Below, in pieces: positions 1 through 64,000 of a stretch of 64,000 nt of DNA (the first letter of the stretch is position 1; the number at the start of each line of letters is the position of its first letter). The position numbers and the translations under genes were made by a program. Location of the stretch: the NCBI RefSeq assembly GCF_002222615.2, contig NZ_CP022412.2:4506804-4570803 (forward strand). The letters run 5' to 3'. The notes beneath the pieces are model-generated. The model saw only the letters and a list, made by a program, of their open reading frames with translations. It did not search any database and was not told the origin of the DNA. This DNA comes from Bacteroides caccae. Lineage in GTDB: Bacteria > Bacteroidota > Bacteroidia > Bacteroidales > Bacteroidaceae.

Positions 1-549
1 ATGTCTCCGCTGACCAAGATGCACCGTTCCAAACCGGGACTGACCGAACGTTTCGAATTAATGGTAAACGGCAAGGAACTTGCCAACGCCTACTCGGAAT
101 TGAACGACCCGATCGACCAGGAAGAACGCTTCAAAGAACAGATGCGTCTGGCTGACAAGGGTGACGATGAAGCAATGATTATCGACCAGGACTTCCTGCG
201 TTCTTTACAATATGGTATGCCTCCTACATCGGGTATCGGCATCGGTATCGACCGTCTGGTTATGTTAATGACCGGTCAGACTACCATTCAGGAAGTGTTA
301 TTCTTCCCGCAAATGCGCCCGGAAAAGGTGGTGAAGAAAGACGCAGCCGCCAAATATATGGAACTGGGTATCGCAGAAGACTGGGTGCCTGTTATTCAGA
401 AAGCCGGCTACAACACCGTAGAAGACATGAAAGATGTCAATGCGCAGAAGCTACACCAGGACATCTGCGGCATCAATAAGAAATACAAATTAGAACTGGC
501 CAACCCGTCGGTAAACGACGTAACTGATTGGATACAGAAAATTAAATAA
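1..549 (+). CDS. lysS: Lysyl-tRNA synthetase, C-terminal part (cut by window edge)
   Basis: This is the end of class II lysyl-tRNA synthetase, which charges tRNA-Lys in the cytoplasm. The visible 182 residues include the class II motif 3 stretch [11 protein letters not shown] at about residues 78-88, which contains the ATP-binding arginine, and the preceding MPPTSG. About 70 residues follow ([13 protein letters not shown] onward), a C-terminal extension that I take to be typical of the Bacteroidetes enzymes. The ATG at base 1 is almost certainly an internal methionine, because a full enzyme is more than 500 residues, so the gene starts before the window. gpsA follows 23 bases downstream on the same strand, so co-transcription is likely. 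Confidence 0.95.
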
Positions 550-572
550 GTTCTTCATCCAAATCCATACAA

Positions 573-1568
573 ATGAAATTACCCGGTAAGATAGCGATAA
601 TGGGCGGTGGAAGTTGGGCCACAGCTATTGCGAAGATGTGTCTGGCTCAAGAAGACTCTATCAATTGGTATATGCGACGCGATGACCGCATCGCTGATTT
701 CAAGAGATTGGGGCACAATCCGGCTTATCTGACAGGAGTGAAATTCGATACCAAGCGTATCTCTTTCAGTTCCAACATCAACGATGTTGTGAAAGAATCG
801 GATACGCTGATTTTCGTCACTCCTTCCCCTTATCTGAAAGCTCACCTGAAAAAGCTGAAAACCAAGATAAAGGATAAGTTCATCATCACCGCTATCAAAG
901 GAATCGTACCCGACGACAACGTTATCGTATCAGAATACTTTACCAAGGAATACGGTGTTCCTCCCGAAAATATCGCTGTACTGGCAGGTCCCTGCCACGC
1001 AGAAGAAGTAGCTTTGGAACGCCTTTCTTATCTGACCATCGCCTGCCCGGACAAAGACAAAGCACGTATCTTCGCGCGCCGACTGGGAAGCAGCTTTATC
1101 AAAACATCTGTTAGTGACGACGTATCAGGTATCGAGTACAGTTCGGTACTCAAAAACGTATATGCTATCGCCGCCGGTATTTGCAGCGGACTGAAATACG
1201 GCGACAACTTTCAGGCCGTACTGATTTCCAACGCTATCCAGGAGATGAACCGTTTCCTGAATACGGTACATCCGTTGAACAGAAACGTAGATGAATCTGT
1301 TTATCTGGGTGACTTGCTGGTGACCGGCTATTCGAATTTCAGCCGTAACCGGACATTCGGCACAATGATCGGTAAGGGATATTCCGTAAAGAGCGCACAG
1401 ATTGAAATGGAAATGATCGCTGAAGGTTACTACGGTACGAAGTGTATCAAGGAAATCAACAAGCATCATCATGTCAATATGCCGATACTGGACGCTGTGT
1501 ACAACATTCTATACGAACGTATCTCGCCTATGATCGAGATTAAATTACTAACTGATTCTTTTAGATAA
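573..1568 (+). CDS. gpsA: Glycerol-3-phosphate dehydrogenase [NAD(P)+]
   Basis: This enzyme reduces dihydroxyacetone phosphate to sn-glycerol-3-phosphate for phospholipid synthesis. The N-terminus carries the dinucleotide-binding loop (IMGGGSWATA, residues 9-18). The family signature AGPCHAEEVA lies near residue 139 and stands in for the usual SGPSFA. The catalytic lysine region LKNVYAIAAGI follows. The length of 331 residues is normal. It lies between lysS and pgi with short gaps (23 and 18 bases), so the three probably form one transcript. Confidence 0.95.
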   Translation: MKLPGKIAIMGGGSWATAIAKMCLAQEDSINWYMRRDDRIADFKRLGHNPAYLTGVKFDTKRISFSSNINDVVKESDTLIFVTPSPYLKAHLKKLKTKIKDKFIITAIKGIVPDDNVIVSEYFTKEYGVPPENIAVLAGPCHAEEVALERLSYLTIACPDKDKARIFARRLGSSFIKTSVSDDVSGIEYSSVLKNVYAIAAGICSGLKYGDNFQAVLISNAIQEMNRFLNTVHPLNRNVDESVYLGDLLVTGYSNFSRNRTFGTMIGKGYSVKSAQIEMEMIAEGYYGTKCIKEINKHHHVNMPILDAVYNILYERISPMIEIKLLTDSFR

Positions 1569-1586
1569 CCTTTAAACAAGAAAGAT

Positions 1587-2924
1587 ATGATTAGCTTGAA
1601 CATTGAAAAGACTTTTGGATTTATCTCCAAAGAAAAGGTTTCTGCCTACGAAGCAGAGGTAAAAGCCGCACAGGAAATGCTGGAAAAAGGAACTGGAAAA
1701 GGGAACGACTTTTTAGGCTGGCTGCACTTGCCTTCTTCTATCAGCAAAGAACACTTGGCTGACTTGAACGCTACCGCAAAGGTCTTGAGAGACAACTGTG
1801 AAGTAGTGATCATTGCAGGTATCGGCGGTAGCTATCTGGGCGCACGTGCCGTAATCGAGGCGTTATCTAATAGCTTCACTTGGTTGCAAGAAAAAAAGAC
1901 AGCTCCGATCATGATTTATGCCGGACACAATATCAGCGAAGATTATCTATTCGAACTGACTGAGTATCTGAAAGACAAGAAATTCGGTGTTATCAATATC
2001 TCCAAATCGGGAACTACTACCGAAACTGCGCTTGCCTTCCGCCTGTTGAAGAAACAATGCGAAGACCAACGCGGCAAAGAAACTGCAAAACAGGTAATCG
2101 TAGCTGTAACAGACGCCAAGAAAGGTGCAGCACGTGTTACTGCCGACAAGGAAGGTTACAAAACATTCATCATCCCCGATAATGTAGGCGGACGTTTTTC
2201 TGTACTGACTCCGGTCGGTTTGCTGCCGATTGCTGTTGCCGGATTCGACATTGAGCAACTGGTTGCCGGCGCTGCCGACATGGAAAAAGCATGTGGCGCA
2301 GACGTTCCGTTTGCAGAAAACCCTGCTGCTATCTATGCTGCTACCCGTAATGAACTGTACAGAAATGGAAAGAAGATCGAAATCCTCGTCAACTTCTGTC
2401 CGAAACTGCATTATGTAAGCGAATGGTGGAAACAGCTTTACGGAGAATCAGAAGGTAAGGACAACAAAGGTATTTTCCCCGCATCAGTAGACTTCTCTAC
2501 CGACCTTCACTCTATGGGACAATGGATTCAGGAAGGTGAACGTTCTATCTTCGAAACTGTCATCTCACTGGATAAGGTAGACCATAAACTGGAAGTTCCT
2601 TCTGACGAAGCCAACCTGGATGGTCTGAATTTCCTAGCCGGCAAACGTGTGGATGAAGTGAACAAAATGGCGGAACTGGGAACTCAATTGGCTCACGTAG
2701 ACGGTGGCGTACCTAATATGCGTATTGTTCTTCCTTCATTGAGCGAATACAATATCGGTAGCCTGCTTTATTTCTTCGAAAAGGCTTGCGGTATCAGCGG
2801 TTATCTGCTGGGCGTGAATCCTTTCAACCAGCCGGGTGTAGAAGCATACAAGAAGAACATGTTTGCGTTGCTGAACAAACCGGGTTACGAGGAAGAATCC
2901 AAAGCGATCCAATCAAGATTGTAA
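1587..2924 (+). CDS. pgi: Glucose-6-phosphate isomerase
   Basis: This enzyme interconverts glucose-6-phosphate and fructose-6-phosphate, feeding both glycolysis and the fructose-6-phosphate pool used for GDP-mannose and amino-sugar synthesis. The sugar-isomerase loops are visible as [12 protein letters not shown] and [11 protein letters not shown]. The C-terminal signature region [14 protein letters not shown] is intact. The 445-residue length fits the short bacterial form of the family. It is the last gene of the lysS-gpsA-pgi run and is followed directly by a strong terminator hairpin. Confidence 0.96.
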
Positions 2925-2938
2925 TAGAATCTATACAT

Positions 2939-2975
2939 AAAAAAGAAGCGGTCTTAATAAGACCGCTTCTTTTTT
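2939..2975. terminator. Terminator hairpin after pgi
   Basis: Perfect 13-bp arms (2943-2955 and 2959-2971) with a 3-base loop are flanked by A and T runs. They could stop transcription of pgi on the plus strand and of the convergent lipoprotein gene on the minus strand. Confidence 0.9.
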
Positions 2976-2999
2976 ATGTTGTCTATCGACATTCCGTTC

Positions 3000-3503
3000 T
3001 TAATCTTCCTCCTCTACCTCTTTGGTTTTCAAGCCGATTTCCTCTTGTGCGCCTTCACATTCAGCCTTGGAGGAAAGATAGAAAGCCAACTTCACATCAC
3101 CGTTCTTATCTACATGTTCAATAGTAGCTTTCACCATGACCCTGGTTTGCGTCACACCGTCCTTAAAACGTAACTGACCTTTTTCCTCATCCGTCAGGTT
3201 TCCTTCGGTAGAGACTTCGGCTTTTTCATAACGAAGTTCGGCTTTCACCGCTTCGTCATTCTGAAGTTTAAAGGTTTTAAGTTCAGCTCCATTCCCATCC
3301 AAGAGCAAAAAAGCATTCACCTTATCCCCTACCTTTAAAGCCGGCAGATTATCTTTCTGATTAGTATAGTCTTCCCCTTTAGAATCCTCACTGTCCGGAC
3401 CAGTATTTACATACAGTCTTTCTATCGTGATAACAGGACTCTCCCCACTATCGGAACAAGCACCTAAAAACAAAGGTAGCAACAATAATACTCTCTTTTT
3501 CAT
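3000..3503 (-). CDS. Putative lipoprotein of unknown function
   Basis: This is a 167-residue exported protein. It has a short basic start, a hydrophobic stretch and the lipobox LFLGAC ending at Cys16, so a lipid-anchored envelope protein is likely. The mature part is rich in Asp, Glu and Lys, looks beta-rich, and ends in an acidic EVEEED tail. I do not recognise a family. It converges on pgi, with the shared terminator between them, and has its own well-formed promoter upstream (3528-3558). Confidence 0.8.
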   Translation of the reverse strand: MKKRVLLLLPLFLGACSDSGESPVITIERLYVNTGPDSEDSKGEDYTNQKDNLPALKVGDKVNAFLLLDGNGAELKTFKLQNDEAVKAELRYEKAEVSTEGNLTDEEKGQLRFKDGVTQTRVMVKATIEHVDKNGDVKLAFYLSSKAECEGAQEEIGLKTKEVEEED

Positions 3504-3527
3504 GCTATCATTGAGTTTATAATGCTA

Positions 3528-3558
3528 CAAAAATACACATAATCTTCTAAATGACAAA
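3528..3558 (-). promoter_or_regulatory. Bacteroides-type promoter for the lipoprotein
   Basis: On the minus strand the sequence reads TTTG (3558-3555), 19 bases, then TATTTTTG (3535-3528), matching the -33/-7 consensus TTTG and TAnnTTTG. The ATG lies about 25 bases downstream. Confidence 0.65.
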
Positions 3559-3607
3559 TAATTGGATACTTTATTGCTCAAAGAGCCCGCTTGCAACTAT
3601 CCGTCCG

Positions 3608-3643
3608 TTTTGTCTTATCTCTCATTTTTTATAGTTATCTTTG
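3608..3643 (+). promoter_or_regulatory. Probable promoter of the HAD-fkp unit
   Basis: TTTTG (3608-3612) lies 23 bases before TATCTTTG (3636-3643), a perfect TAnnTTTG -7 element. The spacing is slightly long. The HAD gene starts 67 bases downstream. Confidence 0.5.
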
Positions 3644-3709
3644 CCTCGTATATGTTTCGAAATAAGAAGATTAAACTCTAAACAGATAATGGTTCACTAT
3701 TTATAAAGT

Positions 3710-4384
3710 ATGAAGAAAAAACTGAAAGCCGTCCTGTTCGATATGGACGGCGTGCTTTTTAATTCCATGCCCTATCATTCCGAAGCCTGGCATAAGGTGA
3801 TGAAATCACACGGGCTTACTCTTAGCCGTGAAGAAGCCTATATGCACGAAGGACGGACAGGGGCTGCCACTATTAATATCGTATTTCAGCGTGAACTGGG
3901 AAGGGAGGCCACGCAGGAAGAAATAGAAAGTATATATCAGGAGAAAAGTGTCTTATTCAACTCGTATGCAGAAGCTGAACGTATGCCCGGCGCATGGGAA
4001 CTGTTGCAAAAAGTAAAAGGTGAAGGACTCACTCCAATGGTGGTAACAGGTTCCGGACAACTTTCATTACTCGAACGGTTGGAGCATAACTTTCCGGGAA
4101 TGTTTCACAAAGAACTAATGGTTACGGCATTCGATGTCAAATACGGAAAGCCAAACCCGGAACCGTATCTTATGGCCCTGAAAAAAGGTGGTCTGAAAGC
4201 CGATGAAGCGGTGGTAGTGGAGAACGCACCTCTCGGGGTGGAAGCCGGACACAAAGCCGGCATTTTCACAATCGCTGTGAACACGGGACCTCTGGACGGA
4301 CAGGTATTGCTGGACTCCGGAGCCGATTTATTACTACCGTCCATGCAAGCGCTCTGTGAAGCTTGGGATGGACTTGATCTATAG
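3710..4384 (+). CDS. HAD-family phosphatase / beta-phosphoglucomutase-like
   Basis: This is a 224-residue haloacid-dehalogenase-fold hydrolase. Motif I is FDMDGVLFNSM with nucleophile Asp11 and acid Asp13. Motif II is the serine/threonine of VVTGSG, motif III the lysine of YGKPNPEP, and motif IV the VENAPLGVEAG stretch. The cap domain lies between motifs I and II, as in beta-phosphoglucomutases and small sugar phosphatases. The substrate cannot be read from sequence. It is 30 bases upstream of fkp, so it may act on a sugar phosphate connected with fucose salvage, but that is inference from position only. Confidence 0.85.
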   Translation: MKKKLKAVLFDMDGVLFNSMPYHSEAWHKVMKSHGLTLSREEAYMHEGRTGAATINIVFQRELGREATQEEIESIYQEKSVLFNSYAEAERMPGAWELLQKVKGEGLTPMVVTGSGQLSLLERLEHNFPGMFHKELMVTAFDVKYGKPNPEPYLMALKKGGLKADEAVVVENAPLGVEAGHKAGIFTIAVNTGPLDGQVLLDSGADLLLPSMQALCEAWDGLDL

Positions 4385-4414
4385 AAATTCTAACCAACAA
4401 ACGACGATTCTATC

Positions 4415-7267
4415 ATGCAAAAGTTATTATCTTTACCCCCAAACCTGATCCACTGTTTTCACGAACTGGAAGAAGTTAATCATAACGAATGGTTTTGTAC
4501 ATCCGATCCCATAGGCAGCAAGCTTGGCTCCGGAGGCGGAACAACCTGGCTCTTGCAAGCCTGCCACCAGGCATTTGCCCCACAAGAGTCTTTCAATGAT
4601 TGGATAGGACGCGAAAAAAGGATATTACTTCATGCAGGAGGACAAAGCCGCCGCTTACCCAGTTACGGACCTTCCGGTAAGATACTGACCCCTATCCCGA
4701 TCTTCAGTTGGGAAAGAGGACAAAGACTGGGACAGAACCTGCTGTCTTTGCAACTCCCGTTATACGAAAGAATCATGCAGCAAGCGCCGGCCGGCATGAA
4801 TACATTGATAGCCAGTGGAGATGTATATATCCGTTCGGAAAAACCTTTGCAGGACATTCCCAATGTGGACGTCGTATGCTACGGCTTATGGGTAAATCCT
4901 TCTCTGGCCACTCATCACGGAGTTTTTGTCTCCGACCGGGAAAGCCCTGAAGTACTCGACTTCATGTTACAGAAGCCCTCTCTGGAAGAATTGGAAGGTT
5001 TATCCAAGACTCACCTTTTCCTAATGGACATCGGCATCTGGATTTTAAGTGACCGTGCCGTAGAGGTCTTAATGAAGCGCTCGCTCAAGGAAGGAACGAA
5101 TGACATCAATTACTATGACTTATATTCCGACTATGGGCTGGCTTTGGGAGAACATCCCAAGACGGAAGATGAAGAAGTCAACCAACTATCCGTAGCCATA
5201 TTACCGTTACCCGGCGGCGAATTTTACCATTTCGGTACAAGTCATGAACTGATTTCTTCTACGCTAGCCATACAGGACAAGGTACGTGACCAAAGAAAGA
5301 TCATGCACCGGAAAGTAAAACCGAATCCGGCAATCTTTATCCAGAACTCCAGTACACAAGTCTCCCTCTGTGCAGATAACGCTAACCTATGGATTGAAAA
5401 CAGCCATGTAGGGGAAGGCTGGCATCTCGGATCACGCCAGATAATCACAGGTGTTCCCGAAAACCAATGGAATATAAATCTGCCGGACGGTATCTGTATT
5501 GACGTGGTTCCTTTTGGCGACAACGCATTCGTTGCACGTCCTTACGGATTGGATGATGTATTCAAAGGAGCATTGAAAAATGAAACGACCACATATCTCA
5601 ATATCCCTTTTTCACAGTGGATGCAGGAAAGAGCCCTTACTTGGGAAGACATAAATGGACGCACGGACGATTTACAGTCTGCTTCCATTTTCCCGGTAAC
5701 AGCTTCCGTAGAAGATTTGGGTATATTGATACGTTGGATGATCTCCGAACCCCAACTGGAAGAAGGAAAACAACTTTGGCTAAAAGCAGAAAAAGTCTCT
5801 GCCGACGAAATATCCGCACGCGCGAATCTGAAACGACTGTATGAGCAGCGTAGCGCTTATCGCCGGAGCAACTGGAAAGGGCTGGCCGACAATTACGAAA
5901 AGAGCGTATTCTATCAACTCGATTTGCAGGATGCTGCCAAAGAATTTGTCCGCTTTGATTTAGCCACGCCTGACATATTAAAAGAAGACGCCGCGCCAAT
6001 GGTCAGAATCCACAACCGGATGCTACGGGGACGTATCATGAAGCTACACGGCGACAGCAACTATAAAGAAGAAGAACAATCGGCATTCCAACTTCTTCGC
6101 GACGGATTATTGGGAGCTATGCCCAGCCGGAAGAACCAGCCCCGTCTCGATGTATATTCAGACCAGATTGTATGGGGACGTAGCCCCGTCCGCATCGACC
6201 TGGCAGGAGGGTGGACAGATACCCCTCCCTACTCTCTCTATTCGGGAGGAAGTGTTGTCAACCTGGCTATCGAATTGAACGGACAGCCACCCTTGCAAGT
6301 ATATGTGAAACCATGCAAAGAGTATCACATCGTACTTCGCTCCATTGATATGGGTGCTGTGGAAATCATAGAAAACTATGAGGAACTGCAAGACTACAAG
6401 AAAGTCGGTTCTCCTTTCTCTATTCCCAAAGCGGCCCTTACTTTAGCCGGATTTGCACCGGAATTTTCCGCCGAGAACTACGCTTCGCTGGAAGAACATC
6501 TGAAAGCCTTCGGTGCAGGACTCGAAATTACCTTATTAGCGGCAATTCCTGCGGGTTCGGGGTTAGGAACCAGTTCCATTCTGGCTTCCACCGTTCTCGG
6601 AGCTATCAATGATTTCTGCGGACTGGCATGGGATAGAAACGATATTTGCAGTTATACATTGGCATTAGAGCAGTTGCTGACCACCGGCGGTGGTTGGCAG
6701 GATCAATATGGCGGTGTTTTTCCCGGTGTCAAGTTGCTTCAGTCCGAAGCCGGTTTCGAACAGAATCCTTTAGTACGCTGGCTGCCCGACCAACTATTCA
6801 CCCATCCCGACTATCGCGACTGCCATTTGCTTTACTACACAGGCATCACCCGTACAGCGAAAGGAATATTAGCCGAAATCGTCAGCTCCATGTTCCTCAA
6901 TTCCGGTCCGCACCTCAGCTTATTAGCCGAGATGAAAGTACACGCAACGGACATGAGCGAGGCTATTCTACGTGGTAATTTCGAGAACTTCGCCAGTCTG
7001 ATTAATAAAACCTGGGCACAAAACCAGGCGCTGGACAGCGGTACAAACCCTCCGGCGGTAGCAGCCATTATCGAGACAATCAAAGACTATACATTAGGAT
7101 ATAAATTGCCCGGTGCAGGAGGCGGCGGTTATTTGTATATGGTAGCTAAAGACCCGCAAGCCGCAGGACAGATACGACGGATACTGACAGAGCATGCTCC
7201 TAATCCACGAGCACGTTTTGTTGATATGACTCTTTCCGACAAAGGGCTGCAAGTTTCACGAAGCTAA
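4415..7267 (+). CDS. fkp: Bifunctional L-fucokinase / L-fucose-1-phosphate guanylyltransferase
   Basis: Fkp salvages free L-fucose. It phosphorylates it and then makes GDP-L-fucose, which Bacteroides uses to fucosylate capsule and surface glycoproteins. The 950-residue length and the overall sequence match the known Bacteroides enzyme. The N-terminal half is the pyrophosphorylase, with the nucleotide-binding motif HAGGQSRRLPSYGPSGK near residue 72. The C-terminal third is a GHMP kinase with GGWTDTPPYS, the phosphate loop PAGSGLGTSS near residue 711 and the final LPGAGGGGYLYM. It ends at a strong terminator. It lies beside a capsule locus that also makes GDP-fucose de novo (gmd, fcl). Confidence 0.97.
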   Translation: MQKLLSLPPNLIHCFHELEEVNHNEWFCTSDPIGSKLGSGGGTTWLLQACHQAFAPQESFNDWIGREKRILLHAGGQSRRLPSYGPSGKILTPIPIFSWERGQRLGQNLLSLQLPLYERIMQQAPAGMNTLIASGDVYIRSEKPLQDIPNVDVVCYGLWVNPSLATHHGVFVSDRESPEVLDFMLQKPSLEELEGLSKTHLFLMDIGIWILSDRAVEVLMKRSLKEGTNDINYYDLYSDYGLALGEHPKTEDEEVNQLSVAILPLPGGEFYHFGTSHELISSTLAIQDKVRDQRKIMHRKVKPNPAIFIQNSSTQVSLCADNANLWIENSHVGEGWHLGSRQIITGVPENQWNINLPDGICIDVVPFGDNAFVARPYGLDDVFKGALKNETTTYLNIPFSQWMQERALTWEDINGRTDDLQSASIFPVTASVEDLGILIRWMISEPQLEEGKQLWLKAEKVSADEISARANLKRLYEQRSAYRRSNWKGLADNYEKSVFYQLDLQDAAKEFVRFDLATPDILKEDAAPMVRIHNRMLRGRIMKLHGDSNYKEEEQSAFQLLRDGLLGAMPSRKNQPRLDVYSDQIVWGRSPVRIDLAGGWTDTPPYSLYSGGSVVNLAIELNGQPPLQVYVKPCKEYHIVLRSIDMGAVEIIENYEELQDYKKVGSPFSIPKAALTLAGFAPEFSAENYASLEEHLKAFGAGLEITLLAAIPAGSGLGTSSILASTVLGAINDFCGLAWDRNDICSYTLALEQLLTTGGGWQDQYGGVFPGVKLLQSEAGFEQNPLVRWLPDQLFTHPDYRDCHLLYYTGITRTAKGILAEIVSSMFLNSGPHLSLLAEMKVHATDMSEAILRGNFENFASLINKTWAQNQALDSGTNPPAVAAIIETIKDYTLGYKLPGAGGGGYLYMVAKDPQAAGQIRRILTEHAPNPRARFVDMTLSDKGLQVSRS

Positions 7268-7268
7268 T

Positions 7269-7317
7269 AAAAGAATAGAGGTTGTGTCAGTATTTTTGAC
7301 ACAACCTCTATTCTTTT
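7269..7317. terminator. Terminator hairpin after fkp
   Basis: Perfect 21-bp arms (7269-7289 and 7297-7317) with a 7-base loop end in a T-rich run. This is one of the strongest hairpins in the window. Confidence 0.92.
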
Positions 7318-7339
7318 AAATGTAATTATTTTATAAGAA

Positions 7340-7502
7340 ATATATCAACGATCTTCACAGACAGTTGATATATGGGGTAAAAAAAGCATATCGGAAATCA
7401 AACCGATATGAAAGTGTCGGTTAAGATATACCGCTGTATTCTTCTTAACCAACGAAAAATGTAGGGTTCTTCATCTTGTAGTATGAAGTTAGGGACCTAC
7501 AT
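7340..7502. repeat. Array of four consecutive hairpins at the capsule 3' end
   Basis: This gene-free stretch between fkp and the last capsule gene holds four inverted repeats in a row. They are ATATATCAAC (7340-7349/7364-7373), CATATCGG (7388-7395/7404-7411), GGTTAAG (7420-7426/7444-7450) and ATGTAGG (7459-7465/7496-7502, with an inner CTTCAT/ATGAAG stem). No arm resembles another. They might form a compound terminator, a structured RNA or protein-binding sites. I see no obvious promoter inside. Confidence 0.55.
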
Positions 7503-7570
7503 ATAGCAATTCAATATAAAATGTAACATATAATACTAATATTCAGATCAATATGCTATTTAAGGACTAT

Positions 7571-8197
7571 TTAAGAAGATAGCTTCTCATATAACATAAC
7601 TGCTTTTATCAACTGTAGATTCTCCCTGCAAAACCAAGGAAAGTCAACACAACGGAAATCAACACGATATTCATTAAGCAGATCGTAAAAGCGAATATCC
7701 TGTATCAACTCACGAACTGAAATGAACAGAAGCAAATACTTCTTCCTTTTACAATAAAACAATGCTTTCTGCAGTTCTGCATAGGCAATATTTTCTCCTG
7801 TTTTACATTCTGAGGTTTCTTCATCACAAAAAGACAATTGAATCTTTAACGAATTATTCCGTTCCAAATATTCAGTCAATCGTTCTTGTACTATAGGAGA
7901 GGAAGTATTACCATATAAAACAACATCTTTATATTCCATATCCGATATTTCCCCAGAAGGAGTGCTTTTCAAGTCAGAACACAACATATTATATTCTTTA
8001 AAGAGGCTTTGTTTCGTAGGTCTTCGTAATTTTTCAACAGAATAGAAAGCATACCTGAATACAAAATGTGCCCCCCGCTTCTCTATTGTTTCCTGTTCTG
8101 AGAAAAAAGCATGTAAACGCCTTTTATTGGTTTGAAGAGATTGCTTGGGAATATCTTCAAGCGTATTGGTGATATATTCGACTACCGTCTTTTTCAT
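7571..8197 (-). CDS. Unknown protein with a degenerate serine-recombinase-like domain
   Basis: This 208-residue protein begins 18 bases after the Wzc-like gene and is probably the last gene of the capsule operon. Residues about 88-205 follow the order of a resolvase catalytic domain. They show VVLYGNTSSPIVQ (compare YaRvSTdeQ), a middle CDEETSECKTG, AELQKALFYCKRKK (pelqkAl), then LISVRELIQDIRFYDLL (kLDRLsRD). They end with VDFRCVDFPWF and LIKAVMLYEKL. A serine survives at the nucleophile position, but the neighbouring arginine is Asn and the DRLxR arginines are mostly lost, so catalysis is unlikely. The first 85 residues are not recognised. The fold assignment is inference by eye. Confidence 0.6.
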   Translation of the reverse strand: MKKTVVEYITNTLEDIPKQSLQTNKRRLHAFFSEQETIEKRGAHFVFRYAFYSVEKLRRPTKQSLFKEYNMLCSDLKSTPSGEISDMEYKDVVLYGNTSSPIVQERLTEYLERNNSLKIQLSFCDEETSECKTGENIAYAELQKALFYCKRKKYLLLFISVRELIQDIRFYDLLNEYRVDFRCVDFPWFCRENLQLIKAVMLYEKLSS

Positions 8198-8215
8198 ATA
8201 TCACAGATTTATCTG

Positions 8216-10645
8216 TCACTTTTCTCCATATCCATAGCCGTAGCCATAACGTTTACCATAACCGTAGTACTTACCGTACTTGCCGTAGCCGTAGTAATAA
8301 CCGTATTTTCTCTTTTTCAAGTCCACACCGTTGATTACGGTACAAAGCTTAGACAACTTCTTCTCAATAGCCAACTCATTGATCAATGTATATTCGGCTT
8401 TATGAGTATAGTCGGCACGACATACGTATACTGACAAATCAGCCACACGACCTACCAATAAAGTATCGGTTACCATACCGATAGGGGCAGTATCCATTAT
8501 CACATAGTCGAAGTTCTGCTTCAAGATTTCTATGGCTTTATCCAGACCGTTACGAGCTAACAACTCCGTTGGATTAGGAGGCACAGAACCACCCGGAAGA
8601 ATAAACAGATTCTTATTGATATCAGAAGGTTGAACAAGTTCCATTAGATCCGTTTCAGGATTAGAAAGATACTGAGTAATGCCTTTCTCTTTATTGGAGA
8701 GATGGAATACTTTATTCAGTCCCGGCTTGCGAATATCGAGTCCGACAATCACGACCTTCTTTCCCAAAAGAGAAAGACTGATAGCCAGGTTTGCCGAAAC
8801 AAACGATTTTCCTTCTCCACTGACTGTTGAGGTTACAAGGATAACCTTCTGATCATTATCGAGCATAAACTGAAGATTGGTACGAATATTACGGAAGGTT
8901 TCACTCATCAGATTATTCTTGTTCTCGAAGACAGCAATAGAACCATTCTTATCATTCTTTTCGTCAGTCAATGGAATATCACCTATAATAGGAACACTCG
9001 TCAATTTTTCTACGTCGGCACGACCTTCTATCTTGAATTTCGTCAGTTCAATCAGGTAAATGATACCAACAGGAATCCCAACACCCAACACCAATGCAAT
9101 TAAATAAATCATAGAGCGTTTGGGAGATACCGGAGTATCATCAGCTATCGCTTCATCAATAATCTTCGCATTATTTGCAGTAGCAGCTAACGCAATTGCA
9201 TTCTCTTCACGTTTCTGCAACAACATCAGATACAACCCTGCTTTAATTTCTTGCTGGCGGGCAATGCTTACATAAGCACGTTCCTGCCCCGGAGCGTTAC
9301 TGATACGACGAGAGTAGCGGCTTGCCTCACGGTCCAGATTTGACTTGGTTATCATCAACCCCTGCAAAGTTCCTTCAAGAGTAGCCTGTACATTAGCTTT
9401 CATAGCACGGATACTCGTATCCAGATTCACAATAGTCGGGTTATTCTCTGTTGATGTACGTAGCAGACGTTTACGTTCCACCAACATTTCATTATAACGT
9501 TCAATCGCACCAATCAAGGCAGCATCCTGTAAACCAACATTACTTGGTAATACTTCATATTCATTACCTTTCAAGTATTTACGTAAGTCATTCACCAGAC
9601 TGATTTGAGTACGGTTCTCCACACTCTTCTTTTCATATTCAGCATTACCGGCTAAGGCTATCTGAGCTTCACTCGTCAAGTCCGTGATACCTGCGTCACG
9701 CTTAAAGGTTTCCAAATCCGCTTCTGTACTTCCCAGTTCTTTTGAAATAATACTAATACGTTCATCAATAAACTCAGCAGTCTTCTGGGCGATTTCGTTT
9801 TTATCATTATTCGTATTACGATTATACATCTCCAGTAATTGGTTGATAAAATCCTGTCCACACTGCAAACTGGAATTTTTTAATGATATCACAGCCACAG
9901 AAGTAGTCTTGGAGGTTGGCGCAATAGACAAGTTGCTACAATACCCCTTTGCCACTCTCATCGGTTTGTTGATAGTCGCAGTTATATGACGTACGTTCTT
10001 CTCTAACCGAGGTACTTTCGTGCCATCCTGCAAAGTTACCGAGTCAACATCTTGAAAGAAAGCCAATGTACCTTCATCAGTCGGGAAGATAGCAGGCAGT
10101 TTCTCAAAATGCTTCTGATATCCTTTCTCACCAACAGTCACATTCACATCTATACTTCCTTTAGGCTGTAGTATCATTTCCACTACCATCGGAGAACTTA
10201 GTTTCTCAGCCTCCTGAGGTGTCAAACTTACTTGTACCGGAGATGTCTTGTATAAACTTTTAGCCGGAAACTCATCCTCGTCTTTATAAGTTATATACAA
10301 GTTCAATTGATTAACAACTTCTTTTACAAGCGTTTTTGAGCGTAGGACTTCCAACTCGTTATCAATATTCTTAGAAGAAGTCATCAGACCACTTAATCCC
10401 ATATCCTCCAATTCCGAAGAAACTCCCGAACCTCCGCCCTTCTTCTCATCTTTTATTAGAACGGTGGCTGAAATATTATAAATGGGGGTAGCCCAATGCA
10501 GATAAAACCATGCACCAACAAGGCAGAGCAACACTGCCCCTACAAACCAAGGCCAATGAATAATATATTTAAAAAGCAATGTCCGGAAATCTATTTGTTC
10601 TTCAGCCATTTGGCGTTCCTTCCCGTTTTGATTTTCTTCTTTCAT
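8216..10645 (-). CDS. Wzc-like chain-length regulator and tyrosine autokinase
   Basis: This inner-membrane co-polymerase controls capsule chain length and export in Wzy-dependent systems. The 809-residue protein has a Wzz domain between two membrane segments (around residues 33-50 and 512-532) with a long coiled periplasmic region. A cytoplasmic BY-kinase domain follows, with Walker A SGEGKSF (about residue 608), A' VGLDIRKPGL and Walker B YVIMDTAP. The last 29 residues contain 13 tyrosines interspersed with glycine and lysine, which is the autophosphorylation cluster. It is paired with the Wza-like gene 12 bases upstream. Confidence 0.94.
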   Translation of the reverse strand: MKEENQNGKERQMAEEQIDFRTLLFKYIIHWPWFVGAVLLCLVGAWFYLHWATPIYNISATVLIKDEKKGGGSGVSSELEDMGLSGLMTSSKNIDNELEVLRSKTLVKEVVNQLNLYITYKDEDEFPAKSLYKTSPVQVSLTPQEAEKLSSPMVVEMILQPKGSIDVNVTVGEKGYQKHFEKLPAIFPTDEGTLAFFQDVDSVTLQDGTKVPRLEKNVRHITATINKPMRVAKGYCSNLSIAPTSKTTSVAVISLKNSSLQCGQDFINQLLEMYNRNTNNDKNEIAQKTAEFIDERISIISKELGSTEADLETFKRDAGITDLTSEAQIALAGNAEYEKKSVENRTQISLVNDLRKYLKGNEYEVLPSNVGLQDAALIGAIERYNEMLVERKRLLRTSTENNPTIVNLDTSIRAMKANVQATLEGTLQGLMITKSNLDREASRYSRRISNAPGQERAYVSIARQQEIKAGLYLMLLQKREENAIALAATANNAKIIDEAIADDTPVSPKRSMIYLIALVLGVGIPVGIIYLIELTKFKIEGRADVEKLTSVPIIGDIPLTDEKNDKNGSIAVFENKNNLMSETFRNIRTNLQFMLDNDQKVILVTSTVSGEGKSFVSANLAISLSLLGKKVVIVGLDIRKPGLNKVFHLSNKEKGITQYLSNPETDLMELVQPSDINKNLFILPGGSVPPNPTELLARNGLDKAIEILKQNFDYVIMDTAPIGMVTDTLLVGRVADLSVYVCRADYTHKAEYTLINELAIEKKLSKLCTVINGVDLKKRKYGYYYGYGKYGKYYGYGKRYGYGYGYGEK

Positions 10646-10657
10646 GACTCTTTCTTT

Positions 10658-11455
10658 TTATTTCAAGATGTTAAACAACAAGCTGGCAATAGAAACAAGG
10701 ATAGAAGTAGCAGAGAACCATAAGCTTGTACTAGTTCCGATATCTGAGTTTCGTGCTTTCGCCTTATTCGGAGTAACGTATATGATATCATTCTGCTGCA
10801 GATAGTAATATGGGGAAAGAATAGTCTCAGCCTTATTCAGATCCAATGGAATTATTTCCTGCTTGCCATTAGCATTCTCCCGTATTAGTTTTACATCATC
10901 ACGCAAACCATATACGGTCATATCACCTGCCATAGCCAAAGCTTCCAGAATGTTCACTTTTTCATTGGAAATCGTGAATGTACCGGGACGGGCAACTTCT
11001 CCGATCACAGAAATCTTATAATTTACCATACGTACTGTTACAATAGGAGTTTCCGTAATATAAGGTTTCAGTTTTTCAACGATCATTTGTTCGGTTGCCT
11101 TCTTGGTTAGACCACCCACATGAAGTTCACCCAATACGGGGAAGTTGATATTACCGTCATTATCCACTAGATATTGTTGCAATACAGGCTGGCTAGTTGT
11201 ATAGTTCAAAGCGGCATTGTGCTGTGTGGCCACTGTCAAATTAAAAGGCGCTGCCAGTTCGGGACTCGTACATGACACCACTATCGTTAGTAGGTCCTTG
11301 GGCATGATTTTAGCATCATAAAGCTTTGTATCTCGGGTATTGTACAATACAACTTCAGCATCCTGCAAGTAAGGTACTTTCTTATAAGCCTGACAAGCTG
11401 TAAGAAGCAGAGGCAACAACAATATTAAGACATTCTTTCCGTTTAATTTTTCCAT
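10658..11455 (-). CDS. Wza-like polysaccharide export lipoprotein
   Basis: This is the outer-membrane export channel component. The 265 residues begin with a signal peptide and the lipobox LLLTAC (Cys21). A Poly_export domain follows (MPKDLLTIVVSC around residue 53), then an SLBB-type segment (ISVIGEVARPGTFTISNEK around residue 150). A hydrophobic C-terminus (SATSILVSIASLLFNIL) could span the outer membrane as the Wza helix does. It lies directly upstream of the Wzc-like kinase, its usual partner. Confidence 0.93.
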   Translation of the reverse strand: MEKLNGKNVLILLLPLLLTACQAYKKVPYLQDAEVVLYNTRDTKLYDAKIMPKDLLTIVVSCTSPELAAPFNLTVATQHNAALNYTTSQPVLQQYLVDNDGNINFPVLGELHVGGLTKKATEQMIVEKLKPYITETPIVTVRMVNYKISVIGEVARPGTFTISNEKVNILEALAMAGDMTVYGLRDDVKLIRENANGKQEIIPLDLNKAETILSPYYYLQQNDIIYVTPNKAKARNSDIGTSTSLWFSATSILVSIASLLFNILK

Positions 11456-11473
11456 AACATATAAATTATAAAT

Positions 11474-12550
11474 TTAGACACCCTTCAAATACCATTCATA
11501 AAGGCGCTCAATACCTTCATCAATCTCAACCTTATGATGCCAGCCTAAACTGTGTAACTTCGATACATCCGTCAACTTACGCATCGTACCATCAGGCTTA
11601 GAACTATCCCAACGTAAGTCACCCTTAAATTGAACTTCTTTCATGATCATCCCGGCAACTTCACAAATACTGACTTCCTTACCTGTACCAACATTGATAT
11701 GACAGTTACGAATGTCTTTACTACCTTCCATATAAGTATCCTTGAAATCAACATTCAATAATACATGCACACTCGCATCAGCCATCTCTTCACTCCATAA
11801 AAACTCACGCATAGGTGTACCGGTACCCCAAAGAGTTACCAATTCAGGAGTAATACCAAATTTTGCCAATTTATCCAATATTTCAGCATCAGAATTACTG
11901 CCGGTCACACCTTCCACAGGACGCAAGTCAAGGTCTCTGCGAACTGCCTTCCAATCACCTTCGTTTAAACATTTAGCCAAATGAATCTTGCGAATCATGG
12001 CAGGAAGAACATGACTGTTTTCCAAATGGAAATTGTCATTCGGACCATAAAGGTTAGTAGGCATTACGGCAATATAGTTCGTACCATACTGAAGATTGAA
12101 GCTCTCACACATCTTCAAACCCGCAATCTTGGCAATGGCATAAGGTTCGTTCGTATATTCCAAAGGAGAAGTCAGCAAAGCGTCTTCCTTCATCGGCTGT
12201 GCGACATCACGGGGATAGATACAAGTACTACCCAGAAAAAGCAACTTCTTTACATTATGGCGAAAACTCTCCCCTATCACATTCTGCTGAATTTGAAGGT
12301 TCTGATAGATAAAATCAGCACGATACTGCAAATTAGCCATAATTCCACCGACATGCGCAGCGGCAAGGACAACAGCATCAGGCAGTTCTTCATCAAAGAA
12401 TTGTTTTACGGCCACACCATCAAGAAGGTCCAGCTCTTTATGAGAGCGCCCTACGAGATTCGTGTAACCACGACTCTGCAAATTATTCCAAATAGCGGAA
12501 CCCACCAAACCATGGTGTCCCGCTACATAGATTTTCGTATTCTTATCCAT
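11474..12550 (-). CDS. fcl: GDP-L-fucose synthase
   Basis: This enzyme epimerises and reduces GDP-4-keto-6-deoxymannose to GDP-L-fucose, the second step of the de novo pathway. The extended SDR fold shows the nucleotide loop GHHGLVGSAIW (residues 11-21), the serine of LGSTCIYP and the YxxxK pair in YAIAK. The 358 residues are longer than the roughly 320 of the E. coli enzyme, with the extra length in the middle (around residues 205-230), as in other Bacteroides copies. It starts 2 bases after gmd, so the two are translationally linked. Confidence 0.95.
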   Translation of the reverse strand: MDKNTKIYVAGHHGLVGSAIWNNLQSRGYTNLVGRSHKELDLLDGVAVKQFFDEELPDAVVLAAAHVGGIMANLQYRADFIYQNLQIQQNVIGESFRHNVKKLLFLGSTCIYPRDVAQPMKEDALLTSPLEYTNEPYAIAKIAGLKMCESFNLQYGTNYIAVMPTNLYGPNDNFHLENSHVLPAMIRKIHLAKCLNEGDWKAVRRDLDLRPVEGVTGSNSDAEILDKLAKFGITPELVTLWGTGTPMREFLWSEEMADASVHVLLNVDFKDTYMEGSKDIRNCHINVGTGKEVSICEVAGMIMKEVQFKGDLRWDSSKPDGTMRKLTDVSKLHSLGWHHKVEIDEGIERLYEWYLKGV

Positions 12551-12552
12551 TC

Positions 12553-13644
12553 TTATCCTTCTTCTCTATTCATCAGTTCTTTCATGTGAAGCTTCTTCAC
12601 AAACTTCATATCATGCGATACCATGATTTTTACCAGTTCGGGGAAAGAAGTCTTGGTAGAATTCCAGCCAAGTAACGTACGCGCTTTCGTGGGATCACCC
12701 AGTAACTGTTCAACTTCAGCAGGACGAAAATATTTAGAATCGACTTCAACCAGTACTTTACCGCTAGCAACATCAATACCTTTTTCATTCACTCCTTCAC
12801 CTTCCCAACGAAGTTCAATGCCAACCTCTTTAAAAGCTAATGTAGTAAACTCACGTACGGTATGATATTCCCCCGTAGCAATTACAAAGTCTTCAGGAGT
12901 ATCATGCTGAAGGATCAGCCACATACATTCAACATAGTCCTTGGCATATCCCCAGTCACGAAGTGAGTTCAGGTTTCCCAAATAAAGTTTATCCTGGAGC
13001 CCTTGTGCGATACGGGCAGCAGCTAATGTTATCTTACGGGTTACAAAAGTCTCGCCTCTACGTTCACTTTCATGGTTAAACAGGATTCCGTTCACTGCAT
13101 ACATTCCATAGCTTTCACGATAGTTCTTGGTAATCCAAAAACCGTATTGTTTAGCTACTCCATACGGGGAACGAGGATAGAAAGGTGTAGTTTCCTTCTG
13201 TGGAACTTCCTGTACCAGACCGAATAGTTCAGAAGTAGAAGCCTGATAAATCCTTGTCTTCTTCTCCATTCCAAGGATGCGGACAGCTTCCAGCATGCGA
13301 AGTGTGCCGATAGCATCCGCTTCGGCTGTATATTCCGGTACATCAAAAGAAACTTTCACATGGCTTTGTGCGGCCAGGTTATAAATTTCATCCGGTTGCA
13401 CTTGCTGAATAATACGGAGCAAAGAACTGGAATCTGTCATATCTCCATAATGAAGATTAACCAAACGCTCCTTTTTCATGTCACGTACCCATTCATCCAA
13501 ATAAAGATGCTCGATGCGTGCGGTGTTAAAAGAAGAAGAACGACGAAGAATACCATGGACTTCATATCCTTTTTCAATTAAGAGCTCTGCTAAAAATGAA
13601 CCATCCTGACCGGTGATTCCTGATATTAAAGCTATCTTTTTCAT
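12553..13644 (-). CDS. gmd: GDP-mannose 4,6-dehydratase
   Basis: This enzyme makes GDP-4-keto-6-deoxy-D-mannose from GDP-mannose as the first step toward GDP-L-fucose. The N-terminus [20 protein letters not shown] carries the GxxGxxG loop. The catalytic YGVAK, the STSELFG stretch and the [12 protein letters not shown] motif are intact. I chose the ATG at 13644 (363 aa) because an upstream in-frame ATG would add 29 residues with no family match. It is followed by fcl with a 2-base gap. The upstream kilobase holds only decayed genes. Confidence 0.95.
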
Positions 13645-13740
13645 TTTATTTATTAATATTTCATTTATAGTATATACATATTTTATCAGACATACCCCCA
13701 TTTTCCTAGCTAATACAGCAAATAGTCCCATTCAAAAGAG

Positions 13741-13840
13741 TCAAAAGTCAACTTTCTCACCATTAAGGCGAACATTACCATAACTCTCCTCAGAACGCTT
13801 CAAGAACATATCTTCCTTCTTAATGAATTTATAGAAGCCC
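13741..13840 (-). pseudogene. Short coding remnant upstream of gmd
   Basis: An open stretch on the minus strand reads GFYKFIKKEDMFLKRSEESY and continues to GEKVDF and a stop at 13741-13743. It has no start codon and is bounded upstream by a stop. It looks like the C-terminal end of a lost gene. The family is not recognised. Confidence 0.3.
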
Positions 13841-13848
13841 TAAACACT

Positions 13849-14398
13849 TTAACTTAGGAATTGTAATGAAGGTCGCGAACAGCCTTCATCAGAATCAGAG
13901 GTCATTGAATATTTTATCATTTGAGAAAGCTTTAGGTTATCATCTAGATCGTCAGGCTCATCGTCATCAAAGTAACCGGCAGTCAGCAGGTCATCATCCA
14001 AGATATGCTCAAAAAAGTGTTGGAACATATCATCCGGTGTCATTCCGTCAAAGTCATCTCCATCTATTTTTAAGAGTTGAACGACCGACATATCCTATTA
14101 CCGCCAAATCTCTCTCCTCCTTCCAAGATTTTTTCAGGACGAAATCGAGGTGAAATACAAACAAATCCCGCAGTTCATCGGCTATCAGCAGATGCTCCTT
14201 CCGCGTCTTCTTATCATAACACACAGAAACTAGGAGAAGCATCTTCAGGGTATCATAGATCCGGCGGGGAGCTTTTATCACGGGGGTATCGGGCCCCACC
14301 TTGACGAACTCACGGACCAGTTCCAGTTCCTTCACGCAAAACTTTTCCAAGACCTCTACCGGATTTGACCTGACGTAGGAATCGATCTTCTCAATCAT
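13849..14398 (-). pseudogene. Split hypothetical gene, probable frameshift
   Basis: Two overlapping minus-strand frames, 14398-14054 (114 codons) and 14091-13849 (80 codons), together look like one protein. The first begins MIEKIDSYVRSNPVEVLEKF and runs to a conserved-looking region ending DLAVIG. The second picks up at MSVVQLLKIDGDDFDGM and has a highly acidic stretch (DDDLLTAGYFDDDEPDDLDD). A single-base shift near 14090 would join them. They could instead be two overlapping small genes. The family is unknown. It lies in the remnant zone between the WbuC cupin and gmd. Confidence 0.5.
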
Positions 14399-14615
14399 GG
14401 CAGGCTACCCGCTGATTTACTGACGGGTACACTAAGGAAGGCGGAAATCCGGAAAAGTGACTCCTTATAGACAAGATTCAGATTGCTACGGTATGTAAAC
14501 GATGTTATGCTCATCGTCTTTTTATGGGAAATATAGGAGAAATTCATTGGGGCTGATATTAACAGACTTCTGTAAAACCGCAGGCATTAGCACGACTTAT
14601 ACTGACAGATAAACA

Positions 14616-14771
14616 TTACTTCTTCAATACCCCAAGAGCTTCAGCAGCATCTTCCTTTGCAATCTGCATACAGCGAGCGGCATACTCTGATGTCATTAAC
14701 TGTATTGAACCTGAACGTTGTTACATTTCTACGAAATCTGCGACACGTTTTTTCAATTCTTCTGTGATCAT
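14616..14771 (-). pseudogene. Small gene broken by an internal stop
   Basis: From the ATG at 14771 the frame reads MITEELKKRVADFVEM, a TAA stop at codon 17, then continues in the same frame through QRSGSIQLMTSEYAARCM to LGVLKK and a stop at 14616. The sense of the reading across the stop suggests a small helical protein of about 51 residues that has been knocked out. Function unknown. Confidence 0.45.
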
Positions 14772-14807
14772 AATAAACTATTGATTAAAAGGATTATAAT
14801 ACGATTG

Positions 14808-15428
14808 TTAAATTATTTGCTGTTCTTTCATTACTCTCTCTACATCCTCAATAGGTACATTGAGCATACGTGAGACATACAGAGGGGAGAAAGCATCCAT
14901 GGAACCCGACTGGCGCTCCATGCCAATCAAGTACTCGATATTTTTCTTCAAGTCACCGATTGAGATAAAAGGAGCCGAAGAATTAGAAGAAGCCAATTCA
15001 AGTTGATCTAATGAGGATGAAGCCTGCCTTGTCTGGTACTCTTCAAGAGTTTCACTTCCATCTTCTCCATATTTGCCGTCTTTCGCCTCGTAAATGACAC
15101 AAGGCTCAACCACTTCTACAGTATGCCAAGCACCCTGAGGAACTACGCAACCGAAATTTCCCTTTGTTGGATCAAGATGAGTACGTTCAGTCTCGTTTCC
15201 TTGGTCGTCATAGAAGATCTCGTCTAATTTTCCAACGAGTAAGAGAACATTCTCATTACTCATTGGATGACGGTGAATAGGTACAACTGTTCCTGGCAAC
15301 ATAGCATTAAGCATACGCTGCCCTCCATCATTTGGGCTTGTACGCAAGTCATAGTTCATGCGCTTGCGTTCGCTTGACTCCGCTTGAATAAAAAGATAAT
15401 CAAGCAAATCTTTGTTAATTTCTGTCAT
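14808..15428 (-). CDS. WbuC-family cupin
   Basis: This 206-residue protein has the N-terminal cupin of the WbuC family, which is found in O-antigen and capsule loci with no settled reaction. Metal-binding residues appear in VPIHRHPMSNEN (around residues 49-60) and in the second cupin motif PQGAWHTVEV (around residue 97). The C-terminal 70 residues (from about QASSSLDQ) are an extension beyond the typical cupin and look helical. It lies downstream of the deacetylases and priming transferase, and the decayed genes follow it. Confidence 0.85.
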   Translation of the reverse strand: MTEINKDLLDYLFIQAESSERKRMNYDLRTSPNDGGQRMLNAMLPGTVVPIHRHPMSNENVLLLVGKLDEIFYDDQGNETERTHLDPTKGNFGCVVPQGAWHTVEVVEPCVIYEAKDGKYGEDGSETLEEYQTRQASSSLDQLELASSNSSAPFISIGDLKKNIEYLIGMERQSGSMDAFSPLYVSRMLNVPIEDVERVMKEQQII

Positions 15429-15531
15429 ATCTTGTCTTGTCGGTCTTTTGTGGCCAGAACAAGTAGCTTACAAATTTCCAAATAGACCCGAAGAAAATCT
15501 TCATGGTAAAATAAAGTTAGTTTTCAGAAAA

Positions 15532-16209
15532 TTAATATGCTCGGAGTACGACTTCAAACGCCTCGGCATAGTTCATGCCCCACTGACCACCACGCATAGC
15601 AGCGAGACCAGTGATGTACTCAGCCGAACGAGGATGTGGATATGGACGCATCACGCCACGGTACATCGAGAGCGCCTTAATCTTTGCCTCGACACCCTCC
15701 TTACCCACCTCTACATAACAGTTAGGGTTGAAGGTATTCATCGCGTTGTTTATCTTCCATTCCGTACATGAAGGCACCTCCATATACCAGAACTCCTTCA
15801 CGCGCTTCACCTCTGGACGACGCTGGAAGAGGCGGATAGCCTCCTGACATGCCATCGAGGTCTGCAGATGGTCGTTGTTCGTGTCCGCAGGATGGTGAGT
15901 GATGATCACATCCGGCTCACTCTCCTTGATGGCAGCCTCGATGAACTGCACCAGCTTCAGATGAGGCACCGTATTCATCTGGATGTTAGGGAACGTTCCC
16001 TCATAGATTCTGTTCACACCAAGGAACTTGTTAGAGGCATTAGTATCATCCTCCAGTTCATTATCCTCCGGACGAAAAGCACGAGCCTTCGCTTCGGTAC
16101 ACATGATGCACACATCCACAGTATGGCCCTCACGTGCCCACTTCCACATCGACGCGCCAGCGCCAAGAGTCTCATCATCAGGATGAGCTACTACAAGTAA
16201 GTATTTCAT
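15532..16209 (-). CDS. PIG-L family N-acetylsugar deacetylase, copy 1
   Basis: These zinc enzymes remove N-acetyl groups from sugars, for example GlcNAc linked to a lipid or nucleotide. The metal motif AHPDDE is at residues 8-13, and further candidate ligands are in THHPADTNNDH (around residue 103). The length is 225 residues. A second copy of the same length lies at 16871-17548, with the priming sugar transferase between them. This copy keeps the canonical proline in the metal motif. It may deacetylate the first sugar of the repeat unit (inference). Confidence 0.9.
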   Translation of the reverse strand: MKYLLVVAHPDDETLGAGASMWKWAREGHTVDVCIMCTEAKARAFRPEDNELEDDTNASNKFLGVNRIYEGTFPNIQMNTVPHLKLVQFIEAAIKESEPDVIITHHPADTNNDHLQTSMACQEAIRLFQRRPEVKRVKEFWYMEVPSCTEWKINNAMNTFNPNCYVEVGKEGVEAKIKALSMYRGVMRPYPHPRSAEYITGLAAMRGGQWGMNYAEAFEVVLRAY

Positions 16210-16215
16210 ATTATT

Positions 16216-16869
16216 TTATACCGTTTTTGAATAATCAACCAATTTTTCATGCATCCACTGTGGATACTTGCCACATGCAGTATAGAGGATAGCCAATATA
16301 GTCCAGATAATCAACTTGATGTCACCAAAGAACGAAGCGTGCTTCACGTAATACATATCCAACTTCAGACGGATAGGCAGCACCTTCTCGTTATATTCCT
16401 CCTCATCGGGGAACTGATCGCCATAGATGTAATCCCACAGACTAGACTGAGAAGTCAGACCGCATGGAACGGTAGCAGCAATCGCATTCGCGCCACCACG
16501 GGTAATGTCCACCTGATCAACAGCTGCAGGACGAGGGCCCACAATTGACATCGTTCCATTCAGGATGTTCATCAACTGAGGCAACTCATCAATCTTCAAC
16601 CTGCGCATGATCTTACCCCACCAGAAGATTCGATCCTGATCTGGACGAAGTGAAGCCTCATTTGCCCCACGAGCCACACGCATCGATCGGAACTTCCACA
16701 TCTTGAACTTCTTATTGTCCTTACCCACACGGTTAGCGAAATAGAACAGCGGTCCCCAATCGCTAATCAATGTAGCAATAATCGAGAACAGCCAAATGGG
16801 TGAAGTACCGATGATACCAATCAATGCACACGTGAAGTCGAACACGCGCTTAACAATTCTGTACACCAT
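16216..16869 (-). CDS. Priming sugar-1-phosphate transferase (undecaprenyl-phosphate)
   Basis: This enzyme starts each capsule repeat unit by moving a sugar-1-phosphate onto undecaprenyl phosphate at the inner membrane. The 217-residue protein is the short, catalytic-domain-only form, with one N-terminal hydrophobic segment (ALIGIIGTSPIWLFSIIATL). It has the core motifs KMWKFRSMRV, LRRLKIDELPQL-type (here MRRLKIDELPQL) and VGPRPA. It is sandwiched between two PIG-L deacetylases with gaps of 1 and 6 bases, suggesting the primed sugar is an N-acetylhexosamine that is later deacetylated. Confidence 0.93.
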   Translation of the reverse strand: MVYRIVKRVFDFTCALIGIIGTSPIWLFSIIATLISDWGPLFYFANRVGKDNKKFKMWKFRSMRVARGANEASLRPDQDRIFWWGKIMRRLKIDELPQLMNILNGTMSIVGPRPAAVDQVDITRGGANAIAATVPCGLTSQSSLWDYIYGDQFPDEEEYNEKVLPIRLKLDMYYVKHASFFGDIKLIIWTILAILYTACGKYPQWMHEKLVDYSKTV

Positions 16870-16870
16870 A

Positions 16871-17548
16871 TCAATAAAGTCTTACTACAGTTTCAAACGC
16901 CTCAGCATAATTGCAGCCCCATTCCGACCCACGGATAGCAGCCAGTCCAATAATATACTCATTGCTACGAGGATGCGGATAAGGACGCATCACACCACGA
17001 TACATGCTTAATGCCTTGCACTTAGCCTCAGCACCTTCCAAGCCTACCTCAACGTATATATTTGGACGGAACGAGTTCATAGCATTGTTTATCTTCCACT
17101 CTGTACAACTCGGAACCTCCATGTACCAAAACTCTTTAACCCTCTTAACCTCAGGTCTGCGTTGAAATAAACGGATTGCCTCCTGACATGCCATAGAAAT
17201 CTGAAGATGATCATTATTGGTATCAGCAGGATGATGTGTAATAATGATATCTGGCTCACTCTCTTTAATAGCCGACTCAATGAACTGCACCAACTTGAGA
17301 TGTGGTACAGTATTCATCTCAATATTAGGGAACGTTTCTTTGTAAATTTTATTCACTCCTAGGAACTTGTTCGATGTATTCATATCGTCTTCCAACTCAT
17401 TGTCCTCCGGACGGAAGACACGCGCCTTCGCCTCCGTGCACATAATACACACGTCAACAGTATTACCATTATGGGACCACTTATACATAGATGCACCAGC
17501 ACCCAATGTTTCATCATCAGAATGAGCTACTACTAAAAGATATTTCAT
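16871..17548 (-). CDS. PIG-L family N-acetylsugar deacetylase, copy 2
   Basis: This is a near-twin of the gene at 15532-16209. It has the same 225-residue length and long identical stretches such as PADTNNDHLQ, EAIRLFQRRPEVKRVKEFWY and ALSMYRGVMRPYPHPRS. The metal motif here is AHSDDE, with serine replacing the usual proline, while the His and both Asp are kept. I chose the start at 17548 by alignment with copy 1; an upstream in-frame ATG would add 28 residues with no match. It ends 1 base before the priming transferase. Confidence 0.9.
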   Translation of the reverse strand: MKYLLVVAHSDDETLGAGASMYKWSHNGNTVDVCIMCTEAKARVFRPEDNELEDDMNTSNKFLGVNKIYKETFPNIEMNTVPHLKLVQFIESAIKESEPDIIITHHPADTNNDHLQISMACQEAIRLFQRRPEVKRVKEFWYMEVPSCTEWKINNAMNSFRPNIYVEVGLEGAEAKCKALSMYRGVMRPYPHPRSNEYIIGLAAIRGSEWGCNYAEAFETVVRLY

Positions 17549-17699
17549 AAATTTATTGGATTTACTAAAAACAATTAGCCAAACACATCCATTTTTGACT
17601 TTTACAGTTTGTAGCAGGTAGGATTTATTCACAAAAAGCTCATCATACCCGCATATAAATTCTTTATTTCGAACTCAGCTACCAACACTTTATGACCAC

Positions 17700-18340
17700 T
17701 TAATTTTCTACTATCCACAACCTTAATTGATGTAGGTGTAATTCTTCTGAAGTCATAATCGTTTCAGAACAATAGAAGATGTGATCTATACAGAGCCTCA
17801 GCCATTTATACTTGTAGGTAACACCATAACCACAGCCATTCTCCCCACCAAGAAAGATATGCGAGTGCAAGAAGTCATTCATGTCACCCATTACAATAGG
17901 GGGGAATTTTATTATATCCAGTTGGCTACACATCAGTTTTATCTCTCGCAGACTTTTCTCTTGGCTTTATTTATATCCTGACTAATATCTTCTCCATCTT
18001 CTGAGCTCTCTTCTTCAGTTTCCTCAATACCTTTGTCCACCTTATTACTGCTTACTAAATGGCACATAAACAACCGTACATACCCACTTCCAATTTTTAT
18101 CTCACATCTGTGTATCAAACTCCAACCAAAGAGTGGATATTAAAAGTCTGAACTCTAAGATTATAATCGTTATTACTAGCAAATAGATAAAAGCAATTAC
18201 CTCATTATGGGCATTCAGATATACCGAAAAAAGGTAATAGCACAACAGTAGATAAGAGCAAACATATCATTTCTCCGCATAATCCCCCTCTCACTCCTTT
18301 CAAATATGCAACTAAAACATAGTAACTACGTAGTACCCTC
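17700..18340 (-). pseudogene. Decayed endonuclease/exonuclease/phosphatase family gene
   Basis: Fragments in several minus-strand frames follow the order of an EEP-fold hydrolase. A hydrophobic N-terminal piece lies around 18230-18300, then LRVQTFNIHSLVGV (about 18130-18165), then VRLFMCHLVSSNKVDKG (about 18040-18080). PPIVMGDMNDF (about 17875-17905) and CIDHIFY (about 17770-17790) complete the set. These correspond to the strand-leading N motif, the HL motif, the GDfND motif and the DHI motif. Stops and frameshifts separate them, so the gene is dead. It fills the gap between an epimerase gene and the second PIG-L gene. Confidence 0.6.
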
Positions 18341-18400
18341 ATCAGCACTAATAACGGCCTAAGTAATGTAAAAATATGTGATCCATTTTTGTCATGGAGG

Positions 18401-19276
18401 TTACTTCATAGTTTTCCTAATATCCAGTCCCTTGATTGATTCTTCAAAAGAAACCAACTGATAATCGAAATCATACTTGCTCATTTCTTGAACGTAATAC
18501 GAATCTGCGAACATCTTGCATATCGGCTTTAAGAACATAGCACTCAACCATACCAATGGATTGAAGATTCGGCTAATCCAAATTTTATGACCATGTTCCT
18601 TGGCAAACTGACGCACAATCTCGACTGTATCTGAGTATTCCGCATTTTGGGGAAAGAATGTTCCTACCATTTCACGCAAGACACATTGCTTTACAAATTC
18701 TGCAAGATTATCCACATACAACATAGAACGCTTATTGTGCCAAGCTGGGAAGATAGGGGTCTTTGTAGCCAACCATCCGAGACGAGGAAGATTTCCCTTG
18801 TTTCCAACACCATAAATCATTGGTGGACGCAAGATGCACACTTTGAAAGTGGAACAATCCAACTTATTCAAACCGATTTCAGCTTGCAGCTTGCTGTCAC
18901 CATAGAAGTCATTAGGGCATGGCTTTGTGTCCATAGTTTTTATATCACCTTTCAGCGATTTAGAAGCCTTATACACAATACCGCTACTCATAAAGATAAA
19001 CTGCTTAACACCATGTTCTTTTGCCCATATTGCGATCTCTACTGTAAGGTCAGTATTCACCCTATAGTAAAGAGACTTCATCTCTGGTTTTGGATCAACG
19101 TGAGCAATACCAGCTACATGAAAAACTGCATCATACTTCGTAAAATCAGTAGTCTTCCATACACCATTCATCGTGTCAACAGTATCCACCTGAAATTCCT
19201 CAGGTGTTTTCATCAACCACTTTTCTATACTAGTACCAACAAAACTGTTGGCTCCAGTAATCAATACTTTTTTCAT
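18401..19276 (-). CDS. NAD-dependent epimerase/dehydratase family protein
   Basis: This is a 291-residue extended SDR that probably acts on a nucleotide- or lipid-linked sugar. It has the cofactor loop TGANSFVGTSIE (residues 7-18), the FMSSGIVY serine region and the catalytic YGDSK pair. The C-terminal substrate half is conserved in outline (LRPPMIYGVGNKGNLPRL). It resembles epimerases and reductases that act late in capsule and O-antigen pathways. It follows the ATP-grasp gene by 6 bases. Substrate not assignable. Confidence 0.88.
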   Translation of the reverse strand: MKKVLITGANSFVGTSIEKWLMKTPEEFQVDTVDTMNGVWKTTDFTKYDAVFHVAGIAHVDPKPEMKSLYYRVNTDLTVEIAIWAKEHGVKQFIFMSSGIVYKASKSLKGDIKTMDTKPCPNDFYGDSKLQAEIGLNKLDCSTFKVCILRPPMIYGVGNKGNLPRLGWLATKTPIFPAWHNKRSMLYVDNLAEFVKQCVLREMVGTFFPQNAEYSDTVEIVRQFAKEHGHKIWISRIFNPLVWLSAMFLKPICKMFADSYYVQEMSKYDFDYQLVSFEESIKGLDIRKTMK

Positions 19277-19282
19277 ATTCGT

Positions 19283-20449
19283 TTATCTTTTTACACCCGA
19301 TTTTGCCTTACGAAACTCCGAATCCATCTGCTTCTTGAAGTTCCCCCAACTTCCCATAAGGAAAGCCTTAAAGTCACCACAAATCCAATCTTGATAATAC
19401 AAATCTTTACCAAAAAACTTGAACCAAGATGGTGTTGTTCTGAAACGGTTATGACTTTTGAGAAACCAAAGCACATCAAAGCCCAAATGACGTAACCTCT
19501 TGCCACTCTCATACTTATACTCACGTAATGGTTTGCCTACAGTCATATCCGCAATCATAGTTGCATAGTCCATTCCGCTCTTAAAAGCCGAACGTACACA
19601 TGCCGGAATTCGAGGGTTGATTTCCATGATTAGTAACTGCTTCGTCTGCGGGTCCTCAATCAGGTCAAAGTCAGCAAACCCAACCCAACCAATCGTTTTC
19701 AAGACTTTACCACAAATAGTAGCAATCTCCGGATCGTCAATTGTCACGTTACAGCAACTCGATCCACCATTTACAGGATAATACCTTTGCTTCCAAATCA
19801 CAGATGAATATGCCACATCACCTTTTATATCAGTCATAATCTGCACCTTCACCTGTCTGCCCCCCTCCTTTATAAACTGTTGCAGATGACAGTTTCCATA
19901 ACCAGCATGTATCTCGGGATATACATTCTTCAGTTCCTCAAAGTTATTCACCAAGATCATTCCTCTGCCACCACTCGTCAAGTTTGGCTTCAATAGTCCG
20001 GGATAAAAAAAATCTTTCAAAATATCTTCCGAACAACAATCCCATCCCTTCAAGTCAACAGTTTTCGGACACGGAAAACCATTCTTCTGACACACATGCA
20101 TCAGGTTATTCTTATCATAACCCTTCTCAAAAATCTCCCTCGAAGGCATCATTACCCCCGTCAATTTCTGTAGTTCCTCTTTATGGAAACTCATAAACTC
20201 TGCCGAAGTATCACTAGTCGGAATCAACACATCAAACTTATGTTCCTTTAGAAACTTGAGCATAAACTCCGCATATTCCTTCTTGTTGCTATTCACACCC
20301 AGATATCGTTCATCGGCAAACTTCGTGTGATAACCATATTCATTCTTATCGTCACAGATTACTGCTACCTCATACCCACTTTTCTTCAGGCATTCTGCTA
20401 TCGCCATAGCATGAGCAGCACCTCCGTCTAATATCAAAACTTTCTTCAT
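19283..20449 (-). CDS. ATP-grasp ligase of carbamoyl-phosphate-synthase type
   Basis: This 388-residue protein has an N-terminal Rossmann-like domain (KVLILDGGAAHAMAIAECLK) and a central ATP-grasp fold (PGLLKPNLTSGGRGMILVNN and the metal-binding LLIMEINPRIPACV). It should couple a carboxylate to an amine or another nucleophile using ATP. In capsule loci such enzymes can attach amino acids or similar groups to sugars; that role here is inference. It lies between the hexapeptide acyltransferase and the SDR at 18401. Confidence 0.85.
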   Translation of the reverse strand: MKKVLILDGGAAHAMAIAECLKKSGYEVAVICDDKNEYGYHTKFADERYLGVNSNKKEYAEFMLKFLKEHKFDVLIPTSDTSAEFMSFHKEELQKLTGVMMPSREIFEKGYDKNNLMHVCQKNGFPCPKTVDLKGWDCCSEDILKDFFYPGLLKPNLTSGGRGMILVNNFEELKNVYPEIHAGYGNCHLQQFIKEGGRQVKVQIMTDIKGDVAYSSVIWKQRYYPVNGGSSCCNVTIDDPEIATICGKVLKTIGWVGFADFDLIEDPQTKQLLIMEINPRIPACVRSAFKSGMDYATMIADMTVGKPLREYKYESGKRLRHLGFDVLWFLKSHNRFRTTPSWFKFFGKDLYYQDWICGDFKAFLMGSWGNFKKQMDSEFRKAKSGVKR

Positions 20450-20479
20450 ATAGAACCTTTCTTACTTTCTATACATTCC

Positions 20480-21061
20480 TTACTTTGCATCAGCACCATC
20501 TCTATACTTCAGCACTTTTGCAGGCACACCACCAACAATAGCATATGGAGGCACATCCTTATTTACCACAGCACCAGCAGCTATGACAGCACCTTTACCG
20601 ATGGTTACACCAGAGAGTATAATACTACCACCACCAACCCACACATCATCTTCCACTACAATAGGAGCATCCATATAGTCCTGCTCCTTGGTCGGAACAT
20701 CTGTTGTGTAGAGCCCATGATTAAAAGCCATGAACATCACGTTCACACCTGTATGCACATAGTTACCGATGGTAATACTACCATTGGGACCTTTTCCTGG
20801 CTGAAGCAGGTTGTTATGGTTGATCAGACAGTTATCACCTATCTTCACATTCTGACCGTAACGGATAATAGCCGTTGGATGAACATTGGTATTCTTACCC
20901 ACCTTCATATACCTTCTGTCACTTGCCATGTTTATCACTTGGTAAGCCCAAAGGTTCAGTCGCCATTTCCAGAAAGTAGACGAAAGCAACGTGTAAATTA
21001 TTTCTTTTACACGCTCGCCCCTTGATGGTTTTACATATTTATATCTCTGTGGTTCAAACAT
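20480..21061 (-). CDS. Hexapeptide-repeat O/N-acyltransferase
   Basis: This is a 193-residue left-handed beta-helix acetyltransferase. The hexapeptide repeats are visible through VGKNTNVHPTAIIRYGQNVK, VKIGDNCLINHNN and VEDDVWVGGGSIILSGVTIG. The closing loop VNKDVPPYAIVGGVPAKVLK and the histidine in FMAFNHGLY match the WcaF/maltose-acetyltransferase group. It probably acetylates a capsule sugar with acetyl-CoA. It is adjacent to the CapA-like gene (gap of 12 bases) and the ATP-grasp gene (30 bases). Confidence 0.88.
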   Translation of the reverse strand: MFEPQRYKYVKPSRGERVKEIIYTLLSSTFWKWRLNLWAYQVINMASDRRYMKVGKNTNVHPTAIIRYGQNVKIGDNCLINHNNLLQPGKGPNGSITIGNYVHTGVNVMFMAFNHGLYTTDVPTKEQDYMDAPIVVEDDVWVGGGSIILSGVTIGKGAVIAAGAVVNKDVPPYAIVGGVPAKVLKYRDGADAK

Positions 21062-21073
21062 ATAGTATATTGT

Positions 21074-22213
21074 TTACTGTTTGAATAAATCTTCGTCTTT
21101 GAATTTCTTTCTGTCTGCTTTAATGGCATCATCATCACGCCTGTCTTTAGAGCGGTCTTTCGACACCCATGTAAACATACGCAATACTTCCTCGAAACGC
21201 ATTCCCACCATCTTCAACATGCCACTCACACCTCTCTGCTTCATCAGGAAATGTAGAGTACTCATGGTGTGGCTGAGCATCTCTTTCTTATACTGAATCT
21301 TGAAGAACTTCTGATAATCTGTAGCATGCACTTTAAGATCAGCAGACACCTTTTCGAAACTCTTACGCATCTCTGCATCTGTTTTGGAATCAGGGGAAAC
21401 AGTCAAGTAGTTCATATCTATCATAGCCGGTATGATGTCCCATGCCTTAACCTTTCTTCCTTCAATCTCCAGCTTCAATGCTGCCGACTGTCGTCTTCTG
21501 AATGAATTACCGTCCATCACGAAGTCACCCAGACTGTAGAATATTGGTTTATCCTTATATACCTCCATACCACCAAGGCAATGTGAATGAACTGTTACCA
21601 CAATGTCAGCACCATTATCCACACACTCATGCAAATAATTCTTTGTGAACGGATTCGGGTAACGAGTGAACAACATACCTATATGGACATACAGTATCAC
21701 ACAATAATCCTCGTTATGATATTTCTGGAGCACATCCATAACCGCCTGATCGCCTACACGAAGAGTTTTCCATTCACAATCCTCGGCAAATGGGATATTC
21801 AGCATATCAGTAGCTACAACAACGGCAATCTTCTCACCATTCTGCTCAAATACAAAAGGCTCGTATTCTCTATTGAAAATACCATTGTGTTTGAAGCCTT
21901 TCTGCTCCAATATTTCAATAGTCTCTGTTATTCCCTCTGTACCACAGTCAGTAATATGGTTATTCGAAAGAATGAAAGCATCAATCCACTTCAACTCATC
22001 CAATGTATCCGGATTACCCCTAAACTGTAAGTGATCTCCCTCGGTTTGTGACTTATAAACAACAGGCGATTCCAGATTGGCAAACACCCAATCAGCTCCT
22101 TCTTTTATCTTGTCACGCAATGTTGATTCTACAATAGGATTCTTCTGCTTACCATAGCGTTGTCCTATCACACGACCTAACATTACATCACCAATGAACG
22201 ATATTTTATTCAT
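21074..22213 (-). CDS. CapA-family (PGA_cap) protein
   Basis: This 379-residue protein shows the CapA metallophosphatase-like fold. It has FIGDVMLGRVIG at the N-terminus, LESPVV, then ILSNNHITDCGTEGI, VHSHCLGGMEVY and FYSLGDFVMDGN. CapA proteins take part in poly-gamma-glutamate capsule formation and also occur in polysaccharide loci, where their reaction is unknown. There is no obvious signal peptide, so the cellular site is unclear. Its start overlaps the end of the WecG-like gene by 8 bases, so the two are co-translated. Confidence 0.87.
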   Translation of the reverse strand: MNKISFIGDVMLGRVIGQRYGKQKNPIVESTLRDKIKEGADWVFANLESPVVYKSQTEGDHLQFRGNPDTLDELKWIDAFILSNNHITDCGTEGITETIEILEQKGFKHNGIFNREYEPFVFEQNGEKIAVVVATDMLNIPFAEDCEWKTLRVGDQAVMDVLQKYHNEDYCVILYVHIGMLFTRYPNPFTKNYLHECVDNGADIVVTVHSHCLGGMEVYKDKPIFYSLGDFVMDGNSFRRRQSAALKLEIEGRKVKAWDIIPAMIDMNYLTVSPDSKTDAEMRKSFEKVSADLKVHATDYQKFFKIQYKKEMLSHTMSTLHFLMKQRGVSGMLKMVGMRFEEVLRMFTWVSKDRSKDRRDDDAIKADRKKFKDEDLFKQ

Positions 22214-22979
22214 AATACTTCTTGCCGGTTAATCTTCTGAACATAATCTGAACTACGTAAGCACCAAGGAAGAAGAATGTTTCTAGATACCACCAAAGGG
22301 CACTACCTAAGCTTACCTTTCTTGTAAAAACACCAGCAATTCCCATCTTCTGAGCCCACTTTGGAGCCCCTTGTACAGAACCAGTAAGCAAACGGAAAGC
22401 ACGCCCCACACCAATAGCAACCACCTTATTGGTATGAGTGCATAGTATCTGATCAAACTGGTCCTGTTTAGGTGCTCTCATAGCTGTCCATACGATATTA
22501 GCTCCGGACCCTTCAAGTCTCTTTGCAATCCCATTGTAGTCAAATTCCTCAACTGCACAGAATGGCAATGCCTCTGCACCTACTATGTTGGCATGATACT
22601 GCTCATTGTTCAGCCTCAGGATATCTGCAATCACATCCTCCGTATCACCAAGCAAATAATGCTTACACTTTGGATTAGCTTCACTCAGCATACTCATGAA
22701 TAAAGCAGGACCATTAGTGCACTCGATATTCTTCAATCCCCACATTTTTCCAAGCCAAGTCAAAGGAGTACCGTCTGGCAGATTCATAAAACTACCATCC
22801 ATCAATTTCTTGTATTGGTAATCCTTACCGGCAAAACGGATCATACGCATGTTAGATACACAGATATAACCACTTTTACCTGTAACTACAGCATCAGTTA
22901 TCTTGTTTATGGTCTCCTTAGGATTCGTTACTGAAATCTTAGTAGAACCAATTCTAAAGAAATCTTGTTGATTATTCAT
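22206..22979 (-). CDS. WecG/TagA/CpsF-family glycosyltransferase (GT26)
   Basis: This is a 257-residue cytoplasmic glycosyltransferase that typically adds the second sugar to an undecaprenyl-linked primer. The family signature is visible in VSNMRMIRFAGKD, LPDGTPLTWLGKMWG, then NIVWTAMRAPKQDQF and VGRAFRLLTGSVQGAPKW. I chose the ATG at 22979 because the upstream alternative adds 16 residues with no match. Upstream is a fossil zone, and downstream it overlaps the CapA-like gene by 8 bases. Confidence 0.92.
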   Translation of the reverse strand: MNNQQDFFRIGSTKISVTNPKETINKITDAVVTGKSGYICVSNMRMIRFAGKDYQYKKLMDGSFMNLPDGTPLTWLGKMWGLKNIECTNGPALFMSMLSEANPKCKHYLLGDTEDVIADILRLNNEQYHANIVGAEALPFCAVEEFDYNGIAKRLEGSGANIVWTAMRAPKQDQFDQILCTHTNKVVAIGVGRAFRLLTGSVQGAPKWAQKMGIAGVFTRKVSLGSALWWYLETFFFLGAYVVQIMFRRLTGKKYYE

Positions 22980-23103
22980 ATCTAATAATTGTTTATTGTA
23001 ATTAGGTAGTGATTTCACTCCATACATCCTAAGTTTCCCCTGTCCTGAGCAAGCAGAAGGACCGAAGGACGGATTCCTCTATTCAATCATACCTGCTTAT
23101 CCA

Positions 23104-23490
23104 TTATAGTTTATTGTACTCTTCAATAGCTTTCTCCAAAATCATCAATGTCCTCTGCAAGTCCTCCTTGCAAAGCACATAAACAAGTCGTATCTGATTC
23201 TTTCCTAATTCCGGATTGGCATAGAAACCTAGTAGGAGCCATCATAATTACCTCCCCCATTATAGGTAACTTTTTGATACCCGAAGATTTTATACTAAAT
23301 GTCTTCTCATCTACATAACAGAAATCAGACAAACACCAAGCACAGAACTTCTCAACATCATCTACAGGAAATTTGGCAACGGTATAGAATACTCTCATTG
23401 GTATAGGAGTATAACAGCCTTGAATGCGATTCACTTTCTTCAACACATCCAGTGCTTTCTGAGGCGTAGGTAAATCCGGCTGACCAATTC
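23104..23490 (-). pseudogene. Internally deleted and frameshifted PLP aminotransferase remnant (AspC-like)
   Basis: Near 23485 the frame reads GQPDLPTPQKALDVLKKVNR, the N-terminal signature of class I/II pyridoxal-phosphate aminotransferases. It runs straight into a C-terminal-domain stretch (GCYTPIPMRVFYTVAKF, then DDVEKFCAWCLSDF). A frameshift near 23240 moves the end into another frame, GFYANPELGKNQIRLVYVLC through AIEEYNKL to a stop at 23104. The large middle domain with the PLP lysine is missing. It is a fossil sitting between the WecG-like and ATP-grasp genes. Confidence 0.75.
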
Positions 23491-23604
23491 AGTCAATATA
23501 TCTTCACGCCCTCATCCTCTGTTTTGTAGGACTTTATCACATACCCTACGAAATAAAGAAAATTATTTTATCTAATAATCTAAGATACTATCTAGATAGA
23601 TTCT

Positions 23605-24525
23605 TTATGAATTATACTTTTCTGGGAGTTTCAGCCATTCACCAAATTTGCAGTTCCAATCTTGAGGATCAAATGGAGCCATTCCACTCCAATGAAAAAA
23701 TGTCATCTCTCCAAAATAAATATGACCATCTATATCATAAAAGTCGACTCTGACATGAGGCATGCCGGCAGACAATATCTTAGCTAGTCTTTTCATTTCT
23801 TCGAAACCATTAGGACATGGTATCGGCTTAGTTGCATTAGGGTGTCCTCCTCTGAATGGAAGATGTTTGAAATCCATATCGAAGAAATCAAATTTTGTCT
23901 CTTCGTTTTTATCCTGTCGATCAGAAGCAATAAATAAAGCCTTTGGTTCACCATTGAAACAGAAGAACTTAAAATCCTTCAACTCTCCAGTCTCATCTTC
24001 CATATATTCCTCTGCAATGATTCTAGGCTTGACATCCTTATATGGCCACTCTCTAGAGAAATAAAAGAAATTTGATTTTAAAGAAGCCTCTATTTTTCTT
24101 TTGGCTTCTATTTTATTCAACTGAGATTTATCCTTGCATATAACAAGTCCTCCACTATCGTGAGTGCATTTTAACACAAATTGATTTGGAAGCGTATTGA
24201 AATCAATATCGTCAAAATTATCCCAGACACCAAGAGTTTTGATAATATGCTCTTCGCCTATCTGTTTTGCTATTATTGGCTTTACTTCGTACTTATCAAC
24301 CAGTGCTGTATATTCTGGTCTTCTGTTATATAGTTTAAGCCACTGAAGCTTCTCGTTATACTTTTGAGGATTATCCAGATTCAATTTCTCTCTCAATATA
24401 CGCCTATATTGGATTTTAAGATACAGTTTATCTGACAGTAACCTGCCAACATGTGTCCTTGTTATTAGTTCCCAAAGCACTTTATAACCAAAGTTCTCTG
24501 TATATTTATGAAAGGGATTATTCAT
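23605..24525 (-). CDS. TupA-like ATP-grasp protein
   Basis: This protein of about 306 residues belongs to the TupA-like ATP-grasp group, often found in capsule loci and sometimes labelled glycosyltransferase. Visible features are LNNPQKYNEKLQWLKLY-type (here NLDNPQKYNEKLQWLKLYN), PNQFVLKCTHDSGG (ATP loop), RIIAEEYMED and the C-terminal VRVDFYDIDGHIYFGEMTF, which carries metal-binding acids. It presumably ligates an amino acid or similar group; no substrate can be named. Two starts are possible: the ATG at 24525 overlaps the upstream gene by 8 bases, and the ATG at 24540 adds 5 residues. Confidence 0.85.
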   Translation of the reverse strand: MNNPFHKYTENFGYKVLWELITRTHVGRLLSDKLYLKIQYRRILREKLNLDNPQKYNEKLQWLKLYNRRPEYTALVDKYEVKPIIAKQIGEEHIIKTLGVWDNFDDIDFNTLPNQFVLKCTHDSGGLVICKDKSQLNKIEAKRKIEASLKSNFFYFSREWPYKDVKPRIIAEEYMEDETGELKDFKFFCFNGEPKALFIASDRQDKNEETKFDFFDMDFKHLPFRGGHPNATKPIPCPNGFEEMKRLAKILSAGMPHVRVDFYDIDGHIYFGEMTFFHWSGMAPFDPQDWNCKFGEWLKLPEKYNS

Positions 24526-25771
24526 TTTGCCAAATATCATTATATATGTTGATAGCCTGATTGTATATACTTTCAGGGTTATAATTGTTTACCGCTTCTT
24601 CGTAGGCATTATCCGTTAATTGTTTTCTATACTCTTCGTTATCAATAATTTTCACAAGTTCATTTGCAAATGCTTCAACATTGCCATCTTCAACTAAATC
24701 AAGACATTCTTTCCGGATATTGAAATATGGAACACCTCCAACTCTATACGCTACTATTGGAAGATGCATAAACATTGATTCGCGTATTGTGTTGGGCGAA
24801 ACATCATTATGTGAAGGAAATGCTAACACTTTTGAACTTGCTGCAATTTTATATACATCATCATGATTATCTAGGAATCCCGTAAACTCTATTAAATCTG
24901 CAACATCTTCTTTGGTTATAAGTCTATCAAGACGTTCTTTATATTCTTCGACAGCTCGTCCGACAACAATTGTTTTTAAGTGTCTTCCTTGCTTTTTTAG
25001 ATATGATATAGCTTGAATAAGATCTTCAATACCCTTGTCTTTGTTTATTCGTGCATAGAATACTACATCATATTTCTTGTCCATCTGATGGCAATCAAAA
25101 GGTGGGATCTTGGTTATAGCCGACAGGACATATTTTTTTTGTCCGTTTTCAAATGGCTCAAAACCATAATCCAAACCATAGTTAGTGACATATTTAACCT
25201 TAGTATTAATCATTTTCTCATACCTAATACGATATCGAGCATTTTGGTTTAAAAAATAGCTGGTTGACATCTTCAACAAATAAGCATATCCTTGAACACT
25301 TAATAGAACCGGTATTTTTGAGTCCAAATATGGAAGAATACCAACAGAATAGTCTGGGTTTTCAGATCCATACAGATGGATTAAGTCAGGATTTATTGTG
25401 TTAATAATTGCAGGAATCTTCTTTTTAGGTAATGCAAAATCTGTAAATAAGTTAACTGTACGTTCTGCCACTTTGTGAGGTTCATCGTGTTTTATGAACA
25501 ATCTTACAAACGGAAATACGCAACTACACAAGAACTTTGGAGCATAATTAAAAAAGTGGAAATAAATACCATCTTTTTGGGTATCTACATCTGTATTAGA
25601 TGCAAAATTTGGTGCTACAACATGCAATTCAACATCATTCTTATTTTTAAACAAATTTATTGTTTCTTGAACCCATGGTTGAAGTTCTCGGAAATAGTGT
25701 TTACTCCCTAGCATCTCTTTGGTATCCGAACTCCAATACATACTCAAAAGTACGACTTTCTTCTTTCCCAT
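24518..25771 (-). CDS. Glycosyltransferase family 4
   Basis: This is a 417-residue GT-B fold glycosyltransferase. The N-terminal half binds the acceptor. The C-terminal half shows the donor-site features DVVFYARINKDKGIEDLIQA, LIEFTGFLDNHDDVYKIAAS and FPSHNDVSPNTIRESMFM followed by LPIVAYRVGGVP, the family E-x7-E region. It probably adds one sugar to the lipid-linked capsule repeat unit in the cytoplasm. It lies 7 bases after the nucleotidyltransferase and overlaps the TupA-like gene. Confidence 0.93.
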   Translation of the reverse strand: MGKKKVVLLSMYWSSDTKEMLGSKHYFRELQPWVQETINLFKNKNDVELHVVAPNFASNTDVDTQKDGIYFHFFNYAPKFLCSCVFPFVRLFIKHDEPHKVAERTVNLFTDFALPKKKIPAIINTINPDLIHLYGSENPDYSVGILPYLDSKIPVLLSVQGYAYLLKMSTSYFLNQNARYRIRYEKMINTKVKYVTNYGLDYGFEPFENGQKKYVLSAITKIPPFDCHQMDKKYDVVFYARINKDKGIEDLIQAISYLKKQGRHLKTIVVGRAVEEYKERLDRLITKEDVADLIEFTGFLDNHDDVYKIAASSKVLAFPSHNDVSPNTIRESMFMHLPIVAYRVGGVPYFNIRKECLDLVEDGNVEAFANELVKIIDNEEYRKQLTDNAYEEAVNNYNPESIYNQAINIYNDIWQNE

Positions 25772-25778
25772 AATTTTA

Positions 25779-26843
25779 CTACAATACCTTTATCATTTTT
25801 AAATATTCGGGCCATTCACCCATATCTTTCCATGAATCTTCACTAACAGGGAAGCAACCGACACGACCTCCACAAGCCTTAACTTTCTCCATCAAATGGG
25901 TGATGTGGAAGAACTCTCCCTCGGGGATCTCATCAATCAATTCAGGATTGAGAATATATACACCAGAGTTTACCATATAGGTATGTTCTGGCTTTTCCTT
26001 CAAATTAACCATCAAGCCGTCTTCACCTGTTTCGATAACACCATAAGGAATCTTGAAACTTTTAACCATTGTTACAATAGTCATATCATTATGGTTGTTG
26101 GTATGATAGTCGTACACATCACGATAGTCCTGTTCGTTGATGCTATCACAGTTGCTCACGAAGAATGGAGTAGTTATCTTTCCCTTCAAAAGCGATACAC
26201 TACCGATAGTTCCAAGAGGCTTGTCCTCCATGAAGAATTCAATATCGTACTTATGATCAAGCTGAGAAAGGTAATACTCCATCATATCTGCCTTGTAGTT
26301 GACAGACATATAGAACTTATGACAGCCAATACCCTCAAACTGATCCATAATAACCTCAAGGATAGTCTTGTCGCCCACTGGTACAAGTGGTTTAGGGATT
26401 ACGTTGGTGATTGGCTTTAAACGAGTACCCTTACCTCCTGCCATGATAACTACAGGCAAGTCTATTTTTTCGCGAACCTCAGCTTGAGTAGTACCCTCAA
26501 ACACATCTGTCCAAAAGAGAACCTGGATGATCTCTCCATTATCGTTGAGGATAGGCATGCAGTCAATCTGCTCCTTGAACATAATTGCTTTGATGTTTTC
26601 AATATCATCCCTTTCGTTTGCATAAATCTTATCACGATCAAGGATGTTGTTCACTTTGGTGGTCATCAATACATTCTTGATGATGGCACGCTGGATGTCG
26701 CCAATAGTAAGGATACAATCAAATCTGCCTCCATCAAAAACAAACAAGAGTTTGGTATGGCACTCATCCATCTTCCTAAGAGCAGAAATCATTGTGATGT
26801 CAGCACTAATGATCCAGTCTTGTATTTTTCTGAGATTGCTCAT
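25779..26843 (-). CDS. CBS-domain nucleotidyltransferase (sugar-1-phosphate NDP transferase)
   Basis: A 354-residue protein. It has two N-terminal CBS motifs (residues about 10-115) followed by an NTP-transferase domain. That domain has VVIMAGGKGTRLKPITNVIP (signature loop) and FFVSNCDSINEQDY (metal site). The layout matches PtmE-like enzymes that make GDP-activated amino sugars for legionaminic acid in other bacteria. I cannot say which nucleotide is used here. The start at 26843 was chosen because the upstream extension lacks similarity. It works with the DegT aminotransferase and dehydratase nearby (inference). Confidence 0.88.
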   Translation of the reverse strand: MSNLRKIQDWIISADITMISALRKMDECHTKLLFVFDGGRFDCILTIGDIQRAIIKNVLMTTKVNNILDRDKIYANERDDIENIKAIMFKEQIDCMPILNDNGEIIQVLFWTDVFEGTTQAEVREKIDLPVVIMAGGKGTRLKPITNVIPKPLVPVGDKTILEVIMDQFEGIGCHKFYMSVNYKADMMEYYLSQLDHKYDIEFFMEDKPLGTIGSVSLLKGKITTPFFVSNCDSINEQDYRDVYDYHTNNHNDMTIVTMVKSFKIPYGVIETGEDGLMVNLKEKPEHTYMVNSGVYILNPELIDEIPEGEFFHITHLMEKVKACGGRVGCFPVSEDSWKDMGEWPEYLKMIKVL

Positions 26844-26926
26844 TATATTATTGCCATGAATGATTCGAAGGTTCAAAAGGTTATACTCACAAATCCCTCG
26901 AACGCTTCGAACACATTAAATAGAAT

Positions 26927-28069
26927 TTATCCGTAGATTTCCACAATGCCCTTCTCAACTGTATCACAGATAAAGTCAACCTGCTCCATTGTGAGAGCTG
27001 CATACATTGGGAGAGTTATCTCGTTATCGGTACAGTAATCGGTCTGTGGAAGGACTGCGCCGAACTCCTTGTAAATAGAGAAGTGGTGTGCTGCAGGATA
27101 GTGAACAGAAGTTTGGATACCTGCCGCATGAATATACTCACGAAGGGTATTACGCTTCTCTTTGGTAGAATTGAGAATTACGATTGGGAAGATGTAGTTA
27201 GAGGTGAACTCTTCGCAATCAGCAAATGGAACAGCGATGCGTGGATTCTTAGTAAGACGCTCTACATAGCGCTTACGGACAGAAATACGAGTCTCTAAGT
27301 CGCACGGGAGCTTTTTGAGCTGCTCTATAGCGATGGCAGCACGAATATCATCCATACGGAAGTTGTAGCCGAGGCAAGTGATATCGTACTCAGTAGCGTG
27401 ACCTGATGCTCGCTGGTAAGACATAGTGCTCATGCCGTGAGAACGGATAAGACGGGCCTTAGCTGCCATCTTCTCATTGTTGGTGATAAACATACCACCC
27501 TCACCGGTAGAGATGTTCTTGTTTGAGAAGAACGAGAACGAAGCGCAATCGCCAATAGTTCCAAGCTTCTTGCCTTTATACTCAGAGAGAGGGCCATGGC
27601 AAGCATCCTCGATGACTTTGAGGTTGTGCTTGCGAGCAATCTCCATGATAGCGTCCATATCTGCAGGAAATCCAGCCATGTGAACAACAACGATACCCTT
27701 GGTGCGAGGAGTGATCTTTGCCTCGATATCCTTAGGATCGATGTTGATATGGTTAGGACCAACGATGTCAGCAAATATAGGAGTTGCACCTACATAACGG
27801 ATGCAGTTGCAGCTGGCAGCAAAAGTGAGTGATGGGCAGATAACTTCATCGCCAGGGCCGAAGCCACAAACCATACAGCAGACATGGAGTGAATCAGTAC
27901 AGTTGGACATGCTGACAGCATACTTCACCTTCCACATGTCGATGAACATCTGTTCGAGTTCTGCGTTCTTAGGACCGGTAGAGATCCAACCAGACTTGAT
28001 AGTGTCGTAAGCTGCCTGAGCTTCGCGCTCGTCGAAGTTCAGATTAAATAAAGGAATTTGATAAGCCAT
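26927..28069 (-). CDS. DegT/DnrJ/EryC1/StrS-family aminotransferase
   Basis: This 380-residue PLP enzyme transfers an amino group to a nucleotide-linked keto sugar. It has SNCTDSLHVCCMVCGFGPGD at the PLP phosphate site, VIEDACHGPL with the conserved acid, and the Schiff-base lysine in FSFFSNKNISTGEGG. The C-terminal VHYPAAHHFSIYK is typical of the family. It overlaps the Nudix gene upstream by 26 bases. The 4,6-dehydratase-like gene at 28622 could supply its keto substrate. Confidence 0.95.
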   Translation of the reverse strand: MAYQIPLFNLNFDEREAQAAYDTIKSGWISTGPKNAELEQMFIDMWKVKYAVSMSNCTDSLHVCCMVCGFGPGDEVICPSLTFAASCNCIRYVGATPIFADIVGPNHINIDPKDIEAKITPRTKGIVVVHMAGFPADMDAIMEIARKHNLKVIEDACHGPLSEYKGKKLGTIGDCASFSFFSNKNISTGEGGMFITNNEKMAAKARLIRSHGMSTMSYQRASGHATEYDITCLGYNFRMDDIRAAIAIEQLKKLPCDLETRISVRKRYVERLTKNPRIAVPFADCEEFTSNYIFPIVILNSTKEKRNTLREYIHAAGIQTSVHYPAAHHFSIYKEFGAVLPQTDYCTDNEITLPMYAALTMEQVDFICDTVEKGIVEIYG

Positions 28070-28622
28070 AATTGTAATTATTTAAATCTGTTGATATTTC
28101 TAATAAATACTTGTATAGTGGCGCTTGCATAACTGCTTCTACTATCTTTTCGTCACCAAGTAGTTCTTTCAATTCTGTAAGAGTCACTAAATGAATCTTA
28201 ATATCTTCAGTTTCTTCTAATTGTTTTTCTTGAACCTTCTTGACACCTTTTGCAATAAATGAATGGCAAGTATTATTCATACCACTTGTATTGGGTATAA
28301 ATTGACCGAAATATGTCCATTCGCCTCCTGCATATCCAGACTCTTCAAGGAGTTCCCTCTTTGCTGCATCAATAGGTTGTTCTCTTTCAGATACATTTCT
28401 TGCAGGTAGCTCAAAGCAGACCTTTTGTACCCCATGTCTATATTGTTCTTCAATGATAAAATTACCATCATCTGTTATTGCAATAACATTAACCCAATCA
28501 TTGGCTTCAACAACATAGAAATCATCCATCTCAACTCCAGAAGGCATTATAACATGATCTTTTCGAACCTTGAGCCATGGACAAACAAAAGCGTAAGCAC
28601 TTTTAAGTAAGGTCCAGTTCAT
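28044..28622 (-). CDS. Nudix hydrolase-like protein
   Basis: This 192-residue protein has a Nudix fold. The box region reads ELPARNVSEREQPIDAAKRE then LLEESGYA. The RELLEESG core with its metal-binding glutamates is intact, but the first glycine of the box (PAG in most ADP-sugar pyrophosphatases) is arginine. It may hydrolyse a nucleotide sugar or act as a proofreading or regulatory protein in this module. The start codon overlaps the dehydratase-like gene by one base and its 3' end overlaps the aminotransferase gene, so the three are tightly coupled. Confidence 0.85.
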   Translation of the reverse strand: MNWTLLKSAYAFVCPWLKVRKDHVIMPSGVEMDDFYVVEANDWVNVIAITDDGNFIIEEQYRHGVQKVCFELPARNVSEREQPIDAAKRELLEESGYAGGEWTYFGQFIPNTSGMNNTCHSFIAKGVKKVQEKQLEETEDIKIHLVTLTELKELLGDEKIVEAVMQAPLYKYLLEISTDLNNYNYGLSNSFI

Positions 28623-29830
28623 TACATTTTCTGATCTAAGTTCTTTCCCTTTTCCTCATGTTCGAAGTTAGGGATGAAGGTCTTTATTGCCTCTACCACC
28701 TGGGCTTTCGTGAAGTTTGCTGACTGGAAGATTCCCTCAAGCTCTGTGAAGAAGGTATTGACCTCTTCCATGTTTCTGCGGGTGGTTTGCTCTACTACAC
28801 CAAGTGCAGAGAACCGCTCCATGTTGATCTTCTCGCCAGGGACATAGAACTCCTCGTATGCCTTTTCTCCAGTGGTGTCCGACTTGAAGTATACGACTGG
28901 ATAGTTCTCGGTATCATAGTCCATCTCGGCAGCATATTTCTTTGCTTCAGGATCGTTGCCGCACTCTACCTTGGTGAGGCCTTCTGCCTTTACGAAATCA
29001 TCACAGATAGCAGAGAAAGTGAGCATCTGGTCTTCACCAAGTTTTGGGAAGAAGACTTCGCCACCATTGCCAAGGATACATGCGAGCATACAGATTTGGC
29101 CGCTCTCCTCAGGCGAAACAAAATAGCGCTTTACGTCTGATGGAGCAGCAAGTGGCTGCTTCTTCTGGAGACGATGAATCCATCCGTCAGGAAGCGAACC
29201 GTTAGAGAAAGCCACATTGGCGAAACGTGCGGTAGTAACCTTGAAGTGAGTATTGTATGCCATCACGAGATCCTCCATGATGCGCTTGCTGGCTCCCATG
29301 ATGTTGACTGGATTTGCGGCCTTGTCGGTTGAAACACAGAAGAAGTGCTTTGGAGGATAGACGGTCAAGAGGTCCATCAGCTTCTTTGCCTTAATATCGT
29401 TGTTCTCGATGAGAGCCTGAACGGAATACTTGTCCTTCTCGGAACGAACGTGCTTGTGAGCTGAGAAGTTGGCAACGATGTCGAAGCCCTTCTCCTCACG
29501 GAAGATGCGCTCGAAGATTGGGTCGGCAAAATTGAGGGTGTAGCAACGGAACTCGTCCGGAACAAAGAGACCTTCGGTAGAACGCACGTCACGCACGAGT
29601 TCTGCAAGACCGTTCTCGTTAAGGTCAACGACAACAACCGAAGCTGGTTCGAAACGCAGAACTGCCTTGATGAAACTGGAACCGATGGAGCCGGCACCAC
29701 CAATTACACACACTTTCTTGCCCTTGATCTCGCGGGTGAGAGTCTCGGCATTTGCCTGAATGTCCACCTCGAACATGGAGGTTGAACGGAAGGTGACATG
29801 GTCACCTATAAATTTATTTAAATTGAACAT
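28622..29830 (-). CDS. Polysaccharide biosynthesis protein, CapD/FlaA1-type 4,6-dehydratase-like
   Basis: This soluble 402-residue SDR belongs to the Polysacc_synt_2 family. It has the cofactor loop VIGGAGSIGSSFI (around residue 42) and the region STDKAANPVNIMGASKRIME. Methionine there takes the place of the usual catalytic tyrosine, as in the SMK-triad enzymes WbpM and CapD. It lacks their membrane part. It probably dehydrates a nucleotide-linked N-acetylhexosamine to a 4-keto-6-deoxy sugar, which the DegT aminotransferase could then aminate. Its stop overlaps the Nudix start, and its start lies within the gene upstream. Confidence 0.87.
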   Translation of the reverse strand: MFNLNKFIGDHVTFRSTSMFEVDIQANAETLTREIKGKKVCVIGGAGSIGSSFIKAVLRFEPASVVVVDLNENGLAELVRDVRSTEGLFVPDEFRCYTLNFADPIFERIFREEKGFDIVANFSAHKHVRSEKDKYSVQALIENNDIKAKKLMDLLTVYPPKHFFCVSTDKAANPVNIMGASKRIMEDLVMAYNTHFKVTTARFANVAFSNGSLPDGWIHRLQKKQPLAAPSDVKRYFVSPEESGQICMLACILGNGGEVFFPKLGEDQMLTFSAICDDFVKAEGLTKVECGNDPEAKKYAAEMDYDTENYPVVYFKSDTTGEKAYEEFYVPGEKINMERFSALGVVEQTTRRNMEEVNTFFTELEGIFQSANFTKAQVVEAIKTFIPNFEHEEKGKNLDQKM

Positions 29831-30725
29831 ATTTCTTCAATCTACGTTTTATTGTCGGAAACATTATATGCGAAAAGAAATGGAGGAAGTCATACTTTGA
29901 ACATGCTTCTACTGCGATTGGCTCTTTATTAATTGGGAACTCTTTTTTATCAAAATCTACAGGATTGCTCATAGACAATTGTACCGTATGATGAACTCCA
30001 GATACACCAATATCCTCAACCATATTTATACAAGGTATGACAGCAAGACCATTATTGACTATTACATTATATTCAAATACAAAATCCCAAGGATAGAACT
30101 TGTCCATCTTACAAAAGACTCTGTTTAATAGTTTCTTTCTCCAGATGTATTCTATAGGATTAGCATAGTATTTCTTTAATACAGTATTTTTTATAGTAGG
30201 CCAATCTTTCATTTCTCTATCCATACTTTTCCATCTATCTCTCCATGAACCCCAGCCATAAATATGAATGTTCTTAGAAAAGAAATAATCCAAATTAGAA
30301 GGGTTATATTGAGGTGTAAAATTATCTCCACTAATCAACCAAACACGTTGATTACACTCATATTTGGGTAGTAGTTTATCAACATAATCGAAAAAAGCAC
30401 GAGAAGCTTTACAATCTTCTTCGATAACTATTCCTCTCTCCTCATTATCAAATAACCAGTCTATCGCACCCCATAAGGATGTATAAACATCAACATACTC
30501 TTCTCGGAACCATGTTATTACCTCACATTCCCAGTTTATTTGACTAATATAGGAGCGGATTTCGAGGTTTCGCTTCACTTCATCAGGTTTATCATCTCGA
30601 GCTTTATTGCTGTAGAAATACAGTTTCTTTGGTTTTGCTGCTTTGATTGCTGCAAAAGATTGACTCGCATATTCTGGACGAGCAAATGTGATATATAGTA
30701 CCGGAGTTTCTACCATATTCATCAT
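29814..30725 (-). CDS. Glycosyltransferase-like protein (GT-A type)
   Basis: This is a 303-residue protein resembling nucleotide-diphospho-sugar transferases. Visible cues are an N-terminal strand TPVLYITFARPEY, the acidic pair in GIVIEEDCKASRAFFDYVD (a DxD-like metal site), and the aromatic motif YGWGSWRDRWKSMD found in similar bacterial transferases. The C-terminus is basic (KRRLKKYVQFK), suggesting membrane contact. The start at 30725 overlaps the upstream stop in an ATGA arrangement. The sugar donor is unknown. Confidence 0.75.
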   Translation of the reverse strand: MMNMVETPVLYITFARPEYASQSFAAIKAAKPKKLYFYSNKARDDKPDEVKRNLEIRSYISQINWECEVITWFREEYVDVYTSLWGAIDWLFDNEERGIVIEEDCKASRAFFDYVDKLLPKYECNQRVWLISGDNFTPQYNPSNLDYFFSKNIHIYGWGSWRDRWKSMDREMKDWPTIKNTVLKKYYANPIEYIWRKKLLNRVFCKMDKFYPWDFVFEYNVIVNNGLAVIPCINMVEDIGVSGVHHTVQLSMSNPVDFDKKEFPINKEPIAVEACSKYDFLHFFSHIMFPTIKRRLKKYVQFK

Positions 30726-31639
30726 ATTTTGAAAATGTCCTCGATTTTTAAATTAGGTAAAGAGCCCAATTCATTCATTAACTTACCGCCATCGATGTAA
30801 AGGCTCTTGATGTCACCATCTCTGCGGACTTCCTGACCAAAGAACTCATCTTTACAAGGAACGTTATAGATGGCAAAGAGTCGCTCGATAAGGTTTCGGA
30901 TGCTCAGAAACTCACCACCACCCATGTTATAAACACCTGAAGCAATATGTTTGCAGATAGCTTTATCTACAGTCTCTATCATCTCTTCAAGGGTAATGAA
31001 CTGACGTGTCTGGAGACCTGCACTAAAGTTTGGTGACTGAGGGTTCTTATCGGCATTGTAATCCTGAAGATACTGAAGGGTATAAGGAACAAGGCGTGTT
31101 CCTGGTTTCAGATCATCCTCAGAGAACATGTTTGGAAGAATGAAGTGATAGAAAGTATAGTCTGCGGAAAAATCCTTCATGTAACGTCCATAGAGACGTT
31201 TACTCAAACCATAGTCGTTGGTTACAGGAAGTGTAGAGCAGATTACCTCATCTTCAGAAAAGACCTTACCATCTTCGCTATTTAGACCAATTTCCATGTA
31301 TGAACCAAAGGATACATAGATTCCCTTGTAGTCATGCTTCTTAAGTTGCAGTGTGATCTCAATAGGCGCACTCACGTTGAGAGAGTACATCAAAGACGAG
31401 TCTGTCTGCAAGGCTGCCTGCACGCCAGCACCTGATGCATATACGATTACATCAGATGCGATAAGTGTATCGTAGTCAAGTATATCCTTCAAGAGGTTCA
31501 CTTGATAGAAATTATCACACTCGTAGCCTTTTGGTACATCAAGACCATAGACATCTACAGTAACGCCCTCTTTGGCATAATAATATTTTGTGAGCGCAAC
31601 GGAAAGCATTCCGTTAGCACCAATGATAGAAATTTTCAT
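30722..31639 (-). CDS. NAD-dependent epimerase/reductase family protein
   Basis: This is a 305-residue extended SDR. The loop IIGANGMLSVALTKYY lies at the N-terminus, followed by YVSFGSYMEIG and the catalytic YGLSKRLYG. The C-terminal NMGGGEFLSIRNLIERLF is typical of sugar epimerases and reductases of this class. It lies two genes after the CDP-sugar genes rfbF and rfbG, so it may finish a CDP-6-deoxyhexose (inference). It is joined to the acyltransferase and glycosyltransferase genes by 4-base ATGA overlaps on both sides. Confidence 0.87.
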   Translation of the reverse strand: MKISIIGANGMLSVALTKYYYAKEGVTVDVYGLDVPKGYECDNFYQVNLLKDILDYDTLIASDVIVYASGAGVQAALQTDSSLMYSLNVSAPIEITLQLKKHDYKGIYVSFGSYMEIGLNSEDGKVFSEDEVICSTLPVTNDYGLSKRLYGRYMKDFSADYTFYHFILPNMFSEDDLKPGTRLVPYTLQYLQDYNADKNPQSPNFSAGLQTRQFITLEEMIETVDKAICKHIASGVYNMGGGEFLSIRNLIERLFAIYNVPCKDEFFGQEVRRDGDIKSLYIDGGKLMNELGSLPNLKIEDIFKI

Positions 31640-32633
31640 TTATGTTCACCAATTAAATTTGAATCTATCGTACGAATAGCAGGAATTATTGCACAAGTGA
31701 CTATCAGAGAAACGGTTCCTACGACAATGGCTTGAAGATTATATGACTCTAAATAAGGCGCTATGATATAATTATATGTCATATTAACTACACCTACCAC
31801 AAGGAGGTGGAATGCATAAATAGGTAATGTTAGCTTGCCATACTTAGCAAACAACGAATTATCTATCATTTTTGCTATAAGCAAAGTCGCACTTCCAAGA
31901 AAGACTGATGACAAGATGAAATAAATATAGTTACCATAATTTCCATAAGACATAGCAGTTAAATGGTTGCATCCACCATTTAGATTAAAGAAAAGCATCC
32001 CAAATAACATGAGTAAAACAGTATTTCCTAATAATACTATTTTATTCCCAATAAGTTTGTGGGATTTATCTAATATTACTCGAATCAGATGACCTATATA
32101 CATTAAGGTAATACCAGAACACGCTACATTAAACCCGAATGGCATTCCCATTTTGGGTACTCTTTCATTGCTGAAATAGACAGAGATTATTGTCAATGTT
32201 ACAACTCCTACAGGCATTAACCATTTGACCTTCTCTCCAACTATCGATAACGAATTGTATAATAAAACTGCCACAAAATAGCAAGGAAGAAACCAAAGAT
32301 GAGTTGATGTTATAAAACCCAATGATTGAATACTTCCATACGCTATATGAACAATGGAATTTGGGGAAATTTGAACACCGAATATAAATGCAAGTAAAAA
32401 ATAAGGAACTAACACTCTGTAAACCAGTAATTTACCCCCCACATTAGATATTGAATCAGACTCTGTTCTCTCTTTGTTTTATGTACATAGCCATACAACA
32501 TAAAGAAAAGTTGCACATGGAAAGCAAACAAAAAGAAACATATTCCTGATTTCATGCAACTATGGGAGATAATCACAAACCATATTGCTAAAAACTTTGC
32601 CGTATCTACGTATGATAGTCTGAAATCAGCCAT
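31636..32633 (-). pseudogene. Acyltransferase-3 family membrane O-acyltransferase, split by a frameshift
   Basis: Two frames, 32633-32409 (74 codons) and 32442-31636 (268 codons), make one membrane acyltransferase. The first carries the N-terminal motif LSYVDTAKFLAIWFVIISHS with the catalytic-type histidine. The second carries the remaining hydrophobic helices. They join at a run of six G on the minus strand (32435-32440), where removing one base fuses ...QYLMWG with GKLLVYRVLVPYF. The joined protein would be about 330 residues, normal for the family. It could be a dead gene, a slippage-controlled gene or a sequencing error. It overlaps rfbG by one base. Confidence 0.8.
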
Positions 32634-33709
32634 TAACCAATAAATTTGTTAATCTCCTCTACACAGAGGTCATATACATTTTCTGTCTTATAGCGCTTGT
32701 ACCAATCTGAGGTCAGTACAGCAGTCTGCTTGGCATTTAAGCGAGGGTACCAACCGAGGCGGGTCTTTGCCTTGTTAATGTTCAGCATCAAGAGGTTTGC
32801 CTCATGGAGCGCGTTAGGATCTGATATATCTTTGAGTTCACCAAATCCGAAGTTTTCAATGATAGCAGAAGCAATCTCCCAAACAGTTAATACGCTCTCC
32901 TGTTCTGGACCGAAGTTCCAACCTTCGCAATATTCAGTTGGGTTTTCCCACATCTTCTGAGCCAGCAACATGTAGCCAGAGAGAGGTTCAAGAACATGCT
33001 CCCATGGGCGAACAGCCTCAGGTGAGCGGATGTCGATAACTTTGGTCGTTTCGAGGGCACGAATACAATCTGGAATGATACGATCCTTAGCCCAATCGCC
33101 ACCACCAATTACATTACCAGCCCGTACTGATGCAAGGCTGACGGTATGCTTCTTGCCATAATCTACAGGATTGAAGAACGAACGACGCCAAGATTGGATT
33201 GCCACCTCACAAGCACCCTTTGAAGAAGAATATGGATCGTAACCTCCGAATGGATCGGTCTCAACATAACCCTCCAACTGCTCGCAGTTGTCATAACACT
33301 TGTCGGTAGTGATCATCACACCAACCTTCACGCTCTTGGTGGCACGAATAGCCTCCATGATGTTGATGGTACCCATGACGTTCACCTCGTAGGTCTCCAC
33401 TGGAATCTCGTACGATAGGCGTACGAGCGGTTGAGCAGCTAAATGGAAGACAATGTCTGGCTGATATTCTGCAAAGATTTCCTTCATGCGCTTGCCATCA
33501 CGAATGTCTGTACGAATGTCTGCCTTGATCTTGTTACCGATGCCCGAAAGAACAAAGTTGTCACGCTCTGAGAATGGGTCGAGACCTACACCTACTACCT
33601 CAGCTCCAAGTTCGTGAAGCCAGATACAAAGCCAAGAACCTTTGAAGCCAGTGTGACCTGTTACAAGTACTTTCTTACCTTTAAAGAGGCCATTATATAT
33701 GTCAATCAT
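32633..33709 (-). CDS. rfbG: CDP-glucose 4,6-dehydratase
   Basis: This enzyme makes CDP-4-keto-6-deoxyglucose from CDP-glucose. The 358-residue SDR has VTGHTGFKGSWLCIWLHELG at its N-terminus and the threonine in VMITTDKCYDN. The catalytic YSSSK follows, within DPYSSSKGACEVAI. All are characteristic of the RfbG/DdhB group. The cytidylyltransferase rfbF is two genes upstream with a cupin between. No RfbH-type C-3 dehydrase is present in the window, so the product is probably a 6-deoxyhexose rather than a 3,6-dideoxyhexose. Confidence 0.94.
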   Translation of the reverse strand: MIDIYNGLFKGKKVLVTGHTGFKGSWLCIWLHELGAEVVGVGLDPFSERDNFVLSGIGNKIKADIRTDIRDGKRMKEIFAEYQPDIVFHLAAQPLVRLSYEIPVETYEVNVMGTINIMEAIRATKSVKVGVMITTDKCYDNCEQLEGYVETDPFGGYDPYSSSKGACEVAIQSWRRSFFNPVDYGKKHTVSLASVRAGNVIGGGDWAKDRIIPDCIRALETTKVIDIRSPEAVRPWEHVLEPLSGYMLLAQKMWENPTEYCEGWNFGPEQESVLTVWEIASAIIENFGFGELKDISDPNALHEANLLMLNINKAKTRLGWYPRLNAKQTAVLTSDWYKRYKTENVYDLCVEEINKFIG

Positions 33710-33720
33710 AACTTTCTTAT

Positions 33721-34125
33721 TTATTCTATTGTATATGCTATTGTATCCTTTGGATTATAAAGTTTGTCTGTGTAAGCCAAAAGAATGAAATCCTTATCGC
33801 TATTGTTCACCACAATATGAGCCACATTATTGGGGATGAAAACAGTAATTGCCTTTTCAAGAGACATCTCAATGTCCTTGCGCTCATGGGTCTCCATATC
33901 CTCCAGTTTGAGGATAGCACTTCCCCCAATAATAGTAAACCACTCAACAGCCTCTGGATGATAGTGTCCACCCTTTGCTTGTCCTGGTTTTCCCATAGTA
34001 AGATAGACCTCACCGGTATGTAAAGGAATGCCTTCCTCGGTTCCTGTAATAGCCTTCAAGAACCAACCTCTATCATCAGCAATCAATCTACGCTGGATGA
34101 CATGTACTTTATCTATTTGGCTCAT
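33721..34125 (-). CDS. Small cupin, probable nucleotide-sugar epimerase/isomerase
   Basis: This is a 134-residue single-domain cupin. Metal-type motifs appear in KGGHYHPEAVEWFTIIGG (around residues 52-70) and PNNVAHIVVN (around residue 98). The N-terminus, RRLIADDRGWFLKAI, recalls RmlC/QdtA-like sugar epimerases and ketoisomerases. It lies exactly between rfbF and rfbG, which strongly suggests it acts on CDP-4-keto-6-deoxyglucose. Which carbon it inverts cannot be told from sequence. Confidence 0.82.
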   Translation of the reverse strand: MSQIDKVHVIQRRLIADDRGWFLKAITGTEEGIPLHTGEVYLTMGKPGQAKGGHYHPEAVEWFTIIGGSAILKLEDMETHERKDIEMSLEKAITVFIPNNVAHIVVNNSDKDFILLAYTDKLYNPKDTIAYTIE

Positions 34126-34126
34126 A

Positions 34127-34954
34127 TTATTCTCCCTTTGTCATACGATTACGGTACTCAAGATTAGGAACAGTTCTGTCCCAACGCTTCCATGTAGCTT
34201 TATCCTCTGCAAGCAATTTCTCAAGTATATTCTTCTCACGAATATTGTCCATGCACTGCCAAAAACCAGTATGGACATATGACATCAGTTCACCTTGCTC
34301 TGCCAGTTTCACAAGAGCAGTCTTCTCAAATACGCAAGCATCTCCGCCCTCAAGCAAATCAAAAATTTGAGGTTCAAGCACCATATAACCCGCGTTGATA
34401 GGAGCACCATCAGCAGCATTTTTCTCTCGGAAAGACTTTACAGCACCCTCCTCAATGTCCAACACACCTTTGTCCTGAGCCATCTTGACGGCTGTAAGGG
34501 TAGCAAGCTTGCCATGGCTCTTGTGAAATTCGATCAACTTGTCAATCTCCACATCGCACACACCGTCGCCATAGGTCATCAGGAATGACTCATTACCTAC
34601 ATACTTCTGGATACGCTTGATACGACCACCTGTCATTGTGTTGTAACCAGTATCAACTACAGTCACCTTCCATGGATCCATGTTTGTCTGGTGAACAGTC
34701 ATCTCATTCTTTCCATTTCGGTAATCAAAGGTGATATCAGAGTTATGAAGGAAGTAGTTAGCAAACCACTCCTTGATATACTCCTGCTTGTAACCAGCGC
34801 AGATGATAAACTCAGTATGTCCATAGTAGGCATACTCCTTCATTATGTGCCAAAGAATAGGCATACCGCCAATCTCAATCATTGGCTTTGGTTTGAACTG
34901 AGATTCCTCAGAGATGCGGGAGCCGAAGCCACCGGCAAGGAGAACTACTTTCAC
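34127..34954 (-). CDS. rfbF: Glucose-1-phosphate cytidylyltransferase
   Basis: This enzyme makes CDP-glucose from CTP and glucose-1-phosphate. The 275-residue protein has the pyrophosphorylase loop VVLLAGGFGSRISEESQFKP, then KPMIEIGGMPILWHIMK and the active-site region FLMTYGDGVCDV. It is slightly longer than the usual ~257 residues. The start codon appears to be GTG at 34954, overlapping the upstream TAG stop by one base. It is followed by the cupin with a 1-base gap. Confidence 0.95.
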   Translation of the reverse strand: MKVVLLAGGFGSRISEESQFKPKPMIEIGGMPILWHIMKEYAYYGHTEFIICAGYKQEYIKEWFANYFLHNSDITFDYRNGKNEMTVHQTNMDPWKVTVVDTGYNTMTGGRIKRIQKYVGNESFLMTYGDGVCDVEIDKLIEFHKSHGKLATLTAVKMAQDKGVLDIEEGAVKSFREKNAADGAPINAGYMVLEPQIFDLLEGGDACVFEKTALVKLAEQGELMSYVHTGFWQCMDNIREKNILEKLLAEDKATWKRWDRTVPNLEYRNRMTKGE

Positions 34955-35967
34955 TATATTGTCTTTATTAATTGTTCATAATCTTCTAGAACCATATGAG
35001 CTCTTGATATCTCGGAAAACTGGCCATTCTTCACATACTGATACCCATTCCATGCAATATTGCATAATTCTGTTTCATGCCCGAGATAGTACTCAATTTT
35101 CTCAATAAACTCATCAATAGTGTCGAATAACAACGCGTTTTCATTATCCCTAAACAACGATGATGTTATCTTCGTCCTTTGCTGTAATAAGGCTGTTCCA
35201 GAGATAGGTATTTCAAAACATCGTCTGGTATATTCATCTCTGTTGGCTGTAGAGAAGAATGCTAATGCTATAGAGGCAGACTTTATGGTATTTACGTATT
35301 CCTCACCCCTTATAATATTATGTAATTTTTCTATCGGCCAATTATTTGCAATAAAAATTTCCTTCCAGTTATCAGGTCCATATATGTGGAAATTTATACC
35401 CCTCTTAAATAACTCGTTAAAATAAGTTATTCTCTGATCGTCTTCATAATGGCCTAAAAATACAACTTGACCATTCTTTTTACTAAGTTGATCTTGTGTA
35501 TATTCCTTTAAATCTGTCTTTGAATAATAGTGCGACATGTATAATTTGGCTTCTTTCGCACCCCATTGCTTTGCCTCTTCAATATTAACAGGACGATATA
35601 CGTATGTAATGTCAGCATATTTCACGCACCGCAAATAATGGAAGCTTTTTAATCTCCTATGAAGAGTTTTACGGAAAGGATCATCGTTGTGGTAGATAAA
35701 AATCTTCATTTGAGGGTACTTATGTTTTAAGTACCGAAGTACCCCCGCAAATATGATTTCAACTCGATACAGGAACAAACAATCTGGCTTAATGTCATCC
35801 ACAGCCTGTTTTACTATTTTACTATTCTTATATGCAACGCATTGATCCCAAGAATGTCCATTAAGCAACACAACTCTATGTGCATCCTGATTGATTGATT
35901 CAAGACCACTTGCCAGTGCCTCTTGGTACATCGGGTATAAGTATATTCCCGCTACAATTATTTTCAT
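34954..35967 (-). CDS. Glycosyltransferase, GT-B type (CgeB/family 1-like)
   Basis: A 337-residue protein with a GT-B outline. The N-terminal domain contains IKPDCLFLYRVEIIFAGVLR and KIFIYHNDDPF. The C-terminal domain has VVFLGHYEDDQRITYFNELF and INFHIYGPDNWKEIF, then FFSTANRDEYTRRCFEIPIS followed by GTALLQQR, the CgeB-like donor region. It probably adds a sugar during repeat-unit assembly. It starts 5 bases after the polymerase gene and its stop overlaps the rfbF start. Confidence 0.86.
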   Translation of the reverse strand: MKIIVAGIYLYPMYQEALASGLESINQDAHRVVLLNGHSWDQCVAYKNSKIVKQAVDDIKPDCLFLYRVEIIFAGVLRYLKHKYPQMKIFIYHNDDPFRKTLHRRLKSFHYLRCVKYADITYVYRPVNIEEAKQWGAKEAKLYMSHYYSKTDLKEYTQDQLSKKNGQVVFLGHYEDDQRITYFNELFKRGINFHIYGPDNWKEIFIANNWPIEKLHNIIRGEEYVNTIKSASIALAFFSTANRDEYTRRCFEIPISGTALLQQRTKITSSLFRDNENALLFDTIDEFIEKIEYYLGHETELCNIAWNGYQYVKNGQFSEISRAHMVLEDYEQLIKTI

Positions 35968-35972
35968 ATTTA

Positions 35973-37145
35973 TTAAATTGAGTATATTTTATTATATTCC
36001 TCTCGGCCGAGTACAAATGCTATCGCAATCATATAATACCTACAATCTGCTCCTGTAAATCCATCAGAAATACAAGAACGTGTAATCCAAATAATAATCG
36101 CACTAGATAGCATGTATCTTTCACAAGGAGTCAAACAGGTTTGTTTCGACAATGATTTTCTTAAAAAGGTCAAAAGAATTAATAAGTAAACAGCAGCTTC
36201 AACTAAACCTGCATCCAATAATATCTCTAACCAATCGTTGTGTGCATCAAATCCAACAAGATCGACTGCTTTCATGAATTCCTCACCAAATAGTTGAGCA
36301 TGAAAGTCCAGAGAAAGCCAGTACTCCCAAAGAATAAGGTATATATTCTCGCGGCCGGAATAATTGCCCTCACTTGTATTGTCGATTTTTATCTGCAAAT
36401 TAACATTGGTTGAGTATATATAGTATAGCACACCAGCTGCGGCTAACAACATCAGAAGAATTGGAATGATTTTTATCTTTCCTGTGTTCTTGTCTTTAGA
36501 ATAATAATATAACATTATTAAAAAAGATGCGAGTGCAGAGAGCATCGCTCCCCTTTTAGCGGACAAAAAGGAGATTGCGACAAGTGCCAATAATAAGTAG
36601 AACAATGTATTTTTTCTATCCCAAACAACACCAACAAGCGGCATTAAGCAAACTAGGGGATATGCCGCATTTACAGAAGATCCATGAACCGTATCAAATG
36701 AAAATCCAATATATGAACTTAAAAAGTTAATGAAGTTAACAATGAGCAGTATTATAAAAAACACTTTGAGTCTTTTATATGTTAAGCACCCTGAACGAGA
36801 CCAAAAATAGAACGGATAAAAGAGCAAAAAAAACACAATAGCAGGAGTTAATAGCTCTGTCGTATTTCTGGTTGAATATGAAGACTCTTGAAAAACCTGT
36901 TTGCGACTGAAAAACCAAGCAAGAAACCAGATGGCAACAAATACCCATAATAGATGAGAATATTTTGGGAGATTACCACTACCTATCAATCTGAAGAGAT
37001 AATATATAGATATACCAACTATTGCAAAGAATAGCAGTATTCCATAATTAAAAATAAAATGCGAAAAAGGTGCAACTAGAATTAAGAAGCACAGTATCTT
37101 CATCAATGTCACATCTTGGTTTGTATATTGTAATGGTGTAGTCAT
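35973..37145 (-). CDS. O-antigen/capsule polymerase (Wzy-like)
   Basis: This 390-residue integral membrane protein has around ten hydrophobic segments and one large periplasmic-type loop. The loop holds SGRENIYLILWEYWLS and GFDAHNDWLEILLDAGLVEA, the H-N-x-(W/F)-L pattern of the O-antigen ligase/polymerase (Wzy_C) family. It should join lipid-linked repeat units on the periplasmic face. It lies 1 base after the flippase gene, the usual partner. Sequence divergence among Wzy proteins means the assignment rests on topology and context. Confidence 0.85.
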   Translation of the reverse strand: MTTPLQYTNQDVTLMKILCFLILVAPFSHFIFNYGILLFFAIVGISIYYLFRLIGSGNLPKYSHLLWVFVAIWFLAWFFSRKQVFQESSYSTRNTTELLTPAIVFFLLFYPFYFWSRSGCLTYKRLKVFFIILLIVNFINFLSSYIGFSFDTVHGSSVNAAYPLVCLMPLVGVVWDRKNTLFYLLLALVAISFLSAKRGAMLSALASFLIMLYYYSKDKNTGKIKIIPILLMLLAAAGVLYYIYSTNVNLQIKIDNTSEGNYSGRENIYLILWEYWLSLDFHAQLFGEEFMKAVDLVGFDAHNDWLEILLDAGLVEAAVYLLILLTFLRKSLSKQTCLTPCERYMLSSAIIIWITRSCISDGFTGADCRYYMIAIAFVLGREEYNKIYSI

Positions 37146-37146
37146 T

Positions 37147-38595
37147 TTACTTTTTTATGATTGATTTTAAGTCCAAGAGATTTTCTCGTTCTGAAGGCAC
37201 TAAATATATAAATCCAAAATATAATACAATGCAGATGAAAATTGAAACGAACTGCCAAGCCACTCCATCAGATAGTGTTCTAATGTAATAACCTACAAGT
37301 CCCATAAGAAGAGATGCTATTGTTATAGACATTAAATTCTTCAGCATCTTTAATGGGGAGATCTCTATATAAACGGCCAACAATATTATATTTACAAAAA
37401 CTGCTTCAATTCTGACAAGAGATCTGCCAATGTATAATGTTTCAAAGCCATATCTGATACATACTATTACTACAGGTACGACTGCAATAAGGTGAAGTAT
37501 CTGCGATAATGATGCTATATTGGGTTTTCCTTTGGCTCTATATGCTTCACCCGCGAACTGAGAAAATACCAAAACAGGTGCATTAAGTAAGCCCCAAAGG
37601 CCAACAAAACCTGCGGCTTCACCCCATTGGCCACCTAACATTATGCTTGTAATTAAATCGCTATACACATAAATACCAACACTCATGGGAAAAATTAGGA
37701 GTGCTGCCGATTTTTGAAATTTGAAGTAAGTGTTATCAAAATTTTGCTTATCATTCTGGTAACGTGATAATGCGGAAAAAAGCACTGGTACCAATATGCC
37801 TACTACAATGTTTGTAACTTGGTTTACTATAGATATTGATGTTCTGTATAATCCTAAATAGTACGAATCAAGCGCCTTTCCTACAATAAATAAATCTAAG
37901 TACAGGGTTAGCCATACCAATATTGATTCAGCAATAGTCCATATTGTAAAGGACAGCATCTCCTTAAGCTGTTGGAAGCTATAATATAAAGTCGGTTTCC
38001 ATTTGGATTTCGAAGTTAAGATTACCGCATTTACAATATTGGAACTGATAGTACCAATAATAAGAGCCCAATAATTTTTGTAAATAACTGCTAGCGGAAT
38101 GGTAATCAAGAGCGGTACCATCAAAGCTGCCATTCTTACATAGAACAGTGTTTTAAAGTCGAAGTCCCTTTTGAATAATGCAGACTGAATGCTAGAGAAC
38201 CCTGTAAGAGGTATGGAAATGCATGCTATCATCAACACATTACCTAATCCTGAGCAACCAACGACTTCTGCTAAGTCATTACGGAATAATGCGATTGATA
38301 ACCATATAAGACATGAAACAAAAAGATTAGACCAAAATGCAACAGTTGTATGCTGAGAATGTTCTCTCTCATCTTTAAATTCATGTTGAATAAGATATTT
38401 TTGAAATCCGGCATCGGCAAATATCTCCGAGAAGGAAATAACAATACTAATTGTAGCTACAACGCCAAAAGCCTCTGGAGTTAGCAGTCGCGCTAACACC
38501 ATGGAAGTAATTGGATTGATTAGCTTAGCTACAATCTCAGTTATTGACGACCATTTAGTCGCATTCTTTACCTTATTTGAATCAACTTGAGCCAC
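37147..38595 (-). CDS. Oligosaccharide flippase (Wzx-like, MOP superfamily)
   Basis: This 482-residue protein has 12-14 membrane segments. It begins with KWSSITEIVAKLINPITSMV then LARLLTPEAFGVVATISIVI, typical of the polysaccharide transporter family. It should flip undecaprenyl-linked repeat units across the inner membrane. The segment QKYLIQHEFKDEREHSQHTT after helix 2 and the LGGQWGEAAGFVGLWGLLNA stretch late in the protein fit the WzxC/lipopolysaccharide exporter group. It is followed directly by the polymerase gene. Confidence 0.92.
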   Translation of the reverse strand: MAQVDSNKVKNATKWSSITEIVAKLINPITSMVLARLLTPEAFGVVATISIVISFSEIFADAGFQKYLIQHEFKDEREHSQHTTVAFWSNLFVSCLIWLSIALFRNDLAEVVGCSGLGNVLMIACISIPLTGFSSIQSALFKRDFDFKTLFYVRMAALMVPLLITIPLAVIYKNYWALIIGTISSNIVNAVILTSKSKWKPTLYYSFQQLKEMLSFTIWTIAESILVWLTLYLDLFIVGKALDSYYLGLYRTSISIVNQVTNIVVGILVPVLFSALSRYQNDKQNFDNTYFKFQKSAALLIFPMSVGIYVYSDLITSIMLGGQWGEAAGFVGLWGLLNAPVLVFSQFAGEAYRAKGKPNIASLSQILHLIAVVPVVIVCIRYGFETLYIGRSLVRIEAVFVNIILLAVYIEISPLKMLKNLMSITIASLLMGLVGYYIRTLSDGVAWQFVSIFICIVLYFGFIYLVPSERENLLDLKSIIKK

Positions 38596-38719
38596 GGTCT
38601 GTTTTTTATCCGATTAATAAACGTCCAACTTTACTCTTCCTAAATAAAAAGGTTAGTAAATAAGAACTAGTAATTGTAATTAACAATGCGATGAGAGGTA
38701 ACTCCAAAGCAATTTTCGT

Positions 38720-39571
38720 TTAAGTTTTTGAAACACGCTGGCACTCCCCCCCTATAAGATATTTATTAACAACAATATAGCATACAATAATGCCAAGAAA
38801 AGCAACTATTAGATGGACAACTTTCACCATGACCTTCACAATAGGAAGTACAAATTGAAACATCTCGACTTCATTATTGTCTATATATTCTTTAGTGTAA
38901 TTACAAATAATAAATAGCAGGAAATACATGATAACAGTAATCACAATGTTTTGAGTGTTTACACATTTCCTAAGGACAATATGTCTATATTTGTTAATTT
39001 CGTAACCCAATAAAAAGAAGGGGGTATAATATAGAACAAAAGATAAGTTAAGCGGTAAGTGTATAGTTTGTATTATTGCAGCAAGACATGCTAAAGCAAT
39101 AAACATACATTTGAATAAGGTATCGGGAAGCTTTAGAAGTAATGAAGCAAAAAGAAATACACCAAACAACATCGGTAGATACCATAGATGTCCTGCACCT
39201 GTGATCAAATACTGAATAATTTCCAAGCAGGATAAAGACTTGTCTCTGTAAAATAACAACATATATGCAACACTAAAAACTATCGCCGGAATATATAGTC
39301 TCCGAAACTTATTCTTAATTAGGCTTAGTGTATTGTTGCCCTTAGAACTGCATTGTAAATAATATATGTATCCGGAAAAGAATACAAATAGCTCCAGAGA
39401 GAAGCTAATAGCAAATTTGGCAATCCACCAATAAGCCTTTATGTCTTGAAAGGCAACTGGGGCATCCCATTCGTGCATATAAATAATAAAGGAATGGTAA
39501 ATGACTATCAGCAAGATTGCTAACGGTCTTAATAATACCACATCCTGTAAAATTTTCTTTTCTGTTGCCAT
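38720..39571 (-). CDS. Acyltransferase-3 family membrane protein
   Basis: This 283-residue protein has about eight to ten hydrophobic helices. Its N-terminal motif VVLLRPLAILLIVIYHSFII contains the conserved arginine and the catalytic-type histidine. The GHLWYLPMLFGVFLFASLL stretch follows. Such enzymes O-acetylate capsule or O-antigen sugars. I chose the ATG at 39571 (MATEKK); an ATG ten codons upstream is possible. It is a second acyltransferase in addition to the split one at 31636-32633. It is the first intact gene after the IS66 remnant zone. Confidence 0.87.
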   Translation of the reverse strand: MATEKKILQDVVLLRPLAILLIVIYHSFIIYMHEWDAPVAFQDIKAYWWIAKFAISFSLELFVFFSGYIYYLQCSSKGNNTLSLIKNKFRRLYIPAIVFSVAYMLLFYRDKSLSCLEIIQYLITGAGHLWYLPMLFGVFLFASLLLKLPDTLFKCMFIALACLAAIIQTIHLPLNLSFVLYYTPFFLLGYEINKYRHIVLRKCVNTQNIVITVIMYFLLFIICNYTKEYIDNNEVEMFQFVLPIVKVMVKVVHLIVAFLGIIVCYIVVNKYLIGGECQRVSKT

Positions 39572-39594
39572 TTTTCTATATATTAAGATGTGCT

Positions 39595-39738
39595 TTACCA
39601 AGATTTTATGTTAATGTGCGGAGTAATCATTAAACCAGAGTTCCACGCACCTTCTATGATATTCAAAAGAAGACCTGCATCACTAGCAATGCAACTTTTC
39701 TTAATAACCGTTCGGTGATAAGGTCCACCAAACAGCAT
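39595..39738 (-). CDS. Possible 47-residue ORF or gene remnant
   Basis: An open frame from the ATG at 39738 reads MLFGGPYHRTVIKKSCIASD, then LLLNIIEGAWNSGLMI, and ends PHINIKSW at 39595. The reading looks protein-like rather than random, but the start lies inside a small hairpin (GCATCG/CGATGC, 39735-39760) and I know no family. It may be the end of a lost gene between the IS66 remnants and the acyltransferase. Confidence 0.3.
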   Translation of the reverse strand: MLFGGPYHRTVIKKSCIASDAGLLLNIIEGAWNSGLMITPHINIKSW

Positions 39739-39786
39739 CGACTCTGAAAAACACCGATGCATTTGAAAAATTATAATTTTGATTGA

Positions 39787-40472
39787 TTAAACTTTCGCCT
39801 GAGAATTGCTTTTTATCCAGTTCTGGGGAAGCAATTCACTCAATTTTTCTTTTGGAGTTAAAGATATCTTATCGAGGACATCAGATAACCATTTCTCCGG
39901 ATTAATACCAAGTACCTTGCAGGCTGCAAAGAATGTGTACATCACTGCAGCATAATGGCATGGCTCGTCGTTCTGACAAGACAGATGATTCTGTTTTCCC
40001 ATGACTAAAGCACGAATAGACGATTCCGTAGTGTTTATTGTCCACTGGAACCATATCAATAATCCATATAAGCTGTCAGTTCATCATAGTGACGGATTAT
40101 ATAATTACAAGCCTTATGCATCTGGCTGTTGGGGGGCACATCATTTACAGTGAAAACACACCAAGCTAACAAAGACTGCCAGACTATTTCTGCATTCGAT
40201 TTCCAGTAGACAATCTTATCCGCACCGATAAGGCACAATTCCTTGATTTGGTCTTCCACCCCATAAATGCTTCTGGAAAGAGAAGCAAGACCTAAATTTG
40301 ATAAAAGTACATTTTCAGTCTTTGCCCGTTCGAATTCACGACTAGCATGGGCGGAGCAGCGACACACCACTCTGCCTGTCTTGGCTATCCAGTCATAGCT
40401 CTGGCAGCCGTCACATAAAATCAGGTTTCCCCTCCGTAAGCACTCAATAGCATCCACCCTCTTAAAAATCAA
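39787..40472 (-). pseudogene. IS66-family transposase remnant 1
   Basis: Two minus-strand frames (40472-40056 and 40059-39787) read through an IS66 transposase C-terminal half. They show LILCDGCQSYDWIAKTGRVV, then CRCSAHASREFERAK (compare the GCWAHaRRkF motif), INTTESSIRALVMGKQNHLS and AAVMYTFFAACKVLGINPEK, ending at LLPQNW. An early stop after AYMDY breaks the frame, and the N-terminal half and terminal repeats are missing. The element is inactive. Confidence 0.85.
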
Positions 40473-40518
40473 GAAGATGAACTTTTGAGCAATTAAAAAG
40501 TTAACAATTTATAATGTA

Positions 40519-41130
40519 TTACACAGCCATTGACATAGGAACAAGGTCGTCATAATTCTCATTCCCGTCCAGCAAAAGCTTAATTGTTGTTGCGATATAG
40601 CCACGGGCATTAAGACCTACATTCTTGCAGGTTTCAATAAGAGTGAAAAATGTCAGTGCTGTTTCAACGCCCTCTTCAATACTAAAAAACAATGAATTTT
40701 TTCGATGTATTGTAAAAGGTCAGATGGTTCTTTCAACAAGCATATTATCTATGGTATACCGACCATCCTTCCTGTAATTTTGAAGCTCTTCCCAGCCGTT
40801 GATCATATAACTGAGTGACTTCCTCATCATCTCACCATAATGTTTCCGTTTACTGTTCAACAGTTTCATCGCCCTTTCATATATGGAAGTTAAAATGCGA
40901 GTCACATCATCCTGACTTCGTCGTTTCTTTATCTCGTGAGGCTTTAACCGTTTCAGGATGCATTCAGCTTCTACCATATACAATTCACCTATTTTCTGGA
41001 CAAACTATTCGGCATTCGCATCCTTGTTTACCTCCTAGGTCATAGCAAACTTATTGCGCACATGCACCCAACAGAGAATTAACTCATATTGGGGAAGTAC
41101 TTCACATAACGGATTATTTTTTTGGGGGTC
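40519..41130 (-). pseudogene. IS66-family transposase remnant 2
   Basis: This is a second degraded IS66 transposase in the same orientation, immediately upstream of the first. On the minus strand it reads LLPQYELILCWVHVRNKFAM, then KIGELYMVEAECILKRLKPH, GWEELQNYRKDGRYTIDNM and LVERTI with a stop. It continues FFTLIETCKNVGLNARGYIA to LVPMSMAV at 40519. Several in-frame stops interrupt it. It matches a different region of IS66 diversity from remnant 1, so these are two insertions, not a duplication. Confidence 0.8.
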
Positions 41131-41363
41131 CATTAATATCATGGATTGGCTTTTCCAGATCATTTTTTGTAAAATAGTCTTCATCTGTACCACTTTGACC
41201 GACAATCCTCCGTCTTGATATCAACTGCATAGGGAACAGGCTTACCGTTAAGATTACATCCTTTAATGTAGAGTCTTCTCGTCCAATAGTAACTCCATAA
41301 TAGCCCTACAGAGGTCCTCAAACTGCGTACCATTGAGGGCAGAAAGATCTTTACAATAGCCAA
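41130..41363 (-). pseudogene. Fragment of an unrecognised gene, three frames
   Basis: Consecutive pieces in different minus-strand frames seem to belong to one protein. They are DLSALNGTQFEDLCRAIMEL then LLDEKTLH, followed by KGCNLNGKPVPYAVDIKTED, and finally GTDEDYFTKNDLEKPIHDI. The pattern NG-x-x-FE-x-LC followed later by an acidic strand is reminiscent of restriction-endonuclease-like folds, but I cannot confirm that. It lies upstream of IS66 remnant 2, which may have inserted into it. Confidence 0.4.
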
Positions 41364-41522
41364 TTTGAATTACTTAGCGAGAATTCTTGTATGCATGGAT
41401 ATAATGTTGACTTTGACAGTCTATCTTTTGTGTTGCTTTATATAGTTATTATCATGAAGTACCACAACTGGCCCGTTAAAGTAGTGCAAAAAAAATAAAC
41501 AGTTTAGAATAAAATACATACA

Positions 41523-42590
41523 CTATTTTTTCATATTCCCGTAGTACTTAGCATACCACTCTGCAAACTTTCTCAATCCCACACGTAGTGATGTTGACGG
41601 TTTAAATCCAAAATCTTGTTCCAAAGGAGTCGTATCAGCATATGTCACAGGTACATCTCCGGGTTGCATCGGTACTAGTTTTTTGTGGGATTCAAAGTCA
41701 TAGTCGTTGGGAAGTACACCTGCACGAATAAGTTCATCCTGAAGGATTGTTACAAAGTCTAAAAGATTTTCTGGAGAATTATTGCCGATATTATATACTT
41801 TATAAGGAGGAATTGGTAATCCATCATCACCATTTTTCTTTTCAGGAGCATGCTGCATGATACGGACAACGCCCTCTACAATGTCATCCACATAGGTGAA
41901 GTCACGTTTACAATTACCATAATTGAAAACCTGAATGGTCTCGCCCTTCAACAGTTTGTTAGTAAAACTAAAGTAAGCCATATCGGGACGTCCACAGGGA
42001 CCATAGACAGTGAAAAATCGCAAACCAGTACTTGGTATATTGTAGAGCTTACTGTATGCATGAGCCATTAACTCATTGCTTTTTTTAGTAGCAGCGTAAA
42101 GTGATACAGGATTGTCTACCTTATCATCAGTGCTATAAGGCACTTTCTTATTGCTTCCATATACACTGCTTGAAGAAGCATATACTAAGTGCTCCACACC
42201 ATAATGACGACAAGCCTCTAGAATGTTATAAAAACCAATAAGATTACTTTCAATATAAGCATCAGGGTTAGTGATACTATAGCGTACACCAGCTTGTGCT
42301 GCAAGATTCACCACTACTTGCGGACGGTAATTAGTGAAGGCTGACTCTACGATTTCTTTCTTGGCAATATTGTCTTTTATGAAAACAAATCTGTCACCAT
42401 AAACCGACAACTCCTCCAAGCGTTCATACTTTAAACGTACATCATAGTATTCGGTTATACTATCAATACCGATGACCTTTATGCTGTCAAACTCAGCCAG
42501 CAAACGTTTCACCAGATTGGCTCCAATAAAACCGGCTGCACCGGTCACTAAAACCACTTTATTCTCCAGACTGACGTTGTATGTTACCAT
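41523..42590 (-). CDS. NAD-dependent epimerase, UDP-glucuronate 4-epimerase-like
   Basis: This 355-residue SDR has VVLVTGAAGFIGANLVKRLL at its N-terminus. The catalytic site follows (YASSSSVYG, and YAATKKSNE with the YxxxK pair). TVYGPCGRPDMAYFSFT is typical of UDP-glucuronate 4-epimerases of the CapI/LspL type. It follows the UDP-glucose dehydrogenase by 4 bases, so the pair should make UDP-galacturonate for the capsule. The start at 42590 was chosen because the upstream extension would lie inside the previous gene. Its 3' side borders the IS66 remnants. Confidence 0.93.
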   Translation of the reverse strand: MVTYNVSLENKVVLVTGAAGFIGANLVKRLLAEFDSIKVIGIDSITEYYDVRLKYERLEELSVYGDRFVFIKDNIAKKEIVESAFTNYRPQVVVNLAAQAGVRYSITNPDAYIESNLIGFYNILEACRHYGVEHLVYASSSSVYGSNKKVPYSTDDKVDNPVSLYAATKKSNELMAHAYSKLYNIPSTGLRFFTVYGPCGRPDMAYFSFTNKLLKGETIQVFNYGNCKRDFTYVDDIVEGVVRIMQHAPEKKNGDDGLPIPPYKVYNIGNNSPENLLDFVTILQDELIRAGVLPNDYDFESHKKLVPMQPGDVPVTYADTTPLEQDFGFKPSTSLRVGLRKFAEWYAKYYGNMKK

Positions 42591-42594
42591 AAAA

Positions 42595-43911
42595 TTAATC
42601 CCTTTGGAAAATGTCACGAGTATATACCTTATCCTTCACATCGTCAAGGCATGCGTCGTAACGGTTAGCGATGATGGCCCGACTGATCTCCTTGAACTTA
42701 GTCAGGTTATTTACTACTTTTGAACCAAAGAATGATTCATCGTCTTGCAATGTTGGTTCGTAAATAATAACCTCTGCACCTTTCGCCTTAATACGCTTCA
42801 TAATCCCCTGAATGGCACTTTGACGGAAATTATCTGAATTTGACTTCATGGTCAGACGATATACACCGATCACTATATTTTGTTCTTTGTGAACATCCCA
42901 TTGACTGGACGCAGTGTAATAACCAGCTTTAGACAAAACCTGATCAGCTATGAAGTCTTTTCTTGTGCGATTACTCTCTACAATAGCGCTCATCATGTTT
43001 TGAGGTACATCCTGATAATTAGCCAATAGTTGTTTCGTGTCTTTCGGCAAACAATAACCACCATAACCAAAACTAGGATTATTATAATGTGTGCCAATAC
43101 GAGGATCCAAACCAACACCCTGTATTATAGACTGAGAATCTAGCCCCTTCATCTCCGCATAAGTATCAAGTTCATTAAAATAGCTGACACGTAAAGCAAG
43201 ATAGGTATTAGCAAACAATTTAACAGCTTCCGCCTCCTTCAAACCCATAAAAAGAGTAGGAATATCTTCCTTAATTGCTCCTTCCTGAAGCAAAGCGGCA
43301 AAAGTACGTGCAGACTTCTCTAGGGCAGGAATATCCGCAACAGCCTTGATTGCTTCATTTTCCTCTTTAAATTGTTCGCTCTCTATAAATTTTGGATAAC
43401 CAACAATAATACGACTTGGATATAAATTATCATAAAGAGCCATACTCTCACGAAGAAACTCCGGAGAAAAAAGCAAATTAAACTTCTTTACTCCTTTACG
43501 GGCATATTTCAAATAAAGTCCCCGACAATATCCTACAGGAATAGTAGACTTGATTACCATCACAGCATCAGGATTGACACTTAAAACAAGATCTATGACA
43601 TCTTCTATATGATGAGTATCAAAATAATTCTTCACCGGATCATAATTAGTAGGAGCTGCTATGACTACAAAATCCGCATCACTGTATGCTTGAGCACCGT
43701 CAAGCGTAGCAGTTAGATTCAATGCCTTTTCGGACAAATACTTCTCTATATACTCATCCTGAATAGGTGATTGTTTACGATTAAGCATATCTACTTTCTC
43801 GGGAATCACATCGACTGCCGTCACCTGATGATGTTGCGACAAAAGCGTTGCTATACTAAGACCAACATATCCGGTACCTGCAACAGCAATCTTTAAATCT
43901 TTCATATCCAT
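42595..43911 (-). CDS. ugd: UDP-glucose 6-dehydrogenase
   Basis: This enzyme oxidises UDP-glucose to UDP-glucuronate with two NAD+. The 438-residue protein has the loop [17 protein letters not shown] (residues 10-26), then KSTIPVGYC. The catalytic-cysteine region is [19 protein letters not shown]. The C-terminus [14 protein letters not shown] matches the short bacterial UGD type found in Klebsiella and Streptococcus. It lies between the WbpM-like dehydratase and the 4-epimerase. Confidence 0.95.
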
Positions 43912-43945
43912 TGTTGATTTATGTTAGTGTTATAGATTATTCTAA

Positions 43946-45871
43946 TTATTTATCCAGAACCTCAAACCGCGGTGAGTTCTTCGATTTAAACTCCGGTACC
44001 ACTTTCTTCATCAACCTCACCGTATCCATGATTTTTACTGTACGCGACAACTTCTCAAACTCCGCATAAGTGTCAAGAATATCAGCATATTCATAATGAC
44101 GTACCTTAGCTATCATAATTTTCTTATTCTCTGTAGGAATCGTATTCTCCTTATCACTCAGGACTTCCTCATAAAGTTTCTCACCCGGACGTAATCCCGT
44201 AAACTTTATTTCAATATCTTCACCCGGACGATAACCGGCCAGTTCGATCATACGAGTAGCCAAGTCAACAATCTTCACAGCCTTGCCCATCTCAAAGACA
44301 AAAATCTCATTGCCCTCACCCATAGTAGCGGCCTCCATTACCAGGCGACAAGCTTCGGGAATAGTCATAAAGAAACGGATGATATCGGGATGAGTCACTG
44401 TGACAGGACCACCATTCTCGATTTGTTCCTTAAAACGGGGAATTACAGAGCCGTTACTACCCAAGACATTTCCAAAGCGGGTAGTGATAAATTTGGTATG
44501 ACCTTTCACTTTTCCCTCACGAATAGCACATCCCAGACTCTGTACATAGATTTCTGCCAGACGTTTCGAGCATCCCATTACATTGGTCGGATTCACCGCC
44601 TTATCGGTAGAAACCATGATCATTTTCTCAGCTCCGTATTCCACAGCCATATCAGCAACCTGACGCGAACCGACCACATTGACCAGCACAGCTTCACAGG
44701 GATTTTCCTCCATTAACGGAACATGCTTATAAGCAGCAGCATGGAAGATTACCTGAGGGTGATAGATATCGAACACCATACGAAGACGCTCTTTCACGCG
44801 GACATCTCCAATGACAGGAACAAAATCAAGACCGGGATAATTCTTCTCAAATTCCAGACGGACATTATGCAGAGGTGACTCGGCAGAGTCAAACATGATC
44901 AGTTTCTTGATATTCATCTGAGCCAATTGCCGGCAAAGCTCGCTACCAATACTACCGGCAGCTCCTGTCACCAACACAACCTTGCCACAAAACTCAGTCA
45001 TCACCTCCTCCATATTAATATGAATTTCTGAGCGACCCAGCAAATCCTCAATCTTGATAGGACGTACCCACTGGTGGAAACTTCCGTTTTCGTCAGCCTC
45101 ACTAATACTCGGAGCTATCAATGTTTTCAACCCGTTTCTTTTACAATACTGAAGCAAACGTCCTTCCTCTTCACGGGTATTCTCATAGCGGGCAAACAAG
45201 ATACCTCCGATACATTTCTTATGAATCAGTTTATTGAAGCACTCTTCATCTTTAAAAGAATAAACAGGAAGATCAGCCACACGCCGAATAGAATTACCTG
45301 TTCCATAAATGCAAAAACCTACAACTTTATAATGAGAACTGTTCAGTAACCGGACTTTCAATGCCACACTCTTATCATCAATACCATAAATCAGAATACG
45401 CATATTCTTTTTATTCAGTACATTCAGTAAGAATTCATAAACAATAATCAACTGCATACGAAACCCGACCATAACAATAAAAGTAAGCATAGCGTCAAAC
45501 AGTACAAAAATTATTTTCTGACTGTTATGTAATCCCGTCTGTGGCAGAAGAAACCAAATGACAATGGCTATGCAGACAGCCTTTATGAGCACACTTCCCG
45601 CCAACCTCCATAATTCCTTCAACTGAGAAAAACGAATCGTATTACGATAAGTATGAAATAGAGTAGCCCCCAAAACACTCGATATAACTGAAACCGCCAA
45701 GATATGGAAAAGTGAAACTATTTCTTTGGAAGTTTCCGTAATATAATGAATGCCAATAAATGACACCCAAGTACACAGTAAAGCTATGAATGTATCGATT
45801 CCCAATACAACCCAATAGCTAAAGTAGTTTTTCTGTAAATAATGAATAAAACGGTCAAATGCGTGTTTCAT
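43946..45871 (-). CDS. Membrane-bound CapD/WbpM-type nucleotide-sugar 4,6-dehydratase
   Basis: The 641-residue protein has four N-terminal membrane helices (about residues 17-130), an intermediate Rossmann-like domain and a C-terminal SDR. The SDR carries VLVTGAAGSIGSELCRQLAQ (around residue 300) and STDKAVNPTNVMGCSKRLAE, an SMK-type active site. FlaA1/WbpM enzymes convert UDP-GlcNAc to UDP-4-keto-6-deoxy-GlcNAc, precursor of QuiNAc and FucNAc sugars. It is the first gene after upxY, a place often held by upxZ in Bacteroides capsule loci. Confidence 0.93.
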   Translation of the reverse strand: MKHAFDRFIHYLQKNYFSYWVVLGIDTFIALLCTWVSFIGIHYITETSKEIVSLFHILAVSVISSVLGATLFHTYRNTIRFSQLKELWRLAGSVLIKAVCIAIVIWFLLPQTGLHNSQKIIFVLFDAMLTFIVMVGFRMQLIIVYEFLLNVLNKKNMRILIYGIDDKSVALKVRLLNSSHYKVVGFCIYGTGNSIRRVADLPVYSFKDEECFNKLIHKKCIGGILFARYENTREEEGRLLQYCKRNGLKTLIAPSISEADENGSFHQWVRPIKIEDLLGRSEIHINMEEVMTEFCGKVVLVTGAAGSIGSELCRQLAQMNIKKLIMFDSAESPLHNVRLEFEKNYPGLDFVPVIGDVRVKERLRMVFDIYHPQVIFHAAAYKHVPLMEENPCEAVLVNVVGSRQVADMAVEYGAEKMIMVSTDKAVNPTNVMGCSKRLAEIYVQSLGCAIREGKVKGHTKFITTRFGNVLGSNGSVIPRFKEQIENGGPVTVTHPDIIRFFMTIPEACRLVMEAATMGEGNEIFVFEMGKAVKIVDLATRMIELAGYRPGEDIEIKFTGLRPGEKLYEEVLSDKENTIPTENKKIMIAKVRHYEYADILDTYAEFEKLSRTVKIMDTVRLMKKVVPEFKSKNSPRFEVLDK

Positions 45872-45955
45872 AATTTAAATCCCCCAATTAATTATCATAT
45901 ATTCTTACAACGCTGATTATAAACAACTAGAATAATAGTATATAATCGTACATAA

Positions 45956-46504
45956 TTATATTATTTCTATCAAATCAGGATTTACTTCTACACCCACCGA
46001 AAAGAAATTAGGCAGTTCGACAAGAAGACGTTTGACTTTAGAGCCACGGGTAGTAAGCAGACGGCCTTCATAACCTTCAAAAGGACCTCCAATAATACGG
46101 ATCATACGACCATACATTGTATCGCTTATCTCTTCAGGTAAATAATATTTAGGATTTTCCGAACCTCGGACAGCACGTATAAAACGCTCCATATCCAAAT
46201 CGGCAACCATCATAGGCTGACAATAACCGCCACCTTTCTGGTAACGATATTGAAGGGTCGGTATTTTACGAACAAACAGATCTAGAACTTCTCTTGTATC
46301 GTGGATAAAAAGCAGGTCCTGCATAAACGGTACTTCTTCACGAATTCGTTTGCCATTTTTCAACTTTAACCGCCATTGCATAGGAGTAAATACTTCTAGA
46401 TGTTCATCACTGAGCTGCTTATAAGCAGGCAATTTAGCATTGGGACGTTTGAGGTCACGCATTACATACCAATGCATCCGTTGTTCATTCTTCAGAAGCG
46501 CCAT
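45956..46504 (-). CDS. UpxY-family (NusG-like) transcription antiterminator
   Basis: UpxY proteins bind the leader of their own capsule operon and let RNA polymerase read through the long locus. The 182 residues contain an N-terminal NGN domain (MHWYVMRDLKRPNAKLPAYK onward) and a C-terminal KOW-like end, RIIGGPFEGYEGRLLTTRGS then KVKRLLVELPNF. It is the first gene of the minus-strand capsule locus. A 650-base gene-free region upstream contains the invertible promoter segment and leader. No UpxZ partner follows. Confidence 0.94.
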   Translation of the reverse strand: MALLKNEQRMHWYVMRDLKRPNAKLPAYKQLSDEHLEVFTPMQWRLKLKNGKRIREEVPFMQDLLFIHDTREVLDLFVRKIPTLQYRYQKGGGYCQPMMVADLDMERFIRAVRGSENPKYYLPEEISDTMYGRMIRIIGGPFEGYEGRLLTTRGSKVKRLLVELPNFFSVGVEVNPDLIEII

Positions 46505-46554
46505 AAAACCTCAAGACAATTATCCTAGTCCTGCCCGATCATATATAAAACTAT

Positions 46555-46745
46555 ATATCAAGCAGTTACAATCAAATTCCACAAAAATAAGAGATTCCTC
46601 CCCGTTATTATCAGACTGTTTCATCTTCACCATACAAGATGCATTCAAGGTCTATTTACAACCTTACTTCTTATTTCTCTCTATAAGATAAATAACAGGG
46701 TGTAAGTTTTAATTTAACAATTTAGATATCAAGCAATTACAATCA
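46555..46745. repeat. 20-bp direct repeat in the capsule leader and invertible segment
   Basis: ATATCAAGCAGTTACAATCA (46555-46574) recurs as ATATCAAGCAATTACAATCA (46726-46745), differing at one base. One copy lies outside and one inside the inverted-repeat-bounded segment, 171 bases apart. It could be a binding site for a regulator or recombinase accessory protein. Its role is unknown. Confidence 0.6.
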
Positions 46746-46889
46746 TTATATAATTAATAATAATTAAACATTTGTTAAGTAAATCCTTCTCTAGAAGAAG
46801 CAATTACCCAAAATTACATCTGTTTTATGCTGTTATTTCCAATAAATTACGTACCTTTGTGCCCGTTAGTATTTCTCTTATAGAGAGAA
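46675..46889. promoter_or_regulatory. Invertible promoter segment of the capsule locus (OFF orientation)
   Basis: The inverted repeats are TTCTCTCTATAAGATAAATA (46675-46694) and the reverse complement of TTCTCTCTATAAGAGAAATA (46870-46889), matching at 19 of 20 bases and enclosing 175 bases. Each repeat is itself a partial palindrome (TTCTCT, 5 bases, AGAGAA in the right copy), which suits a tyrosine recombinase. Inside is TACCTTTG (46852-46859), a perfect -7 element facing right, away from upxY. Inversion would move it to 46705-46712 facing left, about 195 bases from the upxY start. Confidence 0.78.
46852..46859 (+). promoter_or_regulatory. -7 promoter element inside the invertible segment
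   Basis: TACCTTTG fits TAnnTTTG exactly. No clear -33 TTTG is seen at the expected spacing, so only the -7 box is called. In the present orientation its transcript would run toward and antisense to the recombinase gene. Confidence 0.6.
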
Positions 46890-46898
46890 CTATATTTT

Positions 46899-46914
46899 GC
46901 TAAACAAATTTAGC
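46899..46914. repeat. Small hairpin next to the right inverted repeat
   Basis: GCTAAA (46899-46904), loop CAAA, TTTAGC (46909-46914). It lies 10 bases outside the right inverted repeat, between it and the recombinase gene. It may be an arm-binding site or a weak terminator. The remaining 240 bases up to the recombinase are AT-rich with no recognised gene. Confidence 0.4.
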
Positions 46915-47154
46915 TTATATCAATATTATCCCTTCTTGTAGTTATTTCTCTTTAATAACCAGTACGATATCATTATAGAATTAAGAATGATGCATAATGA
47001 CTATTAAATCGTATCCGGATCCTGTTTTACTTTGTTATATCCTTACTTTAGGAAAGTTTTAATGTGCAAAAAAAAGTAACAGTAAATCATACATATCCTT
47101 TGATACATATTTCCGATTTACAGTTTCATGGCTATATGGTAGATTATCTTATCT

Positions 47155-48363
47155 CTACAATGATTTAAGAATAAGACTATTTGCCTTATCTACCAAAGAA
47201 GTATCCAATGAGGCGAGATAAATGCGGGTAGTGTTCTCCGAGTCGTGTCCCATAGCTTCACTGATAACAGACAAGGAAATATTTTTACTCTTGGCAATGC
47301 TAGCCCAGGCATGGCGGGCAACATACGTAGTTAAAGGTATAGATACCCCCAACCGCATCCCAAGTTTTTTCAGTTTTTGATTCACCAAATGGGCAGTTTT
47401 CTTGTACTGTTTCCTTCCGTCTACCTCCATATCTCGTATAATAGGTAACAGGTAAGGGCTCCCCTGAGTATCATACCTGTCAATTATTTCTTGCATTGGC
47501 TTCTCCCATTTGATAAATAATTGTTGCCCCGTCTTCTGCCGGCGATAAGACAGAATTCCGTTCTGCAAATCTTTCTTTCTCAAAAAAGCCATATCAATGA
47601 ATGACATACCACGGGTATAAAATGAAAACATGAAAATATCTCTCGCATAAGCCAAAGAAGGACTCTTTGTCAGATCAAGTTCCTTTAAACGGCGAATCTC
47701 CTCTAACGGAATAGCACGTTTGACCGTCTTATCTATCCCTGTATAAACATATTTAAAAGGACTTCGCTGAACCGTCAAGCCCTTCTCCACAGCACGATTA
47801 TAAATAGCCCGAAGATTCCGCATATAATAAGAGGTGGTATTCGGACAAATACCGGTAGACTTCAAATAACTCTCATATTTCATCATCAAACTGGAATCAA
47901 CTTCTTCCAGCAGGACATCTTTCCCTTTCCGGAAACGTACGAAGCTGTTTAATGTAGTCATATAAGTTTCAGCGGTACGGTGTTTGCCAATTTGATTTAA
48001 CTCCTTGATAAGATGAAGAGTAAAGGATATGAAACCACTATGCTCTGTGGATGCACAATAAAGTTCTACCAAACTATCTGAAGTATAAGCAATGCCTGAA
48101 CGCTCAAGACGGGTAATAATATTCTTCAGCCTTACACTATCCTCCAACAGAGAATTTTTCAAAGAAAGCAAATAATCTCTCCGACTTTCACTGGTTACCG
48201 AAGACAGAACAACCTCCGAATGTACCGCGTCCCATTCCGCAGGAAACAACTTGTATCCGGTATGTATTTGTCTTACTATACGCTTATGAATCACTTGATA
48301 GAAAAGTGTACCTTCTTTCGTAGCGACGGAAGATGCACGGAATTTTACTTTTACTGTTGCCAT
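47155..48363 (-). CDS. Tyrosine-type site-specific recombinase (likely promoter invertase)
   Basis: A 402-residue protein. An N-terminal arm-binding domain precedes a SAM-like core-binding domain (around residues 110-205) and a C-terminal catalytic domain. The catalytic domain has the first arginine in FSFYTRGMSFIDMAFL and the box TTYVARHAWASIAKSKNISL, where tyrosine stands at the usual first-histidine position. SEAMGHDSENTTRIYLASLD contains the nucleophile tyrosine. It resembles the Bacteroides recombinases that flip surface-antigen promoters. It is transcribed toward the invertible segment, whose right repeat is about 265 bases past its stop. It probably acts on those repeats (inference). 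Confidence 0.92.
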   Translation of the reverse strand: MATVKVKFRASSVATKEGTLFYQVIHKRIVRQIHTGYKLFPAEWDAVHSEVVLSSVTSESRRDYLLSLKNSLLEDSVRLKNIITRLERSGIAYTSDSLVELYCASTEHSGFISFTLHLIKELNQIGKHRTAETYMTTLNSFVRFRKGKDVLLEEVDSSLMMKYESYLKSTGICPNTTSYYMRNLRAIYNRAVEKGLTVQRSPFKYVYTGIDKTVKRAIPLEEIRRLKELDLTKSPSLAYARDIFMFSFYTRGMSFIDMAFLRKKDLQNGILSYRRQKTGQQLFIKWEKPMQEIIDRYDTQGSPYLLPIIRDMEVDGRKQYKKTAHLVNQKLKKLGMRLGVSIPLTTYVARHAWASIAKSKNISLSVISEAMGHDSENTTRIYLASLDTSLVDKANSLILKSL

Positions 48364-48382
48364 ACAAAATTATTTCTCAAAA

Positions 48383-48390
48383 CAAATATA
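48383..48390 (-). promoter_or_regulatory. Possible -7 element of the recombinase gene
   Basis: On the minus strand, TATATTTG fits TAnnTTTG, 20 bases before the ATG at 48363. No -33 box is evident. The 286 bases between the recombinase and the tRNA contain only this and the tRNA terminator. Confidence 0.35.
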
Positions 48391-48610
48391 ACCAAACGTA
48401 AACTTATAGATATTGAATGATCCGAATAAAACGTTTTATCCGAATTTTACAATAACCACTCTCCATAATTCACATTCCACTATTTCTTCACTACAGAACA
48501 TACAATTATCGAAATAACTTGCCGCTTTACCTTATTTTAATAACTAATTCTTATTTTTTACGCAATATGTAACACTATCAGCCCTTAAAACAACACCACT
48601 AAATGCAAAA

Positions 48611-48642
48611 ATCCCTCAATAATCTACTGATTATCAAGGGAT
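48611..48642 (-). terminator. Terminator downstream of tRNA-Arg
   Basis: The minus strand forms a hairpin from ATCCCT and AGGGAT plus GATAAT/ATTATC, with one internal mismatch pair. It is followed by a run of T, 8 bases past the tRNA 3' end. Confidence 0.7.
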
Positions 48643-48649
48643 ATCCATG

Positions 48650-48722
48650 TGACCCCGGTGCGATTCAAACGCACGACCTTCAGAACCGGAATCTGACGCT
48701 CTATTCACTAAGCTACGGGGCC
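48650..48722 (-). tRNA. tRNA-Arg (anticodon CCG)
   Basis: The 73-nt minus-strand sequence folds into a cloverleaf. The acceptor stem GGCCCCG pairs with CGGGGTC (one G-U pair), with discriminator A. The anticodon stem TCAGA/TCTGA encloses loop TTCCGGT, giving anticodon CCG for the arginine codon CGG. The T arm contains TTCGAATC-like TTTGAATC. CCA is not encoded. Its 3' end faces the recombinase gene, a position used as an attachment site by many integrases. Confidence 0.93.
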
Positions 48723-48908
48723 ATTCTTTTTATGCGAGGACAAAAGTATAAAAAATCTTCTCATCTTCCTAATGATTCTTCTTTTTTTATAGTTATTAAA
48801 GTACCCACACCTGTTAACACTCTGTTATTTTGAAATGCTTTATAGCACATACTTTATCAATTTGACAATCTTTTAGAGAAATCTCAATACATATATCATT
48901 TTTATTCC

Positions 48909-48916
48909 TATCTTTG
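48909..48916 (+). promoter_or_regulatory. -7 element of the asnA-ung unit
   Basis: TATCTTTG fits TAnnTTTG and lies 26 bases before the asnA start. A -33 box is not clear. Confidence 0.45.
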
Positions 48917-48941
48917 CCGACAATTAACATTTAACAAACCT

Positions 48942-49979
48942 ATGAGTTACTTGATAAAACCTAAGAACTACAAACCGCTTCTCGACCTGAAACAGACCGA
49001 GCTGGGAATCAAGCAAATAAAAGAGTTCTTCCAATTAAACTTATCATCCGAACTACGCCTGCGACGTGTGACAGCCCCCCTGTTTGTGTTGAAAGGCATG
49101 GGTATCAACGATGATTTGAATGGAATAGAACGACCTGTTTCTTTCCCGATAAAAGATTTGGGCGACGCACAAGCAGAAGTAGTTCATTCACTGGCTAAAT
49201 GGAAAAGACTGACCTTAGCCGATTATCACATTGAACCGGGATACGGTATCTATACCGACATGAACGCAATCCGCTCCGACGAGGAACTGGGTAATCTACA
49301 TTCACTCTATGTAGACCAATGGGACTGGGAGCGTGTTATTACCGACGAAGACAGAAACGTAAACTTCCTGAAAGAAATCGTTAACCGCATTTATGCAGCC
49401 ATGATTCGCACAGAATATATGGTATACGAAATGTATCCTCAAATCAAGCCGTGCCTGCCTCAAAAGTTACATTTCATCCACTCCGAGGAGTTACGCCAAC
49501 TCTATCCGAATCTGGAACCTAAATGTCGTGAGCACGCTATCTGCCAGAAATACGGTGCCGTATTCATTATCGGCATAGGCTGCAAACTGAGCGACGGCAA
49601 GAAACATGACGGCCGTGCTCCGGACTACGACGACTACACAACAAACGGCTTGAACGGCCTACCCGGACTAAACGGCGACCTGTTGCTTTGGGACGATGTA
49701 CTGCAACGTTCTATCGAACTTTCGTCTATGGGTATACGTGTAGACAAAGAGGCCCTGCAACGTCAGTTGAAAGAGGAGCACGAAGAAAAAAGACTGGAAC
49801 TCTATTTCCACAAGCGCCTGATGAATGACACTCTCCCGTTATCTATCGGTGGAGGTATCGGACAGTCACGTTTGTGTATGTTCTACCTTCGGAAAGCACA
49901 TATCGGAGAAATACAGGCCAGCATCTGGCCCGAAGATATGCGTAAAGAATGCGAAGAACTTGATATACACCTTATATAA
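48942..49979 (+). CDS. asnA: Aspartate-ammonia ligase (asparagine synthetase A)
   Basis: This enzyme makes asparagine from aspartate, ammonia and ATP. The 345-residue protein has the class II synthetase-like fold, with [20 protein letters not shown] and [16 protein letters not shown] near the C-terminus, which hold the ATP-binding and motif-3 residues. The N-terminal region, [20 protein letters not shown], is typical of AsnA. The length fits the family (about 330). ung follows after 5 bases on the same strand. Confidence 0.95.
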
Positions 49980-49984
49980 TTGCT

Positions 49985-50647
49985 ATGAACGTACAGATAG
50001 AAGAAAGTTGGAAAACACATTTGCAACCGGAATTTGACAAGGACTACTTCCGCACACTTACAGAATTTGTAAGAAGCGAATATAGCCAATATCAGATATT
50101 TCCTCCCGGAAGGTTGATATTCAATGCTTTCAACCTTTGTCCTTTCGATAAGGTAAAAGTCGTAATCATCGGACAGGATCCGTATCACGGACCGGGTCAG
50201 GCACACGGACTTTGTTTCTCCGTTAACGACGGAGTACAATTCCCGCCTTCACTGGTGAATATATTCAAAGAGATCAAAGCAGATATAGGAACAGATGCTC
50301 CTACCACAGGAAACTTAACCCGCTGGGCCGAACAAGGTGTACTGCTGCTCAACGCAACACTGACTGTACGTGCACACCAAGCCGGTTCTCATCAAAACCG
50401 CGGTTGGGAGACATTTACCGACGCCGCTATTCGTGCCCTGGCAGAAAGCAAGGAGCACCTGGTGTTTATCTTATGGGGCTCGTACGCTCAAAAGAAGGGA
50501 GCTTTCATTGACCGGAACAAGCATTTAGTGCTTACCTCTGCACACCCTTCTCCCCTATCCGCCTATAACGGTTTCTTCGGCAACAAGCATTTCAGCCGGA
50601 CAAATGATTATTTAAAGGCACATGGAGAAACGGAAATCAACTGGTAG
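49985..50647 (+). CDS. ung: Uracil-DNA glycosylase
   Basis: This enzyme removes uracil from DNA at the start of base-excision repair. The 220-residue family 1 enzyme shows the catalytic [18 protein letters not shown] with its general-base aspartate, then [20 protein letters not shown] and the leucine-loop [17 protein letters not shown] with its conserved histidine. It is co-transcribed with asnA and is followed by a strong terminator. Confidence 0.97.
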
Positions 50648-50668
50648 TTGAATACAGGTTGAGAGTTG

Positions 50669-50722
50669 AAAAAGAAAATGGCTGCGCTATTACCCAATGA
50701 ATAGCACAGCCATTTTCTTTTT
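50669..50722. terminator. Terminator hairpin after ung
   Basis: The 23-base arms (50669-50691 and 50700-50722) have one mismatch and an 8-base loop, with A and T tails. It could serve both ung and the convergent LptD-like gene. Confidence 0.9.
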
Positions 50723-50772
50723 CCATAATATTGCAACAATGCAATTATATATCTTTCAACTCTACGCTTATC

Positions 50773-53481
50773 CTAGTACCACTGGATATTACTTTGCGTC
50801 TGGCTTCTCTGTTCATACTTCAAATCCTGAAGAATGCTTGCATTTGCCCGGATAGTAACATTATAATATCTCCACCGTCCGAAAGGTGAAAGACTGGCGG
50901 ACAAGTTGAAACAGTGCAAATCGCGGGAAATCGTACAAGAAGTTTGTGTGATCTCCTTTGCCTGAAAGTCGTAACCGGAGTTGAATGAAAGCGACCAGTT
51001 ATTGGATATTTTCACGTTTCCATTCGCGTTGATATTATGTGTATACGTATAAGGATATCTCATAGAATGGCGGTTAATAGGCTTCGTTCTATCTTCACGG
51101 ATATTGAACGAATAACTAAAACTCAAAGACCAAGGCATTTTGAATACCTGATAACCGTCCGAGTCCGCTTGCGCATTCTCGACCTTCTTAGTGACAGTTC
51201 CGTCTTCCTCCGAGCCTTCCGAATCTTCATCATCACCTTCCGGCTTCTTCTTATCCTTATCTTCATCCTCTTTCGGTCCGAACCACTTCTTCCAAGTATC
51301 ATTATTGAAAGTATAGTTAAATGAAGAACCATATCCCTGGAAACGTCCGAAGCGACCATACGACCACTCCGTCCGGTTACCGGTAACTACATTACCGCTT
51401 TTATCAAAAGTATAAGCATACGTAGCAAATGACGCATTCATATTAAAGGTATAACTCTTGGTCAACTTCAAACGAAGATTTATGCTCAAATCACTCCACG
51501 GCCGTTCCTTTGCCGCCATATTATAAGACATATTTGCACTCAAGTCATCAATAAGGCTCACTTTCTTGACCGTATCTTCTTTTGCATCGTAATACTTCAT
51601 TTCCAAGTTATTGGCTATCGAGAAACTGACTGTTCCCGAACCTTCACGGGAAGGAACGCCATAAGGCTGTCCGGTAAAAGGAGAATAATATTGTGTATCA
51701 CCATTATAATCAGTATACTCCTCCCAATACTTGCTAAATCCCGGAGCACCGCTCAGGCTAACTTGTGGCGTAAACACATGACGAATCTGTATTTCCTTTT
51801 TCTTCATGAAAAGAGGTTTGTACATACCATACAATTTGGTGCTCAGACTCAAACTTGCCGAATAGTTGGATACCCGGTAGAAACCGTTAATCGTATCGCC
51901 CGGCAATGCTTCCAGTCTATGTGTTTCCTCATTATATTGCTGATTTACCTTGCGGGTATACCAACGTTCCGTATAATTCACCGAAGGATTAACCTGCAAA
52001 TATTTGAACAGAGTAAAAGTAGCGCTGATAGGGATATTATGATTCATCGCATTTTCCCATTCGCTCAGTCCGGCTTTGAACAGACGGTCGTCTTTCGTAC
52101 GGATACTGTTTGTCAGACGTCCTGTATAGCTAAGAGAAATCTTTTCATACCAGCGTTCTTCCCCGGCCGCTTTCTTGCGTTTGAACGGGAAGAGACGGCT
52201 CAACGATATATTCAAGTCGGGCAACGTCACCGCAATGGAAGAGTCACGCATGGTCTGTGCGATATTGGTCGTTCCGGAAAGCGTCAGACCGATATCAGGG
52301 AAACTGCGTGAATAACTGATACTTGATGTTTTGGTATTCTGAGTCAACAACTGTGAATTATAAAGGTTGTTGATATTTGAACGTTCGTAGCTACTGGTCG
52401 AGAAGTTTACACTGGCAGAGAAAGTACTGTTCGGACTCGCCTTGGCATCCTGGCGATGATTCCAGACAATCTTAAAGTCCTTGGCAACTGCATAATCCGG
52501 CATCCCTTTGTCCCCCGTCTTAGTGACCTGATAATCCGCTTGCAGCGTACCGGAGTATTTATATCGTTTATTATAGTTGGTCAATCCGGAAAGTCTCCAC
52601 GAACCTTTGGTAAAGATATCTCCCGTCATTTTCAGGTCCATGATGTCACTGATAGCAAAATAATATCCGCCTTCTGCCAGACCGAAACCGCGACTGGAGT
52701 CGTCCATATAAGTCGGCATGATGAAACCGGAAGAATAGCTGCTGGAGAACGGGAAGAAAAAGAACGGAACAGCCAACGGCAAAGGTACATCTTCCACCAC
52801 CAGATAGGCAGGTCCCGTCACTACATTCTTTTTAGGACGCACCTTGGCCCTTGTCAACTGCATATAGAAGTGAGGATGGTCATGGTGGTCACAAGTCGTA
52901 TAGCGCCCATGCTCCATAAAAATTTCATCATTGGACCCCTTCTTGGCTTTGCTTCCGGTCACGTATCCTTCCCCCTGTTGAGTTACGATTTCGGTGATTC
53001 CCGCTTTTTTAGTTTTGAAGTTATACCGGATAGTTTCCGTATCATAAGCGGTATCTCCCTCTTTAAATACAGGTTTACCTTTTTCCACTCCCAAAGAGTC
53101 TTTGATACCGTAGGCGTGCACCGTACTGCTATCCAGATTCATTGAAATAACTTCCGCTGCCAACTCTATATTCTGGTAATTAACTTTTCCGCTACCATAC
53201 AACGTAGCGGCTCCGCCCAAAGTAAAAACTGTGGAGTCGTTAGATTCATAAATAACCGGTGCGTCGAGCGGTTGTTTCTTCTTAGCCGGTGCGATAGAGT
53301 CCATGCGTACCGTAACCGTATCTGCTTTCAATGAATCATTTCCGTGGAGGGAATCATTCTGTGCAGTATTGGGGGCAATCATTCCTCTTCTTCGACGTTG
53401 AGACGTAGCCTCATCGGGAAGCATCAGTAAGACAATCAGCAGTATAGATGATATAAGTATTTTTGCTTTCAATGGCGCCAT
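50773..53481 (-). CDS. LptD-like outer-membrane LPS-assembly protein
   Basis: This 902-residue protein has a signal peptide (LISSILLIVLLMLPDEATSQ). A periplasmic OstA/LptA-like jellyroll follows (VFTLGGAATLYGSGKVNYQN, then MEHGRYTTCDHHDHPHFYMQ and KNVVTGPAYLVVEDVPLPLA). A long region of alternating strands typical of a beta-barrel runs to the C-terminal QSNIQWY. A highly acidic and lysine-rich insert (EDEDKDKKKPEGDDEDSEGS, around residue 755) probably forms an extracellular or turn loop. It should insert LPS into the outer leaflet. The cysteines present do not follow the E. coli pairing pattern obviously. Confidence 0.88.
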   Translation of the reverse strand: MAPLKAKILISSILLIVLLMLPDEATSQRRRRGMIAPNTAQNDSLHGNDSLKADTVTVRMDSIAPAKKKQPLDAPVIYESNDSTVFTLGGAATLYGSGKVNYQNIELAAEVISMNLDSSTVHAYGIKDSLGVEKGKPVFKEGDTAYDTETIRYNFKTKKAGITEIVTQQGEGYVTGSKAKKGSNDEIFMEHGRYTTCDHHDHPHFYMQLTRAKVRPKKNVVTGPAYLVVEDVPLPLAVPFFFFPFSSSYSSGFIMPTYMDDSSRGFGLAEGGYYFAISDIMDLKMTGDIFTKGSWRLSGLTNYNKRYKYSGTLQADYQVTKTGDKGMPDYAVAKDFKIVWNHRQDAKASPNSTFSASVNFSTSSYERSNINNLYNSQLLTQNTKTSSISYSRSFPDIGLTLSGTTNIAQTMRDSSIAVTLPDLNISLSRLFPFKRKKAAGEERWYEKISLSYTGRLTNSIRTKDDRLFKAGLSEWENAMNHNIPISATFTLFKYLQVNPSVNYTERWYTRKVNQQYNEETHRLEALPGDTINGFYRVSNYSASLSLSTKLYGMYKPLFMKKKEIQIRHVFTPQVSLSGAPGFSKYWEEYTDYNGDTQYYSPFTGQPYGVPSREGSGTVSFSIANNLEMKYYDAKEDTVKKVSLIDDLSANMSYNMAAKERPWSDLSINLRLKLTKSYTFNMNASFATYAYTFDKSGNVVTGNRTEWSYGRFGRFQGYGSSFNYTFNNDTWKKWFGPKEDEDKDKKKPEGDDEDSEGSEEDGTVTKKVENAQADSDGYQVFKMPWSLSFSYSFNIREDRTKPINRHSMRYPYTYTHNINANGNVKISNNWSLSFNSGYDFQAKEITQTSCTISRDLHCFNLSASLSPFGRWRYYNVTIRANASILQDLKYEQRSQTQSNIQWY

Positions 53482-53507
53482 TAACTAATAGTTTACGCTT
53501 GAAGTGG

Positions 53508-53515
53508 CAAAAGTA
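53508..53515 (-). promoter_or_regulatory. -7 element of the LptD-like gene
   Basis: On the minus strand, TACTTTTG fits TAnnTTTG, 27 bases upstream of the start codon. The -33 box is not clear. Confidence 0.45.
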
Positions 53516-53570
53516 CATAAACTTCACCAATTATGAGTTAGAATCTTCGTTATTTAATTATTTTTTAGTG

Positions 53571-54107
53571 CTATAAAAAGAGAGAGCACCATCTGTCAAA
53601 ACGGCTTAGGCCTTCTTCACCATATTTAGCAATACTATGACGGGCTTTCTCTACCGACTTTTCTTCGTCCAGGTGAGTCTTAGAAAAGAATTTATCGGCA
53701 AAGCAGATTAACTGTTCTTCCAGAGTTATGGGCAACATCTCGCGATGGGGTACAGGAAGCTGTTGGTCGACAATGTCCTGCAAGGATAATCCGGCCCCTG
53801 TATGGCGTTCGCAAACCAGTGCATGCTGCGGGAAACCTTCTTCACGCAAGATTTCAGCTCCCAAATAACCGTGAGCTATATAAGGATGCGAACCGAAACA
53901 CTGAATCGTAGGCGCATTGGTCTGAAAAATACCGATATCATGTAATAGGGCGGCTTCTTTCACGAAACTCCGGTTCAAACGTAGTTCGGGATGCGCATCC
54001 AGTATTTTCATGGCCTTTCCGGCCACAGAAAGACTGTGTATTACTAAGATTTGCCGCTGCTCCGTATTTTCCGGATAATACTTATCAATGATTTCGTATG
54101 GATTCAT
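53571..54107 (-). CDS. HD-domain phosphohydrolase
   Basis: This is a 178-residue metal-dependent hydrolase. The HD motif is visible in KEAALLHDIGIFQT and is preceded by the first histidine in LVIHSLSVAGKAM. Later ligands are in HPYIAHGYLGAEIL and ERHTGAGL. It probably acts on a nucleotide or phosphate ester of unknown identity. The start at 54107 (MNPYEII) was preferred; the upstream alternative adds 16 residues and would overlap the namZ promoter region. It is divergent from the NamZ-like gene. Confidence 0.87.
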   Translation of the reverse strand: MNPYEIIDKYYPENTEQRQILVIHSLSVAGKAMKILDAHPELRLNRSFVKEAALLHDIGIFQTNAPTIQCFGSHPYIAHGYLGAEILREEGFPQHALVCERHTGAGLSLQDIVDQQLPVPHREMLPITLEEQLICFADKFFSKTHLDEEKSVEKARHSIAKYGEEGLSRFDRWCSLFL

Positions 54108-54142
54108 GTGCTCTATTTTTTGTTCTCTTGATGAGAAATTAA

Positions 54143-54150
54143 TATTTTTG
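54143..54150 (+). promoter_or_regulatory. -7 element of the NamZ-like gene
   Basis: TATTTTTG fits TAnnTTTG, 25 bases upstream of the ATG at 54176, in the 68-base divergent gap with the HD gene. Confidence 0.45.
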
Positions 54151-54175
54151 TGCAATATTACAAAAAATCACCGAC

Positions 54176-55342
54176 ATGAGAAATAGAACTTCCCTCATTC
54201 TTTTTTTTCTGTTTGTTACAGTCTTTCCCGAATGCATTAGCGGCAAAGTTGTCGCAGGCGCCGGACGCTTCGAACAATATCTGCCGTTCATTCAAGGCAA
54301 ACGTGTCGGAATGGTGGTCAATCATACCTCTGTTGTAGGAACGGGGCAGACTCATTTGCTCGACACTCTGTTGAAACAGCATATCAACGTAGTCAAGGTA
54401 TTTGCCCCCGAACATGGTTTCCGTGGAAATGCAGACGCGGGGGAGACTGTGAAAGACGGCAAAGACTCCCGTACCGGAGTCAGTATCGTCTCTCTTTATG
54501 GAAACAACAAAAAGCCGACTGCCGCCCAACTGAAAGACATCGACGTTATTTTATTCGATATTCAGGATGTGGGAGCACGTTTCTATACCTATATCAGCAC
54601 AATGTACTACGTAATGGAAGCCTGTGCAGAAAACAATAAGGAAATGATTGTACTAGACCGGCCCAATCCGTGCGACTACGTAGAGGGTCCGATACTCAAA
54701 CCGGCCTACCGGAGTTTTGTCGGTATGCTTCCTATCCCGGTACTCCACGGATGCACTATCGGCGAACTGGCACGAATGATTAACGGAGAAGGCTGGATTG
54801 CCCACAAGAAAAATCCTTGTTCATTAAAAGTAATTCCAGCCACGGGTTGGATACACGGAGAACCCTATTCGCTTCCCATAAAGCCCTCTCCCAACCTGCC
54901 GAACGATCAGTCCATTCGCCTGTATGCGTCACTCTGCCCGTTTGAGGCTACCAGCGTCAGCGTAGGGCGGGGAACGACATTTCCTTTCCAAGTATTGGGC
55001 GCACCCAACAAGAAATACGGAGATTTTACTTTCACTCCCCGCTCTCTCCCCGGTTTTGACAAGAATCCGATGCACAAAAATGTAGTCTGCTACGGTGAAG
55101 ACCTCCGGAACGCAGACGATGTGAACGGATTTACACTCCGCTATTTCCTGCATTTCTACCGTTTATCCGGCGAAGGTGCCGCTTTCTTCTCCCGTGCCCG
55201 GTGGTTTGACTTGCTCATGGGCACGGATAGTGTACGCAAAGCTATCCTCAGAGGTGATTCGGAAGAGACTATCCGGAATAGTTGGCAAAAGGAGTTACAG
55301 GATTACAAGAAGATGAGAAACAAATATCTTCTTTATGAGTAA
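54176..55342 (+). CDS. DUF1343 / NamZ-like exo-beta-N-acetylmuramidase
   Basis: This 388-residue protein has a signal peptide (SLILFFLFVTVFPECISG). Conserved family stretches follow: GKRVGMVVNHTSVVG, VKVFAPEHGFRGNADAGE, VILFDIQDVGARFYTYISTM and IVLDRPNPCDYVEGP. Later come PNLPNDQSIRLYASLCPFEA and SVGRGTTFPFQVLGAP. NamZ releases MurNAc from the ends of peptidoglycan fragments, so the likely role is periplasmic cell-wall recycling. It is alone in its unit; a long inverted repeat follows. Confidence 0.9.
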   Translation: MRNRTSLILFFLFVTVFPECISGKVVAGAGRFEQYLPFIQGKRVGMVVNHTSVVGTGQTHLLDTLLKQHINVVKVFAPEHGFRGNADAGETVKDGKDSRTGVSIVSLYGNNKKPTAAQLKDIDVILFDIQDVGARFYTYISTMYYVMEACAENNKEMIVLDRPNPCDYVEGPILKPAYRSFVGMLPIPVLHGCTIGELARMINGEGWIAHKKNPCSLKVIPATGWIHGEPYSLPIKPSPNLPNDQSIRLYASLCPFEATSVSVGRGTTFPFQVLGAPNKKYGDFTFTPRSLPGFDKNPMHKNVVCYGEDLRNADDVNGFTLRYFLHFYRLSGEGAAFFSRARWFDLLMGTDSVRKAILRGDSEETIRNSWQKELQDYKKMRNKYLLYE

Positions 55343-55393
55343 AAACAAGTATCATACTTTCATTCTTTTTCATAAATCCCTTATAACTAAAGC

Positions 55394-55441
55394 TATAAGT
55401 ATGATAGATAACTATTATCTCCGGTATCTATCATACTTATA
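55394..55441. repeat. 17-bp perfect inverted repeat, left bracket of the VirE/HU pair
   Basis: TATAAGTATGATAGATA (55394-55410) is matched by its complement at 55425-55441 around a 14-base loop. It lies between the NamZ-like and VirE-like stops and may act as a bidirectional terminator. Its core, TCCGGTATCTATCAT, recurs in inverted form at 58606-58620, and ATCTATCATACTTAT recurs directly at 58631-58645. Confidence 0.8.
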
Positions 55442-55458
55442 CTATTAAAATGAAGTAT

Positions 55459-57543
55459 CTATTTTACCTCCAAAGGTACGACATGATAATACGTACCATA
55501 CGTTTTCCGTCTGGATTTCACCCCAAGCCGTTGCAAGATACGTCCGAAATAAGAAGCCTGTCTGGCAGAGAATGTCATCTTACTTGCTTTCTGAATCCGT
55601 CGCAGGATGTCGATAGCCAACAGCCATTCACCTTCCTCCTCTTCTTCTGCCCCACGATAATAAACCATAAACAGCTGTTCAATAGCGGGTGATTGTTCAA
55701 ACTCACGATTGCTTTCCGTCATGATAGCCTCTTCTTCGGAGTCAAACCAATAACGTTCGTTATGATAAAGCAGTTCCAACGCCTGTGCATACAATTGTTC
55801 ATAATCAATGGGACGCGACACATCTATGCCTCCCGTCATGTAAATGCCGATGAAACGACGGCTACCGGAAGTATCTGTCAACAAATCCCGATGATTGCTC
55901 GTAGCGATGAACGAAGCATACCGGCGAAGTTCTTCCACCGCCGAAGCATTCGGACGGCGCGTGTTCACCACCGGTTTTTGCAGAATATGCTTCAGAAAAG
56001 CCTGCTGGGTGGGACTTATCTGGTCGAATTCATCCATATTAATAAGCAAAAAGCGATTCAGATACAACTCCGCATCCCGCTTCCGACTGAAATCAATGCT
56101 GTCCGTATAGTACGCCTGTAAAGCAGGAGGAAGAAGCATTCTGCAAAAAGTGGACTTCCGGTATGCCTGCGGACCAATCAGCAAAGGCGAAGTGCTGTTC
56201 GCATGTCTTTTATCCATCCCTATCCAATGGGCAGTCATGCTCAGGAACCATCGCCGGAACAACGGTGCCCAGTGCGGATTATCACAGGGAACGCGGTTAG
56301 CCAGTTCCAGAATCCGGTCTTTACCATCCCAGCGAGGCAAGTGGTACAAGAAATCCTCCACAGGATGATAGATAGGCACATGGTCGGAATCCAGATAACG
56401 GATGACATCCCTGTCCCACATTTTCACTCCTTCACACATGGCGTTCATCGTAATACTCGCCAATACCCGCTTGTCTACCGGGCGAAAATAGAAGTTGAAA
56501 CTATGCCGTTCGCGATATTCCACCTCCGTGGTCAACGCATTGTATCGGAATTCATAACGACGCTTCATAAATTCATCCATCTGCATGGCGAAAAGCTGTT
56601 CGGCCGTCAAACTGCTCTTCTTTCCGAATCCTTTGGCGGTCCGGTATACACTTTTCACCGTTTCGCGAATCAGCAACTCGTCCGAAGGGAGCCTGTAATG
56701 CGCCTTCGTCCACCGCACGGTATCTTCTTCGGGAATACCCGCCCGGAAGCAATGCTCCGCCAGACACACCAGCAACGGTTGTATATCGTCTCCCTCCCGA
56801 TATCCGTCCAGTTCCTCAAGCGCCCTGTTGAATGCAGCGGAGAAAAGCACCGACAACGCTTCATAGTTCTCATATCCGGGCGCCATTCGTTGCAAAGGAG
56901 AATCGGTTTCCCGCGTTCGCCTGATGAAAGCCGTTTCGGAGGGAAGACTGACGGGCTGCTTCATATAAATGGGCATCGCTTCCGGATTGAAATAAAGTTC
57001 GGGATCATACGTCAACCGACAATATTGTTCGAGCAACGGTTCTTTCAGTTCAATATCAAAAGGCAGTTGCGGCTGATAATATTTCACGGCCGTCTGATAA
57101 GCATGCGCATGAAAAAGCTCTACCTGCTCGCGTGAGACCGGCAAGCGATCGTCCGGATAAGTGAACCGTACCCATATTTTGACTGATTTACCGGAGGAGC
57201 CTGTGAAAGCGAGGAACGTTTGCGGAAACTCTTTGACTAATTCCTTTATCTCGTCGGCTTCCGTCCTTCCCGAAAGATGATTGACTTCCATCATCACTAT
57301 GCCGTTATATTCGTTCAAAGTCATCACTCCTTCTTTACGGACAAAAGCTGCGGCAGGAATCACTTTGGGAACCTTACGCACCCCTTCAATCGAATTTCCC
57401 GGAAGAGTATATCTCAAAGCTTCCCTCATTTTGGAGACAGGTTGCGCCTTGACTTCCGTTTTCATCTGCTCCAGAAGGAGCTCTATTTTCAACGTCCGTA
57501 AGGTATTTACCTTGCCATCGTCTCTGACTAATGTTATTTTCAT
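55459..57543 (-). CDS. VirE/VapE-type P-loop protein with BT4734-like N-terminal domain
   Basis: This 694-residue protein has an N-terminal BT4734/primase-like domain (about residues 1-180, with GSSGKSVKIWVRF). The middle is a VirE N-like region. The C-terminal ATPase (about residues 390-620) has Walker A LLIGPQAYRKSTFCRMLLPP, acids in LLINMDEFDQISPTQQAF, and FIATSNHRDLL with the sensor asparagine. Such proteins resemble phage and plasmid primase-helicases. In Bacteroides genomes they often accompany an HU-like gene, as here on the opposite strand. Function in the cell is unknown. A good promoter lies at 57594-57625. Confidence 0.85.
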   Translation of the reverse strand: MKITLVRDDGKVNTLRTLKIELLLEQMKTEVKAQPVSKMREALRYTLPGNSIEGVRKVPKVIPAAAFVRKEGVMTLNEYNGIVMMEVNHLSGRTEADEIKELVKEFPQTFLAFTGSSGKSVKIWVRFTYPDDRLPVSREQVELFHAHAYQTAVKYYQPQLPFDIELKEPLLEQYCRLTYDPELYFNPEAMPIYMKQPVSLPSETAFIRRTRETDSPLQRMAPGYENYEALSVLFSAAFNRALEELDGYREGDDIQPLLVCLAEHCFRAGIPEEDTVRWTKAHYRLPSDELLIRETVKSVYRTAKGFGKKSSLTAEQLFAMQMDEFMKRRYEFRYNALTTEVEYRERHSFNFYFRPVDKRVLASITMNAMCEGVKMWDRDVIRYLDSDHVPIYHPVEDFLYHLPRWDGKDRILELANRVPCDNPHWAPLFRRWFLSMTAHWIGMDKRHANSTSPLLIGPQAYRKSTFCRMLLPPALQAYYTDSIDFSRKRDAELYLNRFLLINMDEFDQISPTQQAFLKHILQKPVVNTRRPNASAVEELRRYASFIATSNHRDLLTDTSGSRRFIGIYMTGGIDVSRPIDYEQLYAQALELLYHNERYWFDSEEEAIMTESNREFEQSPAIEQLFMVYYRGAEEEEEGEWLLAIDILRRIQKASKMTFSARQASYFGRILQRLGVKSRRKTYGTYYHVVPLEVK

Positions 57544-57593
57544 CTTTTTTTATTATTCATTCTAGTAAAAGGGAAAGCTGCACTATAACTATA

Positions 57594-57625
57594 CAAAGAT
57601 ACAACAAGCACTTCGTCCAAACAAA
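57594..57625 (-). promoter_or_regulatory. Promoter of the VirE-like gene
   Basis: On the minus strand: TTTG (57625-57622), 20 bases, TATCTTTG (57601-57594). Both boxes and the spacing match the Bacteroides consensus. Confidence 0.7.
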
Positions 57626-57686
57626 TTTCCGTATCTTTATTTGCCGCATCATACGGCTTTATTTTACAGAAATAATACTTACTAAA

Positions 57687-57718
57687 TTTGCAAATAAAGC
57701 CGGGATAATGTATCTTTG
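57687..57718 (+). promoter_or_regulatory. Promoter of the HU-like gene
   Basis: TTTG (57687-57690), 20 bases, TATCTTTG (57711-57718). It uses the same -7 octamer and spacing as the divergent VirE promoter 61 bases away, so the two genes may be controlled together. Confidence 0.7.
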
Positions 57719-57734
57719 CAGGCAGTAAGACTTC

Positions 57735-57806
57735 AGCCCGCATACGTGTGCCGTACAGCCCATGTATGCGGGCTGTGCAGTTTACATTCGCGGGCTGTAC
57801 AGCCCA
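57735..57806 (+). repeat. Palindrome-rich leader upstream of the HU-like gene
   Basis: AGCCCGCATAC (57735-57745) is repeated in inverted form at 57764-57774. A perfect 14-bp palindrome, GGGCTGTACAGCCC, follows at 57792-57805. TACAGCCCA also occurs at 57754-57762. The repeats lie in the long 5' leader between the predicted promoter and the chosen start codon. They could be operator sites or an RNA structure. Confidence 0.7.
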
Positions 57807-57942
57807 CAAATGTGTGCCCGAAAAAAGCAGCTGCTCCAAGCTGATTATTCAGGCAGCAGAGGTAGGTTATCTTACTGCAAAACAAGCATTAGAGCGCCTT
57901 TGGAAAGGCATTTCACCCACATTAACCAATAAAAGAAAAGAG

Positions 57943-58551
57943 ATGTACGCAAAGTATGATTTTCGCAAAAAGCCGTCTTCAAAAGAAGATGAAGATAAAC
58001 AGCCGTTGTATCCCCGCATCGTATCGAACGGGACTATCGACTTTCAACGCATTGTAAAAGAGATCGCCCAGGCTTCCAGTTTTACCCCGGCAGACATCGA
58101 AGGAGTTCAGCTGGCTATTGAAAATAAAATATCTGAATATTTAATCAGTGGTTATCACGTTCAATTGGGCGACCTCGGATATTTTTCAGCCAAGTTGAAA
58201 GCACGTCCGGTAATGGATGCCAAAGAGATACATGCGCAGTCCATCTATTTCGACAATGTAAATTTTCGTCCTTCATCTTCTTTCCGAAAGAAGGTTCGCG
58301 GATTTGTAGAAAAAGCGAAGTCGGGATTTGCACATTCTGCCGAAATTCCGGTGGAAGAACGTCGTCGCAGGTTGGAGAAATTTCTGGATGAACGTCCGAT
58401 GATACGACGCAAGGAATATACACAACTGACGGGACTCCTGAAGAACAAAGCACTGAATGAGTTGAACGGTTGGGTGAAAGAAGGGGTACTCGACACCATT
58501 GGAAGCGGTAGCCATATAATTTATGTGCGGGCAAATACTGGGAAAGATTAA
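57943..58551 (+). CDS. HU/IHF-like DNA-binding protein with C-terminal extension
   Basis: The 202-residue protein carries an HU-like domain (about residues 20-125, RIVSNGTIDFQRIVKEIAQA and YHVQLGDLGYFSAKLKARPV, then FDNVNFRPSSSFRKKV). A C-terminal part (about 150-202, RRRLEKFLDERPMIRRKEYT, then TGLLKNKALNELNGWVKEG) resembles a winged or helix-turn-helix element. The start at 57943 (MYAKYDFRKK) was chosen because related proteins begin there and a purine-rich AAAAGAAAAGAG precedes it. An in-frame ATG at 57748 would add 65 unrelated residues across the palindromic leader. It is divergent from the VirE-like gene. Confidence 0.85.
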   Translation: MYAKYDFRKKPSSKEDEDKQPLYPRIVSNGTIDFQRIVKEIAQASSFTPADIEGVQLAIENKISEYLISGYHVQLGDLGYFSAKLKARPVMDAKEIHAQSIYFDNVNFRPSSSFRKKVRGFVEKAKSGFAHSAEIPVEERRRRLEKFLDERPMIRRKEYTQLTGLLKNKALNELNGWVKEGVLDTIGSGSHIIYVRANTGKD

Positions 58552-58605
58552 GCAATAAAAGCAGTAAAACAGGAATGACAGATGCTCATTTTTCATGAAG
58601 AAAGC

Positions 58606-58645
58606 ATGATAGATACCGGAGTTCGGAATGATCTATCATACTTAT
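58606..58645. repeat. Right bracket repeat of the VirE/HU pair
   Basis: ATGATAGAT (58606-58614) pairs with ATCTATCAT (58631-58639). The adjoining sequence repeats the core of the 55394-55441 element: ATGATAGATACCGGA inverted, and ATCTATCATACTTAT direct. It lies 55 bases after the HU-like stop. Confidence 0.65.
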
Positions 58646-58801
58646 TTATCAGTATACCAGCATATTAGCAAAAAGGATGAGAGTCATGAAAGTTATTTTT
58701 TGCCTTGAGAAACGGTACAGTTGGAAAATAGCGGCGAAAATCGTGACAGTAGCTCCTACATATCAGTTATTCACCGACGCAACTACAATGTCCTGCAATC
58801 A

Positions 58802-58879
58802 TTATTCCATTTCCTTCTTTCTCTTCTTCCACAGTTGCCACGAATTAATAATATTCTGCCACATATTATATACCAAATA
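58802..58879 (-). pseudogene. C-terminal remnant of a BASS-family transporter
   Basis: The minus strand reads VYNMWQNIINSWQLWKKRKK then EME and a stop. This is almost the same as the end of the intact transporter at 60500-61396 (YVLWQNIINSYQLWKKRKNE). Only this tail survives, so it is a fossil of a second copy. The rest of the 480-base gap between the HU-like and DUF1016 genes holds the bracket repeat and nothing else recognised. Confidence 0.65.
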
Positions 58880-59036
58880 GCATATTAGTCTGATTATCAA
58901 AGAAGAATCCCACCTATCACTAACAATGGGTAACAAAATAGCAACAAAAAAACGAAGAAATTCGCTTAGTGGTGGACTTCATGTGCAAAGGTAACAAAAG
59001 GCAATTACCTGCCAAAAAAGAAACAAGGCTTTTGCC

Positions 59037-60140
59037 TTACAATAGCTTTTTCAAGTCCTCAACGTCCGGCAGAGCGTTACGAAGTCGTTCCGGCATATCT
59101 TTAGATGCACGGTAAGTAGCAACCCCCATCGGCTTGTTATAATCACGAACGGCAAACTCTACAAAGGTTTGATTCATCTCTCTACAAAGTATTATTCCGA
59201 TAGAAGGGTTTTCGTGCGGCTTTCTGATATATGTATCTAAGGCGGATAGATAAGTATTCAACTGCCCCAAATAAGATGTACGGAATTTTCCGGATTTCAG
59301 CTCGACTGCGACCAAGGAATTAAGCTCCCGATTGAAAAAGAGCAAATCAATGAACATTTCTTCTCCTGCAACTTCCATGCGATATTGATTGCCTATAAAG
59401 CTGAAATCTTGCCCAAAGGTCATAATGAACTTCTTTACGTTGGCAACAATCGCCTTTTCTACTATCTTTTCGTCTAAATCCTCTTCTTGTTCATCCAGTT
59501 CCTCCACATTGATGAAATCAAGCAAGTATTCATCTTTAAATGAACAAACAGCTTTTAGAGCTTGCTTAGTATCAGGCAATGTTTGTGCGAAATTGTTAGG
59601 CAAAGTTCCCCGATGGCTGTAGAGGTCTGCTTTTAAATAATCCCTTAAAGTGTATTTACTCCAATAGCGAGTAGCGCACTCATGTATATAAAATAGCCTT
59701 GCTTCCAAAGTCTTAGCTTTGGATATTATTTCGGTATGATGACTAAAACCGATTGAAAGGAAATCAGCCCAATTGAATTCATCAGCCAGTGGCTGGCGAA
59801 TTACGCTCAACAGCAATTTTTCATCTAATACCAAATCGCCAGCCAATGGCTGGCGATTTAGAACAGGTTCCCATTCTTCATAGAAAACTCGCATATTCTT
59901 TATATTCGAAGTTGAAAATCCCCTTAGCCCCGGCAATTCTTTTTGCAACAGAGAAGATATTTGCTCTATTGCTCCTTTACCCCAAAAGCCTATACGGGAA
60001 TTTTTCGACACGTAACGTCCGATGCCGTAATAAAGAGATAGCTGTTCTTTGTTCACCGATGTGGCTGCACGGTACTGGCTGCGCAGAATAGCTTCTTTTA
60101 TGGTCTTTACTGCTTCTCTATAATTCTGATTTATATCCAT
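59037..60140 (-). CDS. DUF1016/YhcG-family PD-(D/E)XK nuclease-like protein
   Basis: A 367-residue protein with two parts. The N-terminal DUF1016_N region includes RSQYRAATSVNKEQLSLYYG, then IGRYVSKNS and the LPGLRGFSTSNIKNMR stretch. The C-terminal PDDEXK domain has EEMFIDLLFFNRELNSLVAV with the D...ExK site completed by ELKSGKF. YhcG-like proteins are linked to DNA repair or defence and are often mobile. The start at 60140 (MDINQNY) was chosen over an upstream ATG. The coding sequence contains palindromic repeats encoding RQPLA motifs (59781-59859). Confidence 0.9.
   Translation of the reverse strand: MDINQNYREAVKTIKEAILRSQYRAATSVNKEQLSLYYGIGRYVSKNSRIGFWGKGAIEQISSLLQKELPGLRGFSTSNIKNMRVFYEEWEPVLNRQPLAGDLVLDEKLLLSVIRQPLADEFNWADFLSIGFSHHTEIISKAKTLEARLFYIHECATRYWSKYTLRDYLKADLYSHRGTLPNNFAQTLPDTKQALKAVCSFKDEYLLDFINVEELDEQEEDLDEKIVEKAIVANVKKFIMTFGQDFSFIGNQYRMEVAGEEMFIDLLFFNRELNSLVAVELKSGKFRTSYLGQLNTYLSALDTYIRKPHENPSIGIILCREMNQTFVEFAVRDYNKPMGVATYRASKDMPERLRNALPDVEDLKKLL
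59781..59859. repeat. Palindromic repeats within the DUF1016 gene
   Basis: Two related palindromes occur in the coding sequence. The shorter one has CAGCCA and TGGCTG arms around one base (59784-59796). The longer has perfect 13-bp arms AAATCGCCAGCCA/TGGCTGGCGATTT around one base (59833-59859). They encode two RQPLA peptides 22 residues apart. Confidence 0.75.
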
Positions 60141-60160
60141 TTGCGTTTTGTTATATGTGA

Positions 60161-60191
60161 CAAAAGTACAAAAATAAGGAGGTGTGTCAAA
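60161..60191 (-). promoter_or_regulatory. Promoter of the DUF1016 gene
   Basis: On the minus strand: TTTG (60191-60188), 19 bases, TACTTTTG (60168-60161). The -33 box falls in the loop of the hairpin at 60179-60202. Confidence 0.65.
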
Positions 60192-60202
60192 ATGCACACC
60201 TC
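60179..60202. terminator. Hairpin overlapping the DUF1016 promoter
   Basis: GAGGTGTG/CACACCTC arms with an 8-base loop are followed by nine T on the plus strand. It has a terminator shape, but the minus-strand -33 element lies in its loop, so it may also be an operator. Confidence 0.6.
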
Positions 60203-60321
60203 TTTTTTTTTATGCACAAAGCCCCGACTTTCACAAGCTGGGAGATTGGAAACAGAGTTCAAAACAAGATAGTCTTGCTTGTCAAGGTCGGGATAATCGG
60301 GACAACTTTTCTGCCGTAAAG

Positions 60322-60471
60322 TCACAATTTCAATTCACGGATAGTGTTGCCAATAATCTTTTCATAATTCAGACTGCCACGCTCTTTAGATTGCGCTCTC
60401 ATATCCAACAAATAGTCAAGTACGTTTGCTTTGGATTTATTGGTATTCTGAAATCCGTGCGCATCATTCTA
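60322..60471 (-). pseudogene. Short coding remnant between DUF1016 and the transporter
   Basis: An open minus-strand frame without a start codon reads NDAHGFQNTNKSKANVLDYL, then LDMRAQSKERGSLNYEKIIG and NTIRELKL before a stop at 60322. The amino-acid pattern looks protein-like, but I do not recognise the family. It is likely the C-terminal end of a lost gene. Confidence 0.4.
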
Positions 60472-60499
60472 TAAATCACTATATTTCAGTTATTTATAT

Positions 60500-61396
60500 T
60501 TAATTTTTCATCTCATTCTTTCTCTTTTTCCAAAGCTGATAGCTATTGATAATGTTTTGCCACAGCACATACGATCCCGGAGCAACAGAAGACAACGGAT
60601 TGAGATAGGTATGTGCCATCCAAATAGCCAGAATTGTATTCTTCTGCCCCAATGCCTGACCGCCACTGATACGGTCATTATAGACAGAGCCGATTGTTTT
60701 CCCTAAGAAAAACTGTAAACAACAAGCAACCAAAGCCCCGACTGCAATCATTATTTCGGTAAAGCCGTCCGCAGGGTCATTCAACAGCGAATACAACGTT
60801 TGGGCTGTAACAATAGCCAGAGAGACTGCCCACAAATAGAAAGCAAGTTCATGATAGCCCAACAGCTTCTGATGCACTTTCGGCAGACATTTGCCCAACA
60901 GCCACGCAGCCAGAAAAGGACAGATCAATAATGGAAATACTTTACTCAATATAACAAAGAACGCTCCCCAAAAACTAACATCGGGATGTACCTCCACCAA
61001 AGGGAAAAAAATAGGGACGGCAATAGCTGCTCCAATATTCCCCAGCAATGTGTAAGTAGTCAGACTCGCCGCACTCCCTCCCAATTTGGAAGTAATCACT
61101 GCCGCAGCAGTAGCCGTAGGGCAGATAATGCAAACCATGACCCCTTCCGCCACAATTTTATTGAAACGATAAAGCAGCAAGTAAGCAGCCAGCGCCCCCA
61201 CAATCTGGATCAACAACAGCCATGCATGAAGTGGCTTTGGTTTCAAATCATGCGGAGATACTTTACAAAAAGTGAGCAGCAGCATCGTGAATATGAGATA
61301 AGGAGTCAGGAAAGATAGACTGATGAACAAAGGATACCCCACAGCGCCTACCAACATAGCGATAGGTAATGTCCAATTCTTTAAAAACTTAAGCAT
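60500..61396 (-). CDS. Bile acid:sodium symporter (BASS)-family transporter
   Basis: This 298-residue inner-membrane protein has about nine or ten hydrophobic segments. Typical BASS features include MVCIICPTATAAAVITSKLG (the sodium-site crossover region) and SGGQALGQKNTILAIWMAHT. It may import organic anions such as bile acids or keto acids with sodium. The substrate is unknown. The gene is alone on its strand and ends in the basic tail QLWKKRKNEMKN, which is echoed in a fossil at 58802-58879. Confidence 0.88.
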   Translation of the reverse strand: MLKFLKNWTLPIAMLVGAVGYPLFISLSFLTPYLIFTMLLLTFCKVSPHDLKPKPLHAWLLLIQIVGALAAYLLLYRFNKIVAEGVMVCIICPTATAAAVITSKLGGSAASLTTYTLLGNIGAAIAVPIFFPLVEVHPDVSFWGAFFVILSKVFPLLICPFLAAWLLGKCLPKVHQKLLGYHELAFYLWAVSLAIVTAQTLYSLLNDPADGFTEIMIAVGALVACCLQFFLGKTIGSVYNDRISGGQALGQKNTILAIWMAHTYLNPLSSVAPGSYVLWQNIINSYQLWKKRKNEMKN

Positions 61397-61514
61397 CGGC
61401 GTACATTTTAACTTCGGGGTGCAAAGTAACGGAGATTTCAGGAGAAAAGCTACCTTTAAACCGAAAAAAACACAAAACTTAATGGCAAATAATGAGTTTT
61501 CTACAAAATTCTAC

Positions 61515-61522
61515 TACATTTG
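61515..61522 (+). promoter_or_regulatory. -7 element of the amidase-mlaD unit
   Basis: TACATTTG fits TAnnTTTG, 16 bases before the chosen start at 61538. No clear -33 box. Confidence 0.4.
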
Positions 61523-61537
61523 CAGCGTATTACAGAT

Positions 61538-62746
61538 ATGAAACTGAATAGACCATACATATTATATATATGCATTTGCCTCTGGCTACTTTTCCTGCCC
61601 TCATGCACCAACCGTTTATGGGGGAAAGATTTTGTCGTAGTCATTGATGCCGGACACGGCGGACACGACCCGGGAGCTATCGGCAAAATCTCTAAAGAGA
61701 AGAATATCAACCTGAACGTTGCCCTGAAAGTAGGAAATCTGATAAAAAAGAACTGTGATGATGTCAAACTGATTTATACGCGCAGCAAAGATGTGTTCAT
61801 TCCTCTGGCACGACGGGCGGAAATCGCAAACAACGCGAAAGCCGATCTTTTCATCTCCATTCACACCAACGCACTGGCAAACAACCGTACAGCAAAAGGT
61901 GCTTCTACCTGGACCCTGGGTCTGGCCAAATCAGAAGCCAACCTGGAAGTTGCCAAACGAGAGAATGCCGTAATTCTCTACGAGAGCGACTACGAAACAA
62001 GATATGCCGGTTTTAATCCGAATTCTGCAGAATCTTATATCATATTCGAATTTATGCAGGATAAATATATGGAGCAGAGCGTGCATCTGGCTTCACTGGT
62101 ACAGAAACAATTCCGACATACTTGCAAACGAGTGGACCGGGGCGTGCACCAAGCCGGATTCCTTGTATTAAAAGCAAGTGCCATGCCCAGCATTCTGGTG
62201 GAACTAGGATTTATCTCCACTCCCGAGGAAGAACGTTACCTGAACTCGGAAGCAGGTGCCAATACAATGGCGAACGGAATTTACCGTGCTTTTCTGAATT
62301 ACAAGAGAGAACATGAACTGCGCCTGACAGGAGTCAGCAAGACGATTATTCCTGCTGAAGAACAGGAGGAGAAAAATGCTCCGGTAATCGCACAAGCTTC
62401 TCCCCAGCCTGCCGTAACAGCGAAAACAACGCCCAAACGTCCTATTGTAGTAGAAAGTGCAACCAATGACAGTGAAATTACGTTTAAGATACAGATACTC
62501 ACCTCTTCCAAGCCTCTCACTAAAAATGACAAAAGGTTGAAAGGACTGAAAGGAGTGGACTATTATAAAGAAAAAGGAATCTATAAATATACGTATGGTG
62601 CCTCTGCCGACTATAATAAGGTATTGCGTACGAAACGTAGCATCACGGCACAATTCAAGGATGCCTTTATCATCGCTTTCCGGAACGGCGAGAAAATGAA
62701 CGTCAACGAAGCGATCACCGAATTCAAGAAAAGAAAAAATAAATAA
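61538..62746 (+). CDS. N-acetylmuramoyl-L-alanine amidase (Amidase_3 family)
   Basis: This 402-residue cell-wall hydrolase cleaves the bond between MurNAc and the stem peptide. The N-terminus has a hydrophobic signal and a possible lipobox (LFLPSC). The catalytic domain (about residues 30-250) shows VVIDAGHGGHDPGAIG with a zinc histidine, then FISIHTNALANNRTAKGAST with another, and SILVELGFISTPEEERYLNS with the catalytic glutamate. After a Pro/Ala-rich linker comes a SPOR-like C-terminal part (FKIQILTSSKPLTKNDKRLK). The start at 61538 (MKLNRP) fits the signal peptide better than the upstream ATG at 61520. Confidence 0.93.
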   Translation: MKLNRPYILYICICLWLLFLPSCTNRLWGKDFVVVIDAGHGGHDPGAIGKISKEKNINLNVALKVGNLIKKNCDDVKLIYTRSKDVFIPLARRAEIANNAKADLFISIHTNALANNRTAKGASTWTLGLAKSEANLEVAKRENAVILYESDYETRYAGFNPNSAESYIIFEFMQDKYMEQSVHLASLVQKQFRHTCKRVDRGVHQAGFLVLKASAMPSILVELGFISTPEEERYLNSEAGANTMANGIYRAFLNYKREHELRLTGVSKTIIPAEEQEEKNAPVIAQASPQPAVTAKTTPKRPIVVESATNDSEITFKIQILTSSKPLTKNDKRLKGLKGVDYYKEKGIYKYTYGASADYNKVLRTKRSITAQFKDAFIIAFRNGEKMNVNEAITEFKKRKNK

Positions 62747-62755
62747 AAATATAAA

Positions 62756-63649
62756 ATGAAGTACATTACAAAAGAAGTCAGAATAGGTATTGCAGGTATA
62801 ATAGCACTATGCGTACTGATTTATGGAATTAATTGGCTGAAAGGTATACACATGTTCCAGCCTTCCAGTTATTTCTATGCCAAATTTCAAAACGTAAACG
62901 GACTGACCAAATCAAGTCCGGTATTTGCAGACGGTGTCCGCGTAGGTATTGTACGTGACATCTATTATGACTACGTGAACCCGGGAAATGTGATCGTCGA
63001 AGTTGAACTGGATACGGAACTGCGTATCCCCAAAGGAAGTAGCGCCGAACTGGTATCCGAGTTAATGGGAGGTGTGCGCATGAACATCCTTCTCGCCAAC
63101 AATCCGCGCGAAAAATATGCCGTAGGAGATACGATTCCCGGCAAACTGAATAACGGAATGATGGAAAGCGTGGCACAGCTCATGCCTAAAGTGCAGGAGA
63201 TGTTGCCCAAGCTGGATTCAATTCTGATCTCCCTGAACAATATTCTGGGAGACAAGAGCATCCCCGCCACCCTGCATTCAATGGAGACTACCACCGCCAA
63301 CCTCGCAGTAGTCAGCTCACAGATGAAAGGACTAATGAGCAAAGACATCCCCCAGCTCACCGGGAAACTTAATACAATCGGAGACAACTTCATAGCCATT
63401 AGCGGTAATTTAAAGGAAATAGACTATGCAGCTACTTTCAAAAAAATAGACGAAACTTTGGCTAACGTAAAAATACTTACAGAGAAATTGAACAGCAAAG
63501 ACAACACGCTTGGGTTGCTTTTCAACGATCCGTCATTATACAATAATCTGAACGCAACGACAGAGAATGCCGCCAGTTTGCTTGAAGACCTGAAAGCACA
63601 TCCGAAGCGTTATGTTCACTTCTCATTATTCGGTAAAAAAGATAAGTAA
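62756..63649 (+). CDS. MlaD/MCE-family lipid transport protein
   Basis: This 297-residue protein has one N-terminal membrane helix (EVRIGIAGIIALCVLIYGIN). An MCE domain follows at about residues 38-115 (YFYAKFQNVNGLTKSSPVFA, then DGVRVGIV). A helical C-terminal region includes LPKLDSILISLNNILGD. MCE proteins form hexameric channels that carry lipids between inner and outer membranes. It follows the amidase by 9 bases. Partner permease and ATPase genes are not in the window. Confidence 0.9.
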   Translation: MKYITKEVRIGIAGIIALCVLIYGINWLKGIHMFQPSSYFYAKFQNVNGLTKSSPVFADGVRVGIVRDIYYDYVNPGNVIVEVELDTELRIPKGSSAELVSELMGGVRMNILLANNPREKYAVGDTIPGKLNNGMMESVAQLMPKVQEMLPKLDSILISLNNILGDKSIPATLHSMETTTANLAVVSSQMKGLMSKDIPQLTGKLNTIGDNFIAISGNLKEIDYAATFKKIDETLANVKILTEKLNSKDNTLGLLFNDPSLYNNLNATTENAASLLEDLKAHPKRYVHFSLFGKKDK

Positions 63650-64000
63650 GTTTTCATCGTTATATAGATTTTATCTAAATAACGAGAGAGCGTAAAAAGA
63701 ATGTGGATCACTCTGCAAATGTCTATCTACAAACCGAAATAATATTCCCGTACAAACAGATAAATGAAAGAAAAGCTACATAATTTAGGGATATAAAAAG
63801 CTACTATACAGATACTTATAAAAATGCAATAGCCTTCAGAGGCATCATGTTTTTATAGAAATGTATAAGTCACTGAAAGTAAACACATTATTGTTTTCAT
63901 GAAATAAACAAGAAAAAATAGATTTGTTTTTTCCAAATAAGATTCCGAATTTTGCAAGCGTAGAAGTTTTGCTTAATTAATAAATGTATTAAAAGTTACT
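63650..64000. other. Gene-free end of the window
   Basis: AT-rich sequence after the MlaD-like gene. I find no open frame of note, no clear promoter pair and no strong terminator hairpin in these 351 bases. Confidence 0.6.

Follow-up and report, generated by a model that had tools for sequence, protein, structure and literature searches.

Positions 46672-46892 of the window, i.e. the 64,000 nucleotides analysed here, which are the last 64 kb of the single-contig Bacteroides caccae chromosome of 4,570,803 bases, in all probability form a capsule promoter switch that is likely flipped by the adjoining tyrosine recombinase and stands in the OFF orientation as assembled (we put this reading at roughly 0.86). 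The sequence support consists of the repeats and the promoter box, the arrangement of the genes, the site motif at homologous loci and the opposite orientations found in five sets of relatives. An invertible capsule promoter caught OFF had already been proposed in the initial annotation, and it is still the best reading now that the repeats have been traced through the recombinase family and inversions have been found among relatives. The features are collected in Table 1.

Table 1. Coordinates of the switch, its neighbours and the other capsule loci of the chromosome
Feature	Position	Strand	Remarks
upxY-proximal inverted repeat arm	46672..46694	+	core TTCTCT-CTATA-AGATAA at 46675-46691; rare half-site base at 46689
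int-proximal inverted repeat arm	46870..46892	-	core TTCTCT-CTATA-AGAGAA (- strand reading) at 46873-46889
175-bp segment, predicted invertible	46695..46869		repeat search; homologous segments inverted between relatives
-7 box TACCTTTG of the predicted promoter	46852..46859	+	directed away from upxY (OFF); 8/8 kept in B. faecis
402-aa tyrosine recombinase (int), predicted invertase	47155..48363	-	Arm-DNA-bind_5, Phage_int_SAM_5, Phage_integrase (PF00589)
upxY, NusG-like antiterminator, first capsule operon gene	45956..46504	-	NF033644, 136.2 bits (cut-off 100)
Second operon gene, polysaccharide biosynthesis protein	43946..45871	-	Polysacc_synt_2
Leader hairpin 1	46590..46603	-	T-rich tail: TATTTTT here, AACTTTT in most relatives
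Leader hairpin 2 (CTGCTTG..GGGCAG)	46531..46565	-	conserved with covariation in 15 leaders selected for it
Capsule loci L143, L144, L145	G000:C1, about 3171380-3173260, 3463450-3465350, 3653850-3655750		invertible-looking capsule promoters, OFF
Capsule locus L146	about 2964000		fixed forward box, perfect, 55 nt before the upxY start

The inverted repeat search returned two arms of 23 nt that are 91% complementary and lie 175 nt apart; in the 20-bp version described earlier (46675-46694 and 46870-46889), 19 of 20 positions match and 175 bases are enclosed. Each arm is a palindrome around a five-nucleotide centre, CTATA, common to both, which confirms the earlier description of partly palindromic repeats with a short spacer and corresponds to what defines a tyrosine-recombinase crossover site, namely half-sites in inverted order on either side of a short centre that does not differ between the arms. 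The perfect Bacteroides -7 box had likewise been placed correctly, inside the segment and directed away from upxY, while no clear -33 element was found at the predicted promoter. The predicted promoter thus lies inside inverted repeats and upstream of an upxY-led polysaccharide operon, as in known capsule promoter switches, and polysaccharide genes continue beyond upxY on the same strand. A flip would indeed put it upstream of upxY, as first suggested, but the distance given then, about 195 bases, has to be adjusted, with the 3' end of the box coming to lie 200 nt before the upxY ATG. A sigma-70 promoter scan gave no excess (8 versus 9.2 in shuffles). No intrinsic terminator was found between 46400 and 48600, a null result of little weight because shuffles average only 1.2. 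Viral contigs scanned for the ON form of the window locus by means of the 20-base site pattern gave 0 matches. A 34-nt direct repeat (79%; 46712-46745 and 46541-46574) copies part of the 5' half of a leader hairpin into the segment, and its counterpart in B. faecis shows a weaker likeness as judged by eye. Pieces of an IS66-type transposase lie within the capsule gene cluster at 39787-40983.

The neighbouring recombinase carries the catalytic residues R251, K277, R350, H373 and Y382, which are invariant in all 168 homologues of our survey, and the first H of the HxxR motif is Y in 163 and H in 5 of them. The NCBIfam models for XerD, XerC and XerA-type recombinases and PRK00283 all remained below their cut-offs (44-48 bits versus 220-335). 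A tRNA gene (48650-48722, - strand) lies upstream of the recombinase gene and was the only known RNA family found between 45800 and 48900. The recombinase would bind the half-sites TTCTCT/AGAGAA of each arm, with strand exchange inside the CTATA centre. It is the sharing of this centre that would enable the two arms to recombine with each other, and the promoter and the inner half-sites would move as one. Once flipped, the promoter would initiate RNA close to the arm on the upxY side; the transcript would cross a two-hairpin leader of about 170 nt and express upxY, and UpxY in turn would engage the polymerase and sustain its passage along the operon. As assembled, the promoter would instead be directed at the 3' end of int, which lies about 295 nt from the end of the TACCTTTG box.

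Homologues of the recombinase were gathered from 158 genomes of the genus (65 matching at 1e-100, the window genome included), 399 genomes of the family (90 matching at 1e-120, partly overlapping with the genus set) and a GTDB contig scan (best 80 of 127), with part of the places listed for genus and family taken into the set and matches of less than 42% identity or ending before residue 390 left out. Removal of duplicates reduced 228 loci to 182, of which 168 offer 450 nt or more of sequence 3' of int; near copies remain among these 168. With a score of 14 or more required, an inverted repeat lies 3' of int in 116/168 loci versus 1/168 shuffled flanks and 4/162 5' flanks. Counting as a fit two arms that both match TTCTCT-N5-AGAGAA at 9 or more of the 12 half-site positions, the motif is found at 93/168 loci and in 101 of the 132 repeat pairs; the other 31 pairs do not fit, 23 of the 116 repeat-bearing loci have no fitting pair, and unrelated palindromes are among the non-motif repeats. 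The link between repeats and neighbouring recombinase, initially a personal reading of this one locus, is supported by these counts and by the five inverted sets described below.

The five-base centre was identical in 101/101 motif-fitting pairs, a biased count since these arms were found by matching. The fair test is a search for half-sites only, independent of arm matching: in 65 loci it detected two sites and no more, spaced 120-420 bp, and 63 of these loci have an inverted-identical N5, whereas pairs of sites taken from different loci do so in 756 of 63342 cases (1.2%). The same search placed a motif site in 111/168 3' flanks versus 1/176 5' flanks. Two switches in series are present in eight loci, and their centres differ in all eight (L032 and L060, both among these, are homologous). 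A recombinase gene alone is no proof of a switch, given the 23 loci with non-motif repeats and the 52 of 168 without any repeat by our rule, whose recombinases are up to 69% identical and have intact catalytic residues. Nearly all of these 52 show no recognizable site pair; in a few, the rule missed two inverted sites that are far apart (L085, L159) or have weaker arms (L179, L240). In L085, from B. caecigallinarum An496, the sites lie 82 and 3186 nt after int, about 3.1 kb apart; in L084 and L087 they are about 0.3 kb apart, so that the invertible segment of L085 holds about 2.8 kb extra. On a FastTree phylogeny of the 168 recombinases, repeat presence changes 34 times, a number that each of 500 shuffles exceeds (mean 44.7), and thus the repeat is clustered on the tree, yet was gained or lost many times; the presence of an UpxY neighbour changes 17 times (a count without shuffle control). 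An UpxY-like ORF follows downstream in 30 of 162 loci; every one of the 30 has a repeat pair, and an oriented box is present in 26 of them.

Inversion was seen in the comparison of relatives. Among 2975 segment pairs, 42 were more than 80% alike and 12 of these were oppositely oriented; three of the 12 were left out because their downstream flanks differ, leaving five independent sets (L032/L060; L157/L213; L167/L171; L230 vs L226, L231, L234, L235 and L239; L261/L264). In these relatives, as distinct from the window locus itself, homologous segments lie both ways between alike flanks. Segment and flank identity reaches 1.00 (to two decimals) in L157/L213, and turning one segment raises the identical columns from 644/769 to 723/761 in L032/L060 and from 338/493 to 434/451 in L167/L171. 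In the first four sets, the outer half-sites stay and the inner ones move with the segment, indicating exchange inside the shared core, while the arms of L261/L264 are too alike for placing the exchange point. One arm of L032/L060 has the 17 bases of the int-side core of the window, TTCTCTCTATAAGAGAA, and no -7 box was found in the inverted segment of this set. L261/L264 have a NusG-like ORF recognized only by a profile of our own (E about 1e-15), with no Pfam match.

The switches of this family are mostly OFF. Defining an oriented box as TAnnTTTG within -3 to 22 bp of an arm, we found it at exactly one arm in 103/132 repeat pairs and at both arms in none, and these 103 boxed switches comprise 92 OFF and 11 ON. 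The 101 motif-type pairs contribute 78 OFF and 9 ON, with 14 lacking a box, and the 31 non-motif pairs 14 OFF and 2 ON, with 15 lacking a box. Counted by locus, those with an UpxY neighbour are 22 OFF, 4 ON and 4 without a call, and those without one are 64 OFF, 7 ON and 15 without a call. When loci are collapsed at 85% int nucleotide identity, 74 clusters with an oriented box remain, 63 of them OFF, 7 ON and 4 with both states. The first arm starts a median of 36 nt after the int stop in the 86 OFF loci (range 13-371), and 262 nt after it in the window. One speculative and rather unlikely explanation is self-locking: the OFF promoter would drive antisense transcription into the adjoining recombinase gene from its 3' end and lower the amount of the enzyme able to reverse the state, whereas the ON state would release the gene. 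Such self-locking might explain the bias, and also the placement of switches right behind the recombinase gene. The five-base centre might in turn serve as an address by which one enzyme operates several independent switches per locus.

The alternative that survives best, improbable as we consider it, is compatible with the main reading: a former switch, now slow or locked OFF by decay of the inner half-site on the upxY side from AGAGAA to AGATAA. It is a real rival, as the decayed half-site position holds G in 196, A in 4 and T in only 2 of 202 arms, both T belonging to the upxY-side arms of this very locus, one from the window and one from B. faecis MAJ27, the closest relative among the matches listed (Int 95%, UpxY 99% identical), where the locus has the same OFF orientation. 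However, the recombinase is intact, half-site differences are also present in other switches that did flip, and the arms differ less between the two species than the remaining intergenic region does (45/46 versus 516/604 identical positions, p = 0.008), as expected if the switch is still used. Considerably less probable is an inversion of the segment by another recombinase in trans, which the 27 recombinase matches in the genome (window enzyme included) would permit; in Phocaeicola vulgatus, an upxY promoter inverts despite a broken neighbouring recombinase, according to an excerpt of PMC13114119. Against such action in trans, the site motif goes with the family of the window recombinase at 93 of the surveyed loci, three other capsule-linked recombinases adjoin a different repeat, GTTAC..GTAAC, and the exact pattern TCTCTNNNNAAGAGA has a single other match in the genome, which is at chance level and has no repeat partner within the surrounding 2 kb.

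It is very unlikely that one of the three further TAnnTTTG boxes currently directed at upxY (46912, 46816 and 46589) already drives its expression and that the segment is not the switch, for none of these boxes is intact in B. faecis (one or two substitutions each), while the OFF-directed box is identical at 8/8 positions and a box at one arm only is the rule in the family (103/132). The intergenic region is A+T-rich, but we regard chance repeats and a chance box as all but ruled out given 116 of 168 real versus 1 of 168 dinucleotide-shuffled flanks and the retention of arms and box in B. faecis. A serine-type site of the Mpi/FinA kind was rejected as well, as the arms (TTCTCTCTATAAGAGAA / TTCTCTCTATAAGATAA) are not ARACGTTCGT-like and the neighbour is a tyrosine recombinase.

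Both leader hairpins lie within 46515-46613 (- strand) and are common to 14 other UpxY leaders of the switch family. The element TAACTGCTTG, allowing up to two mismatches, is present in 17/30 UpxY leaders but also in 7/86 loci without UpxY. For the fold set (n=15), L089, which matches weakly, was taken out together with two near copies, L097 and L098, and L177 was added by eye; since the leaders were selected for holding the element, the covariation speaks for that subset only. Hairpin 1 is G+C-rich, variable in sequence and located just before an AACTTTT-like tail, and 5% or fewer of shuffles equal it in 12/15 leaders, compared with 13.5% in the window leader. Hairpin 2 (TAACTGC..GCAGGA) has 90% of its cells paired and 20 double-sided changes, and its covariation score was matched by 0/500 shuffles and by no slid version, although two of five measures (double-change pairs and further pair types) did not rise above shuffles (91 and 167 of 500). 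The window leader alone folds slightly better than shuffles (z -1.5). Its hairpin 2 5' strand, at up to one mismatch, has no match in the four other UpxY loci of the genome. Hairpins in nascent RNA are said to assist UpxY loading (Saba et al. 2024), and by analogy the leader hairpins would fit such a role.

The genome holds four more loci above the cut-off of the UpxY model, and a weaker match that we take, by its neighbours, to be the housekeeping NusG. Three of the four (L143, L144, L145) adjoin a recombinase of 314-317 aa that is 32-37% identical to the window enzyme, and have GTTAC..GTAAC repeats around a box directed away from upxY by the box-near-arm rule; L143 has a second box directed at upxY, at the opposite end of the segment. 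L146 has neither a repeat nor a recombinase match alongside. The assembly thus represents four OFF loci and one with a fixed forward promoter. UpxZ (PF06603) has 0 matches in this genome, so that no UpxY/UpxZ pair was recognized, and none in 14 control genomes; matches occur in 38/157 genus genomes (the window genome among the 157). Exclusive capsule choice is thus probably left to inversion alone. A B. caccae ATCC 43185 inverton given at 1936309-1936714 in an excerpt of PMC11892184 coincides within one base with a 23-nt inverted repeat of this chromosome, so that the strain is very likely ATCC 43185.

Switches of this kind are known, and the locus is a well-supported additional case; the comparisons with published systems that follow draw on excerpts of the papers cited. 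Capsule operon promoters of B. fragilis (serine invertase Mpi/FinA) and B. intestinalis are likewise flanked by short inverted repeats (PMC8375218, PMC3090145, PMC12632263), but these are ARACGTTCGT- or GTTCGTTTAA-like (PMC8375218), unlike the TTCTCT-N5-AGAGAA sites of the window. Moreover, B. fragilis relies on one global serine recombinase, whereas the switch in the window has its own adjoining tyrosine recombinase. Closer in arrangement is Tsr19/BF2766 of B. fragilis, a tyrosine recombinase that likewise adjoins an invertible polysaccharide promoter, OFF in the three genomes compared there, as in the window (PMC4747536, PMC3090145); the two are likened by arrangement as described. Tsr19/BF2766 also flips a distant promoter, while the window genome has only the one unpaired exact-pattern match mentioned above (mismatched sites would escape such a search).

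An adjacent invertase is also found at the IP-ARG switches of conjugative elements, one class of which has two neighbouring invertible regions, although their cargo consists of resistance genes and not of a capsule operon (PMC8748976). A common origin of IP-ARG and upxY/glycan switches has been proposed in the same paper. In our survey, L155, L156 and L202-L206 resemble published IP-ARG switches, and these seven genomes are identical over the final 600 nt of int plus the 220 nt that follow. L156, the only one of the seven checked (Int 57% identical), has a motif site before a gene of the rRNA-dimethylase family, and it is likely one of the published IP-ARG loci. A survey of Bacteroides invertons, likely including the same B. 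caccae strain to judge by coordinates, describes UpxY genes as enriched beside several inverton groups (PMC11892184).

What the analysis usefully adds is a site rule in explicit form, inversions found in nature among switches of this recombinase family, and an OFF-bias with a possible antisense cause. Repeat motifs of Bacteroidota were reportedly published by Jiang et al. 2019, and the TTCTCT-N5-AGAGAA motif may already be in their list. Neither the N5 rule nor the antisense proposal appeared in the literature passages searched, which is no proof of their absence in print.

Capsule choice shapes the encounters of gut Bacteroides with phages and host. The recombinase family occurs in many Bacteroidales, with half-sites that are shared and a five-base centre that is locus-specific, and with an explicit site rule, switches and their state become readable from assemblies. 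For the sequenced culture, this predicts four capsules OFF and one fixed ON, with no UpxZ as a second safeguard; in wild type B. intestinalis, one capsule locus is mainly ON and four mainly OFF, according to an excerpt of PMC8375218. Likewise, the cause of the OFF-bias across the family becomes testable.
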